Origin: Flavobacteriales bacterium
GTDB lineage: Bacteria; Bacteroidota; Bacteroidia; Flavobacteriales; Flavobacteriaceae
DNA length: 64,000 nucleotides
NCBI GenBank assembly: GCA_017303755.1
Contig: JAFLBS010000001.1
Location: forward strand, 930,001-994,000
Direction: 5' to 3'
The translations under genes were made by a program, and so were the position numbers. Position 1 is the stretch's first letter. Every line of letters starts with the position of its first letter. Positions 1 to 64,000 of the stretch are shown here, piece by piece. The notes beneath the pieces were generated by a model, which ran no database searches, had not been told where the DNA came from, and saw only the letters and a list, made by a program, of their open reading frames with translations.

Positions 1-193
1 AAAAATAGTTGAATTAAAAGGCAAAGAAATCTATAAACTACTTAGAGTTGACGAGTCAAACACAATTTTAGATAAAAATTTGGGTGTATTAAAAAGAATG
101 GATTCAACCAACAAAAACGGGCCTTCTTTATATCCAAACGGAGACTTTTTAAGAAAAAAACTTGAAGAATTGACTTCAGCTAAAAAGGATTAA
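1..193 (+). CDS. 3' end of unidentified protein (partial)
   Basis: An open frame enters from the left edge and ends at a TAA at 191-193, giving about 63 C-terminal residues that end in LTSAKKD. The fragment is hydrophilic and rich in Lys and Asn, with no motif I recognise. It ends 9 bases before the flippase start, so it is probably the preceding gene of the same polysaccharide operon. I cannot assign a function from this tail; the upstream sequence would be needed. Confidence 0.6.
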   Translation, partial: KIVELKGKEIYKLLRVDESNTILDKNLGVLKRMDSTNKNGPSLYPNGDFLRKKLEELTSAKKD

Positions 194-202
194 TCTCTGT
201 CT

Positions 203-1474
203 ATGATAAAAAAACTACTAGGCATATTTCAAAACAAACAATTCCACAATCTTTCCTTTTATGGTTTTGGGCAATTGTTCAATCTAGTTACTCCGTTACT
301 CGTTATTCCTTATATTGTCTCTGTTTGTGGAGAAGAAAACTTCGGAAAAACAGCTGTTGGAATGGCACTTTGTTTTTTTCTAATGGTGTTTATTGACTAT
401 GGATCCGATCTAGTAGGTGTCAGGGAAATAGCAATAAACAGAGATGATTTCATTCAAACACAAAAGATTTTCGCAACAAATTATTTAGCAAAAACCATAC
501 TCTTGTTGGGCGTGTTGTTTCTTTGTTTAATCCTTTTTCAGACCATTCCCTTTTTTGCCAATGAAAAAAAGATGTTTTTATTAGGACTAACTCTTTTAAT
601 TGGTCAATTTTTAAATCCAACTTGGTTTTTACAAGGAGTAGAAAATGTAAAATGGATCACATACTCTAACATTATCTCTAAATCAATTTATCTTTTGTTG
701 ATCTTTTTATTCATCAAAGTAGAACAAGACTATGTTTTGATTAATTTGTTTTGGGGAATAGGAATGATTATTTCTAATGGATTATTTTTCTTTTTAATTA
801 TAAAAAAATACAAATTCTCATTTTCTTCGATCCATAAAAAAGACATCCTTCAGTTCTTGAGAAGAGATTTTAAAATGTTTGGATCACAGATATTTGTTTC
901 TATTCAGATGTATTCTCCTGTGATTTTAATCAGTTATTTAGGCACTAATTTAATGGCCGGACAGTATAAAATTGTTGAGCAAGTTATTCTGATTTTTAAA
1001 ACCTATATTTTACTGTTTTTTAACTATGTTTTCCCCAACGTATGTTATTCATTGGAAAAAAATAAACAAAGGGGAATCTATAATTGGAAGCTTTTCAATG
1101 GTGCAAATTTTATTTTTGTCTTGGTTTCAATGGTCTTTTTTTATTTTTTCTCTTATGATATAGTTTCTTATTTTAACCCAACCAACCGATATGCACTTAG
1201 TAATTTGTTGCAGTTGGCGGTGTTCTACCCTGTTTTATTTGCCCTTTCAATTCCACTAAAACAATTGGTTTTAGCTTGGAACTTCAATCGATTTTATGTT
1301 AATCTTACCTCTATTGCTGTTATACTAAATATCATTGCAATAATCATTCTTTTACCCCAATTTCAAGTATATGGAGTGTTTTATTCTTTATTGTTTATTG
1401 AAGGAATAATGATTTTATTTTACTTAATTTGCATTAGGAAAAAATTATTCTCTAAAGAAGAAACCAACCAATGA
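203..1474 (+). CDS. Wzx-type oligosaccharide flippase
   Basis: The 423-residue protein is almost entirely made of hydrophobic segments, about 12, in the pattern of the MOP/polysaccharide biosynthesis exporter superfamily. The N-terminus (NLSFYGFGQLFNLVTPLLVI) matches the usual first helix of RfbX/Wzx proteins, with a conserved G-x-x-x-F stretch and a proline-rich turn. Family knowledge: such proteins move undecaprenyl-diphosphate-linked repeat units across the inner membrane. The ATG at 203 lies 9 bases after the upstream stop, and the stop overlaps the next start (ATGA at 1471-1474), so it is translated within a tight operon with the acyltransferase. The substrate cannot be told from sequence. 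Confidence in the family is high. Confidence 0.9.
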   Translation: MIKKLLGIFQNKQFHNLSFYGFGQLFNLVTPLLVIPYIVSVCGEENFGKTAVGMALCFFLMVFIDYGSDLVGVREIAINRDDFIQTQKIFATNYLAKTILLLGVLFLCLILFQTIPFFANEKKMFLLGLTLLIGQFLNPTWFLQGVENVKWITYSNIISKSIYLLLIFLFIKVEQDYVLINLFWGIGMIISNGLFFFLIIKKYKFSFSSIHKKDILQFLRRDFKMFGSQIFVSIQMYSPVILISYLGTNLMAGQYKIVEQVILIFKTYILLFFNYVFPNVCYSLEKNKQRGIYNWKLFNGANFIFVLVSMVFFYFFSYDIVSYFNPTNRYALSNLLQLAVFYPVLFALSIPLKQLVLAWNFNRFYVNLTSIAVILNIIAIIILLPQFQVYGVFYSLLFIEGIMILFYLICIRKKLFSKEETNQ

Positions 1475-2148
1475 TAAAGGATATTTTTCAAAAATTATTG
1501 AATAAATCAGGAAAGAATTATCAAATAGACCCCAAAATTCCTCAAGGCCTTATTGTTTCTATTTTAATAAGAAGATGTTGCATGCTCACCCGTGGCATTT
1601 TTAAAACTGGAAAAAAAGTTTTTCTCGGCTCAAATGTTGTTTTATACAACAGAAAAAACATCCAATTTGGAAAGAATGTTACTATTGATAAAAACTGTAT
1701 TCTTGACGGATATTCTGAAGAGAAAATTATCTTGGGCGATGGAGTAAAAATTGGAGCCTATTCTTCGCTTAGCTCTACCAGTCACATGTCAAAATACGGA
1801 AAAGGACTGAAAATGGGAAACAATTCAGCAGTAGGTCAGTTTACAGAATTTGGCGCTTCTGGTGGGATTGAAATAGGAAACGATGTAATAATGGGATCAT
1901 ATGTTAGTTTTCATTCCGAAAACCACAATTTTGATGATCCGTCAAAACTAATAAGAGAACAAGGAGTAACCTCAAAATCAATAAAAATTGGAAACAATAT
2001 TTGGGTTGGAGCAAAAGTTACTTTTTTAGACGGATGTCAAGTGGGTGACAATTCTGTTGTTGCCGCAGGTGCAGTAGTCAATGGCATCTATCCGCCGAAT
2101 TCAGTTATAGGAGGAATTCCAGCAAAAATTATAAAAACGATACTCTAA
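1471..2148 (+). CDS. Left-handed beta-helix acyltransferase (WcaF/CysE-like)
   Basis: The 225-residue protein shows repeated hexapeptide [LIV]G-x4 units from about residue 55 to the end (IQFGKNVTI, IILGDGVKI, IEIGNDVIM, IKIGNNIWVG), the signature of a left-handed beta-helix. The stretch FHSENHNF carries the His that is usually catalytic in this family, and the end GGIPAKIIK is the typical C-terminal turn. Such enzymes O- or N-acetylate a sugar of a surface glycan. It overlaps the flippase by 4 bases, and its TAA shares one base with the ATG of the next gene (2148), indicating translational coupling. The acyl donor is presumed to be acetyl-CoA; the acceptor sugar is unknown. Confidence 0.9.
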   Translation: MIKDIFQKLLNKSGKNYQIDPKIPQGLIVSILIRRCCMLTRGIFKTGKKVFLGSNVVLYNRKNIQFGKNVTIDKNCILDGYSEEKIILGDGVKIGAYSSLSSTSHMSKYGKGLKMGNNSAVGQFTEFGASGGIEIGNDVIMGSYVSFHSENHNFDDPSKLIREQGVTSKSIKIGNNIWVGAKVTFLDGCQVGDNSVVAAGAVVNGIYPPNSVIGGIPAKIIKTIL

Positions 2149-3377
2149 TGAATCTAGTAGTAAACAGAGCTAATTTTAACCAGCTTCTATTTATAATTTG
2201 CGTAATAGTTCCTTTTTTTAATATATATGAATTCTCATTTGTAACATGGGTTTTTGCAATATTTTTGACACTCAGAAAAAACTATTCTTTAGAGTTTATA
2301 AAATACACATCAATCTTTGTACTATTATTTTTATTGGCCATTATTGTAGGTCGATTCTTTGAATATCAAACGTATTTTATTATTCGAGATATTACGTATT
2401 TGTTGAAACCCATAACTGGGCTACTACTAGGGTATCAACTTTTTACCAAACACATTAAAAACCCCTTTCAATTTATTGTTTATGCTGGATTGTCGATTGC
2501 TTGTTATCACCTTTTCTTAGTTTTTTATGGAATTGTAGTTGAAGGAGCCAAAAATGTTAGGGAAATAAGAGAGCATGCAGGTTATTTTAACGATTTTGAG
2601 GTCTACACATTAGTCATACTGATTTTTAGTAAGCAATTAAATCTTGGGTTTTCAAAAAATAAAACTCGACTGTTTATTCTTATTTTGGCTATTTCTAGTT
2701 TTTTTTATTTAGCACGAACAAATTTCATTCAGTTCATTGTATTGGTAGCTGCATTAAAAGGGTTTTTAGTTTTAAACGTAAAGTCATTAAAAGTAGTTTT
2801 GGGTATTGTTATAGCAACATTAATGGCGTATTCAGCTATCTATTATTATAATCCAAGAAGAAATGGTAAAGGCATGGATGAGTTTTTGTATAAAATAAAA
2901 ATTATTCCGACAGAAGCCTTTAGTACCAAAATTGACCGTTTTGATTGGAAAGATTTTAACGATAATTATCGCTCGTATGAAAATATTCGGACAGTTCAAC
3001 AATTAAATTATAACGAAAATCTTATTTTTGGAGAAGGAGCGGGTTCGCAAGTTGACCTGAAACAAAAATTGATGTTAGGCGACATGCTTTTAAGACACAT
3101 CTCAATCCTTCACAATGGCTACATGACCGTATTACTAAAAACAGGACTTTTGGGTCTCAGTATCTATTTGTTATCCATATTTTTCTTTTTTAGAAAAGAG
3201 CGATCTAGTAATCCAATTCTAAAAAACATACATTATATCTTCGTAGGAACTGGAGTATTTTTAATTTTATCCAATTGGGTCTTTCTTGGATTGTACAACC
3301 AAATAGACACAAAATCATTATTAATAGGCTTTTTGTTTGCTTATAAAAATGAAATTCTAAAAACTACCGAATCATGA
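2148..3377 (+). CDS. Wzy/O-antigen ligase-like membrane protein
   Basis: This 409-residue polytopic protein has about 10-12 predicted membrane segments and one long soluble loop around residues 240-325 before the last helices. That layout is characteristic of Wzy polymerases and WaaL-type ligases. The loop ends in LHNGYMTVLLKTGLLGL, which resembles the H-N-x-[YF] and L...GllGl motif of the O-antigen ligase family. It overlaps the following glycosyltransferase by 4 bases (ATGA at 3374). A second protein of this type is encoded at 5644, so one may polymerise and the other may ligate; sequence alone does not say which. Sequence conservation in the family is low, so the call rests on topology and loop motif. 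Confidence 0.8.
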   Translation: MNLVVNRANFNQLLFIICVIVPFFNIYEFSFVTWVFAIFLTLRKNYSLEFIKYTSIFVLLFLLAIIVGRFFEYQTYFIIRDITYLLKPITGLLLGYQLFTKHIKNPFQFIVYAGLSIACYHLFLVFYGIVVEGAKNVREIREHAGYFNDFEVYTLVILIFSKQLNLGFSKNKTRLFILILAISSFFYLARTNFIQFIVLVAALKGFLVLNVKSLKVVLGIVIATLMAYSAIYYYNPRRNGKGMDEFLYKIKIIPTEAFSTKIDRFDWKDFNDNYRSYENIRTVQQLNYNENLIFGEGAGSQVDLKQKLMLGDMLLRHISILHNGYMTVLLKTGLLGLSIYLLSIFFFFRKERSSNPILKNIHYIFVGTGVFLILSNWVFLGLYNQIDTKSLLIGFLFAYKNEILKTTES

Positions 3378-4519
3378 TAAGCATTCTTTTTATTCATCAA
3401 TCATCTGATTTATATGGTTCGGATAAAACGTTATTGCTACTACTACAGCAGTTAGATAAGAAAAAATATACAGCAGTTGTAGTCTTACCTTTAAACGGTC
3501 CTCTTAAAGAGGAATTAGAGAAAATAGGTGTAAAGGTGATTATATCTCCTGTTTTAAAATTGTACAGAAACATCTTTACTCCCAAAAACATAGTATTGTT
3601 TTTCAACCAATTGAGGACATCATTAAAAACCATAAAAAAGCTAGACGACGAATATCATTTCGATATTATATATTCTAACACATTAGCAGTACTGTTAGGA
3701 GCAATTTATTCTAGAAAAGCCAAAATCAAGCACATCTGGCATGTTCATGAAATAATTGTTCATCCAAAAATAATCGCCAAAATTTTCCCCAAACTACTAA
3801 GAAAGTATGCAGATGTTGTAGTGTGTAATTCATCTGCAACCAAAAATAATTTAATTGTAAGAGAACCCAATTTAGCATCCAAATCAATTGTCATTCTTAA
3901 CGGAATTGAATTCAATACCAACACAATTTCCTCACTATCAAAATCAGAAATAGGCTTTAAGCAAAACGATTGTGTCATTACTTTAGCAGGAAGAATTAGC
4001 CGACTCAAAGGGCATAAATGGCTGTTAAATACTTTTACCAACTATTTTAGTGCTTACGACAATGTTAAGTTACTTTTTGTTGGATCGCCTGTCTTAGGGC
4101 AAGAATATTATTTGAGCGAAATAGAACAAAAAATTGCCGAAAACAAGCTAGAAGATAAAGTTAAAATACTTCCTTTCACTAAAGATTTAAACGCAATTTG
4201 GAATATTACAGACATTGCAGTTATGCCATCTACAGAAGCAGAATCATTCGGATTAGTCGCCGTTGAAGCCATGTATGCTCAAAAACCAGTAATTGGATCT
4301 GATTTAGGAGGTTTAAAAGAAATCATACAAAACAACGAAACAGGATTTTTAATAGAGCCGAATAATGAAGAAGCGTTTTCAAAAGCGCTAACAACTTTGA
4401 TAGAGAATCCTGAGCTAAGAGATTTATTTGGACAGAAAGGACATCAAAGAGTAAAAGAAGAGTTCTCTTTAGATCGATATGTTAAACAATTCGAGGTGCT
4501 ATTTGCAAAGTCTACTTAA
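3374..4519 (+). CDS. GT4-family glycosyltransferase
   Basis: The 381-residue protein has the two-Rossmann GT-B layout. An N-terminal GSDKTL loop (residues 15-20) is the usual GG-x-E/T-like acceptor-side motif. A LAGRISRLKGHKW stretch (about 204-216) opens the second domain. The donor-binding E-x7-E motif is E290 to E298 in ESFGLVAVE. These mark a retaining GT4 enzyme acting at the cytoplasmic face to build the repeat unit. It overlaps the preceding gene by 4 bases. After its stop a 76-base gap contains a promoter-like box (4568-4575), so the next gene may also have its own start of transcription. Donor and acceptor sugars cannot be predicted. Confidence 0.88.
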   Translation: MISILFIHQSSDLYGSDKTLLLLLQQLDKKKYTAVVVLPLNGPLKEELEKIGVKVIISPVLKLYRNIFTPKNIVLFFNQLRTSLKTIKKLDDEYHFDIIYSNTLAVLLGAIYSRKAKIKHIWHVHEIIVHPKIIAKIFPKLLRKYADVVVCNSSATKNNLIVREPNLASKSIVILNGIEFNTNTISSLSKSEIGFKQNDCVITLAGRISRLKGHKWLLNTFTNYFSAYDNVKLLFVGSPVLGQEYYLSEIEQKIAENKLEDKVKILPFTKDLNAIWNITDIAVMPSTEAESFGLVAVEAMYAQKPVIGSDLGGLKEIIQNNETGFLIEPNNEEAFSKALTTLIENPELRDLFGQKGHQRVKEEFSLDRYVKQFEVLFAKST

Positions 4520-4567
4520 ATAAGAAAAGGATTCAAAATTTATCATGTAACGTTTTCCAAAAATCCC

Positions 4568-4575
4568 TATTTTTG
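4568..4575 (+). promoter_or_regulatory. -7 promoter element TATTTTTG
   Basis: It matches the Bacteroidota -7 consensus TAnnTTTG exactly and lies 20 bases before the ATG at 4596. No clear TTG -33 element is seen. It probably gives an internal promoter for the second half of the polysaccharide operon. Confidence 0.5.
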
Positions 4576-4595
4576 CGACTCTTAATAAGAATTTA

Positions 4596-5708
4596 ATGAA
4601 AATAGCTATTCTTGGAACACGTGGAATACCCAATTATTATGGTGGTTTTGAGCAATTTGCCGAATTTTTCTCAGTTTATTTAGCCAATAAAGGACACGAA
4701 GTTTATTGTTATAATTCGCACAATCACAAATACCAAGAGAAAACATTCCACGGTGTACACATCATCCATCAACACGATCCTGAATACAAATACGGTACAT
4801 TTGGTCAGTTTATTTATGATTACAATTGCATCATTGATTCAAGAAAAAGAGATTTTGACATTATTCTTCAATTAGGATATACCAGTAATTCTATTTGGTA
4901 TTTTTTGTTACCCAAGAAACCAATCATCATTACCAATATGGATGGAGTAGAGTGGAAACGCTCCAAGTACTCGCGTCCAGTTCAACAATTTTTACGATTT
5001 GCAGAAAGGCTAGCAGCAATAAGTAGTGATTATTTGGTTTCGGATTCGATAGGGATTAAAAAATTCCTAAAAGAACGCTACGATAAAGATTCTACTTACA
5101 TTGCTTACGGCGCACATCCATTTAATAGTCCCGATGAATCCGTTCTCATACAGTACAATTTAGAAAAAGAGAGTTATAACATGATTATGGCTCGTTTTGA
5201 ACCCGAAAACAACTTGGATATGGTGTTGGAAGGAGTCGTTTTAAGTAAAGATTCAACGCCAATTTTAGTGATTGGAAAACACGAAACCAAGTACGGTGAA
5301 TATTTGAAAAATAAATTCAAAGCACATTCTAATATTCTTTTTTTAGGTGGAATTTATAATTTGGAACACTTAAATAACTTACGATATTATTCAAAATTAT
5401 ATTTTCACGGACATTCAGTTGGCGGCACCAATCCGTCGTTGTTAGAAGCAATGGCTTCCAAAGCTTTAATTGCGGCTCATAACAATGATTTTAACAAAGG
5501 AGTTTTAAAAGAAAATGCCTACTTTTTTAAAAACCCAAAAGAAGTGGCAGAATTACTTGTTTCTATCAATAAAAAAGATAACTTGTCGTTTATTGAAAAT
5601 AATTACAATGCAATTGTAAACGAATTTAATTGGGATAAAATTAATGGGCAATACCTACAATTATTTGAAGAATGTACTACTAAAGGCAAAAGAAGAGGTA
5701 AAAAATAA
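4596..5708 (+). CDS. DUF1972 glycosyltransferase (rhamnosyltransferase-like)
   Basis: The 370-residue protein begins KIAILGTRGIPNYYGGFE, the hallmark of the DUF1972 N-terminal domain (residues about 2-175) found in rhamnosyltransferase-type GT4 enzymes. The C-terminal half continues as a GT4 domain with HGHSVGGTNPSLLEAMA, the usual GTNPSLLEAMA acceptor/donor loop. It likely adds a deoxyhexose or similar sugar to the lipid-linked repeat unit in the cytoplasm. Its 3' end overlaps the next gene by 65 bases in another frame, a longer overlap than elsewhere in the locus. The -7 box upstream suggests it can be transcribed independently. Confidence 0.87.
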   Translation: MKIAILGTRGIPNYYGGFEQFAEFFSVYLANKGHEVYCYNSHNHKYQEKTFHGVHIIHQHDPEYKYGTFGQFIYDYNCIIDSRKRDFDIILQLGYTSNSIWYFLLPKKPIIITNMDGVEWKRSKYSRPVQQFLRFAERLAAISSDYLVSDSIGIKKFLKERYDKDSTYIAYGAHPFNSPDESVLIQYNLEKESYNMIMARFEPENNLDMVLEGVVLSKDSTPILVIGKHETKYGEYLKNKFKAHSNILFLGGIYNLEHLNNLRYYSKLYFHGHSVGGTNPSLLEAMASKALIAAHNNDFNKGVLKENAYFFKNPKEVAELLVSINKKDNLSFIENNYNAIVNEFNWDKINGQYLQLFEECTTKGKRRGKK

Positions 5709-6951
5709 TCCTTTTGTTGTTTTAGTGACATTAGCAATAATTACTATTCCGCTGCATTATCGATACAGTAGCATAGCAATCATGTTGCTCACTGCATTTT
5801 CGCTTTTCCAACTAAAAAACAAAAAATTTTATTTTCAAAAAAAGCTTTTTTTACTTGTTCTATTGTATGTCTTGATGGTACTATCATTGACTTGGACTAT
5901 AGACACAAAGTTGACCACTTCGGCTTTGTTAAAAGGACTTTCTTTTTTACTAATTCCATTCTGTTTTTTTTTAAATCCACCGCTTTCAGAAGAGAACAAA
6001 GACAGCATAATTAAATACTATTCTTATGCTTTTTTTGGGTATTCGATTTTCTATTTAATAAAAGCTAGTATTCGATTTTTAATCACAAACGATTCTTCGG
6101 TTTTCTTTTATCATGAGTTGGTCACATTTGATGTAAACGCTATACACGTTTCAGTATACATTGCAATCGCTTTTTTCTGGTTTTTAAACAAAAAAATAAA
6201 AACGAATCTAGACAAAATAGCACTGATAGCATTGTTTATTCTGTTATTCTTGCTTTCTTCCAAAAACATAATTATAGTTTTCTTACTGTTGTTGGGACTG
6301 AGTATCTTATTTGTTTTGAAATTGAAAACAAGAAGACTATACGTCGTTCTTGGAGTAGGAATTGTGCTAGGAATTGTTTTTTTCGGAAAAATTAAAGATC
6401 GATTTTTGATTGAAATAGAATCCAATCAGGCTTCAGGTAAAATCAATAGCGAAATTAGTGGTCAAACAGGTTTGGTTTACAACGTAAGCATCAAAGAAGC
6501 ATGGACCAAAGATCAGTTTCAACCCAATGACTATTTTCCAGGAACGGCATTAAGAGTGTATCAAACGCGCATTTTTGCAGAAATAATTCGAGAAGACAAC
6601 AGAATACTAACAGGTTATGGAATAAACGCAACTGATGCAAAAATTAAGCAGAAAAGGATACAGCATAATCTGTATCACGAATATGATAAATTTAATTTTC
6701 ACAATCAATACATTCAAATTTTTGCAGAACTTGGAGTTGTAGGATTTGTACTATTGGTATTGATTTTATGGATTAACCTTAAAAATGCAATAAAAACCAA
6801 ACATTTTGTACATTTTTCTTTTGCAATTCTAATGATAAGCTTATTTTTGACAGAATCTTTTTTATCACGACAAAGAGGCATAGTGTTTTTTATACTATTA
6901 TTCTGTTTGTTTAATTCAAAGACAGAAAAAAAGATCGCTATAAAAGAATAA
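5644..6951 (+). CDS. Second Wzy/O-antigen ligase-like membrane protein
   Basis: This 435-residue protein has about 10-11 hydrophobic segments and a large loop (about residues 240-355) ending in [17 protein letters not shown], the H-N-Q-Y/L...LG..G pattern of the O-antigen ligase family. The first usable start, ATG 5644, lies inside the end of the glycosyltransferase; the next Met codons fall inside the first membrane helix, so I keep 5644. It is followed by the UDP-sugar decarboxylase after 2 bases. Together with the protein at 2148 it gives two ligase/polymerase candidates in one cluster. Assigning Wzy versus WaaL roles would need experiments or good homologues. Confidence 0.8.
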
Positions 6952-6953
6952 AA

Positions 6954-7937
6954 ATGAAAAGAATATTAATCACTGGAGCAGCAGGCTTTTTAGGTTCTCA
7001 TTTGTGTGATCGTTTTTTAGCTGAAGGCTATTTTGTAATTGGGATGGACAACCTAATTACAGGAGATTTAAAAAATATTGAACATCTTTTCAAAGAAAAG
7101 AACTTCGAGTTTTATCATCATGATGTCACCAAATTTGTTCACATTCCAGGTAACTTAGATTATATTTTACATTTTGCTTCGCCAGCAAGTCCGATAGACT
7201 ATTTAAAAATCCCAATTCAAACGTTAAAAGTAGGTTCACTTGGAACTCACAATTTATTGGGTTTAGCACGAGTAAAAAAAGCCAGAATTCTTATAGCATC
7301 AACCTCTGAAGTTTATGGTGATCCTTTAGTTCATCCACAAACAGAAGAATACTACGGCAATGTTAATACCATTGGGCCAAGAGGTGTATACGACGAAGCC
7401 AAACGTTTTCAAGAATCCATCACCATGGCCTACCACACTTTTCACGGTGTAGAAACCAGAATCGTTAGAATTTTTAATACCTACGGACCAAGAATGCGAT
7501 TAAACGATGGAAGAGTAATTCCTGCATTCATTGGTCAAGCTTTACGAGGAGAAGATTTAACCATCTTTGGAGATGGAAGCCAAACGCGCTCATTTTGTTA
7601 TGTAACCGATCAAGTGGAGGGAATTTTTAGGTTATTGCATTCAGACTACGTTTATCCTGTAAATATTGGTAATCCAGATGAAATCACTATTAAAGATTTT
7701 GCAGAAGAAATCATAAAACTAACAGGAACGAACCAAAAAGTAGTGTATCATCCATTGCCTATTAACGATCCTTTACAACGTCAACCCGACACAACTAAGG
7801 CCAAAGAAATTTTAGGTTGGGAAGCAAAAGTGAATAGAGAAGAAGGAATGAAATTAACCTACGACTATTTCAAATCACTTTCTTCAGAAGAATTACTAAA
7901 AGAAGAACACAAAGACTTTAAAGGATACATCCATTAA
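6954..7937 (+). CDS. UDP-glucuronate decarboxylase (UXS-type SDR)
   Basis: The 327-residue protein is an extended short-chain dehydrogenase. It has the NAD-binding GAAGFLGS loop at residues 8-15, the catalytic T117/E119 in ASTSEVYG, and Y146-x3-K150 in VYDEAK. The stretch [12 protein letters not shown] and the ending [14 protein letters not shown] are typical of UDP-glucuronate decarboxylases, which convert UDP-glucuronate to UDP-xylose with an internal NAD hydride cycle. Length equals the bacterial family norm. It sits between the ligase-like gene and the initiating transferase, so it probably supplies UDP-xylose or a related sugar nucleotide for this glycan. A related dTDP-glucose 4,6-dehydratase function is less likely because the UXS-specific motifs are present. 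Confidence 0.9.
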
Positions 7938-7940
7938 TGT

Positions 7941-9308
7941 ATGGTTGCACAACAAACAGGAAGATATTCTAAATACATTAGACCTATTAGTATCGCCTTT
8001 GATTTAATAGTAATTTCTCTATTAAGCGCTTATTTCTTCAGAGAACTGAAACTTAATATTGCATATTTTCTTTTATTTCAGGGATTTGCATGGATATTTA
8101 TTGGGTTTTTAGTGAAGTTTTACGAAATCTTCCGATTTACTACTCCAGTTGAAATTATTACTAAAATAATTAAACAGTTCTCCATATTTCTATTGGTGGT
8201 AATTGCCTATTTCCCGTTCGCAAAAACAGTAATCTTTAGCGGAAGTGCCATTGCAATCTCAATGGTTGTTAGTTTTGTTTTAATAGTATCATTTAAATAT
8301 TTCTTATTTTATTATTTAAAGAAATACCGAATCACTACTAAAAATAATTTTAGAAATGCAATTATTATTGGATACACTCCAGAGGCAATCCGACTTAAAG
8401 AAGTATTCAATAACAGACAAGATTATGGCTATCGTTTTCAAGGTTATTTTTCAGATAAAAAGCAAAACGCAGAAGTTAAAGGGAAAATAGAAGACCTAAA
8501 AGCATTTGTTCTAGAGAATAAAACAGATGAAATTTATTGCTCTTTGAACGAAATTTCAAATGAAAAATTAAAAGACTTAGTTGAATTTGCAGATGAAAAT
8601 AAAAAAACAATAAAATTCATTCCTGATACCAAGGAAATCTTTTCCAAAAATTTAAAAATTGATTACTACGAATTGTTTCCAGTACTTTCTCTTCAAAAAA
8701 CGCAACTTCACGATCCTTTTATTAAAGGAGTAAAACGCGGTTTTGATGTTGTTTTTTCATTAGTTATTATTGTATGCCTGCTTTCTTGGTTAATTCCAAT
8801 TATTGCATTGTTGATAAAATTAGAATCTAAAGGTCCAGTTTTCTTCAAACAAGGAAGACCAGGCTTAGATGAAAATGAATTTTATTGCTATAAATTTCGT
8901 TCCATGCAAGTGAATGAAACGACCGAAAAAGAAGCCTCTAAAAATGATCCTAGAGTTACTAAAATGGGACGTTTCATGAGAAAAACAAGTATCGATGAAT
9001 TGCCTCAGTTTTTCAATGTGTTATTAGGCGATATGTCGGTAGTTGGACCAAGACCTCACTTGTGGTCGCAAAATAAATCGTATGCAAGTAAAGTAAAAAA
9101 ATACATGGTAAGGCATTATGTTAAACCCGGAATTACTGGACTTGCTCAAGTAAAAGGATTTAGAGGAGAAATCGAAACCGATGAAGACATGATTAACCGA
9201 ATCAAATTTGATGTTTTTTACATTGAAAACTGGTCAATAGTAATGGACATCAAAATCATTCTCCAAACCGTAATCAACATTTTTAAAGGCGAAGATAAAG
9301 CCTATTAA
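7941..9308 (+). CDS. WcaJ-type polyprenyl-phosphate sugar phosphotransferase
   Basis: The 455-residue protein has four N-terminal membrane segments (about residues 15-115), a CoA-binding-like Rossmann middle domain, a fifth hydrophobic segment near 270, and a C-terminal bacterial sugar transferase domain starting at KRGFDV (about 264). In that domain KFRSM, SIDELPQFFNVLLGDM and VGPRPH are the conserved PGT motifs. Such enzymes transfer a sugar-1-phosphate to undecaprenyl phosphate and so start repeat-unit synthesis. The start is the ATG at 7941, just after the upstream stop; an ATG at 7937 is out of frame. Its TAA overlaps the stop of the converging gene, so there is no room for a terminator between them. 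Confidence 0.92.
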   Translation: MVAQQTGRYSKYIRPISIAFDLIVISLLSAYFFRELKLNIAYFLLFQGFAWIFIGFLVKFYEIFRFTTPVEIITKIIKQFSIFLLVVIAYFPFAKTVIFSGSAIAISMVVSFVLIVSFKYFLFYYLKKYRITTKNNFRNAIIIGYTPEAIRLKEVFNNRQDYGYRFQGYFSDKKQNAEVKGKIEDLKAFVLENKTDEIYCSLNEISNEKLKDLVEFADENKKTIKFIPDTKEIFSKNLKIDYYELFPVLSLQKTQLHDPFIKGVKRGFDVVFSLVIIVCLLSWLIPIIALLIKLESKGPVFFKQGRPGLDENEFYCYKFRSMQVNETTEKEASKNDPRVTKMGRFMRKTSIDELPQFFNVLLGDMSVVGPRPHLWSQNKSYASKVKKYMVRHYVKPGITGLAQVKGFRGEIETDEDMINRIKFDVFYIENWSIVMDIKIILQTVINIFKGEDKAY

Positions 9309-10489
9309 AAAACACCTTCTTTTATCAAATTTTTCATTTGATTTTCTAAATCAAAATGCTCTTGCGAATGCAGGAAAATCTGATTTTTAAGAACATCAAA
9401 TTCTTCCTTTTTTATCGTAGAAATAGTTTTTAGCAATTGATTCAATTCTGAAAAATTTTCGACAGAAGCAACCCAACCTAAATGGTTTTCTTCAACAATA
9501 GTTTCGCCTTCACCACCACCAAAATATAGAATAGGAAAACCCAACGAAGCATATTCAAAAATTTTAGAAGGAACCGAACCGTAAATTCTTGTTTTTAATG
9601 GAACAACGGCTATGTCAAACGATTGTAATTGCGAATGCAGTTCTTTTCGATCCACCATTCCGTGAAATACTATTTTTTTCTCTTTTTGAGACGATATGAG
9701 CGCTTCAATTTGACTTTTTTCTGCACCATCACCAAACAGATGCAATTCTACATTTAATCCGTTTAAATCTAATTTTTGGCACAATTCGAAAACACCTTGA
9801 GCAATTCCCAATAATCCTGCATAAAACAATTTTACAGGTTGATCGATTTTAGTTTTTAACTCAAGGAATTCAATTTTATGATCGGGAAAATTTCGATATA
9901 AATAACACTTCTTTCCTGGGATAATTGAATTGACATGAGCAATGATTTCATTCGATTGACCTAAAATTAAGCTTGCCTTTTTATAGATGAAACGTTCTAA
10001 AAACAATGAAAATTTGTGTGACAAAGAATGTTCTTTAAGGACTTTTAATTCTAACGCTGCCAATGGCCACAAATCGGAAATATTGAGAATAATTTTTTTC
10101 TTTTTTAACGAAAGCACCAAAACAGAGATGAAGGATAATAGCAAAGGCGGAGATTGAACGACCACTTTTTTTGGCGTTTTTTTGAATAGTAAAAAGAAAA
10201 ACAAACTCAAAGAAAAAGATAGAACCGAAACAATCCGAACCGCAATATTTTTACTCACACTTGGGTAAATCCAAAGGCGTTTTACGGTGATGTTATCTCG
10301 CTTTTCGGTTACAGAAAACTTTCCTTTGTATTCAGGAAATAGCTCACCTTTTGGATAATTACCCAGCGGACAAAGCACCGTTACTTGGTAATTCTTTTCG
10401 TGTAGTTTCAATGCCAATTGTTCAATTCTATTGGCTGCAGCTCCTTTTTCTGGCGGATAATAATTGGATATGATAAGGATTTCTTCCAT
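9305..10489 (-). CDS. GT4-family glycosyltransferase (WbuB-like)
   Basis: The protein, 394 residues from the ATG at 10489, begins ILIISNYYPPEKGAAANR, the conserved N-terminus of WbuB-type GT4 enzymes that act in N-acetylfucosamine/ManNAc-type glycan assembly. The C-terminal domain has VPSKIFEYASLGFPIL, the usual nucleotide-sugar site. A hydrophobic stretch near residue 90 is probably a membrane-associating helix. A GTG four codons upstream (10501) would add MSKI; I prefer the ATG. It is the third gene of a minus-strand operon, 22 bases after wecB, and ends by overlapping the stop of the converging WcaJ-type gene. It likely uses a sugar made by the neighbouring epimerase, which is an inference from context. 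Confidence 0.85.
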   Translation of the reverse strand: MEEILIISNYYPPEKGAAANRIEQLALKLHEKNYQVTVLCPLGNYPKGELFPEYKGKFSVTEKRDNITVKRLWIYPSVSKNIAVRIVSVLSFSLSLFFFLLFKKTPKKVVVQSPPLLLSFISVLVLSLKKKKIILNISDLWPLAALELKVLKEHSLSHKFSLFLERFIYKKASLILGQSNEIIAHVNSIIPGKKCYLYRNFPDHKIEFLELKTKIDQPVKLFYAGLLGIAQGVFELCQKLDLNGLNVELHLFGDGAEKSQIEALISSQKEKKIVFHGMVDRKELHSQLQSFDIAVVPLKTRIYGSVPSKIFEYASLGFPILYFGGGEGETIVEENHLGWVASVENFSELNQLLKTISTIKKEEFDVLKNQIFLHSQEHFDLENQMKNLIKEGVF

Positions 10490-10511
10490 TATTTTTGACA
10501 CGAATTAGGGC

Positions 10512-11609
10512 TTAATTATTTATAGTTTGTGATAGTAAAATATCAATTATTCGTTCTGATGCTTTTCCGTCCCAAAGTTCAGGAATACCCCCTTTTTTTG
10601 ACCCATTTTCAAGGAAAGAAGCATACACTTTCTTTAAATTTTCAATAGATGTTCCCACCAAAGTATTCGTTCCAATAGTTTGCGTTTCGGGTCGTTCAGT
10701 AGTAGTTCTCATTGTAAAACACGGAATTCCCAAAACGGTTGTTTCTTCCGAAATTCCACCACTGTCAGTAATCACAGCAAAACTATTTTTTATCAAATAC
10801 ATAAAATTCAAATACCCTTGTGGCTCAACAAATAATATGTTTTTTAATTCTAACGATGTTGTCCCAAGAATCGATTTTGTTCTCGGATGAATTGGGAAAA
10901 TTATTTTTTTGCCATTCGACATTCCATCAATTCCGATTAGTAATTGAATGAGCGAATGTTCTTCATCAACATTCGACGGTCGATGCAAGGTCAAAACAAT
11001 ATAATTCTGAGGTTCTAAACCAAATTTCGACCAAAAATCGGGCGGCAAAATCCGACTCAAATTTTGATGTAAAGTGTCAATCATTACATTGCCAACAAAA
11101 TGAATTTGCTCTGGATTTGCTCCGTATTTCAATAAATTATCACTTGCCCATGTTGAGGTTGTAAAGAAATAATCGGTAATACTATCAGTTACAATTCGGT
11201 TAATTTCTTCGGGCATGGTCATGTCGCCAGAGCGAATTCCGGCTTCTACATGTGTTACTTTAATATTTAGTTTTTTGGCTACAATTGCGCACGCCATAGT
11301 TGAGTTTACATCACCAACTACTAGCACTAAATCACAAGGATTTTTGAGCAATTCTTCTTCAAAAGCAACCATTATTGCTGCCGTTTGAACGGATTGCGAT
11401 CCGCTTTTCACTTCTAAATTTACATTGGGATGCGGAATGTTTAATTCTTCAAAAAAGGTGTCGCTTAAGTTTTTATCATAATGCTGACCAGTATGAACCA
11501 ATCGATAGGAAATGCTAACTCCTTCAGATTGCTTTTTTTCAATCGCCTTGATTATGGGAGCGATTTTAATAAAATTAGGTCTTGCGCCTGCGACTATGGT
11601 AATTTTCAT
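10512..11609 (-). CDS. wecB: UDP-N-acetylglucosamine 2-epimerase, non-hydrolysing
   Basis: The 365-residue protein matches the family along its length: GARPNFIK at 8-15, VVGDVNSTMA around D100, THVEAGIRSGDMTMPEEINR from 119 with H120, E122 and R126, and TDSGGISEETTVLGIP in the C-terminal domain. The enzyme interconverts UDP-GlcNAc and UDP-ManNAc in the cytoplasm. No UDP-ManNAc dehydrogenase lies in the window, so the ManNAc is either used as such or oxidised by an enzyme encoded elsewhere. It is 24 bases downstream of the CapK-like gene and 22 bases upstream of the glycosyltransferase, all on the minus strand, which indicates one operon. Confidence 0.94.
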   Translation of the reverse strand: MKITIVAGARPNFIKIAPIIKAIEKKQSEGVSISYRLVHTGQHYDKNLSDTFFEELNIPHPNVNLEVKSGSQSVQTAAIMVAFEEELLKNPCDLVLVVGDVNSTMACAIVAKKLNIKVTHVEAGIRSGDMTMPEEINRIVTDSITDYFFTTSTWASDNLLKYGANPEQIHFVGNVMIDTLHQNLSRILPPDFWSKFGLEPQNYIVLTLHRPSNVDEEHSLIQLLIGIDGMSNGKKIIFPIHPRTKSILGTTSLELKNILFVEPQGYLNFMYLIKNSFAVITDSGGISEETTVLGIPCFTMRTTTERPETQTIGTNTLVGTSIENLKKVYASFLENGSKKGGIPELWDGKASERIIDILLSQTINN

Positions 11610-11633
11610 ATTCTAGCTGAATTATTTCAGTAT

Positions 11634-12947
11634 TTATTTAACTAACGAAATAAATTGCTTCAATTTTCCGCTTTTGGATCGTTGGAGTTTTTCTTTTCGT
11701 TTGAATGTAAAATGCAAACCGCTTTCGAGGTAGGTTGTTATTGCTTTTTCTATACTTTGAATTTGAGTTTCTGTCAACTCGTTTATACTTACATACTCAA
11801 TTTCAAAAGTATCTATTTTGGTTTGTTTTATTACAAATTCTTTCACATTTCCGTCGTCTTCAATGATACTCTTGGTAACATAATAAAAAGTCAGTCCAGG
11901 TGATTTTTTACCGCTTGGCAAAATAGCCACATCATTGGTTCGACCAATTAGTTTTTTGAGAATAGGTTTTTTGTAAGTACTTTTTTCATCCAAAACACCT
12001 ACATCACCTATATCATATCGAATGAATGGATGTGCTTTGTTGTAAAGAGACGTGATTACAATTCGACCTTCTTTTCCGTAGGGAAGCGGGTTGTTTTCAT
12101 CGTCTAAAATCTCTACAAACAAAGTTTCTGAATTGACTTGCCATTCACCATTTGGATTTTGAAACGCAATTAAATCCAATTCTGAAGCACCATATTCATT
12201 GACAATAGGAACACCAAATTGTTTTTCTAGTAGTTGCTTGTCATCTTCAAAAAGCATTTCTGAAGTAACAATACAACATTTTAGAGTAGGACAAAACGTT
12301 TTTAAAACTATATTTTTTTTCTGAAGAAATTTGGCGAATAAAACAATTGAACTCGTATATCCATTAATGTAATCAAATTTTTTCTTCTGAAATTTAGTCA
12401 AAACATTTTCTAGTACTTTGTCTGATAAGTCGAAGATAGTAAATCGATACCGACTGCTTAAAAAGTCTTTGATTCGTTCTTTGGTATTTCCAACAAAATC
12501 AAGAGGTATTCCGTAGAAACGCGCTTGCAACGAAGTGTTAAAATCGACCCCAAACCAGCCAAAACGGTGAATAATATTAGACCACGTTAAGGCATGGCAA
12601 TACTTGTCTTTGGCAAAGATAAATGGATCTCCGCTTGAGCCTGAAGTTTTATTGACGTAACTATTTTTAATTGAAAACCCATCAGAAAGTCGCTCGATCA
12701 AAGGTTTTTGAAATTCTTTTTTTGTCATAATCGGAAGGTTTTCCCAATTATCAAAGCTATTTTTCCCAGCAAATTTCTGGTAAGAAGAGTTGTTTTTTAG
12801 ATGATACTCAACAATAGCATTTCTTTTTTCATTAACCCATTGTAGATAATCATCTTCTGAAATAGAAAGCGTTTCATTGAAATCAGCATTAGCCAATTTC
12901 ATTGGAAAGCCTTTGAAACGAAGCGATAAATCGAAGAGATTGAACAT
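11634..12947 (-). CDS. CapK/PaaK-like adenylate-forming protein
   Basis: The 437-residue protein belongs to the phenylacetate-CoA ligase/CapK branch of adenylate-forming enzymes. It has the P-loop TSGSSGDPF near residue 101, NEYGASELDLIAF as the acid-binding/A5 region, and HPFIRYDIGDVG as the A7-A8 hinge. CapK-type proteins occur in capsule and O-antigen clusters, where their reaction is not established; activation of an acyl group for attachment to a sugar is the likely role. It is the first gene of the minus-strand operon with wecB and the glycosyltransferase. A terminator hairpin for the upstream gene lies only about 10 bases before its ATG, which leaves its own promoter unclear. Confidence 0.85.
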   Translation of the reverse strand: MFNLFDLSLRFKGFPMKLANADFNETLSISEDDYLQWVNEKRNAIVEYHLKNNSSYQKFAGKNSFDNWENLPIMTKKEFQKPLIERLSDGFSIKNSYVNKTSGSSGDPFIFAKDKYCHALTWSNIIHRFGWFGVDFNTSLQARFYGIPLDFVGNTKERIKDFLSSRYRFTIFDLSDKVLENVLTKFQKKKFDYINGYTSSIVLFAKFLQKKNIVLKTFCPTLKCCIVTSEMLFEDDKQLLEKQFGVPIVNEYGASELDLIAFQNPNGEWQVNSETLFVEILDDENNPLPYGKEGRIVITSLYNKAHPFIRYDIGDVGVLDEKSTYKKPILKKLIGRTNDVAILPSGKKSPGLTFYYVTKSIIEDDGNVKEFVIKQTKIDTFEIEYVSINELTETQIQSIEKAITTYLESGLHFTFKRKEKLQRSKSGKLKQFISLVK

Positions 12948-12956
12948 TTGCGTAAT

Positions 12957-12984
12957 AAAAAAGGGCCAACATTTGTTAGCCCTT
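12957..12984 (-). terminator. Intrinsic terminator after T9SS cargo gene
   Basis: Arms at 12961-12970 and 12975-12984 form a 10-bp stem (one G-U) with a 4-base loop; on the minus strand it is followed by a T run. It closes transcription of the gene ending at 13010 and sits immediately before the CapK-like start. Confidence 0.75.
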
Positions 12985-13009
12985 AAAAATACTATTTTAT
13001 TTGGAATTA

Positions 13010-14320
13010 TTAGTTTTTAATAACTTTGATAGTTTCTTTTTTGTTGTCAGAATTGATGTTGAATAAATAAACACCGCTTGATAATGAAGAAACATCTACA
13101 GAATTTTCAATTCCTGATAATGATTGTTGTAAGACAACTTTTCCAGTTAAATCAGTTACATTTAAGTCATAAGAATCTAATTGACTTGAAATAGTAACAA
13201 AATTGTTTGCTGGATTTGGATACACTTCAATTGCAGCATCAGCTTCAAAAGTTGGATTAGCTAATGTTCCATCAAAACGGAAAATACCATCAGTAGTAGC
13301 ATTTGTACTGAAACCAGCACACCAACCAGTGCTTCCATTAACAAAACTAGAAGTACCTCTTTGCATGTCTGCCTCAATTGGAGTCCAAGCTAAACCGTTG
13401 TTTATACTGTAAGAAGAACCAACAGGTGCAGCTTGTGAAGTACCAACAAGAACAGTTGTACCAGGAACATAACTTAATAATCTGTGTGATCCTGTAAAAG
13501 TTGATCCTGCAGACCATGTAGTTCCACCGTTTGATGTTGTATAGAAAGTATAAACAGTTCCAACAGTTTTCAATAAACAACCATTGCTAGCATCACTAAA
13601 CGCCAATCTACCGCTTTGAGCTGTTCCGCCGAAATCAGTTAAAGGAGCTTGAGAAACAGTCCAAGTTAATCCTTGGTCAACTGATTTCAAAATACGCCCT
13701 TTGTTGGTTGGCATCCATGTAACATTACCAACAACAACGTTACCACCATTGTAACCATATTCTCCAGATAAGAAAGGAGGAATATTTGCAGCAGGAACTA
13801 ACGTCCAATTGGCACCACCATCCGTTGATCTCCAGATTTCGAATTCACCATTTGCAGGGTCACCAGCAGCAAAACCAACATTTTCATCAAAGAAATGTAC
13901 AAAATTCACGAACGAAGCTCCGCTAGTAAAACCAGCTGAATTTTGTTGTTCCCATGAGGCACCACCATCCGATGTTTTATAAACAACACTTCCAGTTCCA
14001 TCAGTTGGATTAACTGCACTTACCCATGCAGTAGTTGAATTAATTGGGCAAATGTTATTGATTCCCAAAGCAGGATTTCCAACATCAATAACACCAGGAG
14101 TCCAAGTTGTACCACCATTGGTAGTCATTGTAAATTCTTGAACTTCAAGGCCACCACCAGAACCATCGTATGCCTTAGCCCATACGGTATTAGCATCAAG
14201 AGCAATAATTTCGTCAAGTCCTCTAGAAGGATCAGTAAAACCAGTTGCTTGAGAAATCCATGTTTGTGCATTTAATCCAGAAAAGGGGACAAATGCTAAT
14301 AAAAGTAAAAGTTTTTTCAT
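13010..14320 (-). CDS. Secreted BNR-repeat protein with type A T9SS sorting domain
   Basis: The 436-residue protein starts with a signal peptide (KKLLLLLAFVPFSGLNA, cleavage before QTW). Its body holds repeated blocks with TSDGGASWEQQ, STDGGANWTLV, SVDQGLTWTV and TSNGGTTWSAG, the Asp-box/BNR motif, which predicts a beta-propeller like sortilin/Vps10 or photosystem stability factor domains. The last 75 residues (VYPNPANNFVTISS to GVYLFNI and a basic KVIKN end) form a type A T9SS sorting domain, so it is exported across the outer membrane and possibly anchored. Its function is unknown; no catalytic residues are visible. It is monocistronic with its own terminator. Confidence 0.88.
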   Translation of the reverse strand: MKKLLLLLAFVPFSGLNAQTWISQATGFTDPSRGLDEIIALDANTVWAKAYDGSGGGLEVQEFTMTTNGGTTWTPGVIDVGNPALGINNICPINSTTAWVSAVNPTDGTGSVVYKTSDGGASWEQQNSAGFTSGASFVNFVHFFDENVGFAAGDPANGEFEIWRSTDGGANWTLVPAANIPPFLSGEYGYNGGNVVVGNVTWMPTNKGRILKSVDQGLTWTVSQAPLTDFGGTAQSGRLAFSDASNGCLLKTVGTVYTFYTTSNGGTTWSAGSTFTGSHRLLSYVPGTTVLVGTSQAAPVGSSYSINNGLAWTPIEADMQRGTSSFVNGSTGWCAGFSTNATTDGIFRFDGTLANPTFEADAAIEVYPNPANNFVTISSQLDSYDLNVTDLTGKVVLQQSLSGIENSVDVSSLSSGVYLFNINSDNKKETIKVIKN

Positions 14321-14385
14321 AATTTATTTATTTAATTTATTCCAAAAATAATTAAAAAACCGAAAAAATAGTTTTTTTTATGATA

Positions 14386-14414
14386 TAATTTTGAATTTAA
14401 AAAAATTAATTTTG
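14386..14414 (+). promoter_or_regulatory. Two tandem -7 elements before purD
   Basis: TAATTTTG occurs twice, at 14386-14393 and 14407-14414, both exact matches to TAnnTTTG. The second is 19 bases before the purD ATG. No TTG at the usual distance is seen for either. They probably mark one or two transcription starts for purD. Confidence 0.5.
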
Positions 14415-14433
14415 CATACCAAACAACAACACA

Positions 14434-15708
14434 ATGATAATTTTACTACTAGGTTCAGGCGGAAGAGAGCATGCATTGGCATGGAAAATGCTTCAAAGTT
14501 CAAGATGTTCAACACTTTTTGTGGCTCCAGGAAATGCCGGAACCGCAGCTATTGCTACTAACATTTCTTTAAAAATCACTGATTTTGAGTCTGTTAAAAA
14601 GTTTGTTCTTGAAAACGATGTGGATATGGTAGTTGTGGGTCCGGAAGATCCATTAGTGCATGGAATTTACGACTTTTTTAAAAATGATTCCGAACTTAGT
14701 ACAATTCCAGTAATTGGACCGTCAAAATTAGGCGCCCAATTGGAAGGAAGTAAAGAATTTGCAAAAGAATTTTTAATTAAACATCAAATTCCCACAGCTG
14801 CTTACGATAGTTTTACAGTTGATACTGTTGAAAAAGGATGTCGTTTTCTAGAAACACTGCAACCGCCTTATGTTTTAAAAGCAGACGGATTGGCGGCTGG
14901 GAAAGGAGTTTTAATTATTAATGATTTAAAAGAAGCTCAAGCTGAACTTAGAAACATGTTAGTTCATGCCAAGTTTGGACAAGCGAGTGCAAAAGTAGTA
15001 ATTGAAGAATTTTTGGATGGAATTGAGTTAAGTTGTTTCGTTCTTACTGATGGAAAAAATTACAAAATTCTTCCAACTGCAAAAGATTACAAACGAATAG
15101 GAGAAGGCGATACGGGATTGAATACAGGAGGAATGGGAGCCGTTTCACCTGTTCCATTTGCTGATGCTATTTTGATGGAAAAAATTGAAAATCGAATCGT
15201 AAAACCAACCATATCCGGACTTCAAAAAGACGGAATAGAATACAAAGGCTTTGTTTTTATCGGACTCATAAACGTCAAAGGTGAACCAATGGTTATCGAA
15301 TACAACGTTAGAATGGGCGATCCAGAAACTGAGGTTGTGATGCCAAGAATTCAGTCCGATTTGGTAGCATTATTTGAAGCAGTGGCCAATCAAAAATTGG
15401 ATGAAACTACACTTGAAATAGACCCAAGAAGTGCTACAACTATAATGGTCGTTTCAGGTGGATATCCTGAAGATTATGAAAAAGGATTTGAAATCACAGG
15501 CTTAGATTCTGTAAAAGATTCAATAGTGTTTCACGCCGGAACAAAACTTGAAAATGACAAAGTAGTTTCTAATGGAGGAAGAGTACTTGCGGTGACTTCC
15601 TATGGAGATGACTTCCAAGAAGCCATAAAAAAATCTTATCAAAATATAGAACAACTACACTTTGATAAGATGTATTATAGAAAAGATATCGGTTTCGACT
15701 TATTTTAA
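14434..15708 (+). CDS. purD: Phosphoribosylamine-glycine ligase
   Basis: The 424-residue protein begins ILLLGSGGREHALAWK, the diagnostic N-terminus of GAR synthetase. The ATP-grasp core has VLKADGLAAGKGV, EEFLDGIELSCF, LNTGGMGAVSP and EYNVRMGDPETE, with the metal-binding residues in the last motif. It catalyses the second step of purine synthesis, joining phosphoribosylamine and glycine with ATP. Length is normal for the family. It is preceded by exact -7 boxes and is probably monocistronic. Its last 9 bases overlap the end of a converging small gene, so the two transcripts share their 3' ends. Confidence 0.96.
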   Translation: MIILLLGSGGREHALAWKMLQSSRCSTLFVAPGNAGTAAIATNISLKITDFESVKKFVLENDVDMVVVGPEDPLVHGIYDFFKNDSELSTIPVIGPSKLGAQLEGSKEFAKEFLIKHQIPTAAYDSFTVDTVEKGCRFLETLQPPYVLKADGLAAGKGVLIINDLKEAQAELRNMLVHAKFGQASAKVVIEEFLDGIELSCFVLTDGKNYKILPTAKDYKRIGEGDTGLNTGGMGAVSPVPFADAILMEKIENRIVKPTISGLQKDGIEYKGFVFIGLINVKGEPMVIEYNVRMGDPETEVVMPRIQSDLVALFEAVANQKLDETTLEIDPRSATTIMVVSGGYPEDYEKGFEITGLDSVKDSIVFHAGTKLENDKVVSNGGRVLAVTSYGDDFQEAIKKSYQNIEQLHFDKMYYRKDIGFDLF

Positions 15709-15930
15709 GAACGAATGTGCCGTTGTATCTTGGTTTTCTTCGTTGTTTTTTTGGTGTAATGCTAATTGTTTGCACCAGTAAACCATATAGTAACCACAAA
15801 TAATCATTAACGCCCAGTTGATAATGTTTGCCCCAAACCAAGAAGATAATTCCCAAGAACGTAACCAATCAAGAGGTTTGAATAAAAAATCAACAAAAAG
15901 CGATTGTATTGCTTCAAAAAATGCTTTCAT
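15700..15930 (-). CDS. Small conserved membrane protein (DUF6341-like)
   Basis: The 76-residue protein has an amphipathic N-terminus (FFEAIQSLFVDFLFKPLDWLR), one clear membrane segment around residues 33-52 (ANIINWALMIICGYYMVYW), and a charged, Asn/Glu-rich cytoplasmic tail. I recognise it as a short flavobacterial family usually found beside upp, but it has no known function. A -7 box lies about 30 bases before its ATG, which supports expression. Its 3' end overlaps purD by 9 bases in convergent orientation. Confidence 0.75.
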   Translation of the reverse strand: MKAFFEAIQSLFVDFLFKPLDWLRSWELSSWFGANIINWALMIICGYYMVYWCKQLALHQKNNEENQDTTAHSFLK

Positions 15931-15958
15931 CTTTAAAATAGGTGTTATATTTACATCA

Positions 15959-15966
15959 CAAAAGTA
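15959..15966 (-). promoter_or_regulatory. -7 element TACTTTTG (minus strand)
   Basis: An exact TAnnTTTG match on the minus strand, 28 bases before the ATG of the small membrane protein at 15930. It lies in the 48-base divergent spacer shared with the DUF6427-like gene. Confidence 0.5.
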
Positions 15967-15978
15967 TAAAATATCCTT

Positions 15979-16908
15979 ATGATTACAAGCGTTTTTAGAA
16001 AATCTTCTCCATTTAATTACACTATAGTTGTTTTTCTGACCTTAGCCTTCTTTTTGTTGGTTCAATTTAAACAAGGTATTTGGCATAATTCGTCACTAAC
16101 CATCGGAACTTCAATCGGAATTATTGTTCTGGTTTTTGCCTCACTTTTTATCACTAATTTTATTGTAAAAAAGAATGGTCTGACTAAAAGCAGCAGCTTT
16201 TCTATATTATTTTTTACCCTTTTTTTACTTTTCTTTCCAACAGTTCTGACGAATTTCAAATTTGTTATTTCCAACTTTTTTGTCTTGTTGGCGATGCGTC
16301 GACTCATTTCACTCCAAACATTAAAAGCTCCAAAAGAAAAAATATTTGATGCTTCATTATGGATTTTTGTTGCAAGTTTATTTCACTTTTGGGCCATTTT
16401 ATATATTGTTTTAGTATACATCTCTATTTTTTTCCACGTTTCTAGAGATTACAGAAACTGGTTGATTCCATTTGTTTCTTTATTTGTTACAGCTGTGATT
16501 TATTCTTTTACAGCGTTGGTTGTAGAAAGACAATTTATCGACAATTTGACCAATTTGCCAGTAGTTAATTTTCGAATGGATTACTTTAAAAATACCAATG
16601 AGAATCTGGCTTTATCAATGTATGCCGTGGTAGCGGTATTTTTTGTATTCTCAAAAATTATATCACTTACTAATCGACCATTAGTGTTGCAAGCATCCTA
16701 CAAAAAAATAATTATTGCTTTTGTGATTGGCGTAGTGATTTTTTTAATTTCTCCTAATAAAAGTAACGATTTATTAATTTTTACATTCTTCCCATTGGCT
16801 GTTATGGCAACCAATAACATCGAATATTCTAAAAATAAAATCAACCAAGAACTGGTTTTAGGAATAACAATAATCTTAGTTTTTGTGAGCTTTTTTCTGC
16901 AATTATAA
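15979..16908 (+). CDS. DUF6427-like polytopic membrane protein
   Basis: The 309-residue protein starts MITSVFRKSSPFNYTIVVF and contains about 8-9 hydrophobic segments separated by short loops, with basic residues on alternating sides. I recognise it as a flavobacterial family of unknown function that commonly neighbours upp. The pattern of long helices and a single polar loop (residues 195-215) is loosely like membrane glycosyltransferases or Wzy-like proteins, but no motif supports a specific activity. Its last 6 bases overlap the stop end of upp, which converges from the other strand. It is divergent from the small membrane protein at 15700-15930. Confidence 0.78.
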   Translation: MITSVFRKSSPFNYTIVVFLTLAFFLLVQFKQGIWHNSSLTIGTSIGIIVLVFASLFITNFIVKKNGLTKSSSFSILFFTLFLLFFPTVLTNFKFVISNFFVLLAMRRLISLQTLKAPKEKIFDASLWIFVASLFHFWAILYIVLVYISIFFHVSRDYRNWLIPFVSLFVTAVIYSFTALVVERQFIDNLTNLPVVNFRMDYFKNTNENLALSMYAVVAVFFVFSKIISLTNRPLVLQASYKKIIIAFVIGVVIFLISPNKSNDLLIFTFFPLAVMATNNIEYSKNKINQELVLGITIILVFVSFFLQL

Positions 16909-17556
16909 TTTGCTTCCGTAAGCCAAATCACCAGCATCACCTAAACCCGGAACAATGTAGTTTTTTTCGTTGAGTTTGTCATCAATGGCAGCCACCCACA
17001 AATGACAATTCTCGGGAAGATTTTCCTCTAAGTAGGCAATGCCTTCTGGTGCAGCAATTACTACCGCAATATGAATTTCTTTCGGCTTTTGTTCCAAATG
17101 CAATTTATCTAAAACAGCTACTATCGATTGCCCAGTGGCCAACATCGGATCAATTAAAATTAGGTTTTTGTTTTCGAACGATGGTGCCGCTTGGTATTCA
17201 ACCAAAATTTCAAAAAAATCATCATTGTTTGGATGATGACGGTACGCCGATACAAATCCGTTTTCAGCATTGTCAAAAATGTTCATAAAACCAGTGTGAA
17301 GCGCCAAACCGGCTCTAAGAATTGAACATAAAACCACATTATCAGCAACGGTTGTAGTATGCTTGATGCCTAGTGGTGTTTGAACATCAATGTTTTTGTA
17401 TTCTAAGGTTTTACTCAATTCATACGCCATAATTTCGCCAATTCGTTCAATGTTTTTGCGAAAACGCATACTGTCATTTTGAATGGAAACATCGCGAATC
17501 TGAGCCAAAAAATGATTTAAAACACTGTTGTTTTCTGATATGTTGTGGATGAGCAT
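16903..17556 (-). CDS. upp: Uracil phosphoribosyltransferase
   Basis: The 217-residue protein has the PRPP-binding loop IDPMLATG at residues 135-142, SILRAGL near 78-84, and the uracil-binding C-terminal motif YIVPGLGDAGD. This is the pyrimidine salvage enzyme that makes UMP from uracil and PRPP in the cytoplasm. Length is typical. It is divergent from the DUF4254 gene, sharing a 65-base spacer with TAnnTTTG-like boxes on both strands. Its 3' end overlaps the DUF6427-like gene by 6 bases. Confidence 0.95.
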   Translation of the reverse strand: MLIHNISENNSVLNHFLAQIRDVSIQNDSMRFRKNIERIGEIMAYELSKTLEYKNIDVQTPLGIKHTTTVADNVVLCSILRAGLALHTGFMNIFDNAENGFVSAYRHHPNNDDFFEILVEYQAAPSFENKNLILIDPMLATGQSIVAVLDKLHLEQKPKEIHIAVVIAAPEGIAYLEENLPENCHLWVAAIDDKLNEKNYIVPGLGDAGDLAYGSKL

Positions 17557-17595
17557 TGGCTGAAAAATTAAATAGGAACGTAAAAGTATAAAAAC

Positions 17596-17603
17596 TATCT
17601 TTG
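17596..17603 (+). promoter_or_regulatory. -7 element TATCTTTG before the DUF4254 gene
   Basis: An exact TAnnTTTG match. It contains the TTG at 17601 that would otherwise be an upstream start codon for the next gene, so it decides the start: translation should begin at ATG 17622, with a leader of about 15 bases. Confidence 0.65.
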
Positions 17604-17621
17604 CAAAAAAATTTTACTTCT

Positions 17622-18227
17622 ATGTTTTCTAAATTTGCCTATTCGATATTTGAACAAAGTATTAAGGATTATCATGTTCAAGATAATGTTGATCAACCGA
17701 TTAACAATCCCTATCCTAAAGACCAAATCGAACATTTATTGTATTTCAAAAACTGGATTGATACGGTTCAGTGGCATTTTGAAGATATTATTCGCGACCC
17801 AAATATTAATCCAATAGCAGCATTAGTTTTAAAAAGAAGAATCGATGCTTCTAATCAAGAACGTACCGATATGGTAGAATACATTGACAGTTATTTTCTA
17901 CAAAAATACGCCCACGTTACGGTAAAATCAACAGCAAAAATCAATTCTGAAAGTCCAGCTTGGGCAATTGATCGTTTGTCGATTTTAGCTTTGAAAATTT
18001 ACCACATGAACGAAGAGGCAACTCGTACTGATGCTTCGCAAGATCACAGAGATAAATGTCAGGCAAAATTGAATATTCTTTTAGAACAAAGAACGGATTT
18101 ATCTTCGGCTATTGATGATTTGTTAACCGATATTGAAAATGGAGACAAATTCATGAAAGTGTACAAGCAAATGAAAATGTACAACGACGATGATTTGAAC
18201 CCAGTTTTGTATCAAAATAAAAAATAA
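17622..18227 (+). CDS. DUF4254 family protein
   Basis: The protein, 201 residues from ATG 17622, is hydrophilic and helix-rich, with the recognisable NWIDTVQWHFEDIIRDPNI and KRRIDASNQERTDMVE stretches of the DUF4254 family. Function is not known. The family is usually found next to a heptosyltransferase-type GT9 gene, as here, where the GT9 gene follows after 13 bases, so a role in lipopolysaccharide core or lipid A modification is a reasonable inference. The upstream TTG at 17601 is rejected because it lies within the promoter box. No signal peptide or membrane segment is present. Confidence 0.85.
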   Translation: MFSKFAYSIFEQSIKDYHVQDNVDQPINNPYPKDQIEHLLYFKNWIDTVQWHFEDIIRDPNINPIAALVLKRRIDASNQERTDMVEYIDSYFLQKYAHVTVKSTAKINSESPAWAIDRLSILALKIYHMNEEATRTDASQDHRDKCQAKLNILLEQRTDLSSAIDDLLTDIENGDKFMKVYKQMKMYNDDDLNPVLYQNKK

Positions 18228-18240
18228 ATCCACAACCACT

Positions 18241-19278
18241 TTGTCACACCGACACAAACATATAGCCGTCATTCGACTTTCTGCCATGGGCGATGTTGCA
18301 ATGACGGTTCCTGTTATTTTAGCACTTACACGACAACATCCTAATGTAAAAATCACGGTTGTTTCACGTCCTTTTTTTAAACCTATTTTTGAACGTATTC
18401 CAAATGTTCAATTTCTTTCCGTTCACACACAACATCAACACAAAGGTCTTTTGGGATTGTTTCAGTTGTACCGCGACTTAAAGAAGCTAAAAATAGATCA
18501 AATTGCCGATTTACATAACGTTTTACGCTCTAAAGTCATACGGAATTTATTCGCTTTAAGCGGAAAAAAAGTAGCTTTTACTGATAAAGGAAGAGCCGAA
18601 AAAAGAGCGCTTACGAGTTTAAAAAACAAAGTGTTTCAACCCGTAAAACCCATGATTGAACGTCATGTCGAAACGTTCGCACAATTGGGTTATTCAATTG
18701 ATATGACTCAATCGAATTTTCTTCCTAATGAACCTATTCCATTTAAAGCGTTGAAAATTTTAGGCGAGAAAACTCAAAAATGGATTGGAATTGCACCTTT
18801 TGCTCATCACGAAAGTAAAACGTATCCATTGGATTTAATGGGAAGAGTAGTCGATGAATTAACTAAAAATCAATCCGTTCAGATTATCTTTTTAGGAGGA
18901 AAACAAGACACAGAATCAATAAAAAGATTGACCAAAAAACACCAAAATTGCTACAATTTTGCGGGAGTTATTTCTTTTGAAGAAGAACTCCAACTCATTT
19001 CCAATCTCAATGTTATGCTTTCGATGGACAGCGGCAACGCCCATCTTTCAGCATTATACGGAATTCCAACCATTACTCTTTGGGGCGCAACACATCCGTT
19101 TACTGGTTTTGCTCCTTACCATCAACCACTTGAAAATTGCTTGGTTTCAGATCGTGAAAAATATCCTTTACTACCCACTTCCATTTACGGAAATAAAAAA
19201 GTAGAAGGTTATCAAGATGCCATGCGAACCATCAAAGTAGAAGATGTTGTTGCTAAAGTAAATTCGGTTTTATCCTAA
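18241..19278 (+). CDS. GT9 glycosyltransferase (heptosyltransferase-like)
   Basis: The 345-residue protein begins HIAVIRLSAMGDVAMTVPV, the N-terminal motif of heptosyltransferases (RxSalGDv). The C-terminal domain has LGGKQDTESIKRL and MDSGNAHLSALYGIPTITLWG, the donor-binding D-S-G-x-x-H-L-A pattern of GT9. The enzyme would add heptose or a similar sugar to the lipopolysaccharide inner core at the cytoplasmic membrane. The only start that keeps the first beta strand is the TTG at 18241; the first ATG (in SAMGDV) would delete it. It follows the DUF4254 gene by 13 bases and is probably co-transcribed. Confidence 0.88.
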   Translation: MSHRHKHIAVIRLSAMGDVAMTVPVILALTRQHPNVKITVVSRPFFKPIFERIPNVQFLSVHTQHQHKGLLGLFQLYRDLKKLKIDQIADLHNVLRSKVIRNLFALSGKKVAFTDKGRAEKRALTSLKNKVFQPVKPMIERHVETFAQLGYSIDMTQSNFLPNEPIPFKALKILGEKTQKWIGIAPFAHHESKTYPLDLMGRVVDELTKNQSVQIIFLGGKQDTESIKRLTKKHQNCYNFAGVISFEEELQLISNLNVMLSMDSGNAHLSALYGIPTITLWGATHPFTGFAPYHQPLENCLVSDREKYPLLPTSIYGNKKVEGYQDAMRTIKVEDVVAKVNSVLS

Positions 19279-19315
19279 AAAAACAACCACTTCCATTTTG
19301 TATTGAATAAAAAGA

Positions 19316-19323
19316 TAAATTTG
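19316..19323 (+). promoter_or_regulatory. -7 element TAAATTTG before the deiminase gene
   Basis: An exact TAnnTTTG match 24 bases before the ATG at 19348. TTG triplets lie 15 and 10 bases upstream, closer than the usual -33 spacing. Confidence 0.5.
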
Positions 19324-19347
19324 TAAGTAAATCAATTTCAATCGATA

Positions 19348-21093
19348 ATGAAACCTACTTACTCTAAATTTATACTTCCTTTACTTTTATTCTGTTCTAC
19401 TTCTCTTTTTGCTCAAGAAACACCTTTTCTACCCAAAAAATTAACGCAAGAAGAAAAAGGAATACTCTCCAATTATCAATTCAGAAGCGCTCAATTAACG
19501 CCACCGCCATCGGGTTCGGTTAGAGCTGCAGCCGAATGGGAAGAAGTAGAATATTTGGTGTTGGCTTGGCAGCCTAGTTTTCAGAACATTTTACGACAAA
19601 TTGTTGCCGCGGCTGTCAACGAATGTAAAGTATTGATTGCTACTCAAAATCAGGCCAGTGTTTCTAGTTATCTTACTTCTAATGGAGTGAATTTAACAAA
19701 CGTTATTTTTTTAAATGCACCATCAAATAGTATTTGGATTCGTGATTACGCTGGAAATACCATTTATTCAGACGATGTAGGACAACGCGCTCTGACTGAT
19801 TGGATTTACAACCGACCACGACCTTTAGACAACGCAATGCCTTCTGCTCATGCGACTTCCATCGGAATTCCGATTTACATTACTGATTCAGGAACTAATG
19901 ATTTGGTCAATACAGGTGGGAATTACATGTCGGATGGTTTAGGAAATGCTTTTGCATCAGAATTGATTTTGGAGGAGAATGCAGTCGGAAATCCGTATAA
20001 TGTTTCTGCCAAAACCGAAGAACAAATAGACAACATCATGTTCAATTATATGGGAATTGACAATTACATCAAAATGCCAACCTTGCCTTACGATGAAATT
20101 CACCACATTGACATGCATATGAAATTACTCGACGAAGAAACGCTTTTGGTAAGCCGTTATCCCAATGGTGTGGCCGATGGACCGCAAATTCAAGCCAATA
20201 TTAATTATGTGTTGAACAATTTTACTTCGCATTTCGGAACGCCTTATGACGTGTATTGGATTGACGCGCCACCAAGTACATCGGGAAGTTATCCTGATAC
20301 TGGCGGATTGTATCGAACGTATAGCAATTCGGTCATCATTAATAAAACCATTTTAGTTCCAACATATCGACCCGAAGTGGATGCTGCAGCGCTTGCTTTG
20401 TATCAACAATTAATGCCAGGTTATACAGTAGTCGGAATTGATGTAGACAATGCGGGCGAAAATTTGATTTCGAGTTTGGGCGCCATTCACTGCATCACAC
20501 ATACGATTGGTGTTGCCGATCCGCTTTTGATTGTCCATCAACCGATAGACGAAGCCAATGCAGGAACCAATGTTTCGGTTAATGCGATGATCAAACACAG
20601 TTCCGGAATTCTTGAAGCAACCGTTTTTTGGAGAGAACAAGGCACAACCGATTTTAATGAAGCGGCAATGAATTTTGTAAGTAATGATAATTGGACCGCA
20701 ACGATTCCGATTCCGAGTTCAGGAAACGATATAGAATATTACATTTATGGTCATTCTAATTCGGGTAAAAAACTCAATCGGCCAATTGTGGCTCCTGAAG
20801 GATATTGGACCATCAATGTTCAAACTTTAAGTAGCGAAGAATGGGCGTTGAATCACATTTCCGAACCGTATCCGAACCCAACAAAAGAAATGGTAAACTT
20901 CAATTTAGATCAAATAGAAGGCGATGTTTCAGTTACAATTACTAATACAATTGGACAACTTCTTTTTTCACAAAAAATAACTTCTGCGAATGGTATTTTA
21001 AGTCTGAATTTACAACCTGAATGGAACGGAACATTATTCGTTCAGTTTGAAGGTGATTTCGGGAAAGTGACTAAGAAAGTGATTAAGTTATAG
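19348..21093 (+). CDS. Secreted peptidylarginine/agmatine deiminase-family enzyme with T9SS-type tail
   Basis: The 581-residue protein has a signal peptide (cleavage after FAQ, residue 23), a pentein-fold deiminase domain (about 60-395), an Ig-like region (about 395-490) and a C-terminal region of about 80 residues resembling a T9SS sorting domain (EPYPNPTKEMVNFNL to KVTKKVIKL). Catalytic residues of the guanidino-group-modifying family are in place: D133 in WIRDYAG, H253 and D255 in HHIDMHMK, and C382 in GAIHCITHTIG. R156 and R158 in YNRPRP are spaced from D133 as are the two carboxylate-binding arginines of Porphyromonas gingivalis PPAD, so it may act on C-terminal arginines of peptides. 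Alternative: an agmatine-type substrate. Substrate choice is inference. Confidence 0.88.
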   Translation: MKPTYSKFILPLLLFCSTSLFAQETPFLPKKLTQEEKGILSNYQFRSAQLTPPPSGSVRAAAEWEEVEYLVLAWQPSFQNILRQIVAAAVNECKVLIATQNQASVSSYLTSNGVNLTNVIFLNAPSNSIWIRDYAGNTIYSDDVGQRALTDWIYNRPRPLDNAMPSAHATSIGIPIYITDSGTNDLVNTGGNYMSDGLGNAFASELILEENAVGNPYNVSAKTEEQIDNIMFNYMGIDNYIKMPTLPYDEIHHIDMHMKLLDEETLLVSRYPNGVADGPQIQANINYVLNNFTSHFGTPYDVYWIDAPPSTSGSYPDTGGLYRTYSNSVIINKTILVPTYRPEVDAAALALYQQLMPGYTVVGIDVDNAGENLISSLGAIHCITHTIGVADPLLIVHQPIDEANAGTNVSVNAMIKHSSGILEATVFWREQGTTDFNEAAMNFVSNDNWTATIPIPSSGNDIEYYIYGHSNSGKKLNRPIVAPEGYWTINVQTLSSEEWALNHISEPYPNPTKEMVNFNLDQIEGDVSVTITNTIGQLLFSQKITSANGILSLNLQPEWNGTLFVQFEGDFGKVTKKVIKL

Positions 21094-21396
21094 GTAAATT
21101 CTCTCGTCACGGCAACGTTCTAAAATGTAGTTTTTCAGATTGGAAATGGTGGCTTGGTAATTGGGTGCTTCAAAACCAAAACGCTCGTGTTCCATCTGTT
21201 CTTTTTCGATGGCGTTGCAACCTTTGATTACTTCTTTCAACATGTCAAGCATGATTAATTGCTTGTTGTTTTCTTTTTCAAATTTGTAGTCTACAATTTC
21301 ATCTTCCAATTGCTCACAATAATCCAAAAGCGCCTGAACTTCAGGTTCGTCCAAAAGATCTTGCGCTTTTTTGAATATATCGAGTTTGTTTTTCAT
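21088..21396 (-). CDS. Small helical hypothetical protein
   Basis: The 102-residue protein is acidic and predicted to be all helix, probably coiled coil in the middle (LLDYCEQLEDEIVDYKFEKE). It has no signal peptide, membrane segment or known motif. Composition and codon use match the neighbours. It converges with the deiminase gene, overlapping its stop by 6 bases. I do not recognise a family; it looks like a conserved flavobacterial protein rather than a random frame because it has an ordered amphipathic pattern over its whole length. Confidence 0.65.
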   Translation of the reverse strand: MKNKLDIFKKAQDLLDEPEVQALLDYCEQLEDEIVDYKFEKENNKQLIMLDMLKEVIKGCNAIEKEQMEHERFGFEAPNYQATISNLKNYILERCRDERIYL

Positions 21397-21482
21397 GTTT
21401 CAACTTCAATAACAATGACAAAATCAATTTCAAAAATTAAGTTTAGAAAATGATTACTGACAACCGAACACGGACAACTGTT

Positions 21483-22538
21483 TTAAACATCATCAAAATC
21501 AACAAAAATTTCATTTGATGTTGGATGTGCTTGACAGGTTAAAATCAAACCATCGGCTACTTCTTTATCAGTTAAAATCGAATTCTTTTTCATCTCGGCA
21601 GTTCCTTTTGAAATTCGAGCCAAACAACTGCTGCAAATTCCACCTTGACATGAATACGGAGCGTCAATTCCTTGTTTCAAAGCCGCTTCCAAAAGAGTTT
21701 GTTTCTGACTCATTTCGAAAGTAGTTTCTTCATCATCAACCAAAACCGTAATTTTAGTATGACCACTTCCTGAACTTGCAGCAGAATTTTCTTCGGAAGA
21801 AGAAGTAGAAAACAATTCAAATTTGATGTTTTTTTCAGCCACATTATGCTCTTTCAATACATTCGAAACCAAATTGATCATTTCCTCTGGACCGCATAAA
21901 TAGAATTTATCGAATTCTTTTTCTTTGTGTTTGTTGTTCAATACAAAATTTAAGTTGGCTTTGTCAATTCGACCAAAAAGTTCGCCATCCACTTTAGTTT
22001 GACTGTACACATAATGTACAAAAAAGCGGCCTACGTATTTCAGTTGTAATTCGTGCAATTGATTGTGAAAAATAGTATCGTTAGGTGTTTTATTTCCGTA
22101 TACTAAAACAAAAGTACTATTGGGTTCATTTTCTAAAACCGATTGAAGGATAGACATTACAGGTGTAATTCCGCTTCCAGCAGCAAATCCAGCATAATTT
22201 TTCTGACGTTCAGCGTTGGGTTCGAAAGTGAATTTCCCTTCAGGAATGCCAACTTCTAGCAAATCACCCGCTTTTAAATTTTCGTTAGCAAACTTAGAAA
22301 AATGTCCGTTAGCGACTGATTTTATTGAAATTCTCAATTCGCCACTGTTAGGAGATGAACAAATCGAATACGCTCTTCTGATTTCTTTTCCGTCTAAAGT
22401 CAACTTTAAATTGACGTATTGACCTGCAATAAATTGATACGCTGATTGTAATTCGGTTGGAACCGAGAAAGCAACAGAAATGGCATTAGGAGTTTCTTTT
22501 TTAACTTCCTTAATCTGTAATTTATAAAATGATGACAT
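21483..22538 (-). CDS. Ferredoxin-NAD(P)H reductase with C-terminal 2Fe-2S domain (PaaE-like)
   Basis: The 351-residue protein has an N-terminal FAD domain with RRAYSICSSP (R-x-Y-S), an NAD(P) domain with GSGITPVMSIL and YLCGPEEM, and a C-terminal plant-type ferredoxin domain with cluster ligands C297, C302, C305 (CQGGICSSC) and C335. This three-domain order is that of PaaE and related oxygenase reductases, which pass electrons from NAD(P)H to a partner. No oxygenase or other paa gene is nearby, so the partner may be a fatty acid desaturase or another enzyme encoded elsewhere. It is monocistronic, with an exact -7 box upstream. Confidence 0.9.
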   Translation of the reverse strand: MSSFYKLQIKEVKKETPNAISVAFSVPTELQSAYQFIAGQYVNLKLTLDGKEIRRAYSICSSPNSGELRISIKSVANGHFSKFANENLKAGDLLEVGIPEGKFTFEPNAERQKNYAGFAAGSGITPVMSILQSVLENEPNSTFVLVYGNKTPNDTIFHNQLHELQLKYVGRFFVHYVYSQTKVDGELFGRIDKANLNFVLNNKHKEKEFDKFYLCGPEEMINLVSNVLKEHNVAEKNIKFELFSTSSSEENSAASSGSGHTKITVLVDDEETTFEMSQKQTLLEAALKQGIDAPYSCQGGICSSCLARISKGTAEMKKNSILTDKEVADGLILTCQAHPTSNEIFVDFDDV

Positions 22539-22554
22539 GTACTTTTATTTTTGA

Positions 22555-22562
22555 CAAAGGTA
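22555..22562 (-). promoter_or_regulatory. -7 element TACCTTTG (minus strand)
   Basis: An exact TAnnTTTG match on the minus strand, 16 bases before the ATG of the reductase gene. Confidence 0.55.
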
Positions 22563-22662
22563 ATAAATACGACCGATTTAATAATTATGGAAACTTTGAA
22601 AAAAGTTGTAACAAATCGAATTGATTGTGAACTAATTTGTAAACCAAAAAACCATCAACACT

Positions 22663-24132
22663 ATGTTCAAACATTTTATTAGACTCGAATGGAAGGCTTT
22701 TTTCCGGTCAGCTTCGTTAGGAACCAATATTGCCATGAAAATAATTATGGGTTTTGTTGCTGTTTATTTCATTCTGATTTTTTCAGTCGCCGGAATTTCA
22801 GTGTATTTTGTTCTTAAGGAAAAACTGAACCTTGACCCGATGCTAACAGTAAACAAATTCATGATTTATTACTTGGCTATGGATTTATTGATTCGTTATT
22901 TTCTGCAAAAAATGCCCGTTTTAAACATCAAACCGTTGTTGCATTTGCCTATTAAAAGAGGAACAATTGTTCATTTTACCTTAGGAAAAACAGCCTTGTC
23001 TTTTTTCAATTGGACGCATGCTTTTTTCTTTGTTCCGTTTACTATTGTGGCATTGATTGATGGTTGTGGATGGAACATACTACTGTGGCATTTAGGAATT
23101 CTAGCCCTCATTTATTGCAACAACTTTTTGAACATCATAATTAATAATAAGAACATTATTTTTTATAGTGTTTTAACTGTATTTACTGGTTTGGCTTTGG
23201 CTCAATACTACCAAGTTTTTGACATTACTAATTATACGGTTTCGTTTTTTCAAGCGATGTACACCACATCGTATGTTTTTATTTTGCCCATTTTAGCTCT
23301 TGTTGGATTGTATTATTCGGCGTTCAATTATTTCAAAAACCATTTAAATTTAGATGAAGGTTTGGCTAAGAAAAGTGATTTTGCCAAAACAGAAAACTAC
23401 ACTTGGTTGAACCAATTTGGTACTTTGGGAACTTTTTTGAAAAACGATATTCGATTATTGAGAAGAAACAAACGCTCAAAAACTACATTGATAATGAGTG
23501 TTTTATTTGTTTTTTACGGATTATTATTTTTTACCAATTCAATTGAAGCCTACAATAATCCTGCGATGAAAGTATTTGCCGGAATTTTCGTTTCGGGCGG
23601 ATTTCTATTCACTTTTGGGCAATTTGTTCCGAGTTGGGACAGCGCTTATTATCAATTGATGATGAGCCAAAACATTCCGTACAAAGAATACATCAAATCC
23701 AAATGGTGGTTAATGGTCATTGGAACTGTTTTTTCAACCATTTTGGCATCCTTTTACTTATTCTTTGGTTTACATACCTACTTAATTGTAGTAGTTGCGG
23801 CCATTTTTAATATTGGTGTGAATTCACATTTGGTAATGTTTGGTGGTGCATTTGTGAAAACACCTATTGATTTAGCAAGCTCAAAACAAGCGTTTGGCGA
23901 CAAACAAGCATTCAACATGAAAACGATGTTAATCGCAATTCCTAAAATGGCATTGCCGATGATTTTATATGCTGCAGGTTATTATCTTTTTTCACCTAAT
24001 GTCGGATTACTCTTCGTAGCATTGGCGGGAGTTTTAGGATTTGCTTTTAGAGATTATATGTTTTCTAAAATTGAAAAAATATACAAAACCGAAAAGTATG
24101 CGACCATTGCCGCTTACAAACAAAAAAGCTAA
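22663..24132 (+). CDS. DUF5687 ABC transporter permease
   Basis: The 489-residue protein contains about 11-12 hydrophobic segments and begins FKHFIRLEWKAFFRSAS, the N-terminus I associate with the DUF5687 family. A cytoplasmic loop around residues 245-275 (NDIRLLRRNKRSKTT) would contact the ATPase. The partner ATPase gene follows after 26 bases, so the pair forms an ABC-2-like exporter. The substrate is unknown. There is no exact promoter box; a degenerate TAATTTG occurs just upstream. Confidence 0.85.
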   Translation: MFKHFIRLEWKAFFRSASLGTNIAMKIIMGFVAVYFILIFSVAGISVYFVLKEKLNLDPMLTVNKFMIYYLAMDLLIRYFLQKMPVLNIKPLLHLPIKRGTIVHFTLGKTALSFFNWTHAFFFVPFTIVALIDGCGWNILLWHLGILALIYCNNFLNIIINNKNIIFYSVLTVFTGLALAQYYQVFDITNYTVSFFQAMYTTSYVFILPILALVGLYYSAFNYFKNHLNLDEGLAKKSDFAKTENYTWLNQFGTLGTFLKNDIRLLRRNKRSKTTLIMSVLFVFYGLLFFTNSIEAYNNPAMKVFAGIFVSGGFLFTFGQFVPSWDSAYYQLMMSQNIPYKEYIKSKWWLMVIGTVFSTILASFYLFFGLHTYLIVVVAAIFNIGVNSHLVMFGGAFVKTPIDLASSKQAFGDKQAFNMKTMLIAIPKMALPMILYAAGYYLFSPNVGLLFVALAGVLGFAFRDYMFSKIEKIYKTEKYATIAAYKQKS

Positions 24133-24158
24133 TTACTAATCACTAATATACTACACAA

Positions 24159-24857
24159 ATGATACTTGCAAATAACCTTTCAAAAACCTACAACAACGGA
24201 GTTACCGTTTTAAATATAAACAGTCTTGAAATTCCGAAAGGACAAAGTTTCGGATTAGTCGGAAACAACGGAGCAGGAAAAACTACCTTTTTTAGTTTGT
24301 TACTCGATTTAATTCAGCCTTCAACCGGAAGCATTACCAACAACGGAGTTCAAGTAAACACCAGCGAGGATTGGAAACCATTTACCTCTGCTTTCATTGA
24401 TGAAAGTTTCTTAATCGGATATTTAACCGCTGAAGAATATTTTTATTTCATAGGTGATTTACGTGGCCAAAACAAAGCCGATGTAGATGCTTTATTGAAA
24501 AAACACGAAGAATTTTTTAACGGAGAAATTCTAAACAGCAAAAAATACCTTAGAGATTTATCCAAAGGGAACATGAAAAAAGTGGGAATTATTGCCACTT
24601 TAATCGGAAAGCCAGAAGTGGTTATTTTAGACGAACCGTTTGCCAACTTAGACCCAACCACAGTCAATCGTCTGAAAAAAATCATCAAAGAATTGGCCGA
24701 TGACCCCAATGTGACCGTTTTGGTTTCTTCTCACGATTTGGTTCACACTGTTGAGGTGTGCAATCGAATTGTAGCTTTACATTTAGGCGAAGTCGTAAAA
24801 GACATTCAAACTTCTCCTGAAACCTTAAAGGAATTGGAAGCTTTTTTTGCTGTTTAA
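24159..24857 (+). CDS. ABC transporter ATP-binding protein
   Basis: The 232-residue protein has the Walker A motif GNNGAGKT at 35-42, a slightly unusual signature LSKGN (usually LSGGQ), Walker B VVILDEP, and the switch histidine in SSHD. The modified signature is common in exporters of the ABC-2/YxlF type. It pairs with the DUF5687 permease immediately upstream. Length is that of a single nucleotide-binding domain with no extra domains. Confidence 0.92.
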   Translation: MILANNLSKTYNNGVTVLNINSLEIPKGQSFGLVGNNGAGKTTFFSLLLDLIQPSTGSITNNGVQVNTSEDWKPFTSAFIDESFLIGYLTAEEYFYFIGDLRGQNKADVDALLKKHEEFFNGEILNSKKYLRDLSKGNMKKVGIIATLIGKPEVVILDEPFANLDPTTVNRLKKIIKELADDPNVTVLVSSHDLVHTVEVCNRIVALHLGEVVKDIQTSPETLKELEAFFAV

Positions 24858-24864
24858 TAATTGA

Positions 24865-24901
24865 AACACTACCGCGAGATTAAAAATTACGCGGTAGTGT
24901 T
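24865..24901 (+). terminator. Strong hairpin after the ABC operon
   Basis: Perfect 12-bp arms (24865-24876 and 24890-24901, AACACTACCGCG and its complement) enclose a 13-base A/T-rich loop. No T run follows directly, so it may stabilise the 3' end rather than act as a classical intrinsic terminator. Confidence 0.55.
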
Positions 24902-25022
24902 ATCCGTTTACTAAATCAAAAAAACTACATTTTTTTTCACCATATCAAAAAGAAACGTATTTTTACCAGTTAGTTATACTAAAATTGACTTTTACGAGTT
25001 AATACTAAAAACGTTTTTTACA

Positions 25023-27839
25023 TTGAAAACCATTACATCCAGACACTTAATCCTTGGAGCACTGCTTATTTTTTTAGTTGCATGTTCAACCAAAAGAAAT
25101 AGTTTCTTAAGTAGAAATTCTCATGCTCTTAGCACCAAATATAACATTTTATATAATGGAGGAATTGCTTTAGACAAAGGTGTTTCCGACTTAAAAACGA
25201 CCTACAACGACAATTTCTGGGAACTTCTTCCAGTAGAACGTATGCAAGTTTCCAAAGAAGCAATGCTTCCGGGACAAACTCCCAATCCTAATTTTGAACG
25301 TGCCGAAACTAAATCAGTAAAAGCCATTCAAAAACACTCAATGAACATTGATGGCTCTGAAAAAAACCCTCAAATGGATGAAGCGCATTTAATGTTAGGA
25401 AAAGCACGATATTACGATCAACGATTCATTCCAGCCTTAGAAGCGTTCAACTACGTCTTGTACAAATACCCAAGTAGCGATAAAATTTATGAAGTAAAAA
25501 TTTGGCGTGAAAGAACCAATATGCGTTTAGAAAACGATGCTCAAGCGGTTACCAATCTTAGAAAATTACTCAAAGAAATTAAATTTAAAGATCAGATTTT
25601 TGCCGATGCAAATGCGACTTTAGCTCAAGCATTTTTAAATTTAGAAGAAAAAGACAGCGCTATTGCTAGGTTGAAAATTGCAACTGAATTTACCAAAGAA
25701 AACGAAGAAAAAGCGCGCTACCGATTTATTTTAGCACAGTTATACGATCAAATGGGTCATAAAGATAGCGCGTATGCAACTTATCAAGAGGTGATTGATA
25801 TGAACAGAAGATCGCCAAGACAATACGTAATTCAATCACACATCAAACAAGCATTGCAATTTGATTATGCAACAGGTGATACCTTGGCTTTCGTAAAAAA
25901 ATATAAAAATTTACTAGAAGACAGAGAAAATCGTCCGTATTTGGATTTTTTAAACCACCAAATGGGATTGTTCTATGACAAACAAAAAAACCACAAACAA
26001 GCTGAAAAATACTATAACATTTCGCTCAATTCGAAACCAAAAGACAATTATTTAATTGCTTCGAATCATAGAAATTTGGCCGATATTTATTTCAAAAAAG
26101 CAAAATACGTTACAACAGGAAAATATTTTGACAGTACACTTGCCGTTTTAGATCCACGTTCAAGAGAACACAAACTCATCTCCAAAAAGAGAGAAAATTT
26201 AGAGGATGTAATCAAATTTGAAGGAATTGCTCAACGTAATGACAGTCTTTTAAAAATGGCCAAAATGTCGCCTGCTGATAAAGATGCCTACTTCAAAGAA
26301 CACATTGCTAAACTTAAAGAAGAAGATAAAAAACTTAAAGAAAAATTGGCACTTGAAGAGGAAGCCAAAAGCGCTGATAATCCTTCAATGAATCTTTTTG
26401 ATAATGTAAAAGGTGGCGATACAAAACCTCAAGCACTAGGACCAAAAGCAGGAAGCTCAGCTGATTTTTACTTTTATAATCAAACAACAGTTGCCTATGG
26501 GCGCACCGAGTTTGCCAAAAAATGGGGAAAAAGAAGTCACGATGCCAATTGGAGGTTATCGAGTTTGCAAAAATCAAAATCCAATGAAAAAGAAGAGGAA
26601 GAAGAAGGAGATTCAAAAGATGTAGTTGAAAAAGAAGAAGCTCGTTTTACTACCGATTATTACATCAAAGATTTGCCATCTTCTCAAAAAGAGTTGGACA
26701 GTATTGCCAAAGAAAGAAACTTCGCCTACTACCAATTAGGTGTTATCTATAAAGAGAAATTCAAAGAATACAAATTGGCTGCCAGTAAATTAGAAACGTT
26801 ACTTCAAAACAATCCTGAAGAGCGATTGGTGTTGCCAGCGATGTACAATTTGTTTAAAATATACGAAATCATTGATCCAGCCAAAGCAATTGCAATGAAA
26901 GGCCGAATCATATCAGAACATCCGAGTTCGAGATATGCTCAAATTTTAAATGATAATTCAGTCAATCTTGAATTAGGAAAACCAGAAGTGGTGTATGCTA
27001 GCTTGTATAAAGATTACGAAGCGGGATTGTTACGTGAAACTCTGACCAAAACAGATATGGCTGTAGTTGAATTTGCTGGTGAAGAAATGCTTCCTAAATT
27101 TGAATTATTAAAAGCCAATTTAATAGGTAAGTTGTTTGGTTTAGCCGAATATAAAAAAGCACTTAATTTTGTAGCACTAACCTATCCAAACAGTCAAGAA
27201 GGAAAAGAAACCGAGAAATTCATTGCTACTAAAATTCCAATGTTAGAAGCGTTGTATTTTGATGATGAAGTTCCTACAAGCTGGAAAATTATTTATCAAC
27301 CAAAGAGTTTAGTAGAAAAAGACAATAAAGTATTGTTAGACAAACTGAATAAACTTGCCAAAGAGCGCACTATTGAAACGTTGACTGTTTCTACTGATGT
27401 ATATACGATGGATAAAAATTTAATTGTCGTACACGGAATAACTTCAAAAGAAAATGCTAGAGGATTATCTCAGGTTTTAAAAGAGTTCAAAGAATACAAA
27501 ATCAATGATCCAGCGGTTATTATTTCAAGCGAGAATTATAAAATAGTTCAGATTTTCAAAAACTTAGAGGAATATAGTGCTGGTGTTGGACCAAATTTTG
27601 AGCCAAAACAAAAACCAACTATTACACTTCCAAAAGAAGAAGTTAAAGTTGAAAAGCCAAAAGCAATCAGAGAGCAAAAGCCTGATGAGGTAAGAGAAAA
27701 CTCTACCAAAGGTGAAATTATGAAGAACGAAACCAAAGGTACCGATGCTAAAGGTGGAGAAAAAGGCAGTGAAAAAGGAGATGATCCAGGCAATATGATG
27801 ATGCCTCCATCCATTAACAGTCAGCCCAAAAGAGGATAA
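25023..27839 (+). CDS. sprE: SprE/PorW-like T9SS and gliding motility lipoprotein
   Basis: The 938-residue protein starts with a lipoprotein signal (LIFLVACST, lipidated C21). The region 130-400 is a set of tetratricopeptide-like repeats (HLMLGKARYYDQRFIPALEAF, AEKYYNISLNSKPKDNY). It is followed by a charged, low-complexity segment (about 430-550), more TPRs and a Lys/Glu/Pro-rich tail. Order, size and the N-terminal sequence LSTKYNILYNGGIALDKG agree with SprE of Flavobacterium johnsoniae and PorW of Porphyromonas, lipoproteins needed for type IX secretion and gliding. The TTG at 25023 is the only start that keeps the whole signal peptide. A bactofilin gene follows after 2 bases, implying co-transcription. 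Confidence 0.85.
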   Translation: MKTITSRHLILGALLIFLVACSTKRNSFLSRNSHALSTKYNILYNGGIALDKGVSDLKTTYNDNFWELLPVERMQVSKEAMLPGQTPNPNFERAETKSVKAIQKHSMNIDGSEKNPQMDEAHLMLGKARYYDQRFIPALEAFNYVLYKYPSSDKIYEVKIWRERTNMRLENDAQAVTNLRKLLKEIKFKDQIFADANATLAQAFLNLEEKDSAIARLKIATEFTKENEEKARYRFILAQLYDQMGHKDSAYATYQEVIDMNRRSPRQYVIQSHIKQALQFDYATGDTLAFVKKYKNLLEDRENRPYLDFLNHQMGLFYDKQKNHKQAEKYYNISLNSKPKDNYLIASNHRNLADIYFKKAKYVTTGKYFDSTLAVLDPRSREHKLISKKRENLEDVIKFEGIAQRNDSLLKMAKMSPADKDAYFKEHIAKLKEEDKKLKEKLALEEEAKSADNPSMNLFDNVKGGDTKPQALGPKAGSSADFYFYNQTTVAYGRTEFAKKWGKRSHDANWRLSSLQKSKSNEKEEEEEGDSKDVVEKEEARFTTDYYIKDLPSSQKELDSIAKERNFAYYQLGVIYKEKFKEYKLAASKLETLLQNNPEERLVLPAMYNLFKIYEIIDPAKAIAMKGRIISEHPSSRYAQILNDNSVNLELGKPEVVYASLYKDYEAGLLRETLTKTDMAVVEFAGEEMLPKFELLKANLIGKLFGLAEYKKALNFVALTYPNSQEGKETEKFIATKIPMLEALYFDDEVPTSWKIIYQPKSLVEKDNKVLLDKLNKLAKERTIETLTVSTDVYTMDKNLIVVHGITSKENARGLSQVLKEFKEYKINDPAVIISSENYKIVQIFKNLEEYSAGVGPNFEPKQKPTITLPKEEVKVEKPKAIREQKPDEVRENSTKGEIMKNETKGTDAKGGEKGSEKGDDPGNMMMPPSINSQPKRG

Positions 27840-27841
27840 AA

Positions 27842-28243
27842 ATGTTTCAAAAAAGTCAAAAATCATATACCGATTTACTCGGAAAAACCAATAGAATTGT
27901 AGAAGGAACATCAATAAACGGGAACATCATTTCGCCCGCTGATTTTCGATTGGATGGACATTTAATAGGTAATTTCCAATCCAAAGGGAAATTAGTTATT
28001 GGTCCGGCCGGACTCGTAAAAGGCGATATTGTTTGTAAAAATGCCGACATCGAAGGTCGCTTTGAAGGTAAAATTCAAGTTCTGGAAACGCTCAATATAA
28101 AATCAAAAGCCGTGATTATTGGCGATGTGGTTTGTGGGAAACTTTCAGTTGAACCTGGAGCTGAATTCAGTGCAACTTGTGTTATGAAAAACATTCAGAA
28201 ATCCCATTCTAATGAACAACACACCGAAGAAAAAGCCCAATAA
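27842..28243 (+). CDS. Bactofilin (polymer-forming cytoskeletal protein)
   Basis: The 133-residue protein has the bactofilin core at about residues 18-115, with repeated short beta-helix turns (ISPADFRLDGHLIGNFQSKG, GLVKGDIVCKNADIEG, AVIIGDVVCGKLSVEPGA) and a flexible N-terminal tail. Bactofilins polymerise without nucleotide and act as scaffolds at the membrane. It lies 2 bases after the SprE-like gene and overlaps the AtpZ gene by 32 bases, so expression of the three is linked. A function as positional scaffold for gliding or T9SS machinery is an inference from this arrangement only. Confidence 0.9.
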   Translation: MFQKSQKSYTDLLGKTNRIVEGTSINGNIISPADFRLDGHLIGNFQSKGKLVIGPAGLVKGDIVCKNADIEGRFEGKIQVLETLNIKSKAVIIGDVVCGKLSVEPGAEFSATCVMKNIQKSHSNEQHTEEKAQ

Positions 28244-28430
28244 ATGGCTGGTTTTAATCAATATTCCTATCCAAATGGGAGTAGTGATTTTTCTTTTTTC
28301 TAAAGGTGGGAATTGGTTGGACGACTATTATCCAAATAAACACAATGTTTTTGTAAAAGTGTTAACCTTGCTTGGTATAGCAATTTCGTTCTACAATTTA
28401 AACCGTCAGCTCAAAGACTTGAATTCGTAA
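28212..28430 (+). CDS. AtpZ/AtpI-like small membrane protein
   Basis: The 72-residue protein has two membrane segments (about 12-30 and 42-60) separated by GGNWLDDYYPNKHN, matching the G-x-W-LD motif of AtpZ-type proteins that precede bacterial ATP synthase operons. Family knowledge links them to Mg2+ or Ca2+ transport and to assembly of the c-ring. It overlaps the bactofilin frame by 32 bases and is followed by the DUF6168-like gene and atpB. Confidence 0.82.
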   Translation: MNNTPKKKPNKWLVLINIPIQMGVVIFLFSKGGNWLDDYYPNKHNVFVKVLTLLGIAISFYNLNRQLKDLNS

Positions 28431-28446
28431 ATTAATTTTTATTTCA

Positions 28447-28845
28447 ATGAAGACTACAGAATTCAAACTCCTAGCAAAGCTGTTTCTTTTTTCTTTGCTT
28501 TTGTATCTCATTCACAAGCTTGTTTTCAGATTATTTTTTCCAACAGGAATCGAAAATCTTTTTATTTATTCCATTGAATTATTGTATTTGTTTTTCTGTA
28601 TTGCTTCCACTTTAATAATAGGAATCCTAATTTTGGTCAACAAAAAAAACATTGATCACGTTGGTTTTACCTTTCTTTTTTTAACAGTAGCCAAAATGGG
28701 AATTGCTTTCTTTTTTATGCAATCCATACTCAAAGTGAAAGCAATTCACCAACCAACTGAAAAAATCAATTTTTTTGTCATTTTTATTCTTTTTTTAGCA
28801 ATAGAAACCGTTATTGCTGTACGAATTTTAAACAATAAACAATAA
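28447..28845 (+). CDS. DUF6168-like four-helix membrane protein
   Basis: The 132-residue protein has four hydrophobic segments of equal length (about 10-28, 38-62, 72-92, 105-127) with short basic loops. I recognise it as a flavobacterial family seen directly before atpB. Size and topology are those of ATP synthase subunit I (AtpI), although no shared motif is obvious. It starts 16 bases after the AtpZ-like gene. A role in Fo assembly is inference from position and topology. Confidence 0.72.
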   Translation: MKTTEFKLLAKLFLFSLLLYLIHKLVFRLFFPTGIENLFIYSIELLYLFFCIASTLIIGILILVNKKNIDHVGFTFLFLTVAKMGIAFFFMQSILKVKAIHQPTEKINFFVIFILFLAIETVIAVRILNNKQ

Positions 28846-28913
28846 TTCATTCTTTAATCGATAATTTCATCAAAAAAAACAAAACTATTACTTTTAAATA
28901 TTAATTAAAATTG

Positions 28914-28921
28914 TACTTTTG
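28914..28921 (+). promoter_or_regulatory. -7 element TACTTTTG before atpB
   Basis: An exact TAnnTTTG match 40 bases before the atpB ATG. It probably drives the atpB-E-F-H-A-G operon separately from the sprE-bactofilin-atpZ transcript. No TTG -33 element is evident. Confidence 0.55.
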
Positions 28922-28961
28922 CACCAAATTTGAGAAAATAAAATTAAGATAATTATCAGAT

Positions 28962-30140
28962 ATGGTGTTTTCAAATAAATCACTTCAATTCATAACCGCT
29001 CTTTTAGTTGCGTGTCTTCCAATAGTAACTAGTGCAAATCCTGTAAACGATTCGGTTGCTACAACTGTTGAAACAACTCATGAAAAAGTTGCTCATGATG
29101 CTGAAAACGCTCATGGTGAAAGCAATGAACCAAAAGATATTAAAACGGAAATCAGCGAATTCATCAACCATCACTTAATGGATTCTTATGATTTTAATAT
29201 CATGGGTTATAAAGATGATTCTGGTGAGCAACATCATGTTGGATTCCCATTACCAGTGATTCTTTTGGATAACGGATTGCATATTTTCTCTTCTTCTAAA
29301 TTTCACAACGAACATGAAACTGCTGAAGTTGATGGAAATTTCTACAAATTACACCACGGAAAAATTTATAAAGTTGATTCGGCTGATGGCGCTTTGACAT
29401 TAGACGACAAACACCACGCAACCAATACTAAACCTCTTGATTTCTCAATCACTAAAAATGTTTTCATGATTTTTGTGGTAGCGTTGATTATGTTTTTCTT
29501 ATTTAGAGGTTTGGCCAAATCATACGGTAAAAACAATTCTATTGCTACTGGAGCAGGACGCTTTTTTGAACCTATTGTTTTATATGTAAGAGACGAAATT
29601 GCCATTCCAAATATCGGAGAGAAACACTACAAGAAATACATGAGTTATTTATTAACTATCTTTTTCTTTATATGGTTTTTGAACATCTTCGGATTAACAC
29701 CACTAGGAATTAACGTAACAGGAAATATTGCTATCACAGCATGTTTAGCGTTAATTACTTATTTAATCACAACATTTACTGCAAAGAAAGATTATTGGGG
29801 ACACATTTTCTGGATGCCAGGAGTGCCAACACCAATGAAATTCATATTAATGCCTATTGAATTATTAGGTACTATTATCAAACCATTCTCACTTATGATT
29901 CGTCTTTATGCTAATATTGTAGCAGGACACATTGTATTAATGAGTTTGATTGGATTGATGTTTATTTTTAAAAATTGGTTAGGAAGTAGTTTATCGTTTT
30001 TATTATCGTTTGCTATTTCTTTAATTGAAATATTGGTTGCTTTATTACAGGCGTATATCTTCACCATGTTATCTGCATTGTATTTTGGTTCAGCAGTTGA
30101 AGAACACCACCACGACGAAGCACACGAAGGTCATCATTAA
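28962..30140 (+). CDS. atpB: ATP synthase Fo subunit a
   Basis: The 392-residue protein carries the subunit a core from about residue 165, with the essential proton-channel arginine R314 in FSLMIRLYANIVAGH and a final helix ending before an Glu/His tail (EEHHHDEAHEGHH). Unlike most bacterial homologues (about 240-290 residues), it has a signal peptide (residues 1-25) and a periplasmic, His- and Glu-rich domain of about 140 residues before the first core helix (about 166-182). This long form is known in Bacteroidota. It is followed by atpE after 77 bases. An exact -7 box lies upstream. Confidence 0.95.
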   Translation: MVFSNKSLQFITALLVACLPIVTSANPVNDSVATTVETTHEKVAHDAENAHGESNEPKDIKTEISEFINHHLMDSYDFNIMGYKDDSGEQHHVGFPLPVILLDNGLHIFSSSKFHNEHETAEVDGNFYKLHHGKIYKVDSADGALTLDDKHHATNTKPLDFSITKNVFMIFVVALIMFFLFRGLAKSYGKNNSIATGAGRFFEPIVLYVRDEIAIPNIGEKHYKKYMSYLLTIFFFIWFLNIFGLTPLGINVTGNIAITACLALITYLITTFTAKKDYWGHIFWMPGVPTPMKFILMPIELLGTIIKPFSLMIRLYANIVAGHIVLMSLIGLMFIFKNWLGSSLSFLLSFAISLIEILVALLQAYIFTMLSALYFGSAVEEHHHDEAHEGHH

Positions 30141-30217
30141 TAAAGAGCTATTAGCTTAAAGCCTAGCGCTTAAAGTTTATAGCAATAAAATTGAATGTTT
30201 AATTAAATATATATATT

Positions 30218-30418
30218 ATGGACATCCCAAGAATTGTTGGAGCAGGTTTAGTAGTAATCGGAGCAGGTATCGGTATCGGAAGAATCGGTGGTTCTGCAAT
30301 GGACGCTATCGCTCGTCAGCCAGATGCATCTGGAAAAATTCAAACTGCTATGCTTATTGCTGCAGCGTTAATCGAAGGTATCGGTTTCGCAGCTTTGTTT
30401 GCTGTTGCAGAAAATTAA
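30218..30418 (+). CDS. atpE: ATP synthase Fo subunit c
   Basis: The 66-residue protein is a two-helix hairpin: a glycine-rich first helix (GAGIGIGRIGG), the RQP loop at 33-35, and the second helix with the ion-binding carboxylate E53 in LIEGIGF. The residue after it is Gly, and the Gln/Ser/Thr side chains of Na+-binding c-rings are absent, so proton coupling is expected. It is shorter than typical c subunits (about 75-80). A perfect hairpin follows the gene, which may raise atpE mRNA relative to downstream genes. Confidence 0.95.
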   Translation: MDIPRIVGAGLVVIGAGIGIGRIGGSAMDAIARQPDASGKIQTAMLIAAALIEGIGFAALFAVAEN

Positions 30419-30424
30419 TAAACA

Positions 30425-30453
30425 AAAAGCTATAACGGTTGGTTATAGCTTTT
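30425..30453 (+). terminator. Hairpin between atpE and atpF
   Basis: Perfect 12-bp arms at 30425-30436 and 30442-30453 (AAAAGCTATAAC and its complement) with a 5-base loop, followed by GTTTC. It resembles a partial terminator or an RNA-stabilising stem-loop inside the ATP synthase operon. Confidence 0.7.
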
Positions 30454-30500
30454 GTTTCTAAATTAGAAATTAAATTTTACACATATAATTACACTATAAT

Positions 30501-31001
30501 ATGGAAAAGTTAATAAGCGATTTTTCTCTCGGATTGTTCTTTTGGCAATCATTAATTTTCATTGGTTTAATTCTTTTGTTAAAGAAATTTGCATGGAAGC
30601 CTATTCTTGATGCAGTAAACGAAAGAGAAGAAGGAATTAAAAATGCCTTACTTTCGGCTGAAAATGCTAAGAAAGAAATGCAAAACCTTAAATCAGACAA
30701 TGAAAAATTATTGGCTGATGCTAGAGCAGAGCGTGATGCAATGTTGAAAGATGCTAAAGAAATGAAAGATAAATTAGTTTCTGATGCTAAAGTTCAAGCA
30801 CAAGCTGAAGGAGAAAAAATGATTGCTCAAGCAAAAGCAGCTATTGAAAGCGAAAAGAATGCTGTGATGGCTGAATTGAAAAATCAGGTTTCTACATTAT
30901 CTTTAGAAATTGCTGAGAAAGTATTAAGAGATGAATTATCTAACAAAGAATCTCAAACTAAATTAGTTGAGAAAATGTTAGGTGATGCTAAATTAAATTA
31001 A
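30501..31001 (+). CDS. atpF: ATP synthase Fo subunit b
   Basis: The 166-residue protein has one N-terminal membrane helix (FFWQSLIFIGLILLLKKFAW) and a long Ala/Lys/Glu-rich right-handed coiled coil (about 35-150), the peripheral stalk layout of subunit b. The conserved W-KPI-L..R segment follows the membrane helix. It starts 48 bases after the hairpin downstream of atpE and precedes atpH by 5 bases. Confidence 0.95.
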   Translation: MEKLISDFSLGLFFWQSLIFIGLILLLKKFAWKPILDAVNEREEGIKNALLSAENAKKEMQNLKSDNEKLLADARAERDAMLKDAKEMKDKLVSDAKVQAQAEGEKMIAQAKAAIESEKNAVMAELKNQVSTLSLEIAEKVLRDELSNKESQTKLVEKMLGDAKLN

Positions 31002-31006
31002 TCATT

Positions 31007-31534
31007 ATGTCTAGAGCTGCAATTCGATATGCAAAGGCAATAATAGACATTGCTACAACTTCAGGAAGAAATGAAGCTGTAAACAACGACATGAAAATGA
31101 TTGTTGAAACAGTTGCATCTAGTTCTGAATTAAAAGATTTTTTAGCTAATCCAGTTATTAAAATGGAAGCTAAAAAAGCAGCATTGTCTGAATTGTTTTC
31201 AAATGTTCAACCTGAAACGAGTTCTTTGTTTCACTTACTATTTGAAAACAAACGATTTGAAATTTTGGAATCAATAGCACAACAATACAATTTGCTTTTC
31301 GACGAAAGTAACGGAGTTGAAGTTGCCAAAGTAACAACAGCTTTCCCTATTACTGCCGAGTTACAAACTAAAGTATTGGCTAAAATTGCAGAATTTTCAA
31401 ACAAGAAAATTACGATTGAAAATATAGTAGATCCAGCTATTATCGGTGGATTTATATTACGTGTTGGTGATAAGCAATACAATGCTTCTGTGGCCAGCAA
31501 ATTAGGTGAATTAAAAAGAGAGTTTAGTAATTAA
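31007..31534 (+). CDS. atpH: ATP synthase F1 subunit delta
   Basis: The 175-residue protein starts SRAAIRYAKAI, the N-terminal motif of the OSCP/delta family. It has the helical N-domain (1-105) and the C-terminal beta/alpha part with DPAIIGGFILRVGDKQYNAS, the conserved signature. It connects the b-subunit stalk to the F1 head. It follows atpF by 5 bases and precedes atpA by 23 bases. Confidence 0.95.
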   Translation: MSRAAIRYAKAIIDIATTSGRNEAVNNDMKMIVETVASSSELKDFLANPVIKMEAKKAALSELFSNVQPETSSLFHLLFENKRFEILESIAQQYNLLFDESNGVEVAKVTTAFPITAELQTKVLAKIAEFSNKKITIENIVDPAIIGGFILRVGDKQYNASVASKLGELKREFSN

Positions 31535-31557
31535 TATACCATTAAAGATATATCAAA

Positions 31558-33135
31558 ATGGCAGAAATTAAACCAGCTGAAATTACAGCAATATTAAAAA
31601 AACAATTATCTGGTTTTGAATCAGGTGCTTCGTTAGAAGAAGTAGGAACAGTACTTCAAGTGGGTGATGGTATTGCTCGCGTTTACGGTTTGTCAAATGC
31701 TCAATACGGTGAGTTAGTTCAATTCGATAACGGATTAGAAGCAATCGTATTGAACTTAGAAGAAGACAACGTTGGGGTTGTACTTTTAGGTCCATCAACC
31801 GGAATTAGAGAAGGATCAACAGTAAAACGTACACAACGTATCGCGTCTTTAAAAGTAGGTGAGCAAATCGTTGGACGTGTTGTAGATACATTAGGAAACC
31901 CAATCGATGGTAAAGGACCAATCGGTGGTGAATTATACGAAATGCCTTTGGAAAGAAAAGCTCCTGGAGTTATCTTCCGTCAGCCAGTAACTGAGCCATT
32001 ACAAACCGGTATCAAATCAATTGATGCGATGATTCCTGTAGGTAGAGGTCAACGTGAGTTAGTTATCGGTGACCGTCAAACTGGTAAAACAACGGTTTGT
32101 ATCGATACAATCTTAAATCAAAAAGAATTTTATGATGCTGGTCAACCAGTATTCTGTATATATGTTGCAATTGGACAAAAAGCGTCAACTGTAGCAGGAA
32201 TCGCAAAAACATTAGAAGATAAAGGAGCAATGGCATATACTGTTATCGTTGCTGCAAATGCTTCTGATCCAGCTCCAATGCAGGTATATGCTCCAATGGC
32301 AGGTGCTGCAATCGGAGAATATTTCCGTGATTCAGGTCGCCCAGCTTTGATTATCTATGATGATTTATCAAAACAAGCGGTTGCTTACCGTGAGGTGTCT
32401 CTTTTATTAAGAAGACCACCAGGACGTGAGGCTTACCCTGGAGACGTTTTCTACTTACACTCTCGTTTATTAGAAAGAGCATGTAAAGTAATTGCCGATG
32501 ATGATATCGCAAAAAACATGAACGATTTACCAGATACATTAAAAGGTATCGTAAAAGGTGGAGGTTCATTAACCGCTTTACCAATCATTGAAACACAAGC
32601 AGGTGACGTTTCTGCCTACATCCCAACTAACGTAATTTCGATTACCGACGGACAGATTTTCCTTGATGGTGATTTGTTCAACTCTGGGGTTCGTCCAGCA
32701 ATTAACGTAGGTATTTCGGTATCTCGTGTTGGAGGTAACGCTCAAATTAAATCAATGAAAAAAGTAGCAGGTACTTTAAAACTTGACCAAGCTCAATTCC
32801 GTGAATTGGAAGCGTTTGCAAAATTTGGTTCTGATTTGGATGCGGTTACTTTAAACGTAATTGAAAAAGGAAGAAGAAACGTTGAAATCTTAAAACAAGC
32901 TGTAAACGATCCTTATACTGTAGAAGATCAGGTAGCTATTATCTATGCAGGTTCTAAAAACTTGTTAAGAGATGTTCCAGTTGTAAAAGTAAAAGAATTT
33001 GAAAGTGATTACATTCAATACTTAAATACTAAACACAGAGACGTTCTTAATGCTTTAAAAGCAGGTAAGTTAGACGATAACATTACTGAAGTTTTAGAGA
33101 AAGCAGCAAAAGAAGTAGCAGCGAAATATAATTAA
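31558..33135 (+). CDS. atpA: ATP synthase F1 subunit alpha
   Basis: The 525-residue protein has the P-loop GDRQTGKT at 171-178, the alpha-type [14 protein letters not shown] segment, and the arginine finger region [14 protein letters not shown]. It is the non-catalytic nucleotide-binding subunit of the F1 hexamer. Length is normal. Codon use is richer in GGT/CGT/GTA codons than in the neighbours, as expected for a strongly expressed gene. The 91-base spacer to atpG carries an A/T-rich repeat with an inverted pair. Confidence 0.97.
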
Positions 33136-33141
33136 AAAAAG

Positions 33142-33223
33142 TATATTGTATGATGTATACTGTATAATGCTTATGCAAAGTTACAGTATACACTATACGA
33201 TTTTTACATTATACAATTTATAA
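33142..33223 (+). repeat. A/T-rich dispersed repeat between atpA and atpG
   Basis: The spacer contains GTATACTGTA at 33155-33164 and its exact complement at 33182-33191, then TTTACATTATACAAT at 33203-33217. The last 15-mer recurs exactly at 39621-39635, before the nucleotidyltransferase gene. Confidence 0.6.
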
Positions 33224-33226
33224 AAA

Positions 33227-34087
33227 ATGGCAAACTTAAAGGAAATCCGTAATAGAATTACTTCCGTTCAGTCGACGATGCAAATCACATCGGCGATGAA
33301 AATGGTTTCTGCGGCAAAGTTGAAAAAGGCACAAGATGCCATTACAGCAATGCGCCCTTATGCCGAAAAACTTACTGAACTTCTTCAAAATTTAAGTGCT
33401 ACACTTGATGGTGAAGTAGGAGGAAGTTTTACATCGCAACGCGAAATTAAAAAAGTACTTGTGGTAGCAATTACTTCCAACAGAGGTTTGGCTGGTGCAT
33501 TCAATACCAATGTTATCAAACAAGTAAAAACAGTTGCCGAACAATACGAAGGAAAACAAGTTGATGTTTACGCAATTGGTAAAAAAGGTAACGATGTTTT
33601 AAAGAAAACGTCTACAGTTATCAGTAATCAAACTACAATTTTTGATAACCTAACTTTTGATAATGTAGCACAAATTGCTAATGAATTGACAGAATTATTT
33701 ACTTCTGGCGCGTACGATAAAATCGAAATTGTTTACAATCAATTCAAAAACGCAGCTACACAAATCGTTCAAACCGAGCAATTTTTGCCATTAGCTCCAG
33801 TAAAATCAGATAAAGCGGTTTCATCAGGTGATTATCTTTTTGAGCCAACAAAAGAAGAAATCGTTTTAACGTTGATTCCAAAATCGTTAAAAACTCAATT
33901 GTATAAAGCAATTCGCGATTCATTTGCTTCGGAACACGGCGCTCGTATGACTGCAATGCACAAAGCAACCGACAACGCAACGGATTTGAGAAATCAATTA
34001 AAATTAACCTACAACAAAGCACGTCAAGCTGCTATTACTAACGAAATCTTAGAGATTGTTGGTGGTGCTGAAGCCTTAAAAGGATAA
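33227..34087 (+). CDS. atpG: ATP synthase F1 subunit gamma
   Basis: The 286-residue protein begins LKEIRNRITSVQSTMQIT and ends with AARQAAITNEILEIVGGAEAL-like helix, both diagnostic of the gamma rotor subunit. The middle Rossmann-like domain has ITSNRGLAGAFN. It is the last gene of the operon here; a strong terminator follows. The beta and epsilon genes are not in the window, consistent with the split atp organisation in Bacteroidota. Confidence 0.96.
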   Translation: MANLKEIRNRITSVQSTMQITSAMKMVSAAKLKKAQDAITAMRPYAEKLTELLQNLSATLDGEVGGSFTSQREIKKVLVVAITSNRGLAGAFNTNVIKQVKTVAEQYEGKQVDVYAIGKKGNDVLKKTSTVISNQTTIFDNLTFDNVAQIANELTELFTSGAYDKIEIVYNQFKNAATQIVQTEQFLPLAPVKSDKAVSSGDYLFEPTKEEIVLTLIPKSLKTQLYKAIRDSFASEHGARMTAMHKATDNATDLRNQLKLTYNKARQAAITNEILEIVGGAEALKG

Positions 34088-34110
34088 GCTAAATTGTAAG
34101 TAGTATATAC

Positions 34111-34142
34111 AACAAAAGGCACTCATTTGAGTGCCTTTTGTT
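34111..34142 (+). terminator. Terminator of the atp operon
   Basis: Perfect 15-bp arms (34111-34125, 34128-34142) with a 2-base spacer; the A-rich left flank and T-rich right arm suit intrinsic termination in either direction. It lies 23 bases after atpG. Confidence 0.85.
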
Positions 34143-34227
34143 CGTTTATGAACTCCACCGTAAGATTATTTTTTTTATATTCGTGTTGATTTACAATCAT
34201 TTGCTATGAAAAATAAATACTTTTACT

Positions 34228-35796
34228 ATGAAAAACAGATTTCTTTTACCAGTAACCTTTTTGGTTGGCTTCTTCTCCTTTTCACAAAATTGGGGACTTG
34301 ACCAAGATTTTAACACGGTAGGCTACAACGCCACCGATTTGATTGTCAACGGCGATGATTACGCCGAATGCTTAACGATTCAAGACGACGGCAAAATTCT
34401 TGTCGGCGGCTACGGACTTCGAATTGCCCGATACAATACCGACGGAACATTAGACACTAGTTTTAATACCATGGGTTATACTTCTCCTTTTGGCAATAAT
34501 GTTGGCTTAAATTACATCAAACAGATCATCATCACACCCACCAACAAAATACTTGGTGTAGGAGCAATTTTTACCACAAAATGGTACATCTATTTGGTAC
34601 AGTACAATATGAATGGAACATTAGATACTACCTTTGGTACTAATGGAAGAAAGAACATTGATGTAGGTCCATCGATAACAATGACAGTCGGAAACGCTAT
34701 TTATACTTCTGATAACAAAATTTTAATTGCGACTAATTCATACTTATCTGATGGTGATTATAATATTGTAAAAACAAATAAATTTGGTGATTTAGAGACT
34801 TCTTTTGGCACAAACGGAATTGCAACCCTTGATGGGATGAATAATGATTTAGAAGGAAGAATCGCACTTCGACCCGATGGTAAAATTTTACTTTCTGGAA
34901 ATTCAAATAATTCTCCAGCGTCAGGAACCTATAAACAACATGGTTTAATGTTAGTCAATGCAGATGGAACTTTAGACACTACCTTTGGAAATAACGGAAA
35001 AATTTTCACCAATTTTGAAACCAACAATTCGCAGCAAATAAAAAATTTGACGTTACTTAATGACAATTCAGTATTAATTTCTGGAGCCTTATATACCAAT
35101 AACCAAACTGCTAGTGATGGTTTTGTAGCAAAATACAATTCTAATGGTGTTCTTGATCCTTCTTTTGGAACAAACGGTGTAAGTTCAGTTTCGTTTGTTA
35201 ACTCGAATGGTTTCCTAGGAATGTCAGATTATATCAACGGAATGACCATTCAAAACGACTCTAAAATAGTTATTGTAGGATTAACAACAGGCTATCAAAT
35301 GAGTAATAAATTTTGTGTTGCTCGTTTGAATGCTAATGGAACAATCGACTCTACATTTGGGACTAATGGTCAGATGTTGATACCAATTTACGGTTACGAT
35401 GATGTAGCACTCGATGTAAAAACGCAATCGGACGGCAAAATAGTAGTGAGCGGGACAACTAAAATAGCGAATTTCGACCGTTCATATGTTGTGGCCCGAC
35501 TTACACCCAATTCAACGTTGTCAACTAGTGAGATTGCTCATCAAGATAATTTACTACAATTGTTTCCTAATCCGGCTAAAAATCAAATAACCATAAGCGG
35601 ATTGAATTCGTACTTTTCAGGAGGCAAACTAAGCACAGTTTTTTTAACCATCGATGGTAAAGAGCTTAAAACCTTAGAATGGATAAACTCTTCCGATTCT
35701 ATTGATGTCGATTTGAATAATTTTTCGACAGGCATTTATATTCTTAAAATCTCTGACGGAAGCAACGAAGTCATCAAAAAATTCATCAAACAGTAA
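34228..35796 (+). CDS. Secreted delta-60 repeat protein with T9SS type A sorting domain
   Basis: The 522-residue protein has a signal peptide (FLVGFFSFSQ, cleavage near residue 20) and at least seven copies of a ~55-residue repeat with the consensus NxDGTLDTTFGTNG..... and GKIL(V)GG, the delta-60 (beta-propeller-like) repeat. The C-terminal 80 residues (LFPNPAKNQITISG to GIYILKISDGSNEVIKKFIKQ) are a type A T9SS sorting domain. It is an exported surface or released protein of unknown ligand. It is flanked by terminators on both sides, so it forms its own unit. Confidence 0.9.
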   Translation: MKNRFLLPVTFLVGFFSFSQNWGLDQDFNTVGYNATDLIVNGDDYAECLTIQDDGKILVGGYGLRIARYNTDGTLDTSFNTMGYTSPFGNNVGLNYIKQIIITPTNKILGVGAIFTTKWYIYLVQYNMNGTLDTTFGTNGRKNIDVGPSITMTVGNAIYTSDNKILIATNSYLSDGDYNIVKTNKFGDLETSFGTNGIATLDGMNNDLEGRIALRPDGKILLSGNSNNSPASGTYKQHGLMLVNADGTLDTTFGNNGKIFTNFETNNSQQIKNLTLLNDNSVLISGALYTNNQTASDGFVAKYNSNGVLDPSFGTNGVSSVSFVNSNGFLGMSDYINGMTIQNDSKIVIVGLTTGYQMSNKFCVARLNANGTIDSTFGTNGQMLIPIYGYDDVALDVKTQSDGKIVVSGTTKIANFDRSYVVARLTPNSTLSTSEIAHQDNLLQLFPNPAKNQITISGLNSYFSGGKLSTVFLTIDGKELKTLEWINSSDSIDVDLNNFSTGIYILKISDGSNEVIKKFIKQ

Positions 35797-35817
35797 TTTT
35801 AAGATTTAATTATACCC

Positions 35818-35846
35818 AAAGAGGCGACAAAAGTTGCCTCTTTTTT
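35818..35846 (+). terminator. Terminator after the delta-60 repeat gene
   Basis: Stem AAAGAGGCGAC/GTTGCCTCTTT (one G-U pair) with an AAAA-type loop, followed by T6. It lies 21 bases after the stop codon. Confidence 0.85.
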
Positions 35847-35961
35847 ATTGTATAAATTTGTAAAAAGTAAATTTCTAGATGAATTTCATTTTTTAATTTA
35901 TTTCGCAATGAAAAGCTATCTAACAAGAATAGGTTTATACTATTGATGCAAATTAATTGGT

Positions 35962-35985
35962 GCAAATTCGTGAAATTCGTGTTTA
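35962..35985 (+). repeat. ATTCGTG repeat, copy 1
   Basis: GCAAATTCGTGAAATTCGTG lies here, two tandem AAATTCGTG units. Related copies are at 59499-59601 and 63598-63629, always between genes. It lies just before the GTG start of the GNAT gene. Confidence 0.6.
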
Positions 35986-36008
35986 ATATTTATTTTTATA
36001 CAAAAAAA

Positions 36009-36446
36009 GTGGAAACAAAAATCCTAACCACACTCGACGAAATGGTGTCTGAGATCGAAATCATTCAACAACTCTATCCCGAAATCACACTCGAAAAGTA
36101 CCAGTCGTATCTTACAGAAATGATTCCACACAACTACCAACAACTCGCCATTTTTGAGCACGGTATTTGTATTGGATTAACTGGTTTTTGGTCGGGAATC
36201 AAACTCTGGTCGGGTAAATACATCGAAATCGACAATTTTATTGTGCATTCCGATCACAGGCGAAAAGGAATCGGCAAAATCATGACCGATTATATTTCTG
36301 ATCTAGCCGAGCAAACCAATTGCAATATAGTGGTTCTCGATGCGTACACCGGAAATTTTAAAGCGCATCGATTTTACTATAATCAAGGCTATGCTCCACG
36401 TGGATTCCACTTTGTAAAAACCCTTAATAAAGAAGGTTTAACTTAA
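36009..36446 (+). CDS. GNAT-family N-acetyltransferase
   Basis: From a GTG at 36009 the protein has 145 residues, with the acetyl-CoA-binding motif HSDHRRKGIGKIM (R/Q-x-x-G-x-G/A) and the following helix, then LDAYTGNFKAHRFYYNQGYAPRGFHF, the usual end of the fold. An ATG 66 bases upstream (35943) would add residues coded by the ATTCGTG repeat, so I prefer GTG 36009. The substrate is unknown. The lipoprotein gene follows after 3 bases. Confidence 0.8.
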   Translation: METKILTTLDEMVSEIEIIQQLYPEITLEKYQSYLTEMIPHNYQQLAIFEHGICIGLTGFWSGIKLWSGKYIEIDNFIVHSDHRRKGIGKIMTDYISDLAEQTNCNIVVLDAYTGNFKAHRFYYNQGYAPRGFHFVKTLNKEGLT

Positions 36447-36449
36447 AAA

Positions 36450-36938
36450 ATGAAAGTAATGAAATTAGTTTTTAGTTGTCTGATTATTGCAATGCTAAGC
36501 TGTTCTTCTTCAAAAGAAATCAGCACTCAATTGCCGTACGAAATAGAATCGGTTTATTTTCAAAAATGGATTGGCGGTCAGGAGCAAACGGGCAGCGGAA
36601 TCAATTTCTACATCCAATTCAAAAATCCTTTGCCTGAAAACCAAACATTAGCTAAACTCTATTTTCAAAACAAAGAAGGTTTTTTCGACAAAGAAGACGA
36701 AACCCACTATACCGCGCGGTTCTATTCCAAACCTCAAAATCAAGACTTGATTATGGACGGCGACAGCACTAAAGAATACGGAAACAAAGCACCCGAAATC
36801 ACCAAACCCAAATTCGAACTCCAACCCAACGAAGCCATTTTAGAATTTCACAACGGCAACAATGTCCAACACTACAAAATTGTCAATGTTAAAGAAAAAG
36901 AACTTCTCGCTTATCCATCTACTAAACCAAGAAATTAA
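36450..36938 (+). CDS. Hypothetical lipoprotein
   Basis: The 162-residue protein has a lipoprotein signal (VFSCLIIAMLSCSSSKE, lipidated C18, followed by Ser, not a clear retention signal). The rest is a hydrophilic, beta-rich domain with YEIESVYFQKWIGGQEQTGSG and no known motif. It is 3 bases after the GNAT gene and was probably transcribed with it. No function can be given. The codon pattern is like that of the neighbours. Confidence 0.75.
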   Translation: MKVMKLVFSCLIIAMLSCSSSKEISTQLPYEIESVYFQKWIGGQEQTGSGINFYIQFKNPLPENQTLAKLYFQNKEGFFDKEDETHYTARFYSKPQNQDLIMDGDSTKEYGNKAPEITKPKFELQPNEAILEFHNGNNVQHYKIVNVKEKELLAYPSTKPRN

Positions 36939-37010
36939 TTACTTTTGTCACACAAACACCAAGATGGAATCAGCCTAAATCTGAGAAATCTGCGACCAAA
37001 CTAACCCGAA

Positions 37011-38468
37011 TTGAGTCTTTATAAAAACCTTTTCAAACAAACTATTATTTACGGATTAGCCACTGTGCTACCCAGAATGTTGAGTTTTTTACTCAATCCG
37101 CTGTATGTTGATGTTTTGCCTTCCAAAGAATTTGCTGATGTTTCCATCGTATTCTCATGGTTGGTTTTTTTCAATGTAATTCTTTCTTACGGAATGGAAA
37201 CGGCGTATTTCCGATTTTTCAACTCCGAAGACGACAAGAAAAAAGTGTTTTCCACTTCCATTGTTTCGCTTTTTTGGTCGTCAATGGCCTTTTTAGTGCT
37301 CGCACTTTTGTACCGCGACACTCTTGCCAATTGGGCCAATATCGAAGTCGAATACGTTACCTATACCATTTGGATTTTAGTGCTCGATGCCTTAGTAATC
37401 ATTCCATTTTCAAAATTACGGGCCGAAAAACGTCCGCTGTATTATGCCGTTGTCAAAATAGGAAGCGTAGTAGTTAATCTGGCGCTCAACCTCTTCTTTT
37501 TATTGGTGTTACCTAAACTTGCCAACAATAATCCCGATGGAATTTTCAACACATTCTATTATCCTGACTTTGAAGTAGGCTACATTTTTGTATCCAATTT
37601 AATCGCTAGTTTAGCCACATTCCTCATTCTTTCTCCCGATTATTTCAAGCTCAATTGGAAATTCGACTGGATATTATGGAAAAAGATGATGACTTACGGT
37701 TTCCCCATTTTACTTGCAGGTTTGGCGTTTGCCATCAACGAACATTTTGATAAAATTCTTCTTGAAAAACTCCATGTTCCTAAGTCTGATATCGGAGCTT
37801 ACGCCGCGTGCTACAAAATCGGAATGTTTATGGTATTGTTCCGAACCGCTTATACACTCGGAATTGAACCGTTTTTCTTCAGTCACGCCAACAACGAGAA
37901 TGCCCAACAAACCTACGCAACCATCACCAAATACTTCGTCATTTTTGGTTCATTCATTTGCCTTTTTGTAATTGCTTTTGTCGATTTACTCAAACAAGTT
38001 TTGGTTCCAAATGAAAGTTATTGGGAAGCCGACAAAGTTGTTCCACTGATCGTTTTGGCCAATTTTTTCCTCGGTATTTACACCAACTTATCCGTTTGGT
38101 ACAAACTCATTGACAAAACCAAAATCGGTGCTTACATCTCCATTATCGGAGCCATTGTAACTTTAGCGTTAAACTGGATTTTAATTCCAAAAATCAGCTA
38201 TTATGGTTCAGCCATTGCAACCATCGCTGCCTACGGAACCATGATGGTCATTTCCTACCGAATGGGACAAAAAAAATACCCAATTCCCTACGACAAACCT
38301 AGAATTTTAGGCTATTTAGCACTGTCAATAGTGTTCTCGGCCGTTTCGTTTTACATTCCATCATTACGCGAAAACTACTACCTCAAAATAGTACTCATTT
38401 CCTTATTTTTATACTTCATTTATTACAACGAAAAAGCCACATTATTGCGCATTGTAAAAAGAAGCTAA
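37011..38468 (+). CDS. MOP-superfamily flippase (RfbX/MurJ-like)
   Basis: The 485-residue protein has about 14 hydrophobic segments and begins YKNLFKQTIIYGLATVLPRMLSF, typical of polysaccharide flippases. The start is a TTG at 37011, because no ATG precedes the first helix. It is distinct from the Wzx at 203 and stands next to dut and a sugar-nucleotide transferase rather than glycosyltransferases. It may export a lipid-linked glycan common to the genus, but its substrate is unknown. The short spacer before it contains repeat-like sequence (GAGAAATCTGCGACCAAAC). Confidence 0.85.
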   Translation: MSLYKNLFKQTIIYGLATVLPRMLSFLLNPLYVDVLPSKEFADVSIVFSWLVFFNVILSYGMETAYFRFFNSEDDKKKVFSTSIVSLFWSSMAFLVLALLYRDTLANWANIEVEYVTYTIWILVLDALVIIPFSKLRAEKRPLYYAVVKIGSVVVNLALNLFFLLVLPKLANNNPDGIFNTFYYPDFEVGYIFVSNLIASLATFLILSPDYFKLNWKFDWILWKKMMTYGFPILLAGLAFAINEHFDKILLEKLHVPKSDIGAYAACYKIGMFMVLFRTAYTLGIEPFFFSHANNENAQQTYATITKYFVIFGSFICLFVIAFVDLLKQVLVPNESYWEADKVVPLIVLANFFLGIYTNLSVWYKLIDKTKIGAYISIIGAIVTLALNWILIPKISYYGSAIATIAAYGTMMVISYRMGQKKYPIPYDKPRILGYLALSIVFSAVSFYIPSLRENYYLKIVLISLFLYFIYYNEKATLLRIVKRS

Positions 38469-38471
38469 TCG

Positions 38472-38611
38472 CGCTGTTCGTTCCACTTTTTGCCTTAAAA
38501 GCGAGGTTTTTGTAAGCACAAAAAGCGCTTCCGTTGGTCGCGTTTTTGCACCAACAAAAACCAAACGCTTTCAAGACAAAAGAGTTCACTTCCATCACGG
38601 CTAGGAATTAC
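38472..38611 (+). repeat. Palindromic dispersed repeat, copy A
   Basis: It opens with GCTGTTCGTTCCACTTTTTG and closes with GACAAAAGAGTTCACTTCCA then TCACGGCTAGGAATTA. The same boundary blocks, in the same order, are found in copy B at 62679-62775. The interior holds inverted A/T-rich stems. Confidence 0.65.
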
Positions 38612-38737
38612 GAGGTGAGAAGTACTATATACGAAGTAATCAGAAGGCAGAAGTACGATTTCAGAATTTAGAAGTTAGACCGCAGAAAGCAGAAAACCCC
38701 TGTTCTTATTTAGTTCTCAGCTAAACTAAAACGAACT

Positions 38738-38817
38738 GTTTTCAGAAAAATCCGTTTGAACCTGCGTTTTGCAAAAAGCAAACCCGTTTCATCCGTGTTC
38801 CAACATCATAAGCAAAG
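38738..38817 (+). repeat. Direct repeat R1, copy 1
   Basis: Begins GTTTTCAGAAAAATCCGTTT and ends AGCAAAG. It is about 90% identical to 38947-39024; the internal block GCGTTTTGCAAAAAGCAAA is identical in both. Confidence 0.8.
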
Positions 38818-38822
38818 AGAAT

Positions 38823-38840
38823 AATCTGTGAATCAGTGGC
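38823..38840 (-). repeat. GCCACTGATTCACAGATT motif (reverse)
   Basis: The reverse complement of this 18-mer matches 44120-44137 exactly, where it forms one arm of a hairpin after the EnvC-like gene. Confidence 0.6.
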
Positions 38841-38883
38841 AAACAGTAATCAATACAAATTATAAATCTTCGACCATACGCTT

Positions 38884-38920
38884 CATCTGTATCATCAGCG
38901 TTCCAACCATGCGCAAAGTG
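38884..38920 (+). repeat. Direct repeat R1, partial copy
   Basis: TTCATCTGTATCATCAGCGT then TCCAACCATGCGCAAAG corresponds to the right-hand end of R1 (CATCCG..GTTCCAAC...AGCAAAG), more diverged than the two full copies. Confidence 0.5.
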
Positions 38921-38946
38921 AAAATCAGTTATGAATCGCAGTCACA

Positions 38947-39024
38947 GTTTTCAGAAAAATCCGTTTGAATCAGCGTTTTGCAAAAAGCAAATCCGTTTCA
39001 TCCGCGTTCCAACTATTAGCAAAG
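38947..39024 (+). repeat. Direct repeat R1, copy 2
   Basis: Second full copy of the ~80-base repeat, 209 bases after the first, in the same orientation and with a few substitutions and one short indel near the right end. Confidence 0.8.
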
Positions 39025-39087
39025 CGTATGATTCAAATATTCACAGCAAAACTTAATCACTTTTTGTGTTAAAATGGAAATCCTTAC

Positions 39088-39095
39088 TATCTTAG
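39088..39095 (+). promoter_or_regulatory. -7-like element TATCTTAG before dut
   Basis: Seven of eight positions match TAnnTTTG; it lies 25 bases before the dut ATG and after the repeats. Confidence 0.35.
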
Positions 39096-39120
39096 CAAAG
39101 TAGAAAATTCAAACCAAAGA

Positions 39121-39555
39121 ATGACCATCAAAATAATCAACAAATCGGCTCACGAACTGCCTAATTACGAAACCATTGCCTCAGCCGGAATGGATTTAAG
39201 AGCCAATATTTCTGAATCCATAACTTTAAAATCACTAGAACGAACGATTGTAAAAACCGGACTTTTCATCGAATTGCCCATCGGTTATGAAGCGCAAGTG
39301 CGTCCAAGAAGTGGTTTAGCAGCCAAAAAAGGCATCACTGTTCTCAATTCGCCCGGAACCATCGATGCGGATTATCGAGGTGAAATCGGAGTAATTTTAG
39401 TAAATTTATCCAACGAAGATTTTGTAATCGAAAATGGCGAACGCATCGCACAACTCATCATCGCCAAACACGAACGCGCTGAATGGATTGAAGTTCAGGA
39501 ATTATCCGAAACCTCACGCGGTGAAGGCGGATTTGGAAGCACAGGCGTGAAATAG
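39121..39555 (+). CDS. dut: dUTP diphosphatase
   Basis: The 144-residue protein has all five trimeric dUTPase motifs: SAGMDLRA (21-28), [11 protein letters not shown] (61-71), [12 protein letters not shown] (79-90, catalytic D82), [10 protein letters not shown] and the C-terminal [10 protein letters not shown] (about 133-142). It hydrolyses dUTP to dUMP, keeping uracil out of DNA and feeding thymidylate synthesis. Length is standard. It is followed by the nucleotidyltransferase after a 87-base spacer with an 18-base palindrome and a TATACAAT repeat. Confidence 0.96.
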
Positions 39556-39562
39556 TGGTCAG

Positions 39563-39580
39563 TCCCGATAGCTATCGGGA
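39563..39580. repeat. 18-base perfect palindrome TCCCGATAGCTATCGGGA
   Basis: A perfect palindrome 8 bases after dut. It has no T run, so it is not a standard terminator. I recall this sequence as a recurrent intergenic motif in flavobacterial genomes; that should be checked by a count. Confidence 0.7.
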
Positions 39581-39603
39581 GTCTCAGTGTTCAGTTTTGA
39601 AAG

Positions 39604-39636
39604 CATTATACAATATACAGTTTACATTATACAATA
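39604..39636 (+). repeat. TATACAAT-type A/T-rich repeat
   Basis: CATTATACAATATACAG followed by TTTACATTATACAAT (39621-39635), the latter identical to 33203-33217 in the atpA-atpG spacer. Confidence 0.6.
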
Positions 39637-39642
39637 AATAAT

Positions 39643-40653
39643 ATGAAAATAATAGTACCCATGGCTGGTCGTGGTTCACGTCTTCGCCCACACACCTTAA
39701 CCATTCCAAAACCATTAATTCCAATTGCCGGAAAACCAATCGTTCACCGCTTGGTGGAAGACATAGCCGGAGTTTTGAATCAACCTATTGAAGAAATTGC
39801 CTTCATCATTCACGAAAGTTTTGGCAAAAAAGTAGAAGAAGAATTAGTTGCCATCGCCCAAAAATTAGGCGCTAAAGGAACAATATATTACCAAAATGAA
39901 GCGTTAGGAACAGGACATGCGATTATGTGTGCCGAAGATTCACTAAGCGGACCAGCAGTAATTGCTTACGCGGATACGTTAATTCGCGCTGATTTCGACC
40001 TAGATTCAACCGCCGATAGCGTTATTTGGGTAAAACAAGTGGATCAACCCGAAGCTTTTGGTGTAGTAAACCTAAATGAGGCTAACGAAATCATCGAATT
40101 GGTTGAAAAACCAAAAGAATTTGTGTCAGACCTTGCTGTTATTGGTATTTATTACTTTAAAGATGTAGCGGTTTTAAAAAATGAGTTGCAATTAGTAATC
40201 AAAAACAACATCATTCACGGAGGTGAATATCAAATAAACGACGGAATCAAACAAATGATGGCAAAAGGCATGAAATTTGTACCTGGTGAAGTCGATGAAT
40301 GGATGGATTGCGGAAACAAAGACGTAACCGTTGATACGAATAACAGAATGTTGAATTTCTTGCACAACGACGGAATTCATTTAGTTGATTACGATGTAAA
40401 ACAAGAAAATTCAACCATAATTCCGCCGTGTTACATTGGTGAAGATGTGGTTTTGATTAACGCTACAGTTGGACCCAATGTATCGTTAGGAAAAGGATGT
40501 CATGTGATAGATTCAACTATTAAAAATAGTTTAATTCAAACACACGCGCACATCAAAAACGCCCATTTAGACAATGCCATGATTGGTAATCATGTGTCGT
40601 TTGATGGCAAATTTACCAGTATTAGCATCGGAGATTATTCAGTTTTAGAATAA
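39643..40653 (+). CDS. Sugar-phosphate nucleotidyltransferase with left-handed beta-helix
   Basis: The 336-residue protein begins KIIVPMAGRGSRLRPHTLTI with the nucleotide-binding GxGxRLxP motif and PKPLIPIAGKPI. It has the NDP-sugar pyrophosphorylase core to about residue 240 (EALGTGHAI, DEWMDCGNK) and a C-terminal hexapeptide region (CYIGEDVVLINATVGPNVSLG). It makes an NDP-sugar from a sugar-1-phosphate; glucose-1-phosphate with UTP or dTTP is most likely, but the base is not certain. It lies in a conserved-looking run with dut upstream and the TPR protein downstream. Confidence 0.9.
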   Translation: MKIIVPMAGRGSRLRPHTLTIPKPLIPIAGKPIVHRLVEDIAGVLNQPIEEIAFIIHESFGKKVEEELVAIAQKLGAKGTIYYQNEALGTGHAIMCAEDSLSGPAVIAYADTLIRADFDLDSTADSVIWVKQVDQPEAFGVVNLNEANEIIELVEKPKEFVSDLAVIGIYYFKDVAVLKNELQLVIKNNIIHGGEYQINDGIKQMMAKGMKFVPGEVDEWMDCGNKDVTVDTNNRMLNFLHNDGIHLVDYDVKQENSTIIPPCYIGEDVVLINATVGPNVSLGKGCHVIDSTIKNSLIQTHAHIKNAHLDNAMIGNHVSFDGKFTSISIGDYSVLE

Positions 40654-40659
40654 CACACT

Positions 40660-40686
40660 CCTAACAGGTTTTCAAAACCTATTAGG
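40660..40686. repeat. Inverted repeat CCTAACAGGTTTT...
   Basis: Arms CCTAACAGGTTTT and AAAACCTATTAGG, one mismatch, separated by a single base. It lies between the nucleotidyltransferase and TPR genes. There is no T run, so I treat it as an intergenic palindromic repeat rather than a terminator. Confidence 0.6.
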
Positions 40687-40712
40687 CATCTAAGAAACAA
40701 GGAATCAAATAA

Positions 40713-42059
40713 ATGAAAAAAAGTATTTTTTTAGCGTTTTTTCTCGGGATGTTTTTCGTTCCAACATCGTTTTGGGCTCAAACCGAACCCGAAGATATTG
40801 CTATTGATTCAGATGCATTTCAAGATCATTTTTATGAAGCTTTGAAGCAAAAAGGAATCGAAAACTACGACAAGGCAATCGAATCGTTAGAAAAATGCAT
40901 CGAAATTCAACCTACTAACGCGACACTTTTTTTCGAGTTAGGGAAAAATTATTACAATCAAAAAAAATACAAAGAAGCCTACGATAATTTCGAAAAAGCA
41001 ACTCAAATTGATCCTAAAAGTCGTTGGTCTTGGGTCGGAATGTACGATGTTTGCTACGATACACGCGATTACAACCAAGCGATAATCATCGTTCAAAAAC
41101 TCATCGAATTCAAAGAAGAATACAAAGACGATTTGACGTCATTGTACATGAACACGCAACAATACGACAAAGCGTTGACTTTAATTAACGAATTGAACGA
41201 CAAATTTGGCAAATCCGAACAACGCGATATTTACAAAAGCCAAATTCTGCAAGACGCAAAATACCAAGGTCCAGAAAAAAATAATCTATTAGAGCAAATC
41301 AAGAAAAACCCAAAAGAAGAATCCAATTACATTGAGTTAATCTCCATTTATTCGAAAAGCAATCAAGAAGAAAAAGCACTCGAAATTGCCAAACAACTCG
41401 AGAAAGAAATTCCAACTTCCGATTGGGCACAAGTGAGTTTGTTTAAATTCCATTTGAATAACAATGATGGTGATAAAGCAGTAGTTTCAATGAATAAAGT
41501 GTTTGCAAGCGATAAAATAGACAAAAAAATCAAACACCGAATTCTGAATGAATTCCTTATTTTCACTCAGAAAAACCCCAATTATTCCAACGAATTAAGT
41601 AAAGCCATCAGCTATTTTGAAAATGATAAAGAAGTAAAAGTATCCAAAGAAATTGGAAAGTTTTATGTGAATAAAAAAGATTGGCCCAACGCAGTTAAGT
41701 ATTTTGAAGTGCATTTAAAATCGGTTTCAGATGATGTAGAAACGGGTTTGTTATTGATGCAATGTTACGTTGAAAAAGCAGACTTTGCGACTTTAATTTC
41801 AAAATCGGAAGATTGGATTCAGCTGTTTCCAACGCAACCGCAGTTTTATTATTACCAAGGTTTGGGTTACAATCAAAATAAGGAATACAAAAAAGCCAAA
41901 GACATACTTGAAATGGGAATGGATTATTTAGTAGATGACATTGCAACCGAAATCAACTTTAACATTCAATTAGGTGAAGCATATCATGGTTTAGGCGATG
42001 AAAAAAAGAAAGAAATCTATTTCACCAAAGCCAACGAATTACTCAAAAAGAAACGATAA
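40713..42059 (+). CDS. Secreted tetratricopeptide-repeat protein
   Basis: The 448-residue protein has a signal peptide (cleavage near SFWAQ, residue 23) and about eight to ten TPR units (for example AIESLEKCIEIQPTNATLFFELGKNYY and AYDNFEKATQIDPKSRWSW) to the C-terminus. TPR arrays bind proteins; periplasmic members assist outer membrane biogenesis. Its stop is 1 base before the ATG of the DUF4292 lipoprotein, so the two and the EnvC-like gene form one operon acting in the envelope. Confidence 0.85.
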   Translation: MKKSIFLAFFLGMFFVPTSFWAQTEPEDIAIDSDAFQDHFYEALKQKGIENYDKAIESLEKCIEIQPTNATLFFELGKNYYNQKKYKEAYDNFEKATQIDPKSRWSWVGMYDVCYDTRDYNQAIIIVQKLIEFKEEYKDDLTSLYMNTQQYDKALTLINELNDKFGKSEQRDIYKSQILQDAKYQGPEKNNLLEQIKKNPKEESNYIELISIYSKSNQEEKALEIAKQLEKEIPTSDWAQVSLFKFHLNNNDGDKAVVSMNKVFASDKIDKKIKHRILNEFLIFTQKNPNYSNELSKAISYFENDKEVKVSKEIGKFYVNKKDWPNAVKYFEVHLKSVSDDVETGLLLMQCYVEKADFATLISKSEDWIQLFPTQPQFYYYQGLGYNQNKEYKKAKDILEMGMDYLVDDIATEINFNIQLGEAYHGLGDEKKKEIYFTKANELLKKKR

Positions 42060-42060
42060 A

Positions 42061-42831
42061 ATGATGAAACGAATTAGTTTTTTGATAGTGGTGTTTATGG
42101 CGGTTTCGTGTAAGCCAAAGCAATTGTTGGTTTCTTCAGAAGCAAGCAATGAAATTTCGGCGCAAAAAATCATCAGTAACCATTACAACAATAATTTCGA
42201 CTTTTCTACATTATACATAAAGGCCAGCGCCAAATACCAAGACGATAAACAATCACAAGGTGTCACCGCTGAAATCAAAATAAAGAAAAACGAAAAGATA
42301 CTAGTAAGTGTTCGATTTTTAGGAATTACAATGGCAAAAGCTTTGATTACACCCGAATCAGTTCAGTATTACGAAAAAATGAACGGAAGTTATTTTGAAG
42401 GTGATTATGCTGCGTTGAGTCAATGGCTTGGAACTGATTTGGATTATAACAAAGTGCAAAATATGCTACTCGGAAAAGCAATTGACGATTTAACCCAATC
42501 CAAATACAAAGCGACCATTACGGATAAATTGTACAAATTAGAAGATACAGAAAGCAAAAACACACACAAGGAATTCTTCTTTGAAGCCGAGCAATTTTTA
42601 GTAAAAAAACAAGAAGTTTCTCAACAGCAATTGGCAAGAAGATTCCAAATAGTTTATCCAGAATACCAAAAGCAAAATGATTTATTTTTGCCTTTATTAT
42701 TGAATATTGAAGCCAATCAAGACGACAAAAAAACAACCATAGACATCGATTATAAATCCGTTTCAGTAAACGAAGAATTTTCTTTTCCGTATTCGGTTCC
42801 CGATGGTTATGAACGAATTTTTATAAAATAA
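42061..42831 (+). CDS. DUF4292 lipoprotein (LolB-like fold)
   Basis: From ATG 42061 the protein has 256 residues, starting with a lipoprotein signal (FLIVVFMAVSCKPKQ, lipidated C17). The body has the DUF4292 stretches FDFSTLYIKASAKYQDDKQ and GITMAKALITPESVQYYEK. Family knowledge: a LolA/LolB-like fold is proposed for such proteins. An in-frame start 63 bases upstream (41998) lies inside the TPR gene and would bury the signal peptide, so I reject it. The ATG is 1 base after the TPR gene stop. Confidence 0.88.
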   Translation: MMKRISFLIVVFMAVSCKPKQLLVSSEASNEISAQKIISNHYNNNFDFSTLYIKASAKYQDDKQSQGVTAEIKIKKNEKILVSVRFLGITMAKALITPESVQYYEKMNGSYFEGDYAALSQWLGTDLDYNKVQNMLLGKAIDDLTQSKYKATITDKLYKLEDTESKNTHKEFFFEAEQFLVKKQEVSQQQLARRFQIVYPEYQKQNDLFLPLLLNIEANQDDKKTTIDIDYKSVSVNEEFSFPYSVPDGYERIFIK

Positions 42832-42836
42832 AAAGC

Positions 42837-44090
42837 ATGATAAAGCAACTAATTACATTTATTTTTCTTTTGATTACTAGTGTTTCATTAGCACAAGTGG
42901 ATCAGGAAGAATTGGAACGCAAAAAAGCCAAATTATTAAAAGAAATTCAAGAAAAAGAAGTTCAGCTTCAATCAGTTCGTTCAAAGGAAAAATCGGTGGT
43001 AAAATTACTTCAATTGCAAAAGGAAAAAATCGGTTTGAAAGAGTCGTTAATCAATACAACATCAAAGCAAACCAAAGTACTGAGCAACAATATATACCTT
43101 AATCAAAGAGAAGTAAATAAACTGAATAAAGAGCTCAAAGAACTCAAAGAAGACTACGCTCAGATGATTGTGAAATCCTACAAAAGTAGATCCACTCACA
43201 GTAGAGCAATGTTTTTGTTGTCGTCTGAAAATTTCGCACAAGCCTACAAACGTTTGCAATACATGAAGCAATACAACAGCTACAGAAAAATGCAAGCTGA
43301 TGAGATAGTAAAGAAAACAACCGAGTTAAAAGATTACAACGCTAAATTATCGGGTCAAAAAACAGAAAAAGAAAAACTTTTGGCCGAACAAGAAAAGCAA
43401 AAACAAGAACTGGTAAAAGAAAAGTTAGACCAAGAAAAAATTGCCAATAGTCTTAAAAAAGACAAAAAACAAATTGCGGCCGAGATCAAAAAGAAACAGC
43501 AAGAAACCAAGAAAATCGATGCTCAAATTCAGAAATTGATTAAAGATGCGATTGCTGAAGCGAATAAAAAAGCGGCTGCAGCCAAAGCCAAAGCCAATCC
43601 TAAAACGACCACTGCTGCTGAAACCAAAGCAATTGAAACATCAACCAAAATTGTGTTGACTCCAGAAGCCAAATTGGTGTCGGATAATTTCAAAGCCAAT
43701 AAAGGAAGATTACCTTGGCCAGTTGAAAAAGGAGCAATTACATTAGGTTATGGTAATCAATCGCATCCTGTATACAAATCGCTTGTGGTTCATAACAGTG
43801 GAATCGAAATCACAACCGAAAGTGGCTCCAATGCACGTGCTGTTTTTGCTGGAGAAGTTACTAAAGTAATTGTAATTTCGCCATTGAACAAAGCCGTTTG
43901 TGTGCAACACGGAGATTATTTCACAGTTTACCAAAATTTAAGTTCGGTGAATGTTAGCGCTGGTGACAAAGTAACCGCAAAACAAAGTTTAGGAAAAATC
44001 AGAACCAATGCAGAAGGGAAAACAGTTTTAAAGTTCATGGTTTCTCAAAACACAACCTATTCCAATCCGCAACAGTGGATTAGCCAATAA
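42837..44090 (+). CDS. EnvC-like M23 protein with degenerate active site
   Basis: The 417-residue protein has a signal peptide (cleavage near SLAQ, residue 20), a long coiled coil rich in Lys/Glu/Gln (about 22-250), an Ala/Lys linker, and a C-terminal LytM/M23 domain (about 295-417). The usual zinc ligands are replaced: the H-x-G-x-D motif is N320-S-G-I-E324, and H-x-H is V397-L-K399. It is therefore expected to act, like E. coli EnvC, as an activator of a cell wall amidase during division rather than as an enzyme. It is the third gene of an operon with the TPR and DUF4292 proteins. Confidence 0.88.
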   Translation: MIKQLITFIFLLITSVSLAQVDQEELERKKAKLLKEIQEKEVQLQSVRSKEKSVVKLLQLQKEKIGLKESLINTTSKQTKVLSNNIYLNQREVNKLNKELKELKEDYAQMIVKSYKSRSTHSRAMFLLSSENFAQAYKRLQYMKQYNSYRKMQADEIVKKTTELKDYNAKLSGQKTEKEKLLAEQEKQKQELVKEKLDQEKIANSLKKDKKQIAAEIKKKQQETKKIDAQIQKLIKDAIAEANKKAAAAKAKANPKTTTAAETKAIETSTKIVLTPEAKLVSDNFKANKGRLPWPVEKGAITLGYGNQSHPVYKSLVVHNSGIEITTESGSNARAVFAGEVTKVIVISPLNKAVCVQHGDYFTVYQNLSSVNVSAGDKVTAKQSLGKIRTNAEGKTVLKFMVSQNTTYSNPQQWISQ

Positions 44091-44117
44091 AAAACCACGA
44101 TATCAGATTATAAAGTT

Positions 44118-44170
44118 TCGCCACTGATTCACAGATTCTAAATTAATTTAAAATCGTGAATTAGTGGCGA
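44118..44170 (+). repeat. Hairpin-forming repeat with GCCACTGATTCACAGATT
   Basis: Arms at 44118-44132 and 44156-44170 form a 15-bp stem with one G-U pair around a 23-base A/T-rich loop. The left arm holds the 18-mer at 44120-44137 shared with 38823-38840. It lies between the converging EnvC-like and thioesterase genes. Confidence 0.65.
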
Positions 44171-44198
44171 TTATTATGTTGTCTAAAAGCGTTTAGAC

Positions 44199-44711
44199 TT
44201 ACTCAATAAATAGTGCTTTTAGTTCAGTTGCTTCGTGAGGTTTCATTTTCCCAGCCAAAACCAAACTCAGTTGTTTTCTGCGCAAAGCGGCGTCAAATCG
44301 GGCTTTTTCTTCTTCGGTTTCCGGAATCAATTCAGGAACCGGAACTGGATTTCCAGAATCGTCAACTGCCACAAAAGTATAAATGGCTTCGTTGGCTTTG
44401 GTGCGAATTCCCGATTCGCGGTCTTCAATCCAAACATCTAGAAAAATTTCCATAGACGAAGTAAAGGCTCTCGAAATTTTGGCTTCAATTGTGACTACAC
44501 TTCCCAACGGAATCGAGCGATTGAACGCTACGTGATTGACACTTGCAGTAACCACAATTCGTCTTGAATGTCTTCGTGCAGCAATACTCGCGGCTCTGTC
44601 CATTCGCGCCAGCAATTCACCTCCAAATAAGTTGTTCAAAGGATTGGTTTCACTAGGCAACACCAAATCGGTCAAAATGGTTAATGAATCGGAAGGATGT
44701 TTTGGAATCAT
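44199..44711 (-). CDS. Acyl-CoA thioesterase (hotdog fold)
   Basis: The protein, 170 residues from ATG 44711, has the YciA/BFIT-type stretch LPSETNPLNNLFGGELLARMDRAASIAARRHS with the catalytic Asp/Asn region of the hotdog fold, followed by VTASVNHVAFNRSIPLGSVV and FVAVDDSGNPVPVPE. It hydrolyses acyl-CoA esters in the cytoplasm. The upstream TTG at 44724-44726 lies inside the -7 box (44724-44731), so the start is the ATG giving MIPKHPSD. It is monocistronic. Confidence 0.9.
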   Translation of the reverse strand: MIPKHPSDSLTILTDLVLPSETNPLNNLFGGELLARMDRAASIAARRHSRRIVVTASVNHVAFNRSIPLGSVVTIEAKISRAFTSSMEIFLDVWIEDRESGIRTKANEAIYTFVAVDDSGNPVPVPELIPETEEEKARFDAALRRKQLSLVLAGKMKPHEATELKALFIE

Positions 44712-44723
44712 AAATTTTTTTTG

Positions 44724-44731
44724 CAAAGGTA
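44724..44731 (-). promoter_or_regulatory. -7 element TACCTTTG before the thioesterase gene
   Basis: An exact TAnnTTTG match on the minus strand. It overlaps an apparent TTG start and thereby sets the real start at 44711, with a leader of about 8 bases. Confidence 0.65.
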
Positions 44732-44755
44732 AGAATAGATTCTAAAAACAAATCA

Positions 44756-44780
44756 TAAAAAAATCCCGAAAATCGGGACT
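44756..44780 (-). terminator. Terminator after the HU/SPOR gene
   Basis: Short stem TCCCGA/TCGGGA with a 3-base loop, followed on the minus strand by T7. It is 4 bases from the stop of the SPOR-domain gene. Confidence 0.8.
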
Positions 44781-44783
44781 TTA

Positions 44784-45743
44784 TTATAGTTCTTTTATCA
44801 TGATCCAAGCTTCTGGATTGTGTTCGCTTTGAATCTTCGTTAAAGCATTTTGTGCTTCGATATAACTAGTATAGCTTCCGTAAATTACTGGGAAAGCTCC
44901 GAATTTATTAGGTGCTAATCGCGTTGGTTTATAACCCAATTGCTGTAATTCGGCAAACAATTTATTAGCATAAAATTCTTTTTGATATACACCAGCAACC
45001 AAATGATAGGCTTTGGTTGAATTGGCTTTTTCGCTTCCATCAACCGATAAGGTCACATTTGGAATCGGATTTTCAATAAAGAACGTAGCTTCTTGTATTT
45101 TTTGATTGACTTGTTGTTGTACTTTGGTTTCAACTAACAATGTCTGTTCTTTTATTTGACTTTGATAATAATCATTGCCCAAAAATCCGCCAGTTGTCAA
45201 TAAACCTGCGCCTAAAACAAACATCGCCGCGTATTTCAAAACACCCGAACCATTTCTTCGTTCTGGAGTAAGAGCAATTGGAGCTTTTTCTTCCAATTCT
45301 TCTACTTCTTGTTTGTACACTTCGCGTTTTACCGCTGGCGATACATACGAACTCAATCCGAAAGAATCAGTCAAATAGTTGATTTGATTGGTTGGTGTGA
45401 ACACTAAATTGTGCTCTGAATTGAAAAACAATTCACCAATATTGTGCAATGAAATTCCACCGTAAATTTGAAGATTGTTTTTCCATGCCGCAACCTCATT
45501 CATGATATTACTTACCGCTACTTCAAACGAAACCTTCTCAACCTGAGCAATATGATTGGCCAATAAACCATCGTTATTTTTGATGTGAGAATTAAATGAA
45601 ACCACTTTTTTTGGTGGAGAAAAAGTATGAGTTCCTTCGTGTAATTGTGCGGATTGAGTTTCCGTTAAGAATGCTCCAAAACCAGGAACAGTCACACATT
45701 GGTAACGATAGAGTAATTGCGAGATGTGGTGTTCAATCTTCAT
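44784..45743 (-). CDS. HU-like (CCDC81-type) and SPOR-domain membrane protein
   Basis: The 319-residue protein has an N-terminal domain (1-140) with ISQLLYRYQCVTVPGFGAFL and GGISLHNIGELFF, which I recognise as the HU-like CCDC81-type domain pair. A single membrane helix (about 170-190, LKYAAMFVLGAGLLTTGGFLG) and a C-terminal SPOR domain (about 240-319, YHLVAGVYQKEFYANKLFAELQQLG) follow. SPOR domains bind denuded peptidoglycan at division sites in the periplasm, so the protein links a cytoplasmic HU-like module to septal wall. The promoter (TTG-N18-TAACTTTG) ends 5 bases before the ATG, so the mRNA may be leaderless. Confidence 0.88.
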   Translation of the reverse strand: MKIEHHISQLLYRYQCVTVPGFGAFLTETQSAQLHEGTHTFSPPKKVVSFNSHIKNNDGLLANHIAQVEKVSFEVAVSNIMNEVAAWKNNLQIYGGISLHNIGELFFNSEHNLVFTPTNQINYLTDSFGLSSYVSPAVKREVYKQEVEELEEKAPIALTPERRNGSGVLKYAAMFVLGAGLLTTGGFLGNDYYQSQIKEQTLLVETKVQQQVNQKIQEATFFIENPIPNVTLSVDGSEKANSTKAYHLVAGVYQKEFYANKLFAELQQLGYKPTRLAPNKFGAFPVIYGSYTSYIEAQNALTKIQSEHNPEAWIMIKEL

Positions 45744-45748
45744 ACGAG

Positions 45749-45777
45749 CAAAGTTAATTAAACAAGAGCAAAAGCAA
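45749..45777 (-). promoter_or_regulatory. Complete promoter TTG-N18-TAACTTTG
   Basis: On the minus strand TTG (45777-45775) and TAACTTTG (45756-45749) are 18 bases apart, matching the Bacteroidota -33/-7 arrangement. The -7 box ends 5 bases before the ATG at 45743. Confidence 0.75.
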
Positions 45778-45845
45778 AATATTATTCACAAAAATTATTA
45801 ACAATTCGGAAAAAGTGACTATTTTAGATTTCTATTATTTTTTCA

Positions 45846-46955
45846 ATGACCGATACAGAATTAGTACACGCACTAGCACTCTTAAAAACCGATGGAGTAG
45901 GCGATATCATTGCCAAAAAACTCATAAATCATTGTGGTTCAGCTGAAAATATCTTCAATTCCAAAGCTACTTTTTTGAAAGGAATTGATGGTATTGGCTC
46001 CGTTTTACTCAAAAAACTAAAGGATAAATCCACGTTTGAAAAAGCGGTTTCCGAATTCATTTACATCAAAGAAAACAACATCAAAGTGGTTTATTTTCTG
46101 GAAGAGGATTATCCAGAACGATTGAAACACTGTGTTGATGGTCCGGTTTTGCTGTTTTCTACAGGAAGTATCAATTGGAATTCACGCCGCGTAATCAGTA
46201 TAGTTGGAACACGACAAATCACTTCGTACGGAACTGATTTTTGTAAAAAACTCATTGAAGATTTAGCGCCTTTGAATCCGATAATTGTGAGCGGATTTGC
46301 CTATGGCGTTGATATTGTTGCTCATCAAACCGCAATGGATTTTGGTTTGCAAACGATTGGTGTTTTGGCGCACGGAATGAATCAGATTTATCCGAAAACT
46401 CACAAGAAGTACATTGCCAAAATGGAACAAAATGGCGGTTTTTTGACCGAATTTTGGAGTACATCCAACCCGGAAAAAGAAAATTTTGTACGCCGCAACC
46501 GAATTGTAGCCGGAATTTCAGAAGCTACTATTGTAATCGAAAGTGCCGAAAAAGGCGGTTCGCTCATTACGGCAACGATGGCCAGCGAATACAATCGTGA
46601 TGTTTTTGCTGTTCCAGGGCGAACGACCGATAAATTAAGTCAAGGTTGTAATGATTTAATCAAAACACAACGAGCACATTTGTTGACTTCGGCGGCCGAT
46701 TTGGTTTATATTCTCAATTGGGAGATCGCTTCTCAGGCTCGCGATGACAAAGCAATTCAAAAACAATTGTTTGTGACTTTAGATTACGAGGAACAAAAAG
46801 TGTACGATTACCTCCAAAAAAACGGAAAGCAACTATTGGACATAGTTGCTTTAGATTGTGATTTTCCGATATATAAATTGTCGTCTTTGCTGTTGAATAT
46901 GGAACTTAAAGGTGTTATTCGGCCTTTGCCTGGGAAATTGTTTGAGGCGATTTAG
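45846..46955 (+). CDS. dprA: DNA-processing protein A
   Basis: The 369-residue protein has two helix-hairpin-helix-like motifs at its N-terminus (LKTDGVGDIIAKKL and LKGIDGIGSVLLKKL, to about residue 60), the Rossmann-like DNA-binding core with VGTRQITSYG, SGFAYGVDIVAHQ and PGRTTDKLSQGCNDLI, and a C-terminal winged-helix domain. DprA loads RecA on incoming single-stranded DNA in natural transformation. It is divergent from the HU/SPOR gene; its stop overlaps that of trpS by 4 bases in convergent orientation. Confidence 0.94.
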   Translation: MTDTELVHALALLKTDGVGDIIAKKLINHCGSAENIFNSKATFLKGIDGIGSVLLKKLKDKSTFEKAVSEFIYIKENNIKVVYFLEEDYPERLKHCVDGPVLLFSTGSINWNSRRVISIVGTRQITSYGTDFCKKLIEDLAPLNPIIVSGFAYGVDIVAHQTAMDFGLQTIGVLAHGMNQIYPKTHKKYIAKMEQNGGFLTEFWSTSNPEKENFVRRNRIVAGISEATIVIESAEKGGSLITATMASEYNRDVFAVPGRTTDKLSQGCNDLIKTQRAHLLTSAADLVYILNWEIASQARDDKAIQKQLFVTLDYEEQKVYDYLQKNGKQLLDIVALDCDFPIYKLSSLLLNMELKGVIRPLPGKLFEAI

Positions 46956-47923
46956 TTGAATCCCAATTTCACTCGTACTTTTTTCAAAACTCCGTCAGCA
47001 ACAATTCCTGCTTTTTCAGCACCTTGTTTTAGTAGTGTTTCTACTTCGTTGAGGTTGGCCATATAATAGTTGTACTTTTCTCTTTCGGTTTTGAACTTTT
47101 CACAAATGAGTTCGAACAAGGCTTGTTTGGCGTGACCGTAACCGTAATTTCCGCCTAAATAATTGGCTCTCATTTCGGCTATTTGCGTTGCATTGGCCAC
47201 CAATTGATAAATTGCAAATATTTTACAAGTATCAGGGTTTTTAGGTTCTTCTAATGGCGTACTGTCACTTTCAATACTCATGATTTGTTTGCGAAGCGCT
47301 TTATCATCCAGAAAAATATTGATAATATTACCTCGAGATTTACTCATTTTATGACCATCAGTTCCAGGAATGTACATTGTTTCTTCCTGAATTTTAGCTT
47401 CGGGAAGCACAAAAGTTTCTCCCATTTGATGATTGAAACGCGAAGCTACATCACGAGTAATTTCGATGTGTTGCAATTGGTCTTTTCCAACGGGAACAAA
47501 TTCGGCATCGTACAACAAAATATCAGCAGCCATTAACATAGGATAGCTGAATAGTCCAGCATTAACATCTTCCAAACGATCGGCTTTATCTTTGAAAGAA
47601 TGCGCTAATGTTAATCGTTGAAAAGGGAAAAAACAGCTCAAATACCATGATAATTCAGCCGTTTGAGGAACATCGCTTTGACGGTAAAAAATCACTTTAT
47701 TGACATCCAAACCACACGCCAACCAAACTGCAGCAGTACTGTAAGTGTTTCCTCTTAATTCGTCGCCATTTTTGATTTGAGTAATCGAATGCAAATCGGC
47801 GATGAAAAGAAACGACTGGTTTTCTGCTTTTTCAGATAATTGAATAGCAGGAAGAATCGCGCCTAGTAAATTTCCTAAGTGTGGTGTGCCTGTACTTTGA
47901 ATTCCAGTGAGTATTTTTGCCAT
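46952..47923 (-). CDS. trpS: Tryptophan-tRNA ligase
   Basis: The 323-residue protein has the class I synthetase signatures: the HIGH-like motif TGTPHLGNLLG at 11-21 and KMSKS at 192-196. Length is that of bacterial TrpRS, slightly short. It charges tRNA-Trp in the cytoplasm. An exact TAACTTTG -7 box lies upstream at 47942-47949 on the same strand. No attenuator or T-box-like leader is present in the 70-base upstream spacer. Confidence 0.96.
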   Translation of the reverse strand: MAKILTGIQSTGTPHLGNLLGAILPAIQLSEKAENQSFLFIADLHSITQIKNGDELRGNTYSTAAVWLACGLDVNKVIFYRQSDVPQTAELSWYLSCFFPFQRLTLAHSFKDKADRLEDVNAGLFSYPMLMAADILLYDAEFVPVGKDQLQHIEITRDVASRFNHQMGETFVLPEAKIQEETMYIPGTDGHKMSKSRGNIINIFLDDKALRKQIMSIESDSTPLEEPKNPDTCKIFAIYQLVANATQIAEMRANYLGGNYGYGHAKQALFELICEKFKTEREKYNYYMANLNEVETLLKQGAEKAGIVADGVLKKVRVKLGFN

Positions 47924-47941
47924 TGTGAACTAATATTTTGG

Positions 47942-47949
47942 CAAAGTTA
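47942..47949 (-). promoter_or_regulatory. -7 element TAACTTTG before trpS
   Basis: An exact TAnnTTTG match on the minus strand, 18 bases before the trpS ATG at 47923. Confidence 0.55.
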
Positions 47950-47981
47950 AGTCTTTGTATGAAAAATTCCACATGTTTGTT

Positions 47982-47989
47982 TATTTTTG
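47982..47989 (+). promoter_or_regulatory. -7 element TATTTTTG before plsC
   Basis: An exact TAnnTTTG match ending 4 bases before the ATG at 47994. Transcription would begin at or near that ATG, so either the message is leaderless or translation begins at the second ATG (48009). Confidence 0.55.
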
Positions 47990-47993
47990 AAGT

Positions 47994-48731
47994 ATGAGAC
48001 TACTAAAAATGATTTTTTGGATATTGTGGCGTGTATGGTTTTACATTTTAATTGCACTTCCAATAATAGTAATGCTTCCGCTACTTTTGATATCAATATC
48101 TTCAGAAAAATTATATCCTTTTTTCTTTAAATTGGCTCGAATTTGGGCAAAATGCATTCTATTGGGAATGGGATTTTATTATAAAGTGGAGCGAGAACAA
48201 CAGACTGAATTGGGTAAAAGTTATATGTTTTGTGCTAATCATACTTCGATGACCGACATTATGTTGATGTTGGCGATTAACAAAAATCCATTTGTTTTTG
48301 TGGGGAAAAAAGAGTTGGTTAAGATTCCCCTTTTTGGGTTTTTCTATAAGCGAACGTGTATTTTAGTGGATCGAAACAGTCAGAAAAGCAGAACCGAAGT
48401 CTATGCTAGAGCTCAAAAAAGATTGAATCAAGGATTGAGTATTTGTATTTTTCCAGAAGGCAAAGTTCCTGAAGAACATATTTTGTTGGATGAATTTAAA
48501 GACGGAGCTTTTCGATTGGCAATTGAGCATCAGATTCCAATTGTTCCGATGACTTTCCCCGATAATATCAAGCGATTATCGTATACTTTTTTTAGTGGAA
48601 GTCCAGGAAAAATGAGAGCTAAAGTCCATCATTTTATTGAAACAAAAGGATTGACATCGGCAGATAAAGTCAAAATAAAAGAGCAAACTCGTGAAGTAAT
48701 TCTGAACCAATTATTAGAATACAATCAATAA
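47994..48731 (+). CDS. plsC: 1-acyl-sn-glycerol-3-phosphate acyltransferase
   Basis: The 245-residue protein has an N-terminal hydrophobic helix (about 5-35), the catalytic NHTSMTD motif (H83-x4-D88) and FPEG at 153-156, followed by PIVPMTF. These are the acyltransferase blocks I, III and IV. It acylates lysophosphatidic acid to phosphatidic acid at the inner membrane. Start is 47994 or, given the promoter position, Met6 at 48009. A good terminator follows. Confidence 0.92.
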   Translation: MRLLKMIFWILWRVWFYILIALPIIVMLPLLLISISSEKLYPFFFKLARIWAKCILLGMGFYYKVEREQQTELGKSYMFCANHTSMTDIMLMLAINKNPFVFVGKKELVKIPLFGFFYKRTCILVDRNSQKSRTEVYARAQKRLNQGLSICIFPEGKVPEEHILLDEFKDGAFRLAIEHQIPIVPMTFPDNIKRLSYTFFSGSPGKMRAKVHHFIETKGLTSADKVKIKEQTREVILNQLLEYNQ

Positions 48732-48733
48732 AA

Positions 48734-48759
48734 AAAGAGTGCTTGGCCGAGCACTCTTT
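48734..48759 (+). terminator. Terminator after plsC
   Basis: Stem AAAGAGTGCT/AGCACTCTTT with a 6-base loop (TGGCCG), preceded by an A run and followed by CTTGC. It is 2 bases after the plsC stop. Confidence 0.8.
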
Positions 48760-48815
48760 CTTGCTACTGCCCGAAAGCAATAACACCACTTAACTAATTT
48801 TAAACAGAAACTAAC

Positions 48816-50351
48816 CTAAAAGCGGTAACTTACACCTGAATATACCCCAAAAATGTAGGGTTTGAATTCAGTTGCAGATGAAAATGTATTGATTTGATAT
48901 TTAAATGACGGTTCGATTCGAGCGTCAAAATTTCTAAATAGTTTATAGTTTAATCCAATTCCAAAATTAGAACTGAAGTGAATGTTGTTTAGATTATTGG
49001 CTTTCCCAATTTTCATATTTAATCCGTCGGTTCTCAAAAAAACTTCGTTATTGTTGAGGTATAATGTACTGAATCCACCAATTAATTCTACACCGAATTT
49101 TTTGTCTACAATTTTATACGACATTTCCAAAGGCATTTCGATGTAACCCATTTTTTGATTCAGAACACCATCAAAACGTTCGCTGACTACACGATCTAAT
49201 TGAGTATCAACATAGGTTAGAGGTTTAATCTGAATCAATGAGCCTTGAGCCGTTGGGTCAATGTTTTTCATAGTTTTAGCATTTTCATCCTGATAGAAAA
49301 CAATACCATAAGTGTCATAATCAACATTAAAAACATTGATTCCTGCTCTAACTTTTACTTTTTTAGAAACTGCGTAATTCAAACCAATACCATAACTCAT
49401 ATTAGTGTTGTACGTTTTAGTGTTTGAATTTAGCATGTCATCCAAAGGCGAACCATTAGCGAAAGACCCAAAATAAACAGGAGCCAGATTAGGTGTAACT
49501 TGCCACCTGTTCATTTTTTGTTTCTGGGTGCTTTCTTTTTCTTTTCCTTTAAGCAATTCTTCCATCGCATTAGGTTCAACAGTAGCAATAGCTGTTGAAT
49601 CTGATTTTTTAACAATGCCACCTTTTGTTTGATCAATATCGTTCGAATTTTTCATAGCAATTTTTTCTTCTTGGATACTGTTTGAGTTGGTCAATGTTAC
49701 TTGACTATTTTGTTCATCCGATGATTTTTTCTCTATCGAGTTGCTACGGTTTTTTTCTTTTTGATTTGAGTTGTTGTGACTTGCTTCAACAACTGCTTCA
49801 GAATTATTTACGGCATTAACTCCAATTTGGTTTTTAGTAAATTGTTTTTTTGTTTTATTTGAGTAGGATGCAACCGAATTTTTTGTTTTTTGTTTAGTAA
49901 AACTTACTGAATTTTCACCATTATATGATTTACTTGTTTTGGTGTTATTTTTTTCTTTTTCTGAAGAATTTACGTCAGCAATTTGGGTTGTAGTTGAATT
50001 AGTATTAGATGGAGTGTTTTCTTTACTTTTGGTAATTCCATCAGAATTTTCAGAAGAACTAATAGGTGAATTGTCGTTTGAATTGTTTTTTTCTTTAGTT
50101 ACTACAGTATTAGTTTCATTAATTACTTCATTTGGATTTTTGTTATTTGTAACAGTTGTAAGTATACCAAACCCTACTACCAATAGAGCAGCAATACCCG
50201 AAAGTTTCCACCAAATCGGAATGATTCTTCTTTTTTTCTTGTCTTTTTTCAGTTCTGCTTCGATGTTATTCCACAACTCTTCTGGTGGAGCAACTTCAAA
50301 GTGTTCTAATTTTTCCTGAAAAAGATGTTCTAAATTTTTTCTTTCACTCAT
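48816..50351 (-). CDS. Trans-envelope protein: N-terminal cytoplasmic/TM part fused to outer-membrane beta-barrel
   Basis: The 511-residue protein has a short N-terminal cytoplasmic segment (1-45) with the FEVAPPEELWNNIEAELKK motif common in anti-sigma-like partners of ECF factors. It has a single membrane helix (about 46-66), a ~210-residue Asn/Ser/Lys/Thr-rich low-complexity linker (about 70-280), and a C-terminal beta-rich domain (about 281-511) with alternating aromatic strands ending in SGVSYRF, typical of an outer-membrane barrel terminus. Its ATG overlaps the stop of the sigma factor gene by 4 bases. A role as envelope-sensing anti-sigma factor is inference. Confidence 0.82.
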   Translation of the reverse strand: MSERKNLEHLFQEKLEHFEVAPPEELWNNIEAELKKDKKKRRIIPIWWKLSGIAALLVVGFGILTTVTNNKNPNEVINETNTVVTKEKNNSNDNSPISSSENSDGITKSKENTPSNTNSTTTQIADVNSSEKEKNNTKTSKSYNGENSVSFTKQKTKNSVASYSNKTKKQFTKNQIGVNAVNNSEAVVEASHNNSNQKEKNRSNSIEKKSSDEQNSQVTLTNSNSIQEEKIAMKNSNDIDQTKGGIVKKSDSTAIATVEPNAMEELLKGKEKESTQKQKMNRWQVTPNLAPVYFGSFANGSPLDDMLNSNTKTYNTNMSYGIGLNYAVSKKVKVRAGINVFNVDYDTYGIVFYQDENAKTMKNIDPTAQGSLIQIKPLTYVDTQLDRVVSERFDGVLNQKMGYIEMPLEMSYKIVDKKFGVELIGGFSTLYLNNNEVFLRTDGLNMKIGKANNLNNIHFSSNFGIGLNYKLFRNFDARIEPSFKYQINTFSSATEFKPYIFGVYSGVSYRF

Positions 50352-50893
50352 TTTACTTGTGGCATTTTTTTGGTGCCAGTGTGTAGTTCTATTTTTTCCT
50401 TTAAAATCATTTTGGCTCGAGACAAATTTGATTTTGATGTTCCAATATTGATGTTTAATAAACTGGCTATTTCCTGATGTGAATAACCATCTAAAACATA
50501 TAAATTAAATACTAATCGATAGCGATCAGGTAATTCTTGAATAATTTTCATCAAATATTCTGATGAAACTGTATCGTTTTCTATTTCAATTTCTACCTCT
50601 TCAGGCAAATTTTCATCAACAATATTTAAAAAAGGTTCTTTTCTGTATTGTTGTAAAATATGGTTGGTTAGCACTCTTTTTAGCCAACCGTCTAATGAAC
50701 CTTTAAAAGAATATTGATGAATGTTTTTAAAAATCAATAAAAACCCATCTTGTAAATTATCTTGAGCTTCAGTATAGTTACGAGAATATTTCAAGCTAAC
50801 AGAAAACAATTTTGGAGCATATAACCTATATAATTGTTCTTGAGCTTTTACATCATTTTTTTTGCAATCATTTATGAGTTCTTCTATACTCAA
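50348..50893 (-). CDS. ECF-family RNA polymerase sigma factor
   Basis: The 181-residue protein has region 2 (AQEQLYRLYAPKLFSVSLKY to FKGSLDGWLKRVLTNHILQQ), with the D-N-L-Q-D-G-F segment for core binding. Region 4 contains the helix-turn-helix GYSHQEIASLLNINIGTSKSNLSRAK. It lacks extra domains and is of typical ECF length. It overlaps the barrel protein by 4 bases and follows a lipoprotein gene by 9 bases, so all three form one operon. The partner proteins suggest control by an envelope signal. Confidence 0.93.
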   Translation of the reverse strand: MSIEELINDCKKNDVKAQEQLYRLYAPKLFSVSLKYSRNYTEAQDNLQDGFLLIFKNIHQYSFKGSLDGWLKRVLTNHILQQYRKEPFLNIVDENLPEEVEIEIENDTVSSEYLMKIIQELPDRYRLVFNLYVLDGYSHQEIASLLNINIGTSKSNLSRAKMILKEKIELHTGTKKMPQVK

Positions 50894-50902
50894 GTTACTA
50901 GA

Positions 50903-51307
50903 TTAATGGTTTACTACTGCGTCGTATTCGAAATATTCATCTTCACCAGCATTATTAGTTCCTTTCCAAAATTTAAATGTATACGTTCCTAACTGAGTAG
51001 GTTTAAATTTTAAGGGAACAGTGACTGTGTCATTAGCAACACTTTGGCAATTGTCTTTATTTAGTTTGGCATTATAAATGGCAACAACGCGTGTAAAGTC
51101 AATTCTTTCATAATAAAAATCTTCATAAAAATGACAGTTTGAAGGGCGAAGATATTTAACAGAAATTTCAGTGACACTGTCTTTGGCAAATGCTGTTTCC
51201 ATTTCAACTTTTGCAACGGGTAAAATTTCTAATGTGTAAGTATCTCCTTCAGGTGTGCACGATACTATTAGTAAACACAAAGCTATTGCTGAAGCTATTC
51301 TTTTCAT
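50903..51307 (-). CDS. Hypothetical lipoprotein upstream of ECF sigma factor
   Basis: The 134-residue protein has a lipoprotein signal (AIALCLLIVSCTPEG, lipidated C17) and then a beta-rich domain with conserved-looking Cys residues (SNCHFYEDFYYE and DNCQSVAND) that could form a disulfide in the periplasm. The fold might be immunoglobulin-like (PTQLGTYTFKFWKG), but I do not recognise a family. It is the first gene of the operon with the sigma factor and the barrel protein, so it may be part of the same sensory system, which is inference from position. Confidence 0.72.
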   Translation of the reverse strand: MKRIASAIALCLLIVSCTPEGDTYTLEILPVAKVEMETAFAKDSVTEISVKYLRPSNCHFYEDFYYERIDFTRVVAIYNAKLNKDNCQSVANDTVTVPLKFKPTQLGTYTFKFWKGTNNAGEDEYFEYDAVVNH

Positions 51308-51369
51308 TTTATTCTTAAGTTTTTGTTTGTAGATGTTATTAATTTAAAAAGGTTGCGTATAAAATTAAA

Positions 51370-51397
51370 AAAAAACATCCCGATTAGTACCGGGATG
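51370..51397 (-). terminator. Terminator after recA
   Basis: Stem CATCCCG/CGGGATG with an 8-base loop, followed on the minus strand by T9. It lies 7 bases from the recA stop and isolates recA from the lipoprotein-sigma operon. Confidence 0.85.
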
Positions 51398-51403
51398 AAA
51401 TTT

Positions 51404-52408
51404 TTATGCGTTATTTTCTTTAATGAGCTCTTTAATTTTTTGCTCGAGTTCATCTGCCAGTTCTGGGTTGTCTTTGATAAGAAGCTTAACCGCATCTCGA
51501 CCTTGACCGAGTTTGGTGTCTCCATAACTGAACCAAGAACCTGCTTTTTTGATGATTTCAAATTCTACGGCTAAATCTAAAATTTCACCGGTTTTTGAAA
51601 CTCCTTCACCATACATAATGTCGAATTCGGCAGTTTTGAATGGAGGCGCTACTTTATTTTTCACCACTTTTACTTTGGTTCGGTTTCCAATTACATTTTC
51701 ACCGTCTTTGATTTGAGATGATCTTCTAATGTCCAAACGAACTGAAGCGTAGAATTTTAGGGCATTTCCACCTGTTGTAGTTTCAGGATTTCCAAACATT
51801 ACACCAATCTTTTCTCTCAATTGGTTGATGAAAAACACGGTACAATGTGTTTTGCTAATGGTTCCAGTAAGTTTTCGAAGTGCTTGTGACATTAATCGGG
51901 CGTGTAATCCCATTTTAGAATCACCCATTTCGCCTTCTATTTCGCTTTTTGGTGTTAAAGCAGCCACCGAGTCAATTACCACTATATCAATTGCACCTGA
52001 ACGAATTAAATTTTCTGCAATTTCTAATGCTTGTTCACCATTATCAGGTTGAGAAATGATCAAGTTATCAATGTCAATTCCTAATTTTTCAGCATAAAAA
52101 CGATCAAATGCATGTTCAGCATCAATGAAAGCAGCAATTCCACCCGCTTTTTGAGCTTCGGCAATGGCATGTAATGTAAGTGTGGTTTTTCCAGAAGATT
52201 CTGGACCATATATCTCAATAATTCTTCCTTTAGGATAACCGTTTACACCCAATGCTAAATCAAGCCCTAAAGAACCAGAAGGAATAACTTCTACTTCTTC
52301 AACGGCTTTATCGCCCATTTTCATTACGGTTCCTTTACCGTACGTTTTGTCTAATTTGTCTAATGTAAGTTGTAGTGCTTTTAATTTTGCGTCTTTCTCT
52401 GTACTCAT
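51404..52408 (-). CDS. recA: Recombinase A
   Basis: The 334-residue protein has the Walker A motif GPESSGKT at 68-75, [21 protein letters not shown], the L2-loop [17 protein letters not shown] and [14 protein letters not shown], all diagnostic of RecA. It performs strand exchange and SOS signalling. The acidic C-terminal tail is short. I see no obvious LexA-box-like palindrome upstream, although LexA motifs of this phylum are variable. It is monocistronic with a strong terminator. Confidence 0.97.
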
Positions 52409-52506
52409 CTTAAATTTATTTTTGGCTGTTAATTGCAGTAAAAATAAGTATTTTTTTAATGCAAAATCAGTTTCGAAAGAGGAGTTTTAAACAATTAAAA
52501 AAGCGC

Positions 52507-53937
52507 TTATTCTATTTCAGATATACGAAGTGTATTCACCATTCCTTTAGCAACAACAGGCATTGCTGCTAAGTTGATGAGCATATCACCTTTTTTCACA
52601 AATCCGTTTTCTTTAGCAATATGGTTGATGTCTTCTACCGTATCATCTGTACTTACAAACTTGTCATAATAAAAGGCATTCACTCCCCAAAGTAAGTTCA
52701 ATTGAGTCAGAATTCTTTTATTTGAAGTATATACTAAAACATGTGCTTTTGGTCTCCAAGCTGAAATTTGAAATGCCGTATAACCACTATTGGTTAAAGT
52801 GGAAATCGCTTTTGCATGAATTTCGTTGGCCATAACTGCTGCGTGGTAACAAATGGATTTTGTAATGAAACGTTTAGTTCTAACGTGAGGAGGATTTTGT
52901 GGAACTTGAATCAGTGGAGAATCTTCAACTGCTTCAATGATTTGAGTCATTTTTTCAATTACTTGAATCGGATAATTTCCTACTGATGTTTCTCCAGAAA
53001 GCATTACTGCATCGGCTCCATCCATGACCGAGTTAGCAACGTCGTTTACTTCAGCTCTCGTTGGAGTTAAACTCGTAATCATTGTTTCCATCATTTGAGT
53101 AGCAACGATTACAGGTATACGAGCCGTTTTAGCTCTATGAATTAATTTCTTTTGAATTAAGGGAACTTCATGTGCTGGAATTTCAACACCTAAATCACCA
53201 CGAGCTACCATCAATCCGTCGCAAAAAGCAACAATTTTATCAATGTTTTCAACTGCTTCAGGCTTTTCAATTTTGGCTATAATCGGAATTTTATGTTCCG
53301 AATTTTTAGCAATTAAATCTTGTAATTCTTCCAAATCGGCCGGAGTTCTAACAAACGATAATGCAATCCAATCTACTTGATTTTCGATAGCAAAAAGAGC
53401 ATCTTTAATGTCTTTTTTTGTCAATGCAGGAAGCGAAACTTTAGTATTCGGTAGGTTAACTCCTTTTTTTGATTTTAACGGTCCGCCTTGAATTACTTTA
53501 CAAACTACTTCGGTTGTTCCGTTGGTTTCAAGAGCTTCAAACATCAATTTTCCGTCGTCCAAAAGAACGCGTTCACCTGGATTGACATCTCTTGGGAATT
53601 CTTTGTAATTCATATACACTCTTTGAGCAGTTCCGGGAACGTCTTCTGCCGTTTGGAATGTAATTATATCGCCAGGTTTTACTACTACATCTTCTTTCAT
53701 TACACCTACTCTCAGTTTCGGACCTTGTAAGTCGGCCAAAATTGCTGTAGTGTAACCAAATTCGCTATTTAAACCTCTAATTATGTCAATTCGTTCTTTA
53801 ACATCTTCATAATCGGCATGAGAAAAATTAATTCTAAAAACATTTACCCCAGCATCAATCATTTCTTTTATAACTTCTTTGGTACTACATGCAGGACCAA
53901 GTGTGGCTACAATTTTTGTCTTTTTTCTTGTTGGCAT
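52507..53937 (-). CDS. pyk: Pyruvate kinase
   Basis: The 476-residue protein begins KTKIVATLGPACSTKEVI and has the active-site signature IPIIAKIEKPEAVENIDKI with the catalytic Lys, MVARGDLGVEIP, and DGADAVMLSGETSVGNYP. It makes ATP and pyruvate from phosphoenolpyruvate. The protein ends in a standard C-terminal domain and lacks the extra PEP-utiliser domain of some firmicutes. It starts 2 bases after the IPExxxVDY gene, with which it is co-transcribed. Confidence 0.97.
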   Translation of the reverse strand: MPTRKKTKIVATLGPACSTKEVIKEMIDAGVNVFRINFSHADYEDVKERIDIIRGLNSEFGYTTAILADLQGPKLRVGVMKEDVVVKPGDIITFQTAEDVPGTAQRVYMNYKEFPRDVNPGERVLLDDGKLMFEALETNGTTEVVCKVIQGGPLKSKKGVNLPNTKVSLPALTKKDIKDALFAIENQVDWIALSFVRTPADLEELQDLIAKNSEHKIPIIAKIEKPEAVENIDKIVAFCDGLMVARGDLGVEIPAHEVPLIQKKLIHRAKTARIPVIVATQMMETMITSLTPTRAEVNDVANSVMDGADAVMLSGETSVGNYPIQVIEKMTQIIEAVEDSPLIQVPQNPPHVRTKRFITKSICYHAAVMANEIHAKAISTLTNSGYTAFQISAWRPKAHVLVYTSNKRILTQLNLLWGVNAFYYDKFVSTDDTVEDINHIAKENGFVKKGDMLINLAAMPVVAKGMVNTLRISEIE

Positions 53938-53939
53938 TA

Positions 53940-54428
53940 TTAAAAAATTAAATTATTTTTTGATTTTATTTTTTCAGGATCAACCAAATAGGCTGTATTT
54001 ACTCGATCGATAGTGTTTATTTTTGAAAGAACGTTTTGAACGGTTTCAGTTTCATATGCATTTTCAATTTTTAAAAAATAATCTACTTTGCTGTATTCTG
54101 GCAAAAGATAGATTTTAGTTAAAACCTGATTTTCGGTTTCGGCAAAAAGTCCTTGACCGCGTTGTTTTTTGGTAGAAAGAATTTCAGTTTTATTTTGAAT
54201 TAAATTCCAACAAACGTCTTTTTTTTCATCTTCAAAAATAAAATGTGTAAGCGTAGTTTCGCCCGCTTGATTTTTGATGTTTATTTCTGAATTGCACTTC
54301 GAAAGATTTAAAACAGCAACTTGATTTATAAAATAAGCCAATCGATGATCTTCTAACGAAGTATGAATGGCTATTAGTTGAAAATCAATGTCGTCAAATT
54401 CTTCAATGTGTAATTTAAGAGCGCTCAT
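53940..54428 (-). CDS. IPExxxVDY family protein
   Basis: The 162-residue protein contains LPEYSKVDY at 109-117, the motif that names a Bacteroidota-specific family, near its C-terminal third. There is no signal peptide or membrane segment, so it is cytoplasmic. Function is unknown. It is the first gene of a two-gene operon with pyk (2-base gap), an arrangement that suggests some link with glycolysis or its regulation. A TATTTTTA box (7 of 8 matches) lies upstream. Confidence 0.85.
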   Translation of the reverse strand: MSALKLHIEEFDDIDFQLIAIHTSLEDHRLAYFINQVAVLNLSKCNSEINIKNQAGETTLTHFIFEDEKKDVCWNLIQNKTEILSTKKQRGQGLFAETENQVLTKIYLLPEYSKVDYFLKIENAYETETVQNVLSKINTIDRVNTAYLVDPEKIKSKNNLIF

Positions 54429-54538
54429 TTCACCTAAAAATAAGATGTAAATATAGTATTTATGACGTTACAATAAAGTAATCTCTGGCCAGATTAACGA
54501 TATTTTATGAACGAAAACGATGTAGCTTTCAGAAAAAG

Positions 54539-55285
54539 TTAGCTTTTGTTATCAATTTTTTCCTGAAACGAAAAATACGCTCTTTTGGAGGCAATTTCTT
54601 CGGCTTTCTTTTTGGAAGTTGCCCTAGCTTTTGCAATCAATTTATTGTCGATGGAAAGTTTTACAGCAAAATGTTTTTGACCGTCGTTACCATTGTCATC
54701 AACTATTTCGTAGTTGAAATTCTTCTTTTCTTTTTGACACCATTCGATTAGTAAGCTCTTGTAACTGATGACTTTACCTTCCAATCGCGCAATGTCTACA
54801 TAAGGAATAATGACTCTTTTTTGGATGAATTCTTCACAACCCGAATAGCCTTTGTCTAGAAAAATAGCTCCGACTAAGGCCTCGAAAATATTTCCGTGGA
54901 TGTTTTCGCCAAAATGAGAAAAAGGCACTTTGCTTTCTACGTGATCAATCAAATTCAAATCACGACCAAGTTCGTTAAGGTGTTCGCGACTTACAATTTT
55001 TGAACGCATTTTGGTCAGGTAACCTTCATCACCCAAAGGAGCTTTTCTGTATAAATGTGCCGCAATAACCGAACTCAACATCGAATCACCTAAAAACTCT
55101 AGACGTTCATAATTAATAGGATTTCCGTTATCGTCTACTTTGTTGGAAGATCGATGTGTAAACGCTTTTTTGTAAAATTTGAGATTATTAGGTTTAGAGC
55201 CGATGATTTTTTCAACTGTGGCAAAAAAATTCCCGTCTTCAGTAGAGCGGGATTTTTTTGGAAATATTTTGTTGATAAAGCGCAT
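54539..55285 (-). CDS. rnc: Ribonuclease III
   Basis: The 248-residue protein has the RNase III signature ERLEFLGDSML (60-70) with catalytic E63 and D67, the second acidic site in HGNIFEALVGAIFLDKGY, and a C-terminal double-stranded RNA-binding domain (about 180-245). It cleaves double-stranded RNA in rRNA processing and antisense pairs. It is 4 bases after fabF and ends the acpP-fabF-rnc run. In a genome region with many overlapping convergent transcripts it may have many substrates; that is speculation. Confidence 0.95.
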   Translation of the reverse strand: MRFINKIFPKKSRSTEDGNFFATVEKIIGSKPNNLKFYKKAFTHRSSNKVDDNGNPINYERLEFLGDSMLSSVIAAHLYRKAPLGDEGYLTKMRSKIVSREHLNELGRDLNLIDHVESKVPFSHFGENIHGNIFEALVGAIFLDKGYSGCEEFIQKRVIIPYVDIARLEGKVISYKSLLIEWCQKEKKNFNYEIVDDNGNDGQKHFAVKLSIDNKLIAKARATSKKKAEEIASKRAYFSFQEKIDNKS

Positions 55286-55289
55286 ACAA

Positions 55290-56543
55290 TTACGACTCTA
55301 ATTTTCTAAAAAGAACGCAGGCATTGTGACCACCGAAACCGAAAGTGTTACTCATGGCTACTTTAATGTCTCTTTTTTGCGCTTTGTTTAAAGTGAGGTT
55401 TAATGAAGGATCGATGTTTTCATCTACTACTGAATGATTGATAGTTGGAGGAACAATTCCGTATTTCATAGCTAAAATAGAAGCAATCGCTTCAATTGCA
55501 CCAGCTGCACCCAATAAATGTCCAGTCATCGATTTTGTAGAATTGATGTTGATGTTTTTCGCATGATCACCAAAAACATGGGTGATTGCTTTCAATTCGG
55601 CTACATCTCCTAAAGGAGTTGAAGTTCCATGCGTATTGATATGATCTACCTGTTCAGGCTTCATTCCGGCATCGCGTAAGGTGTTTTCCATTACAGCAAT
55701 TACTCCAATTCCTTCTGGATGAGGAGCAGTTAAGTGATAGGCATCAGACGACATTCCGCCACCGCCAACTTCACAATATATTTTAGCACCACGTGCTTTG
55801 GCGTGTTCGTATTCTTCTAAAACTAATGCGCCAGCACCTTCGCCTAGCACAAATCCATCGCGAGTGGCATCGAATGGTCGTGAAGCAGTTTCCGGACTTT
55901 CATTACGAGTTGATAATGCTTGCATCGAGTTGAATCCGCCCATTCCAGCTATAGTTACAGCAGCTTCCGAACCACCCGAGATGATGACATCACACATTCC
56001 TAAACGAATATAGTTGAAGGCATCAATCAAAGCGTTGGCTGAAGAAGCACAAGCTGAAACAGTAGTATAATTTGGACCCATAAATCCGTTGCGCATCGAA
56101 ATGTGTGCAGGAGCAATATCAGCAATCATTTTTGGGATAAAGAAGGGGTTGAAACGCGGAGTTCCATCACCTTGAGCGTAACTCATCACTTCGTCTTGGA
56201 AGGTTTCTAAACCGCCAATTCCAGCGCCCCAAATTACCCCAACACGTTGTTTGTTTACATTTTCATCTGTAATTCCGGCGTCTTTTATAGCTTCTTCACT
56301 AGCAGCAATGGCATACTGAGCAAATTTGTCCATTCTTCGGGATTCTTTACGATCGACATAATCCTCGATGTTAAAGTTCTTGACTTCGCAAGCAAATTTT
56401 GTTTTATGCTTTTCAGTATCATAATAGGTGATTGGAGCGGCTCCGCTTTTACCATTTACTAAACCATCCCAATATTCTTCTACCGAATTTCCAATTGGGG
56501 TTAAAGCTCCAAGTCCAGTTACAACAACTCTTTTTAATTGCAT
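55290..56543 (-). CDS. fabF: Beta-ketoacyl-ACP synthase II
   Basis: The 417-residue protein has the condensing enzyme triad: C165 in TVSACASSANA, H305 in NTHGTSTPLGD and H342 (with K337) in STKSMTGHLLGAAG. It elongates acyl-ACP in fatty acid synthesis. Length is normal. It is downstream of acpP, separated by a hairpin, so it has either its own promoter in the 176-base spacer or receives read-through. rnc follows after 4 bases. Confidence 0.97.
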   Translation of the reverse strand: MQLKRVVVTGLGALTPIGNSVEEYWDGLVNGKSGAAPITYYDTEKHKTKFACEVKNFNIEDYVDRKESRRMDKFAQYAIAASEEAIKDAGITDENVNKQRVGVIWGAGIGGLETFQDEVMSYAQGDGTPRFNPFFIPKMIADIAPAHISMRNGFMGPNYTTVSACASSANALIDAFNYIRLGMCDVIISGGSEAAVTIAGMGGFNSMQALSTRNESPETASRPFDATRDGFVLGEGAGALVLEEYEHAKARGAKIYCEVGGGGMSSDAYHLTAPHPEGIGVIAVMENTLRDAGMKPEQVDHINTHGTSTPLGDVAELKAITHVFGDHAKNININSTKSMTGHLLGAAGAIEAIASILAMKYGIVPPTINHSVVDENIDPSLNLTLNKAQKRDIKVAMSNTFGFGGHNACVLFRKLES

Positions 56544-56677
56544 ATAGTTTTATTTTAGTAATCTTTTAAACAAATAATACCCATGTAATCTTTAGGTTAA
56601 TTATAAAGAGACAAGGGTATTTCAATATAGTGTGATTGAAATTCAATCAAAAATAAGTTAATTTTTTAAAATAATAA

Positions 56678-56710
56678 AAACCCGTAATCAAAAAAATTGC
56701 TTACGGGTTT
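56678..56710 (-). terminator. Terminator/attenuator between acpP and fabF
   Basis: Arms AAACCCGTAA/TTACGGGTTT (10 bp) with a 13-base loop; followed by TTTTTATTATT on the minus strand. It lets acpP be made in excess over fabF and rnc. Confidence 0.8.
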
Positions 56711-56719
56711 GTAAATTTA

Positions 56720-56956
56720 TTATTTCTTAGCTTCTTCGATGTAAGAAATAGCTTGACCTACAGTAGCAATGTTTTCTGCTTGATCGTCTGGAATCTGAAT
56801 ATCAAATTCTTTTTCGAATTCCATAATAAGCTCAACAGTGTCTAATGAATCAGCTCCTAAATCGTTGGTGAAGCTTGCTTCTGTTACAACTTCGTTTTCG
56901 TCAACTCCTAATTTGTCTACGATAATCGCTTTAACTCTTGATGCAATGTCTGACAT
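56720..56956 (-). CDS. acpP: Acyl carrier protein
   Basis: The 78-residue acidic protein has the phosphopantetheine site DSL with S37 in [15 protein letters not shown]. It carries acyl chains during fatty acid synthesis. Its promoter is among the clearest in the window (TTG-N18-TATTTTTG at 56987-57015). A terminator-like hairpin follows it, and fabF and rnc lie downstream. Confidence 0.97.
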
Positions 56957-56986
56957 AATTTCTAATTTTTAATTTTAATTTGTTGG

Positions 56987-57015
56987 CAAAAATAAAAAAC
57001 TTTATTTTAAAACAA
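56987..57015 (-). promoter_or_regulatory. Complete promoter TTG-N18-TATTTTTG before acpP
   Basis: On the minus strand TTG (57015-57013) and TATTTTTG (56994-56987) are 18 bases apart, an ideal match to the Bacteroidota consensus. The box lies 30 bases before the acpP ATG. Confidence 0.8.
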
Positions 57016-57231
57016 CATTTTAGTTAATAAATGTGACCACGAAAGTAAAAAAAATATTTTAAAATTGGCTTCAATTATATTATTTATTATCATTTATTAT
57101 TCTTTTTTTTGTGTGCGTTTTGCCGAAATAGAGTAGCGTCATTTGATGGATTTAATGATTACATATACAAATAGTGAATCAATGAGGCACAGTGCATTAT
57201 TTACAGCTAATTACACTTTAATAAATAACAG

Positions 57232-57789
57232 ATGAAAAAGATCGTACTATTTGCTTCAGGTTCGGGCACAAATGCCGAGAACATTATAGTACATTTCAAT
57301 AAAGGAAGTCAAAGTAACGTGGTCGCTGTCTTCACTAACAATCCACATGCCAAAGTTGTTGAAAGAGCTAAAAATCACAAGGTAAACGCATTGGTTTTCA
57401 ATAAAGAAGAGCTTTCACAAGGATTTGTTTTACAACAATTAAAAGACATTCAACCCGATTTAATTGTGTTGGCCGGATTTTTACTAAAATTCCCCGAACA
57501 TATAATTAAGGAGTTTCCAAATAAAATCATAAACATTCATCCCGCACTTTTGCCCAATTACGGTGGAAAAGGAATGTACGGAATGAACGTGCACAAAACG
57601 GTTTTGGAAAATAAGGAGAAAGAAACTGGCATTACCATCCATTATGTAAATGAGCATTATGACGAAGGCGGAATCATTTTCCAACAATCAGTCTCTATTG
57701 AAGATTGCACTACTCCTGAGCAAATTGCAGTGAAAGTACACGAATTGGAACACAAGTTTTTTCCTAAAGTGATTGAAGAATTGTTGTAA
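57232..57789 (+). CDS. purN: Phosphoribosylglycinamide formyltransferase
   Basis: The 185-residue protein begins KIVLFASGSGTNAENII. It has the catalytic N101 and H103 in INIHPALLPNYGGKGMYG and D144 in HYVNEHYDEGG, matching GAR transformylase, which uses 10-formyl-tetrahydrofolate. It is divergent from acpP with a 275-base spacer in which I see only the acpP promoter and A/T-rich sequence. The RNase H gene follows after 11 bases. Confidence 0.95.
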   Translation: MKKIVLFASGSGTNAENIIVHFNKGSQSNVVAVFTNNPHAKVVERAKNHKVNALVFNKEELSQGFVLQQLKDIQPDLIVLAGFLLKFPEHIIKEFPNKIINIHPALLPNYGGKGMYGMNVHKTVLENKEKETGITIHYVNEHYDEGGIIFQQSVSIEDCTTPEQIAVKVHELEHKFFPKVIEELL

Positions 57790-57800
57790 ACTTTCAAATT

Positions 57801-58436
57801 ATGGCTAAAAAGAAATTTTATGTTGTTTGGGATGGTATTGAAACTGGAATTTTTGATTCTTGGGAAAAGTGTAAATCAGTTATAACAAACTATCCTCAAG
57901 CCAAGTTCAAGTCTTTCCAAACATTAGAGATGGCTAAAGAAGCTTATTCAGGAAATTATTATGAATATGTTGGTAAAAAGATAGTTGAAACAAGTTTGTC
58001 TAAAGAGGAATTATTAAAAATAGGAAAACCAATTTTAGATTCAATTTCAGTTGATGCAGCTTGTAGTGGAAATCCTGGTGTAATGGAGTATAGAGGAGTA
58101 AACACTAAAACTAAAGAACAATTATTTATAATGGGACCATTTGAAAATGGCACTAACAATGTTGGAGAGTTTTTAGCTTTAGTTCATGGAATTTCTTTGT
58201 TAAAAAAGAAAGGTATAAGTCTACCTATTTACTCAGATTCTAGAAATGCAATCAGTTGGGTAAAACAAAAAGTTTGTAAAACAAATCTTGAAAAAAATGA
58301 AAGTAATGCAAAATTATTTGAATTGATTTCAAGAGCAGAAATTTGGTTGAAAAACAATTCTTATGAAAACAAAATTTTAAAATGGGAAACTAAAGCATGG
58401 GGAGAAATTCCTGCTGATTTTGGAAGGAAACAATAA
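57801..58436 (+). CDS. Ribonuclease H with viroplasmin domain
   Basis: The 211-residue protein has an N-terminal caulimovirus viroplasmin-like domain (4-50, KFYVVWDGIETGIFDSWEKC), which binds RNA-DNA hybrid, and a C-terminal RNase HI domain with the catalytic acids D85 (SVDAACSGNPG), E123 (VGEFLALVHG), D146 (YSDSRNA) and D206 (PADFG). It removes RNA from hybrids. It is 11 bases after purN and was probably co-transcribed with it. Confidence 0.92.
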   Translation: MAKKKFYVVWDGIETGIFDSWEKCKSVITNYPQAKFKSFQTLEMAKEAYSGNYYEYVGKKIVETSLSKEELLKIGKPILDSISVDAACSGNPGVMEYRGVNTKTKEQLFIMGPFENGTNNVGEFLALVHGISLLKKKGISLPIYSDSRNAISWVKQKVCKTNLEKNESNAKLFELISRAEIWLKNNSYENKILKWETKAWGEIPADFGRKQ

Positions 58437-58499
58437 ATTTTTATAACCTACTCAAAACTTTTAAACCCTAAACCATTTTAAACTTTTAAACTAAAAACC

Positions 58500-58507
58500 T
58501 ATCTTTG
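58500..58507 (+). promoter_or_regulatory. -7 element TATCTTTG before the PfkB gene
   Basis: An exact TAnnTTTG match 24 bases before the ATG at 58532. The upstream spacer has repeated AAACTTTTAAAC-like blocks. Confidence 0.6.
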
Positions 58508-58531
58508 CGCCTTTAATTTGAAACTCAACGA

Positions 58532-59455
58532 ATGAACAAACTTTTAATAGTAGGAACGGTTGCTTTTGATGCCATCGAAACGCCTTTCGGAAAAACAGAC
58601 AAAATATTAGGTGGAGCAGGAACTTTTATCGGTTTATCAGCTTCGCATTTTAATTTACAATCAGCTATTGTTTCAGTAGTAGGTGATGATTTTCCGCAAG
58701 AATATTTGGATTTATTAACTGATAGAAACATCGATATTTCTGGTCTTGAAGTAGTTCAAGGTGGAAAAACCTTCTTTTGGAGCGGTCGTTACCACAACGA
58801 TATGAACTCACGCGATACATTGGCAACAGAGCTTAATGTTTTGGCTGATTTCAATCCAATTGTTCCCGAAAATTACAAAAACGCCGATGTGGTGATGTTA
58901 GGAAACTTACATCCATTAGTACAAACGGGTGTTTTGAATCAAATGACTTCAACTCCAAAATTGGTAGTTTTGGACACAATGAACTTCTGGATGGATTGTG
59001 CGTTACCTGAATTATTAGACGTAATCAAACGTGTAGATGTAATTACAATTAATGATGAAGAAGCACGCCAATTATCAGGTGAATATTCATTAGTGAAAGC
59101 AGCAGCTAAAATCCACACTATGGGACCAAAATACGTGGTGATTAAAAAAGGAGAACACGGTGCATTATTGTTCCACAACGAACATATTTTCTTTGCTCCA
59201 GCTTTGCCTTTGGCTGATGTGTTTGATCCAACTGGAGCAGGCGATACTTTTGCTGGTGGATTTGCAGGTTACATCACACAACAAGGCGACATTTCTTTTG
59301 AAACCATGAAAACCGCTATTATTCAAGGTTCAAACTTGGCTTCGTTCTGTGTAGAGAAATTTGGAACTGAGCGCATGGTCGAACTGAAAGAAGCCGAAGT
59401 AAAAAATAGATTAAAACAATTCAAAGCGTTAACACAATTTGAAATAGAATTATAA
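58532..59455 (+). CDS. PfkB-family carbohydrate kinase
   Basis: The 307-residue protein has the PfkB motif 2 FDPTGAGDTFAGGF with the catalytic Asp, and an N-terminal GGAGTFIGLSA substrate-binding block. The family includes ribokinase, adenosine kinase and fructokinase; the closest fit by length and motif is the nucleoside/sugar kinase branch. The substrate is unknown. It is followed by a clear terminator and then the PurF-like gene, so a link to ribose or purine metabolism is an inference from neighbourhood. Confidence 0.9.
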   Translation: MNKLLIVGTVAFDAIETPFGKTDKILGGAGTFIGLSASHFNLQSAIVSVVGDDFPQEYLDLLTDRNIDISGLEVVQGGKTFFWSGRYHNDMNSRDTLATELNVLADFNPIVPENYKNADVVMLGNLHPLVQTGVLNQMTSTPKLVVLDTMNFWMDCALPELLDVIKRVDVITINDEEARQLSGEYSLVKAAAKIHTMGPKYVVIKKGEHGALLFHNEHIFFAPALPLADVFDPTGAGDTFAGGFAGYITQQGDISFETMKTAIIQGSNLASFCVEKFGTERMVELKEAEVKNRLKQFKALTQFEIEL

Positions 59456-59462
59456 TAACTTT

Positions 59463-59488
59463 ATGCCTCGAAATTTCGGGGCATTTTT
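59463..59488 (+). terminator. Terminator after the PfkB gene
   Basis: Stem ATGCCTCGAAA/TTTCGGGGCAT (one U-G pair), the arms directly adjacent, followed by TTTTTG. It is 7 bases after the stop codon. Confidence 0.85.
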
Positions 59489-59498
59489 GTTTTAATTC

Positions 59499-59601
59499 CA
59501 CACGAATTTCACGAATTTGCACGAAAGTTTATTTGTGAAATTGAATTAGAGAGTAAAAATAAAACACGAAATGAATTAGTGATAATTTGTGTAATTCGTG
59601 T
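59499..59601. repeat. ATTCGTG repeat, copy 2 (inverted pair)
   Basis: ACACGAATTTCACGAATT near 59500 and AATTTGTGTAATTCGTGT at 59584-59601 are inverted copies, enclosing about 65 A/T-rich bases. The same unit appears at 35962-35985 and 63598-63629. It lies just before the PurF-like gene. Confidence 0.65.
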
Positions 59602-59636
59602 CAAAATAAAACAACACACTATAAACAACTACAACA

Positions 59637-61535
59637 ATGAGTGACGCAATCAAACACGAATGTGGAATTGCACTTTTACGATTAAAGAAACCGCTAGAGT
59701 TCTACAAAGAAAAATACGGTTCGGCTTTCTACGGAATACAGAAAATGTACCTTCTGATGGAAAAGCAACACAACCGCGGTCAAGATGGCGCCGGATTTGC
59801 TTCTATCAAATTGGATGTTGAAGCAGGTGAACGCTACATCAGTCGGGTTCGTTCTAACGACGCACAAGCGATTCAAGATGTTTTCAAACAAATCAATGAT
59901 CGCATCAACGACGAAATGACAGCGCATCCCGAATATGCCAATAACGTAGCTTTGCAAAAAGCCAATATTCCATACATAGGCGAATTGTTTTTAGGTCATG
60001 TTCGCTACGGAACTTTCGGTAAAAACAGTATCGAAAGCGTTCATCCATTTCTTCGTCAAAACAATTGGATGCACCGAAATTTGATTGTGGCTGGAAATTT
60101 CAACATGACTAACGTTAAAGAATTATTCAATAGTTTGGTTGAATTAGGACAACATCCCAAAGAAATGGCGGATACGGTTACTGTGATGGAAAAAATCGGG
60201 CATTTCTTAGACGATGAGGTAACCGATTTGTACCAAGAATGTAAAAACAACGGCTTATCCAAAAGAGAAGCTTCACCTGTAATTGCTGAAAAATTGCCGG
60301 TTGCCAAAATTTTAAAACGCGCTTCCAAAGGTTGGGATGGCGGTTATGCAATGGCCGGACTTTTTGGTCACGGCGATGCTTTTGTTTTTAGAGATCCAGC
60401 CGGAATTCGTCCAGCATATTTTTACGAAGACGACGAAATTGTCGTGGTTGCTTCGGAACGACCTGTGATTCAAACCGTTTTCAATGTTCCGTTTGAAAAA
60501 GTACAAGAATTACAACCTGGAAATGCACTCATCATCAAAAAGAACGGAACGGTTACTGAAGAAGAAATTATCGAACCTTCAGTAAAAAAAGCGTGTTCGT
60601 TTGAACGCATTTATTTTTCACGCGGAAGCGATGCCGAAATTTACCAAGAACGAAAAGAACTCGGGAAATTAATTCTGCCAGCCGTTTTAGAAGCCATTGA
60701 TGACGATACCGATAACACGGTTTTCTCTTATATTCCCAATACAGCCGAAACATCATTTTACGGAATGGTCGAAGCGGCCAACGATTTCTTAAATCAACGA
60801 AAAAATAAATTCATTCTTGAGAATAGAAAAAAACTAACCAAAGATTCATTAGAAGAATTATTGGCCGTTAAAATCAGAACGGAGAAAATCGCCATTAAAG
60901 ACGCCAAACTTCGAACGTTCATTACCGATGATAGCAGTCGCGATGATTTGGTTGCTCACGTTTACGATGTAACTTATGGTGTAATCCGTCCAACCGATAA
61001 TTTGGTCATTATTGATGATAGTATCGTTCGCGGAACTACTTTAAAGAAAAGTATTCTCAAAATGATGGATCGTTTGAATCCAAAACGAATTGTTGTAGTG
61101 TCGTCCGCGCCACAAATTCGCTATCCTGATTGCTACGGAATCGATATGGCAAAGCTTGAAGGCTTAGTAGCTTTTCAAGCCGCAATTGAGTTGTTAAAAG
61201 AGCGAAATCAATATCAAATTGTAGATGAGGTGTATAAAAAATGCAAAGCACAAGAGAACTTAAAAGACTCAGAAGTAGTCAATTACGTGTCAGAAATATA
61301 TTCGCCATTTAGCGATATGGAAATTTCAAATAAGATTGCCGAGTTACTGAATTCAGAAGACATCAAAGCGGAAGTGCAACTCATATTTCAATCGGTAGAA
61401 AACCTTCACAAAGCCTGTCCTAAAAATTTAGGTGATTGGTACTTCACAGGTGACTATCCAACTCCTGGTGGAAACCGAGTTGTCAACCGCGCATTTATGA
61501 ATTTTTATGAAGGAAAAGACGCTCGAGCCTATTAA
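59637..61535 (+). CDS. Long amidophosphoribosyltransferase (PurF-like)
   Basis: The 632-residue protein is longer than classical PurF (about 470-510). It has an N-terminal Ntn glutaminase domain with the nucleophile C9 after a short propeptide (MSDAIKHE), HNRGQDGAGF and GHVRYGTFG, with inserts at about 60-115 and 160-225. The phosphoribosyltransferase domain has the PRPP loop VIIDDSIVRGTT (457-468). The Cys pair that completes the 4Fe-4S site of B. subtilis PurF is missing near the C-terminus, so it should not carry the cluster. Bacteroidota often have this long form besides a standard PurF. It would make phosphoribosylamine from PRPP and glutamine. Confidence 0.88.
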   Translation: MSDAIKHECGIALLRLKKPLEFYKEKYGSAFYGIQKMYLLMEKQHNRGQDGAGFASIKLDVEAGERYISRVRSNDAQAIQDVFKQINDRINDEMTAHPEYANNVALQKANIPYIGELFLGHVRYGTFGKNSIESVHPFLRQNNWMHRNLIVAGNFNMTNVKELFNSLVELGQHPKEMADTVTVMEKIGHFLDDEVTDLYQECKNNGLSKREASPVIAEKLPVAKILKRASKGWDGGYAMAGLFGHGDAFVFRDPAGIRPAYFYEDDEIVVVASERPVIQTVFNVPFEKVQELQPGNALIIKKNGTVTEEEIIEPSVKKACSFERIYFSRGSDAEIYQERKELGKLILPAVLEAIDDDTDNTVFSYIPNTAETSFYGMVEAANDFLNQRKNKFILENRKKLTKDSLEELLAVKIRTEKIAIKDAKLRTFITDDSSRDDLVAHVYDVTYGVIRPTDNLVIIDDSIVRGTTLKKSILKMMDRLNPKRIVVVSSAPQIRYPDCYGIDMAKLEGLVAFQAAIELLKERNQYQIVDEVYKKCKAQENLKDSEVVNYVSEIYSPFSDMEISNKIAELLNSEDIKAEVQLIFQSVENLHKACPKNLGDWYFTGDYPTPGGNRVVNRAFMNFYEGKDARAY

Positions 61536-61611
61536 AATTTAACAAAAGATGTAGTTCGTCGATTAATTTAGTATTTTAACAAATATTTTTTACTGTTCAT
61601 CGACTCCCAAC

Positions 61612-61619
61612 TACATTTG
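61612..61619 (+). promoter_or_regulatory. -7 element TACATTTG of sRNA unit 1
   Basis: An exact TAnnTTTG match ending 4 bases before ACCATAG, the same distance as in unit 2. No clear -33 TTG. Confidence 0.6.
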
Positions 61620-61623
61620 GTGA

Positions 61624-61696
61624 ACCATAGCATTAGTAGGTTAAGTTTATGGTAGATTTGGGGCAAAAAAGGTGAAAGTAACATTTCACCTTTTTT
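61624..61696 (+). ncRNA. Candidate small RNA, unit 1
   Basis: The predicted transcript of about 73 bases starts at ACCATAG, pairs ACCATA (61624-61629) with TATGGT (61648-61653) around the loop containing TTAGTAGGTTAAGTTTA, continues through AGATTTGGGGCAAAAA, and ends in an intrinsic terminator (GGTGAAA/TTTCACC, then T6). Its core is nearly identical to unit 2, 188 bases downstream, while the terminator stems differ completely in sequence. No open frame with a start codon is present. Unit boundaries are inferred from promoter box and terminator. It may correspond to a known flavobacterial RNA motif; I cannot check. Confidence 0.7.
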
Positions 61697-61777
61697 ATTT
61701 TATAATAGTCTCACTTTCAAAAAGGTAAATTATACTCGTATTTGCCTATCATCCCAATATAATTCCATTCAAATCGC

Positions 61778-61807
61778 TTGTTTTTACTAACATCAGTAGT
61801 ATTTTCG
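61778..61807 (+). promoter_or_regulatory. Promoter TTG-N19-TATTTTCG of sRNA unit 2
   Basis: TTG at 61778-61780 and TATTTTCG at 61800-61807 (7 of 8 matches) are 19 bases apart, as in Bacteroidota promoters. The box ends 4 bases before ACCATAG. Confidence 0.6.
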
Positions 61808-61811
61808 TGCT

Positions 61812-61886
61812 ACCATAGAATTTAGTAGGTTAAGTTTAATGGTAGATTTGGGGCAAAAAGGCATTCGCTCTTGCGGATGCCTTTTT
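61812..61886 (+). ncRNA. Candidate small RNA, unit 2
   Basis: The predicted transcript of about 75 bases starts at ACCATAG, pairs CTACCAT (61810-61816) with ATGGTAG (61839-61845), carries the same loop TTAGTAGGTTAAGTTTA and the same TGGTAGATTTGGGGCAAAAA, then ends in a 9-bp terminator (GGCATTCGC/GCGGATGCC, one U-G pair, loop TCTT) and T5. Compared with unit 1, one A is inserted on the 3' side of the loop and the pairing shifts to keep the stem, which suggests selection on structure. Function unknown. Confidence 0.7.
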
Positions 61887-61891
61887 AACAT

Positions 61892-61928
61892 AAAAAAACC
61901 GTTCTGATACATTCTCAGAACGGTTTTT
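61892..61928. terminator. Bidirectional terminator after sodA and sRNA unit 2
   Basis: Perfect 14-bp arms (61894-61907, 61915-61928) with a 7-base loop, A7 on the left and T5 on the right, so it can act on both strands. On the minus strand it lies 24 bases after the sodA stop. Confidence 0.85.
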
Positions 61929-61951
61929 ATAATTCAGGACAAAAAGAACTC

Positions 61952-62560
61952 TTATTTTTCAGTTACATACAAACGCGTAACTTCTTCCCAATTAATCAAA
62001 TTGAAGAACGCTTCAATATAATCAGGACGACGGTTTTGGTAGTTTAAATAGTAAGCGTGTTCCCAAACATCCATCCCTAAAATAGGGAAACCAGTGCAAC
62101 CCGCATCAGGCATTAATGGATTATCTTGATTCGGAGTAGAACATACTTCTAATTTTCCACCTTTGTGAACACATAACCAAGCCCAACCCGAACCAAAACG
62201 TGTCGCGCCAGCTTTAGCAAATTGTGCTTTGAATTCGTCAAACGATTTAAAATCTCTTTCAATTGCTTCTAATAACTCTCCTTTTGGCAATCCACCACCA
62301 TTTGGCGACATCACTCTCCAGAATAAGTTATGATTATAAAATCCACCGCCATTATTACGAACAGCCGCGTTTTTCATATCCAAGTTAATTAAAATATTTT
62401 CGATCGTTTTTCCTTCTAAATCAGTTCCTGTAACAGCAGCGTTTAAATTGGTTGTATAGGCATTATGGTGTTTTGTATGATGAATTTCCATAGTGCGTGC
62501 ATCAATATGCGGTTCTAAAGCATCATACGAATAAGGTAATTGTGGTAATTCAAAAGCCAT
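61952..62560 (-). CDS. sodA: Superoxide dismutase, Mn-type
   Basis: The protein, 202 residues from ATG 62560 ([15 protein letters not shown]), has metal ligands H27, H77, D164 and H168. The NNGGGFYNH segment and Q145 in [10 protein letters not shown] are Mn-type markers; Fe enzymes usually have NAAQ.WNH. It disproportionates superoxide in the cytoplasm; no signal peptide. A longer in-frame start at 62608 would add 16 non-family residues and is rejected. It is monocistronic. Confidence 0.95.
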
Positions 62561-62678
62561 GATATCTTTTTTTAAGATTAATACTAAATTGAATTCAAAT
62601 TTAATCATTTAACTTCGCATATCGAAATCATTAACAATAGATTTTACAAATGTTAACATAATTGTTTCTTTTTTTTGA

Positions 62679-62775
62679 AGCTATTTCCTGCTTTTCGTTC
62701 CAATCTTTTTTGTCGTCCCAAGCAAAGGCCAAGGACAAAAAAGGATTTCCACTGCAATCAGGGCTAGGCATTACC
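62679..62775 (+). repeat. Palindromic dispersed repeat, copy B
   Basis: It opens AGCTATTTCCTGCTTTTCGT and closes with CACTGCAATCAGGGCTAGGC. Inside, ATCTTTTTTGTC and GACAAAAAAGGAT form a stem. Blocks GCTTTTCGTTCCA, GACAAAA, TTTCCACT and GGCTAGG correspond in order to copy A (38472-38611). It lies before the GNAT gene and could be misread as its N-terminus. Confidence 0.65.
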
Positions 62776-62781
62776 AATACT

Positions 62782-63303
62782 ATGAAATTCAACCTTCAAC
62801 CCGAACACCTGAAAACTGATTTAATTCAGTTGTTCCCTTTACAAGAAACTGATTTTGAGGAATTGTATCTTGTGGCGTCCGATCCGTTAGTATGGGAACA
62901 ACATCCCAACAAATTGCGTTATCAGAGAGAAGTCTTTCAAAACTTTTTCGAAGGCGCGATGCAATCACAAGGCGCATTTTTAGTTCGCGACACACAAACC
63001 AACGAAGTGGTAGGAAGTTCGCGGTTTTACGATTTTGATGAAAACGACAATTCCATTTTGATTGGCTACACGTTCATCGGCAGAAAATTCTGGGGAAATG
63101 GTTACAACAAAGCCCTGAAAAAACTAATGCTCGATTATGCTTTTCAATTTGTAGACACAGTATATTTCCACATCGGAGCACAGAATTTCCGCTCGCAAAA
63201 AGCCATCGAAAAAATTTGCGCCATTAAAGTAGGCGAGCAACAAGTAGAATATTTCGGAGAAGACTCAAAATTGAATTATATTTATCGAATTAATAAAAGT
63301 TAA
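62782..63303 (+). CDS. GNAT-family acetyltransferase
   Basis: From ATG 62782 the protein has 173 residues. It resembles RimJ/RimL-type GNATs: LIQLFPLQETDFEELYLVASDP at the start, SILIGYTFIGRKFWGNGYNKAL as the acetyl-CoA-binding core, and a C-terminal HIGAQNFRSQKAIEKICAIKVG, in which N/S-x-x-S-x-x-x-x-E-K is conserved. An upstream ATG (62662) would read through repeat copy B and is rejected. Substrate unknown. The next gene starts 2 bases later. Confidence 0.85.
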   Translation: MKFNLQPEHLKTDLIQLFPLQETDFEELYLVASDPLVWEQHPNKLRYQREVFQNFFEGAMQSQGAFLVRDTQTNEVVGSSRFYDFDENDNSILIGYTFIGRKFWGNGYNKALKKLMLDYAFQFVDTVYFHIGAQNFRSQKAIEKICAIKVGEQQVEYFGEDSKLNYIYRINKS

Positions 63304-63305
63304 AG

Positions 63306-63587
63306 ATGAAGAAAAAATTAGATGATTTTTTTTCCATTTCGATGGTTGTGATGATTTTAATTGTTGTCTTTGGTTACTATTTAAGTAACTTTTTAGACAT
63401 TAAATACCATACCCAAAATCTAAATATTGATAAAAATCAGTTTACGAAATCTTGGGGTAAACCAGATAATATTTCTACGGATGGTTTAATATGGTTTTAT
63501 AAAAGTAAGAACTTCACCGGAGACCGATATGTATTTATTTTTGATGAGAAAACCAATAAATTGAAGGCAAAACATTATGACGATTAG
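63306..63587 (+). CDS. Small membrane-anchored hypothetical protein
   Basis: The 93-residue protein has one N-terminal membrane helix (about 10-30, SISMVVMILIVVFGYYLSNFL) and a soluble domain of about 60 residues with FTKSWGKPDNISTDGLIWFY and YVFIFDEKTNKLKAKHYDD. This SmpA/OmlA-like pattern (a Trp-Gly-x-Pro turn followed by W-x-Y and a beta hairpin) is weak, so I do not name a family. It starts 2 bases after the GNAT gene, indicating co-transcription. Confidence 0.7.
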   Translation: MKKKLDDFFSISMVVMILIVVFGYYLSNFLDIKYHTQNLNIDKNQFTKSWGKPDNISTDGLIWFYKSKNFTGDRYVFIFDEKTNKLKAKHYDD

Positions 63588-63597
63588 GGTTAATTTT

Positions 63598-63629
63598 AAT
63601 TCGTGCAAATTCGTGCAATTCGTGTAAAA
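63598..63629 (+). repeat. ATTCGTG repeat, copy 3
   Basis: Three tandem units: AATTCGTGCAAATTCGTGC, then AATTCGTGTAAAA. It ends 2 bases before the ATG of the helicase gene. Confidence 0.65.
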
Positions 63630-63631
63630 CC

Positions 63632-64000
63632 ATGCAAAAACCAGCATTCTCCATCTACGACGCATCAGCAGGTTCAGGTAAAACCTATACTTTGGTGAAA
63701 GAATACCTAAAAATCATTCTGCTCTCCAAAAAATTAGACGCTTACCGAAACATCCTCGCCATTACGTTTACCAACAAAGCGGTACACGAAATGAAAAGCA
63801 GAGTCGTTACGAGTTTGTCCGAGTTTGCCAAAGACCATCCTTCAGAAAAAGCACACGATTTAATGCAAACCATCGCTTCTGAAACCGGATTATCACTCAA
63901 TGAAATCCATTCGAAAGCCAAAAATATCATCAAAAATCTGATTCACAATTATGCGGCTTTTGATATTTCTACCATCGATAAATTTACCCACAAAGTCATA
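63632..64000 (+). CDS. UvrD/RecB-type helicase-nuclease (5' part)
   Basis: The first 123 residues are present; the frame runs off the right edge. They include the Walker A motif ASAGSGKT (11-18), motif Ia ILAITFTNKAVHEMK (41-55) and STIDKFTHK, in the order of superfamily 1A helicases. The N-terminus SIYDASAGSGKTYTLVKEYL matches RecB/AddA-like subunits of Bacteroidota (UvrD-helicase domain exonucleases) that process double-strand ends. The nuclease domain is outside the window, so the exact type is open. Confidence 0.85.
   Translation, partial: MQKPAFSIYDASAGSGKTYTLVKEYLKIILLSKKLDAYRNILAITFTNKAVHEMKSRVVTSLSEFAKDHPSEKAHDLMQTIASETGLSLNEIHSKAKNIIKNLIHNYAAFDISTIDKFTHKVI

What the first reader, a model, noticed from the sequence alone, without database searches (positions are those of the whole stretch)
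61612..61886. Two tandem small-RNA genes with near-identical structured cores and unrelated terminator stems
Seen: two units 188 bases apart on the plus strand, each with a TAnnTTTG-type box exactly 4 bases before ACCATAG, a core of about 50 bases that is over 90% identical, and a private intrinsic terminator. The core pairs ACCAT with ATGGT in both, despite an indel, and exposes TTAGTAGGTTAAGTTTA and GGTAGATTTGGGGCAAAAA. Terminator stems keep structure but not sequence. This pattern indicates selection on an RNA, not a decayed gene. Inference: paired trans-acting sRNAs or a duplicated regulatory RNA with the loop as seed. It may match a catalogued motif such as the Rfam flavo-1 family.
Basis: partly seen in the sequence, partly recalled or inferred. 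Interest (0 to 1): 0.82.

Follow-up and report, generated by a model that had tools for sequence, protein, structure and literature searches.

The report
Tandem antisense small RNAs of Flavobacteriaceae
Two near-identical small RNA genes in this flavobacterium belong to an apparently uncatalogued RNA family that is widespread in its bacterial family, and their exposed sequence closely matches, in antisense, the starts of messenger RNAs for cell-envelope proteins, which they probably switch off.

Summary
Window 61624-61699 and 61812-61886 (+) are two ~75-nt RNA genes with a TAnnTTTG-type box, near-identical cores and unrelated terminators. They match no Rfam 15 family at gathering score, Flavo-1 included. 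A model of the RNA hits 165 of 199 genomes of the family (about one per genus; family and genus names inferred from record titles).

The search also gave targets. In the same genome the loop and the GAUUUGGGG linker both pair with the 5' leaders of two envelope genes, up to the start codon: a CAP-domain lipoprotein (-48 kcal/mol) and an L,D-transpeptidase (-42). In Flavobacterium 33 of 36 CAP starts bind the RNA more strongly than all 652 control starts. In other RNA-carrying genera 42 of 52 CAP leaders pair better than shuffles (z<-1.5); in three genomes lacking the RNA, 0 of 8 do. A KTTYRTCGATT-like box upstream of RNA and CAP promoters suggests a feed-forward loop.

Most likely: a multicopy trans-acting antisense sRNA that blocks translation of envelope proteins. 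Expression and repression are not shown. Conservation of the transpeptidase site, and identity with a transcript already seen in F. psychrophilum (e.g. Rfp18), could not be tested.

The parts
61554..61564 (+). upstream box GTTCGTCGATT (about -70 from the inferred 5' end) of copy 1, same motif as upstream of CAP target genes
   Evidence: zero-mismatch match at G000:C1:991551-991569; position profile; box enrichment
61612..61619 (+). -7 box TACATTTG of copy 1, ends 4 nt before the inferred 5' end
   Evidence: sequence; profile of 203 copies shows TAnnTTTG at -12 to -5; same position as the F. psychrophilum sigma-A -7 box
61624..61699 (+). sRNA copy 1 (5' and 3' ends inferred)
   Evidence: fold; CM hit E 1.2e-18 (the model's alignment includes this copy)
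61624..61653 (+). copy 1 hairpin: arms 61624-61630 and 61647-61653, loop 61631-61646 (CATTAGTAGGTTAAGT), first pairing region
   Evidence: stem pairs with both-sided changes; pairing with targets
61654..61664 (+). copy 1 single-stranded linker AGATTTGGGGC, second pairing region
61665..61696 (+). copy 1 intrinsic terminator
61800..61807 (+). -7 box TATTTTCG of copy 2
   Evidence: sequence
61812..61886 (+). sRNA copy 2 (hairpin 61812-61843, linker 61844-61854, terminator 61855-61886)
   Evidence: CM hit E 1.5e-12 (also in the model's alignment)

Best explanation
The two units are copies of a Flavobacteriaceae-wide, often multicopy, trans-acting antisense sRNA. Each is transcribed from its own sigma-A type promoter and ends at its own intrinsic terminator. 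The RNA folds into a 5' hairpin with a 16-nt loop, a single-stranded linker and the terminator. Loop (UUAGUAGGUUAAG) and linker (UAGAUUUGGGGC) both pair with the 5' leader of a CAP-domain lipoprotein mRNA, reaching the start codon, and in this genome also with the leader of an L,D-transpeptidase mRNA. That should hinder 30S loading, in a phylum that lacks Shine-Dalgarno sites and keeps the -20 to +20 region mostly unpaired (the latter from PMC6847099). RNA and CAP promoters share an upstream box at matching spacing from the -7 element, so one regulator probably switches on both the lipoprotein and its repressor (incoherent feed-forward loop). Shown here by sequence: the RNA family, its distribution, the conserved CAP complementarity, and the shared box. 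Inferred: expression, direction of regulation, the feed-forward loop, and a LytTR-type regulator.
For: Family: strong canonical hits in 47 of 61 Flavobacterium genomes, 165 of 199 family genomes at E<=0.01 (all but G165, G318 and G340 below 1e-7), 15 of 198 in a phylum sample, all of this family. Synteny purF-RNA-sod: both flanks in 90 of 120 genus and 24 of 28 other-genus loci. Targets: the only antisense BLAST hit in the own genome (E 1.2e-4) lies in the CAP leader (PF00188). Of 59 anti-loop sites with at most two mismatches outside the RNA genes, only two stand out and both end 2 nt before a start codon: CAP -48.2 and a YkuD_2 L,D-transpeptidase (PF13645, E 5.3e-69) -41.6 kcal/mol; the next is -31.6, not near a start. 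Genus CAP starts: 33 of 36 at -34.7 to -52.3 against a best of -30.2 in 652 controls. With folding cost: CAP -37.1 (copy 1) and -34.9 (copy 2), transpeptidase -31.2 (copy 1), minimum of 200 controls -18.1. Other genera: 42 of 52 leaders z<-1.5 in RNA-positive genomes, 0 of 8 in RNA-negative ones. Co-occurrence: CAP (E<=1e-25) in 42 of 47 genomes with the canonical RNA and 0 of 14 without. Box: 33 of 36 genus CAP, 22 of 26 other-genus CAP, 9 of 623 controls.
Against: No transcript data were available; no RNA, repression or regulator was measured. Five of 47 RNA-positive Flavobacterium genomes lack CAP at that cut-off, so CAP cannot be the only target. The transpeptidase site was found late and in one genome only; its conservation was not tested, and its promoter shows no good box. 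Outside Flavobacterium pairing is weaker: of 26 leaders energies run from -11.6 to -34.5, and only 4 beat every control (controls scored with the window core, these with the family core). The C-to-A change in many Flavobacterium leaders (CUUAAACUACUA) is not compensated in the RNA. The sRNA-target base covariation is essentially one contrast between clades, and the co-occurrence test ignores phylogeny. Copy 2 of the window shows no clear box by eye; the strict box is in 117 of 266 genus and 5 of 54 other-genus RNA promoters against 5 of 623 controls (relaxed core 220 and 51 against 96). A TAnnTTnG -7 box at the expected place is in 171 of 266 and 36 of 54.
Confidence: 0.78

Rival explanations
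1. The RNA pairs with the leaders but activates or stabilises the mRNAs rather than silencing them.
For: In F. psychrophilum, deletion of the sRNA Rfp18 lowered the mRNA of two metalloproteases, so positive control by an sRNA has a precedent in the genus.
Against: The duplex runs up to, and in other genera over, the AUG, where pairing should hinder initiation; no inhibitory leader structure opened by the RNA was evident in the cofold.
Confidence: 0.12
2. The CAP leader is a decoy (sponge) that titrates the RNA, and the important targets are other mRNAs, such as the L,D-transpeptidase or genes paired by the loop alone.
For: Complementarity is far longer than repression needs; six of 47 distinct CAP upstreams carry two tandem sites; a second strong leader site exists in the own genome; loop-only sites precede DUF4832/DUF4874-like genes in four genomes and a further secreted-protein gene in one (Pfam checked for one of the four); five RNA-positive genomes lack CAP.
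Against: The sites end 2 nt before the CAP and transpeptidase start codons in the own genome rather than lying in a neutral position.
Confidence: 0.1
3. The shared sequence is a DNA-level protein-binding element, not an RNA pairing site.
For: The match lies near promoters in both places, and other promoter elements (the box) are shared.
Against: In the RNA gene it lies downstream of the inferred start within a folded, terminated unit; in the mRNAs it lies at the start codon and in the reverse strand; spacing varies by insertions that RNA bulges tolerate; the eight CAP leaders from three RNA-negative genomes do not show it.
Confidence: 0.03
4. Two copies of a decayed or mobile repeat with no function.
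For: Tandem copies, most of them 171-243 bp apart.
Against: Core conserved in about 160 genera, a terminator in 213 of 215 copies, syntenic locus.
Confidence: 0.01

Closest known systems
FopS sRNAs of Bacteroides (Rfam RF04319; PMC11697453)
   Same: Multicopy ~65-70 nt sRNAs in the same phylum; FopS block translation by pairing near start codons, mainly of SusC-type outer-membrane transporter genes (passages).
   Different: Best score 18.0 bits against a gathering score of 56; FopS genes are described as spread over multiple loci; here tandem copies at one locus, CAP lipoprotein and L,D-transpeptidase leaders, two pairing blocks.
Rfp18 sRNA of Flavobacterium psychrophilum (PMC9723704)
   Same: sRNA conserved in the genus and linked to secreted or surface proteins.
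   Different: Reported pairing is by a third stem-loop with metalloprotease and adhesin mRNAs; CAP and transpeptidase are not named in the passages and sections read; the Rfp18 sequence was not readable here, so identity is open.
Flavo-1 RNA (Rfam RF01705)
   Same: Flavobacterial RNA; two members lie in this window.
   Different: No match between Flavo-1 and the two units.
Trans-encoded antitoxin RNAs of type I systems (recalled)
   Same: Long complementarity of an RNA to few mRNA leaders encoded elsewhere.
   Different: The targets are a 164-aa CAP-domain lipoprotein and a 237-aa L,D-transpeptidase, not a small membrane toxin.

Membership tests
Flavo-1 (RF01705) | score at or above the Rfam gathering cut-off | tested here: not met
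   no hit on the units (61530-61960, E<=5) or 18 (copy 1)
FopS (RF04319) | score at or above the Rfam gathering cut-off (56 bits) | tested here: not met
   18.0 bits, E 0.63
FopS (RF04319) | multicopy short sRNA with own promoter and terminator | tested here: met
   sequence level only; a likeness in working, not in descent
Rfp18 | sequence or locus identity with F. psychrophilum Rfp18 | not testable with these tools
trans-acting base-pairing sRNA | own promoter and intrinsic terminator | tested here: met
   sequence level only:
trans-acting base-pairing sRNA | conserved unpaired region complementary to a conserved site at the start of an unlinked mRNA | tested here: met
trans-acting base-pairing sRNA | discrete transcript and target regulation | not testable with these tools
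   no RNA-seq or reporter data
small protein gene (sORF) instead of sRNA | conserved reading frame and length | tested here: not met
   ORF from AUGGUAGAUUUGGGG: 209 copies, 61 of them 8 codons and the rest 9 to over 70; 66 variants at residues 8-12
type I toxin-antitoxin antitoxin RNA | target encodes a small hydrophobic toxin | tested here: not met
   targets are a 164-aa CAP-domain protein with a lipoprotein-like N terminus and a 237-aa YkuD_2 protein

The most novel reading that the evidence does not exclude
A family-wide envelope circuit: one regulator with a KTTYRTCGATT box switches on both a CAP lipoprotein and a multicopy antisense RNA that silences it, and other cell-wall genes such as an L,D-transpeptidase, through a two-site clamp (loop plus linker). 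Lineages can re-aim the clamp by changing RNA and target leader together: genome G024 carries a divergent RNA whose matching leader belongs to a different, secreted-looking repeat protein.
Probability: 0.45. Interest if true: 0.82.

Novelty: new member of a known kind. Interest (0 to 1): 0.72.

Why it matters
Little sRNA biology is known in Flavobacteriaceae, a major group in sea, soil and fresh water. This RNA has one of the longest conserved sRNA-target matches I know of (recalled comparison), it is found in about 160 genera, it has one or two obvious targets in this genome, and it should be easy to mutate. It makes sRNA repression in bacteria without Shine-Dalgarno sites directly testable, points to RNA control of envelope and cell-wall proteins, and gives a handle on why bacteria keep two to five tandem copies of one sRNA.

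Tried and rejected
Flavo-1 and other Rfam families: rejected. Reading the third own-genome BLAST hit as a third RNA copy: rejected, it is antisense in the CAP leader. Small protein: rejected. Presence outside the family: four marginal hits in another family of the order show no terminator and look like coding or unrelated sequence by eye. Metalloprotease and other box-preceded genes of the own genome as further targets: eight tested including CAP; the other seven pair weakly (E -14.0 to -19.9, z from +0.75 to -2.84, against -8.4 and -9.6 for CAP). My first reading that CAP is the only strong leader site in the own genome was wrong: re-checking the two-mismatch sites gave the L,D-transpeptidase leader. 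Anti-linker sites with up to three mismatches: six, of which two are the RNA genes, one is CAP and three are not near a start. Five linker-like sites in G024 and G055: one lies ahead of an ORF start (G024) and pairs; the other four showed no such ORF and were not scored. Literature: searches listed no paper that I could link to this RNA-target pair; (sequence strings) gave one paper, on mouse, seen as a listing only. Supplements and subscription papers were not searchable, so prior detection as an unnamed transcript is quite possible. PMC9723704: section 15 (first part), section 20 and passages read; PMC11697453, PMC5395568, PMC6847099, PMC4064291: passages only; other papers: listing only.

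Rows dropped: the alignment A1 used 50 of 130 distinct trimmed copies (60 picked for diversity, 10 of these left out, at least two because of a wrong 5' end). Control starts are ORFs of at least 150 aa from L001-L120 and the window, which overrepresent the syntenic locus. In one search the RNA-negative CAP starts come from only three genomes. In one search two CAP loci without an in-frame ATG were left out.

Full report
What is there. Between a purF-like gene (59637-61535, +) and a superoxide dismutase gene (61952-62608, -) lie two short units on the plus strand (gene names by my reading of the translations). Each has a TAnnTTTG-like box ending 4 nt before ACCAUAG, a core of 46-48 nt and a private terminator. 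They fold far better than shuffles (z -3.8 and -5.2). At gathering score cmscan finds no Rfam family on them. In the lax scans nothing on them comes near a gathering score; the FopS model gives 18.0 bits against 56.

The RNA family. With a tolerant pattern, 80 of 121 locus strands (120 loci plus the window) held two to five copies, most of them 171-243 bp apart. A covariance model from 50 copies hit 50 of 61 genomes of the genus at E<=0.01: 47 with strong hits and three with weak ones that turned out to be a divergent form. It hit 165 of 199 family genomes, about one per genus (162 of them below 1e-7), 30 of 196 in the order sample, of which 26 are in this family and four are marginal, and 15 of 198 in the phylum sample, all in this family. 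Both flanking genes were present in 90 of 120 genus loci and 24 of 28 other-genus loci. In the 5' stem 96.0% of cells pair, and two pairs show changes on both sides (three cells; 0 of 500 shuffles reach that count). RNAalifold alone gave only a weak consensus, -0.73 kcal/mol. Loop and linker are nearly invariant, whereas terminators keep only their form (213 of 215 copies, 43 stem sequences).

The CAP target. A BLAST search of the core against the own genome gave three places. The third is not a copy: it is the reverse complement, in the 5' leader of an ORF starting two bases further on. That ORF encodes a 164-aa protein with a lipoprotein-like N terminus and a CAP domain (PF00188, E 2.7e-13). 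In the genus, leaders of CAP homologues carry TTTGCCCCACAATCTACTTTAAACTTAAACTACTA-like sequence before the ATG. Duplex energies beat all 652 control starts in 33 of 36 cases; the three misses are two extra paralogues (in L198 and L199) and L216. Allowing for folding, the own-genome pair gains -37.1 kcal/mol with copy 1 and -34.9 with copy 2, against a minimum of -18.1 and a mean of -8.2 in 200 controls.

A second target in the own genome. The pattern AACTTAACCTACTA with up to two mismatches has 61 places, two of them the RNA genes. I scored the other 59 (31 of them fetched). Two stand out: the CAP leader (-48.2) and the leader of a 237-aa L,D-transpeptidase (YkuD_2, PF13645, E 5.3e-69) at G000:C1:324021-324034 (-41.6 with copy 1, z -6.8; -39.1 with copy 2; cofold gain -31.2). 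The next site is at -31.6 and has no start nearby. The transpeptidase has TATGTTTG 43 nt before the ATG, so its leader would be little more than the two pairing blocks (GCCCCAAATTTACTA and AACTTAAATTACTA). Its promoter shows no good box. The whole-pattern counts (61 places against 246 for the reversed control) show that a match to the loop alone means nothing; the energy and the position at a start matter.

Other genera. The RNA there reads CAUAAGUAGGUUAAG...UAGAUUUGGGGC. Many CAP leaders are short and consist of little more than the two sites, e.g. ACCAAATCTAAATTTACCTACTT-ATG. In 52 leaders from RNA-positive genomes the mean z is -2.54 and 42 are below -1.5; in 8 leaders from three RNA-negative genomes the mean is -0.09 and none is. 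In the 26 leaders scored pairing was mixed, and 4 beat every control. One base of the RNA differs between clades: U in 60 of 62 Flavobacterium copies (one A, one without the motif), A in 55 of 55 others. The facing target base follows: of 30 Flavobacterium leaders A 12, T 3, G 3, no CUACU 12; of 78 others T 15, A 2, G 1, none 60 (A against T Fisher p 2e-4). Matched clades pair better by 1.3-1.7 kcal/mol on average (24 and 22 genomes). With only that base changed in the RNA, the native base is better in 25 of 30 Flavobacterium leaders (3 the other way) but only in 28 of 78 others (20 the other way). This is in effect one contrast, not many independent events.

Co-occurrence. Of 61 Flavobacterium genomes, CAP (E<=1e-25) is in 42 of the 47 with the canonical RNA and in none of the 14 without (Fisher p 5e-10 without correction for phylogeny).

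A re-aimed lineage. Three of those 14 genomes (G024, G033, G055) have a divergent RNA, with loop UAGUAAAUUA and linker UAUUUUUGGGGGC, again with a terminator. In G024 the leader of a secreted-looking repeat protein pairs with it at -34.6 kcal/mol (z -5.4; best of 637 controls -28.9). The cofold shows linker and loop on two sites with an mRNA hairpin between them, the second site overlapping an AUG. The canonical RNA pairs with that leader at -28.7, and the divergent RNA with the own CAP leader at only -24.7 (canonical -48.2). This is one genome; no such leader was seen among three sites looked at in G055, and G033 was not looked at.

Shared control. Upstream of the RNA promoters a [GT]TT[CT][AG]TC box starts at -50 (107 of 266 genus copies) and -70 (92 of 266), 20 bp apart. 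KTTYRTCGATT, with at most one mismatch, lies upstream of 33 of 36 genus CAP genes, 22 of 26 other-genus CAP genes and 9 of 623 controls. The box-to-(-7) distance is 38 or 39 bp in 35 of 47 distinct CAP upstreams; for RNA copies with the box at -50 and the -7 box at -12 it is also 38. In window copy 1 the good box is at -70; copy 2 shows none by eye. In the own genome the zero- and one-mismatch boxes include those of the RNA, a secreted-looking protein and an M43 metalloprotease; the CAP box has two mismatches, as do those of an M14 carboxypeptidase and another metalloprotease-like gene. Counts at three mismatches, 192 against 118 for the reversed pattern, show that weak matches are mostly background.

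Mechanism. The simplest reading is a repressor: the duplex covers the leader up to the start codon, in bacteria that lack Shine-Dalgarno sites and whose -20 to +20 region tends to be unpaired (PMC6847099, passages). Since RNA and CAP share the box, the RNA probably sets a threshold or shortens a pulse of lipoprotein synthesis; tandem copies would raise dosage. A CAP lipoprotein and an L,D-transpeptidase as joint targets point to the envelope. Direction, loop and regulator are inference.

Known or new. No Rfam 15 family at gathering score (for the window, for three relatives). In working it resembles FopS (PMC11697453) but is not a member. I file it as a new member of a known kind, trans-acting multicopy sRNAs.

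Noticed in passing
window 62680-62769 (-) and 38463-38606 (-): Two Flavo-1 RNAs (RF01705; 78.7 and 47.5 bits); the first lies just upstream of the sod gene, about 0.8 kb from sRNA copy 2.
   Followed up: no
L135:788-1498 (-), G000:C1 near 324021: L,D-transpeptidase (YkuD_2) gene whose leader pairs with loop and linker at -41.6 kcal/mol: a second strong target in the own genome; conservation untested.
   Followed up: partly
L406, L407, L408 (G024, G033, G055): Divergent form of the sRNA in Flavobacterium genomes that lack the canonical one; in G024 a secreted-looking repeat protein leader (L443) pairs with it in two blocks.
   Followed up: partly
L169, L173, L181, L189, L172: CTTAACCTACTA directly before the start of DUF4832/DUF4874-like genes in four genomes (Pfam checked for L181 only) and of a further secreted-protein gene (pectate-lyase-like by eye) in one: possible loop-only targets.
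   Followed up: no
L165, L186, L188 (two genes), L195, L196: Six of 47 distinct CAP upstreams carry two TGCCCC target sites 39-53 bp apart.
   Followed up: no
L378 (G000:C5:1589-1646): Three GCATTTCATCG boxes in a row at about 20-bp spacing, a possible strong site for the same regulator.
   Followed up: no
L030, L079: Contigs labelled Lentimicrobium and Chryseobacterium gleum (MAGs) hold exact matches to the core; probably misbinned flavobacterial contigs.
   Followed up: no
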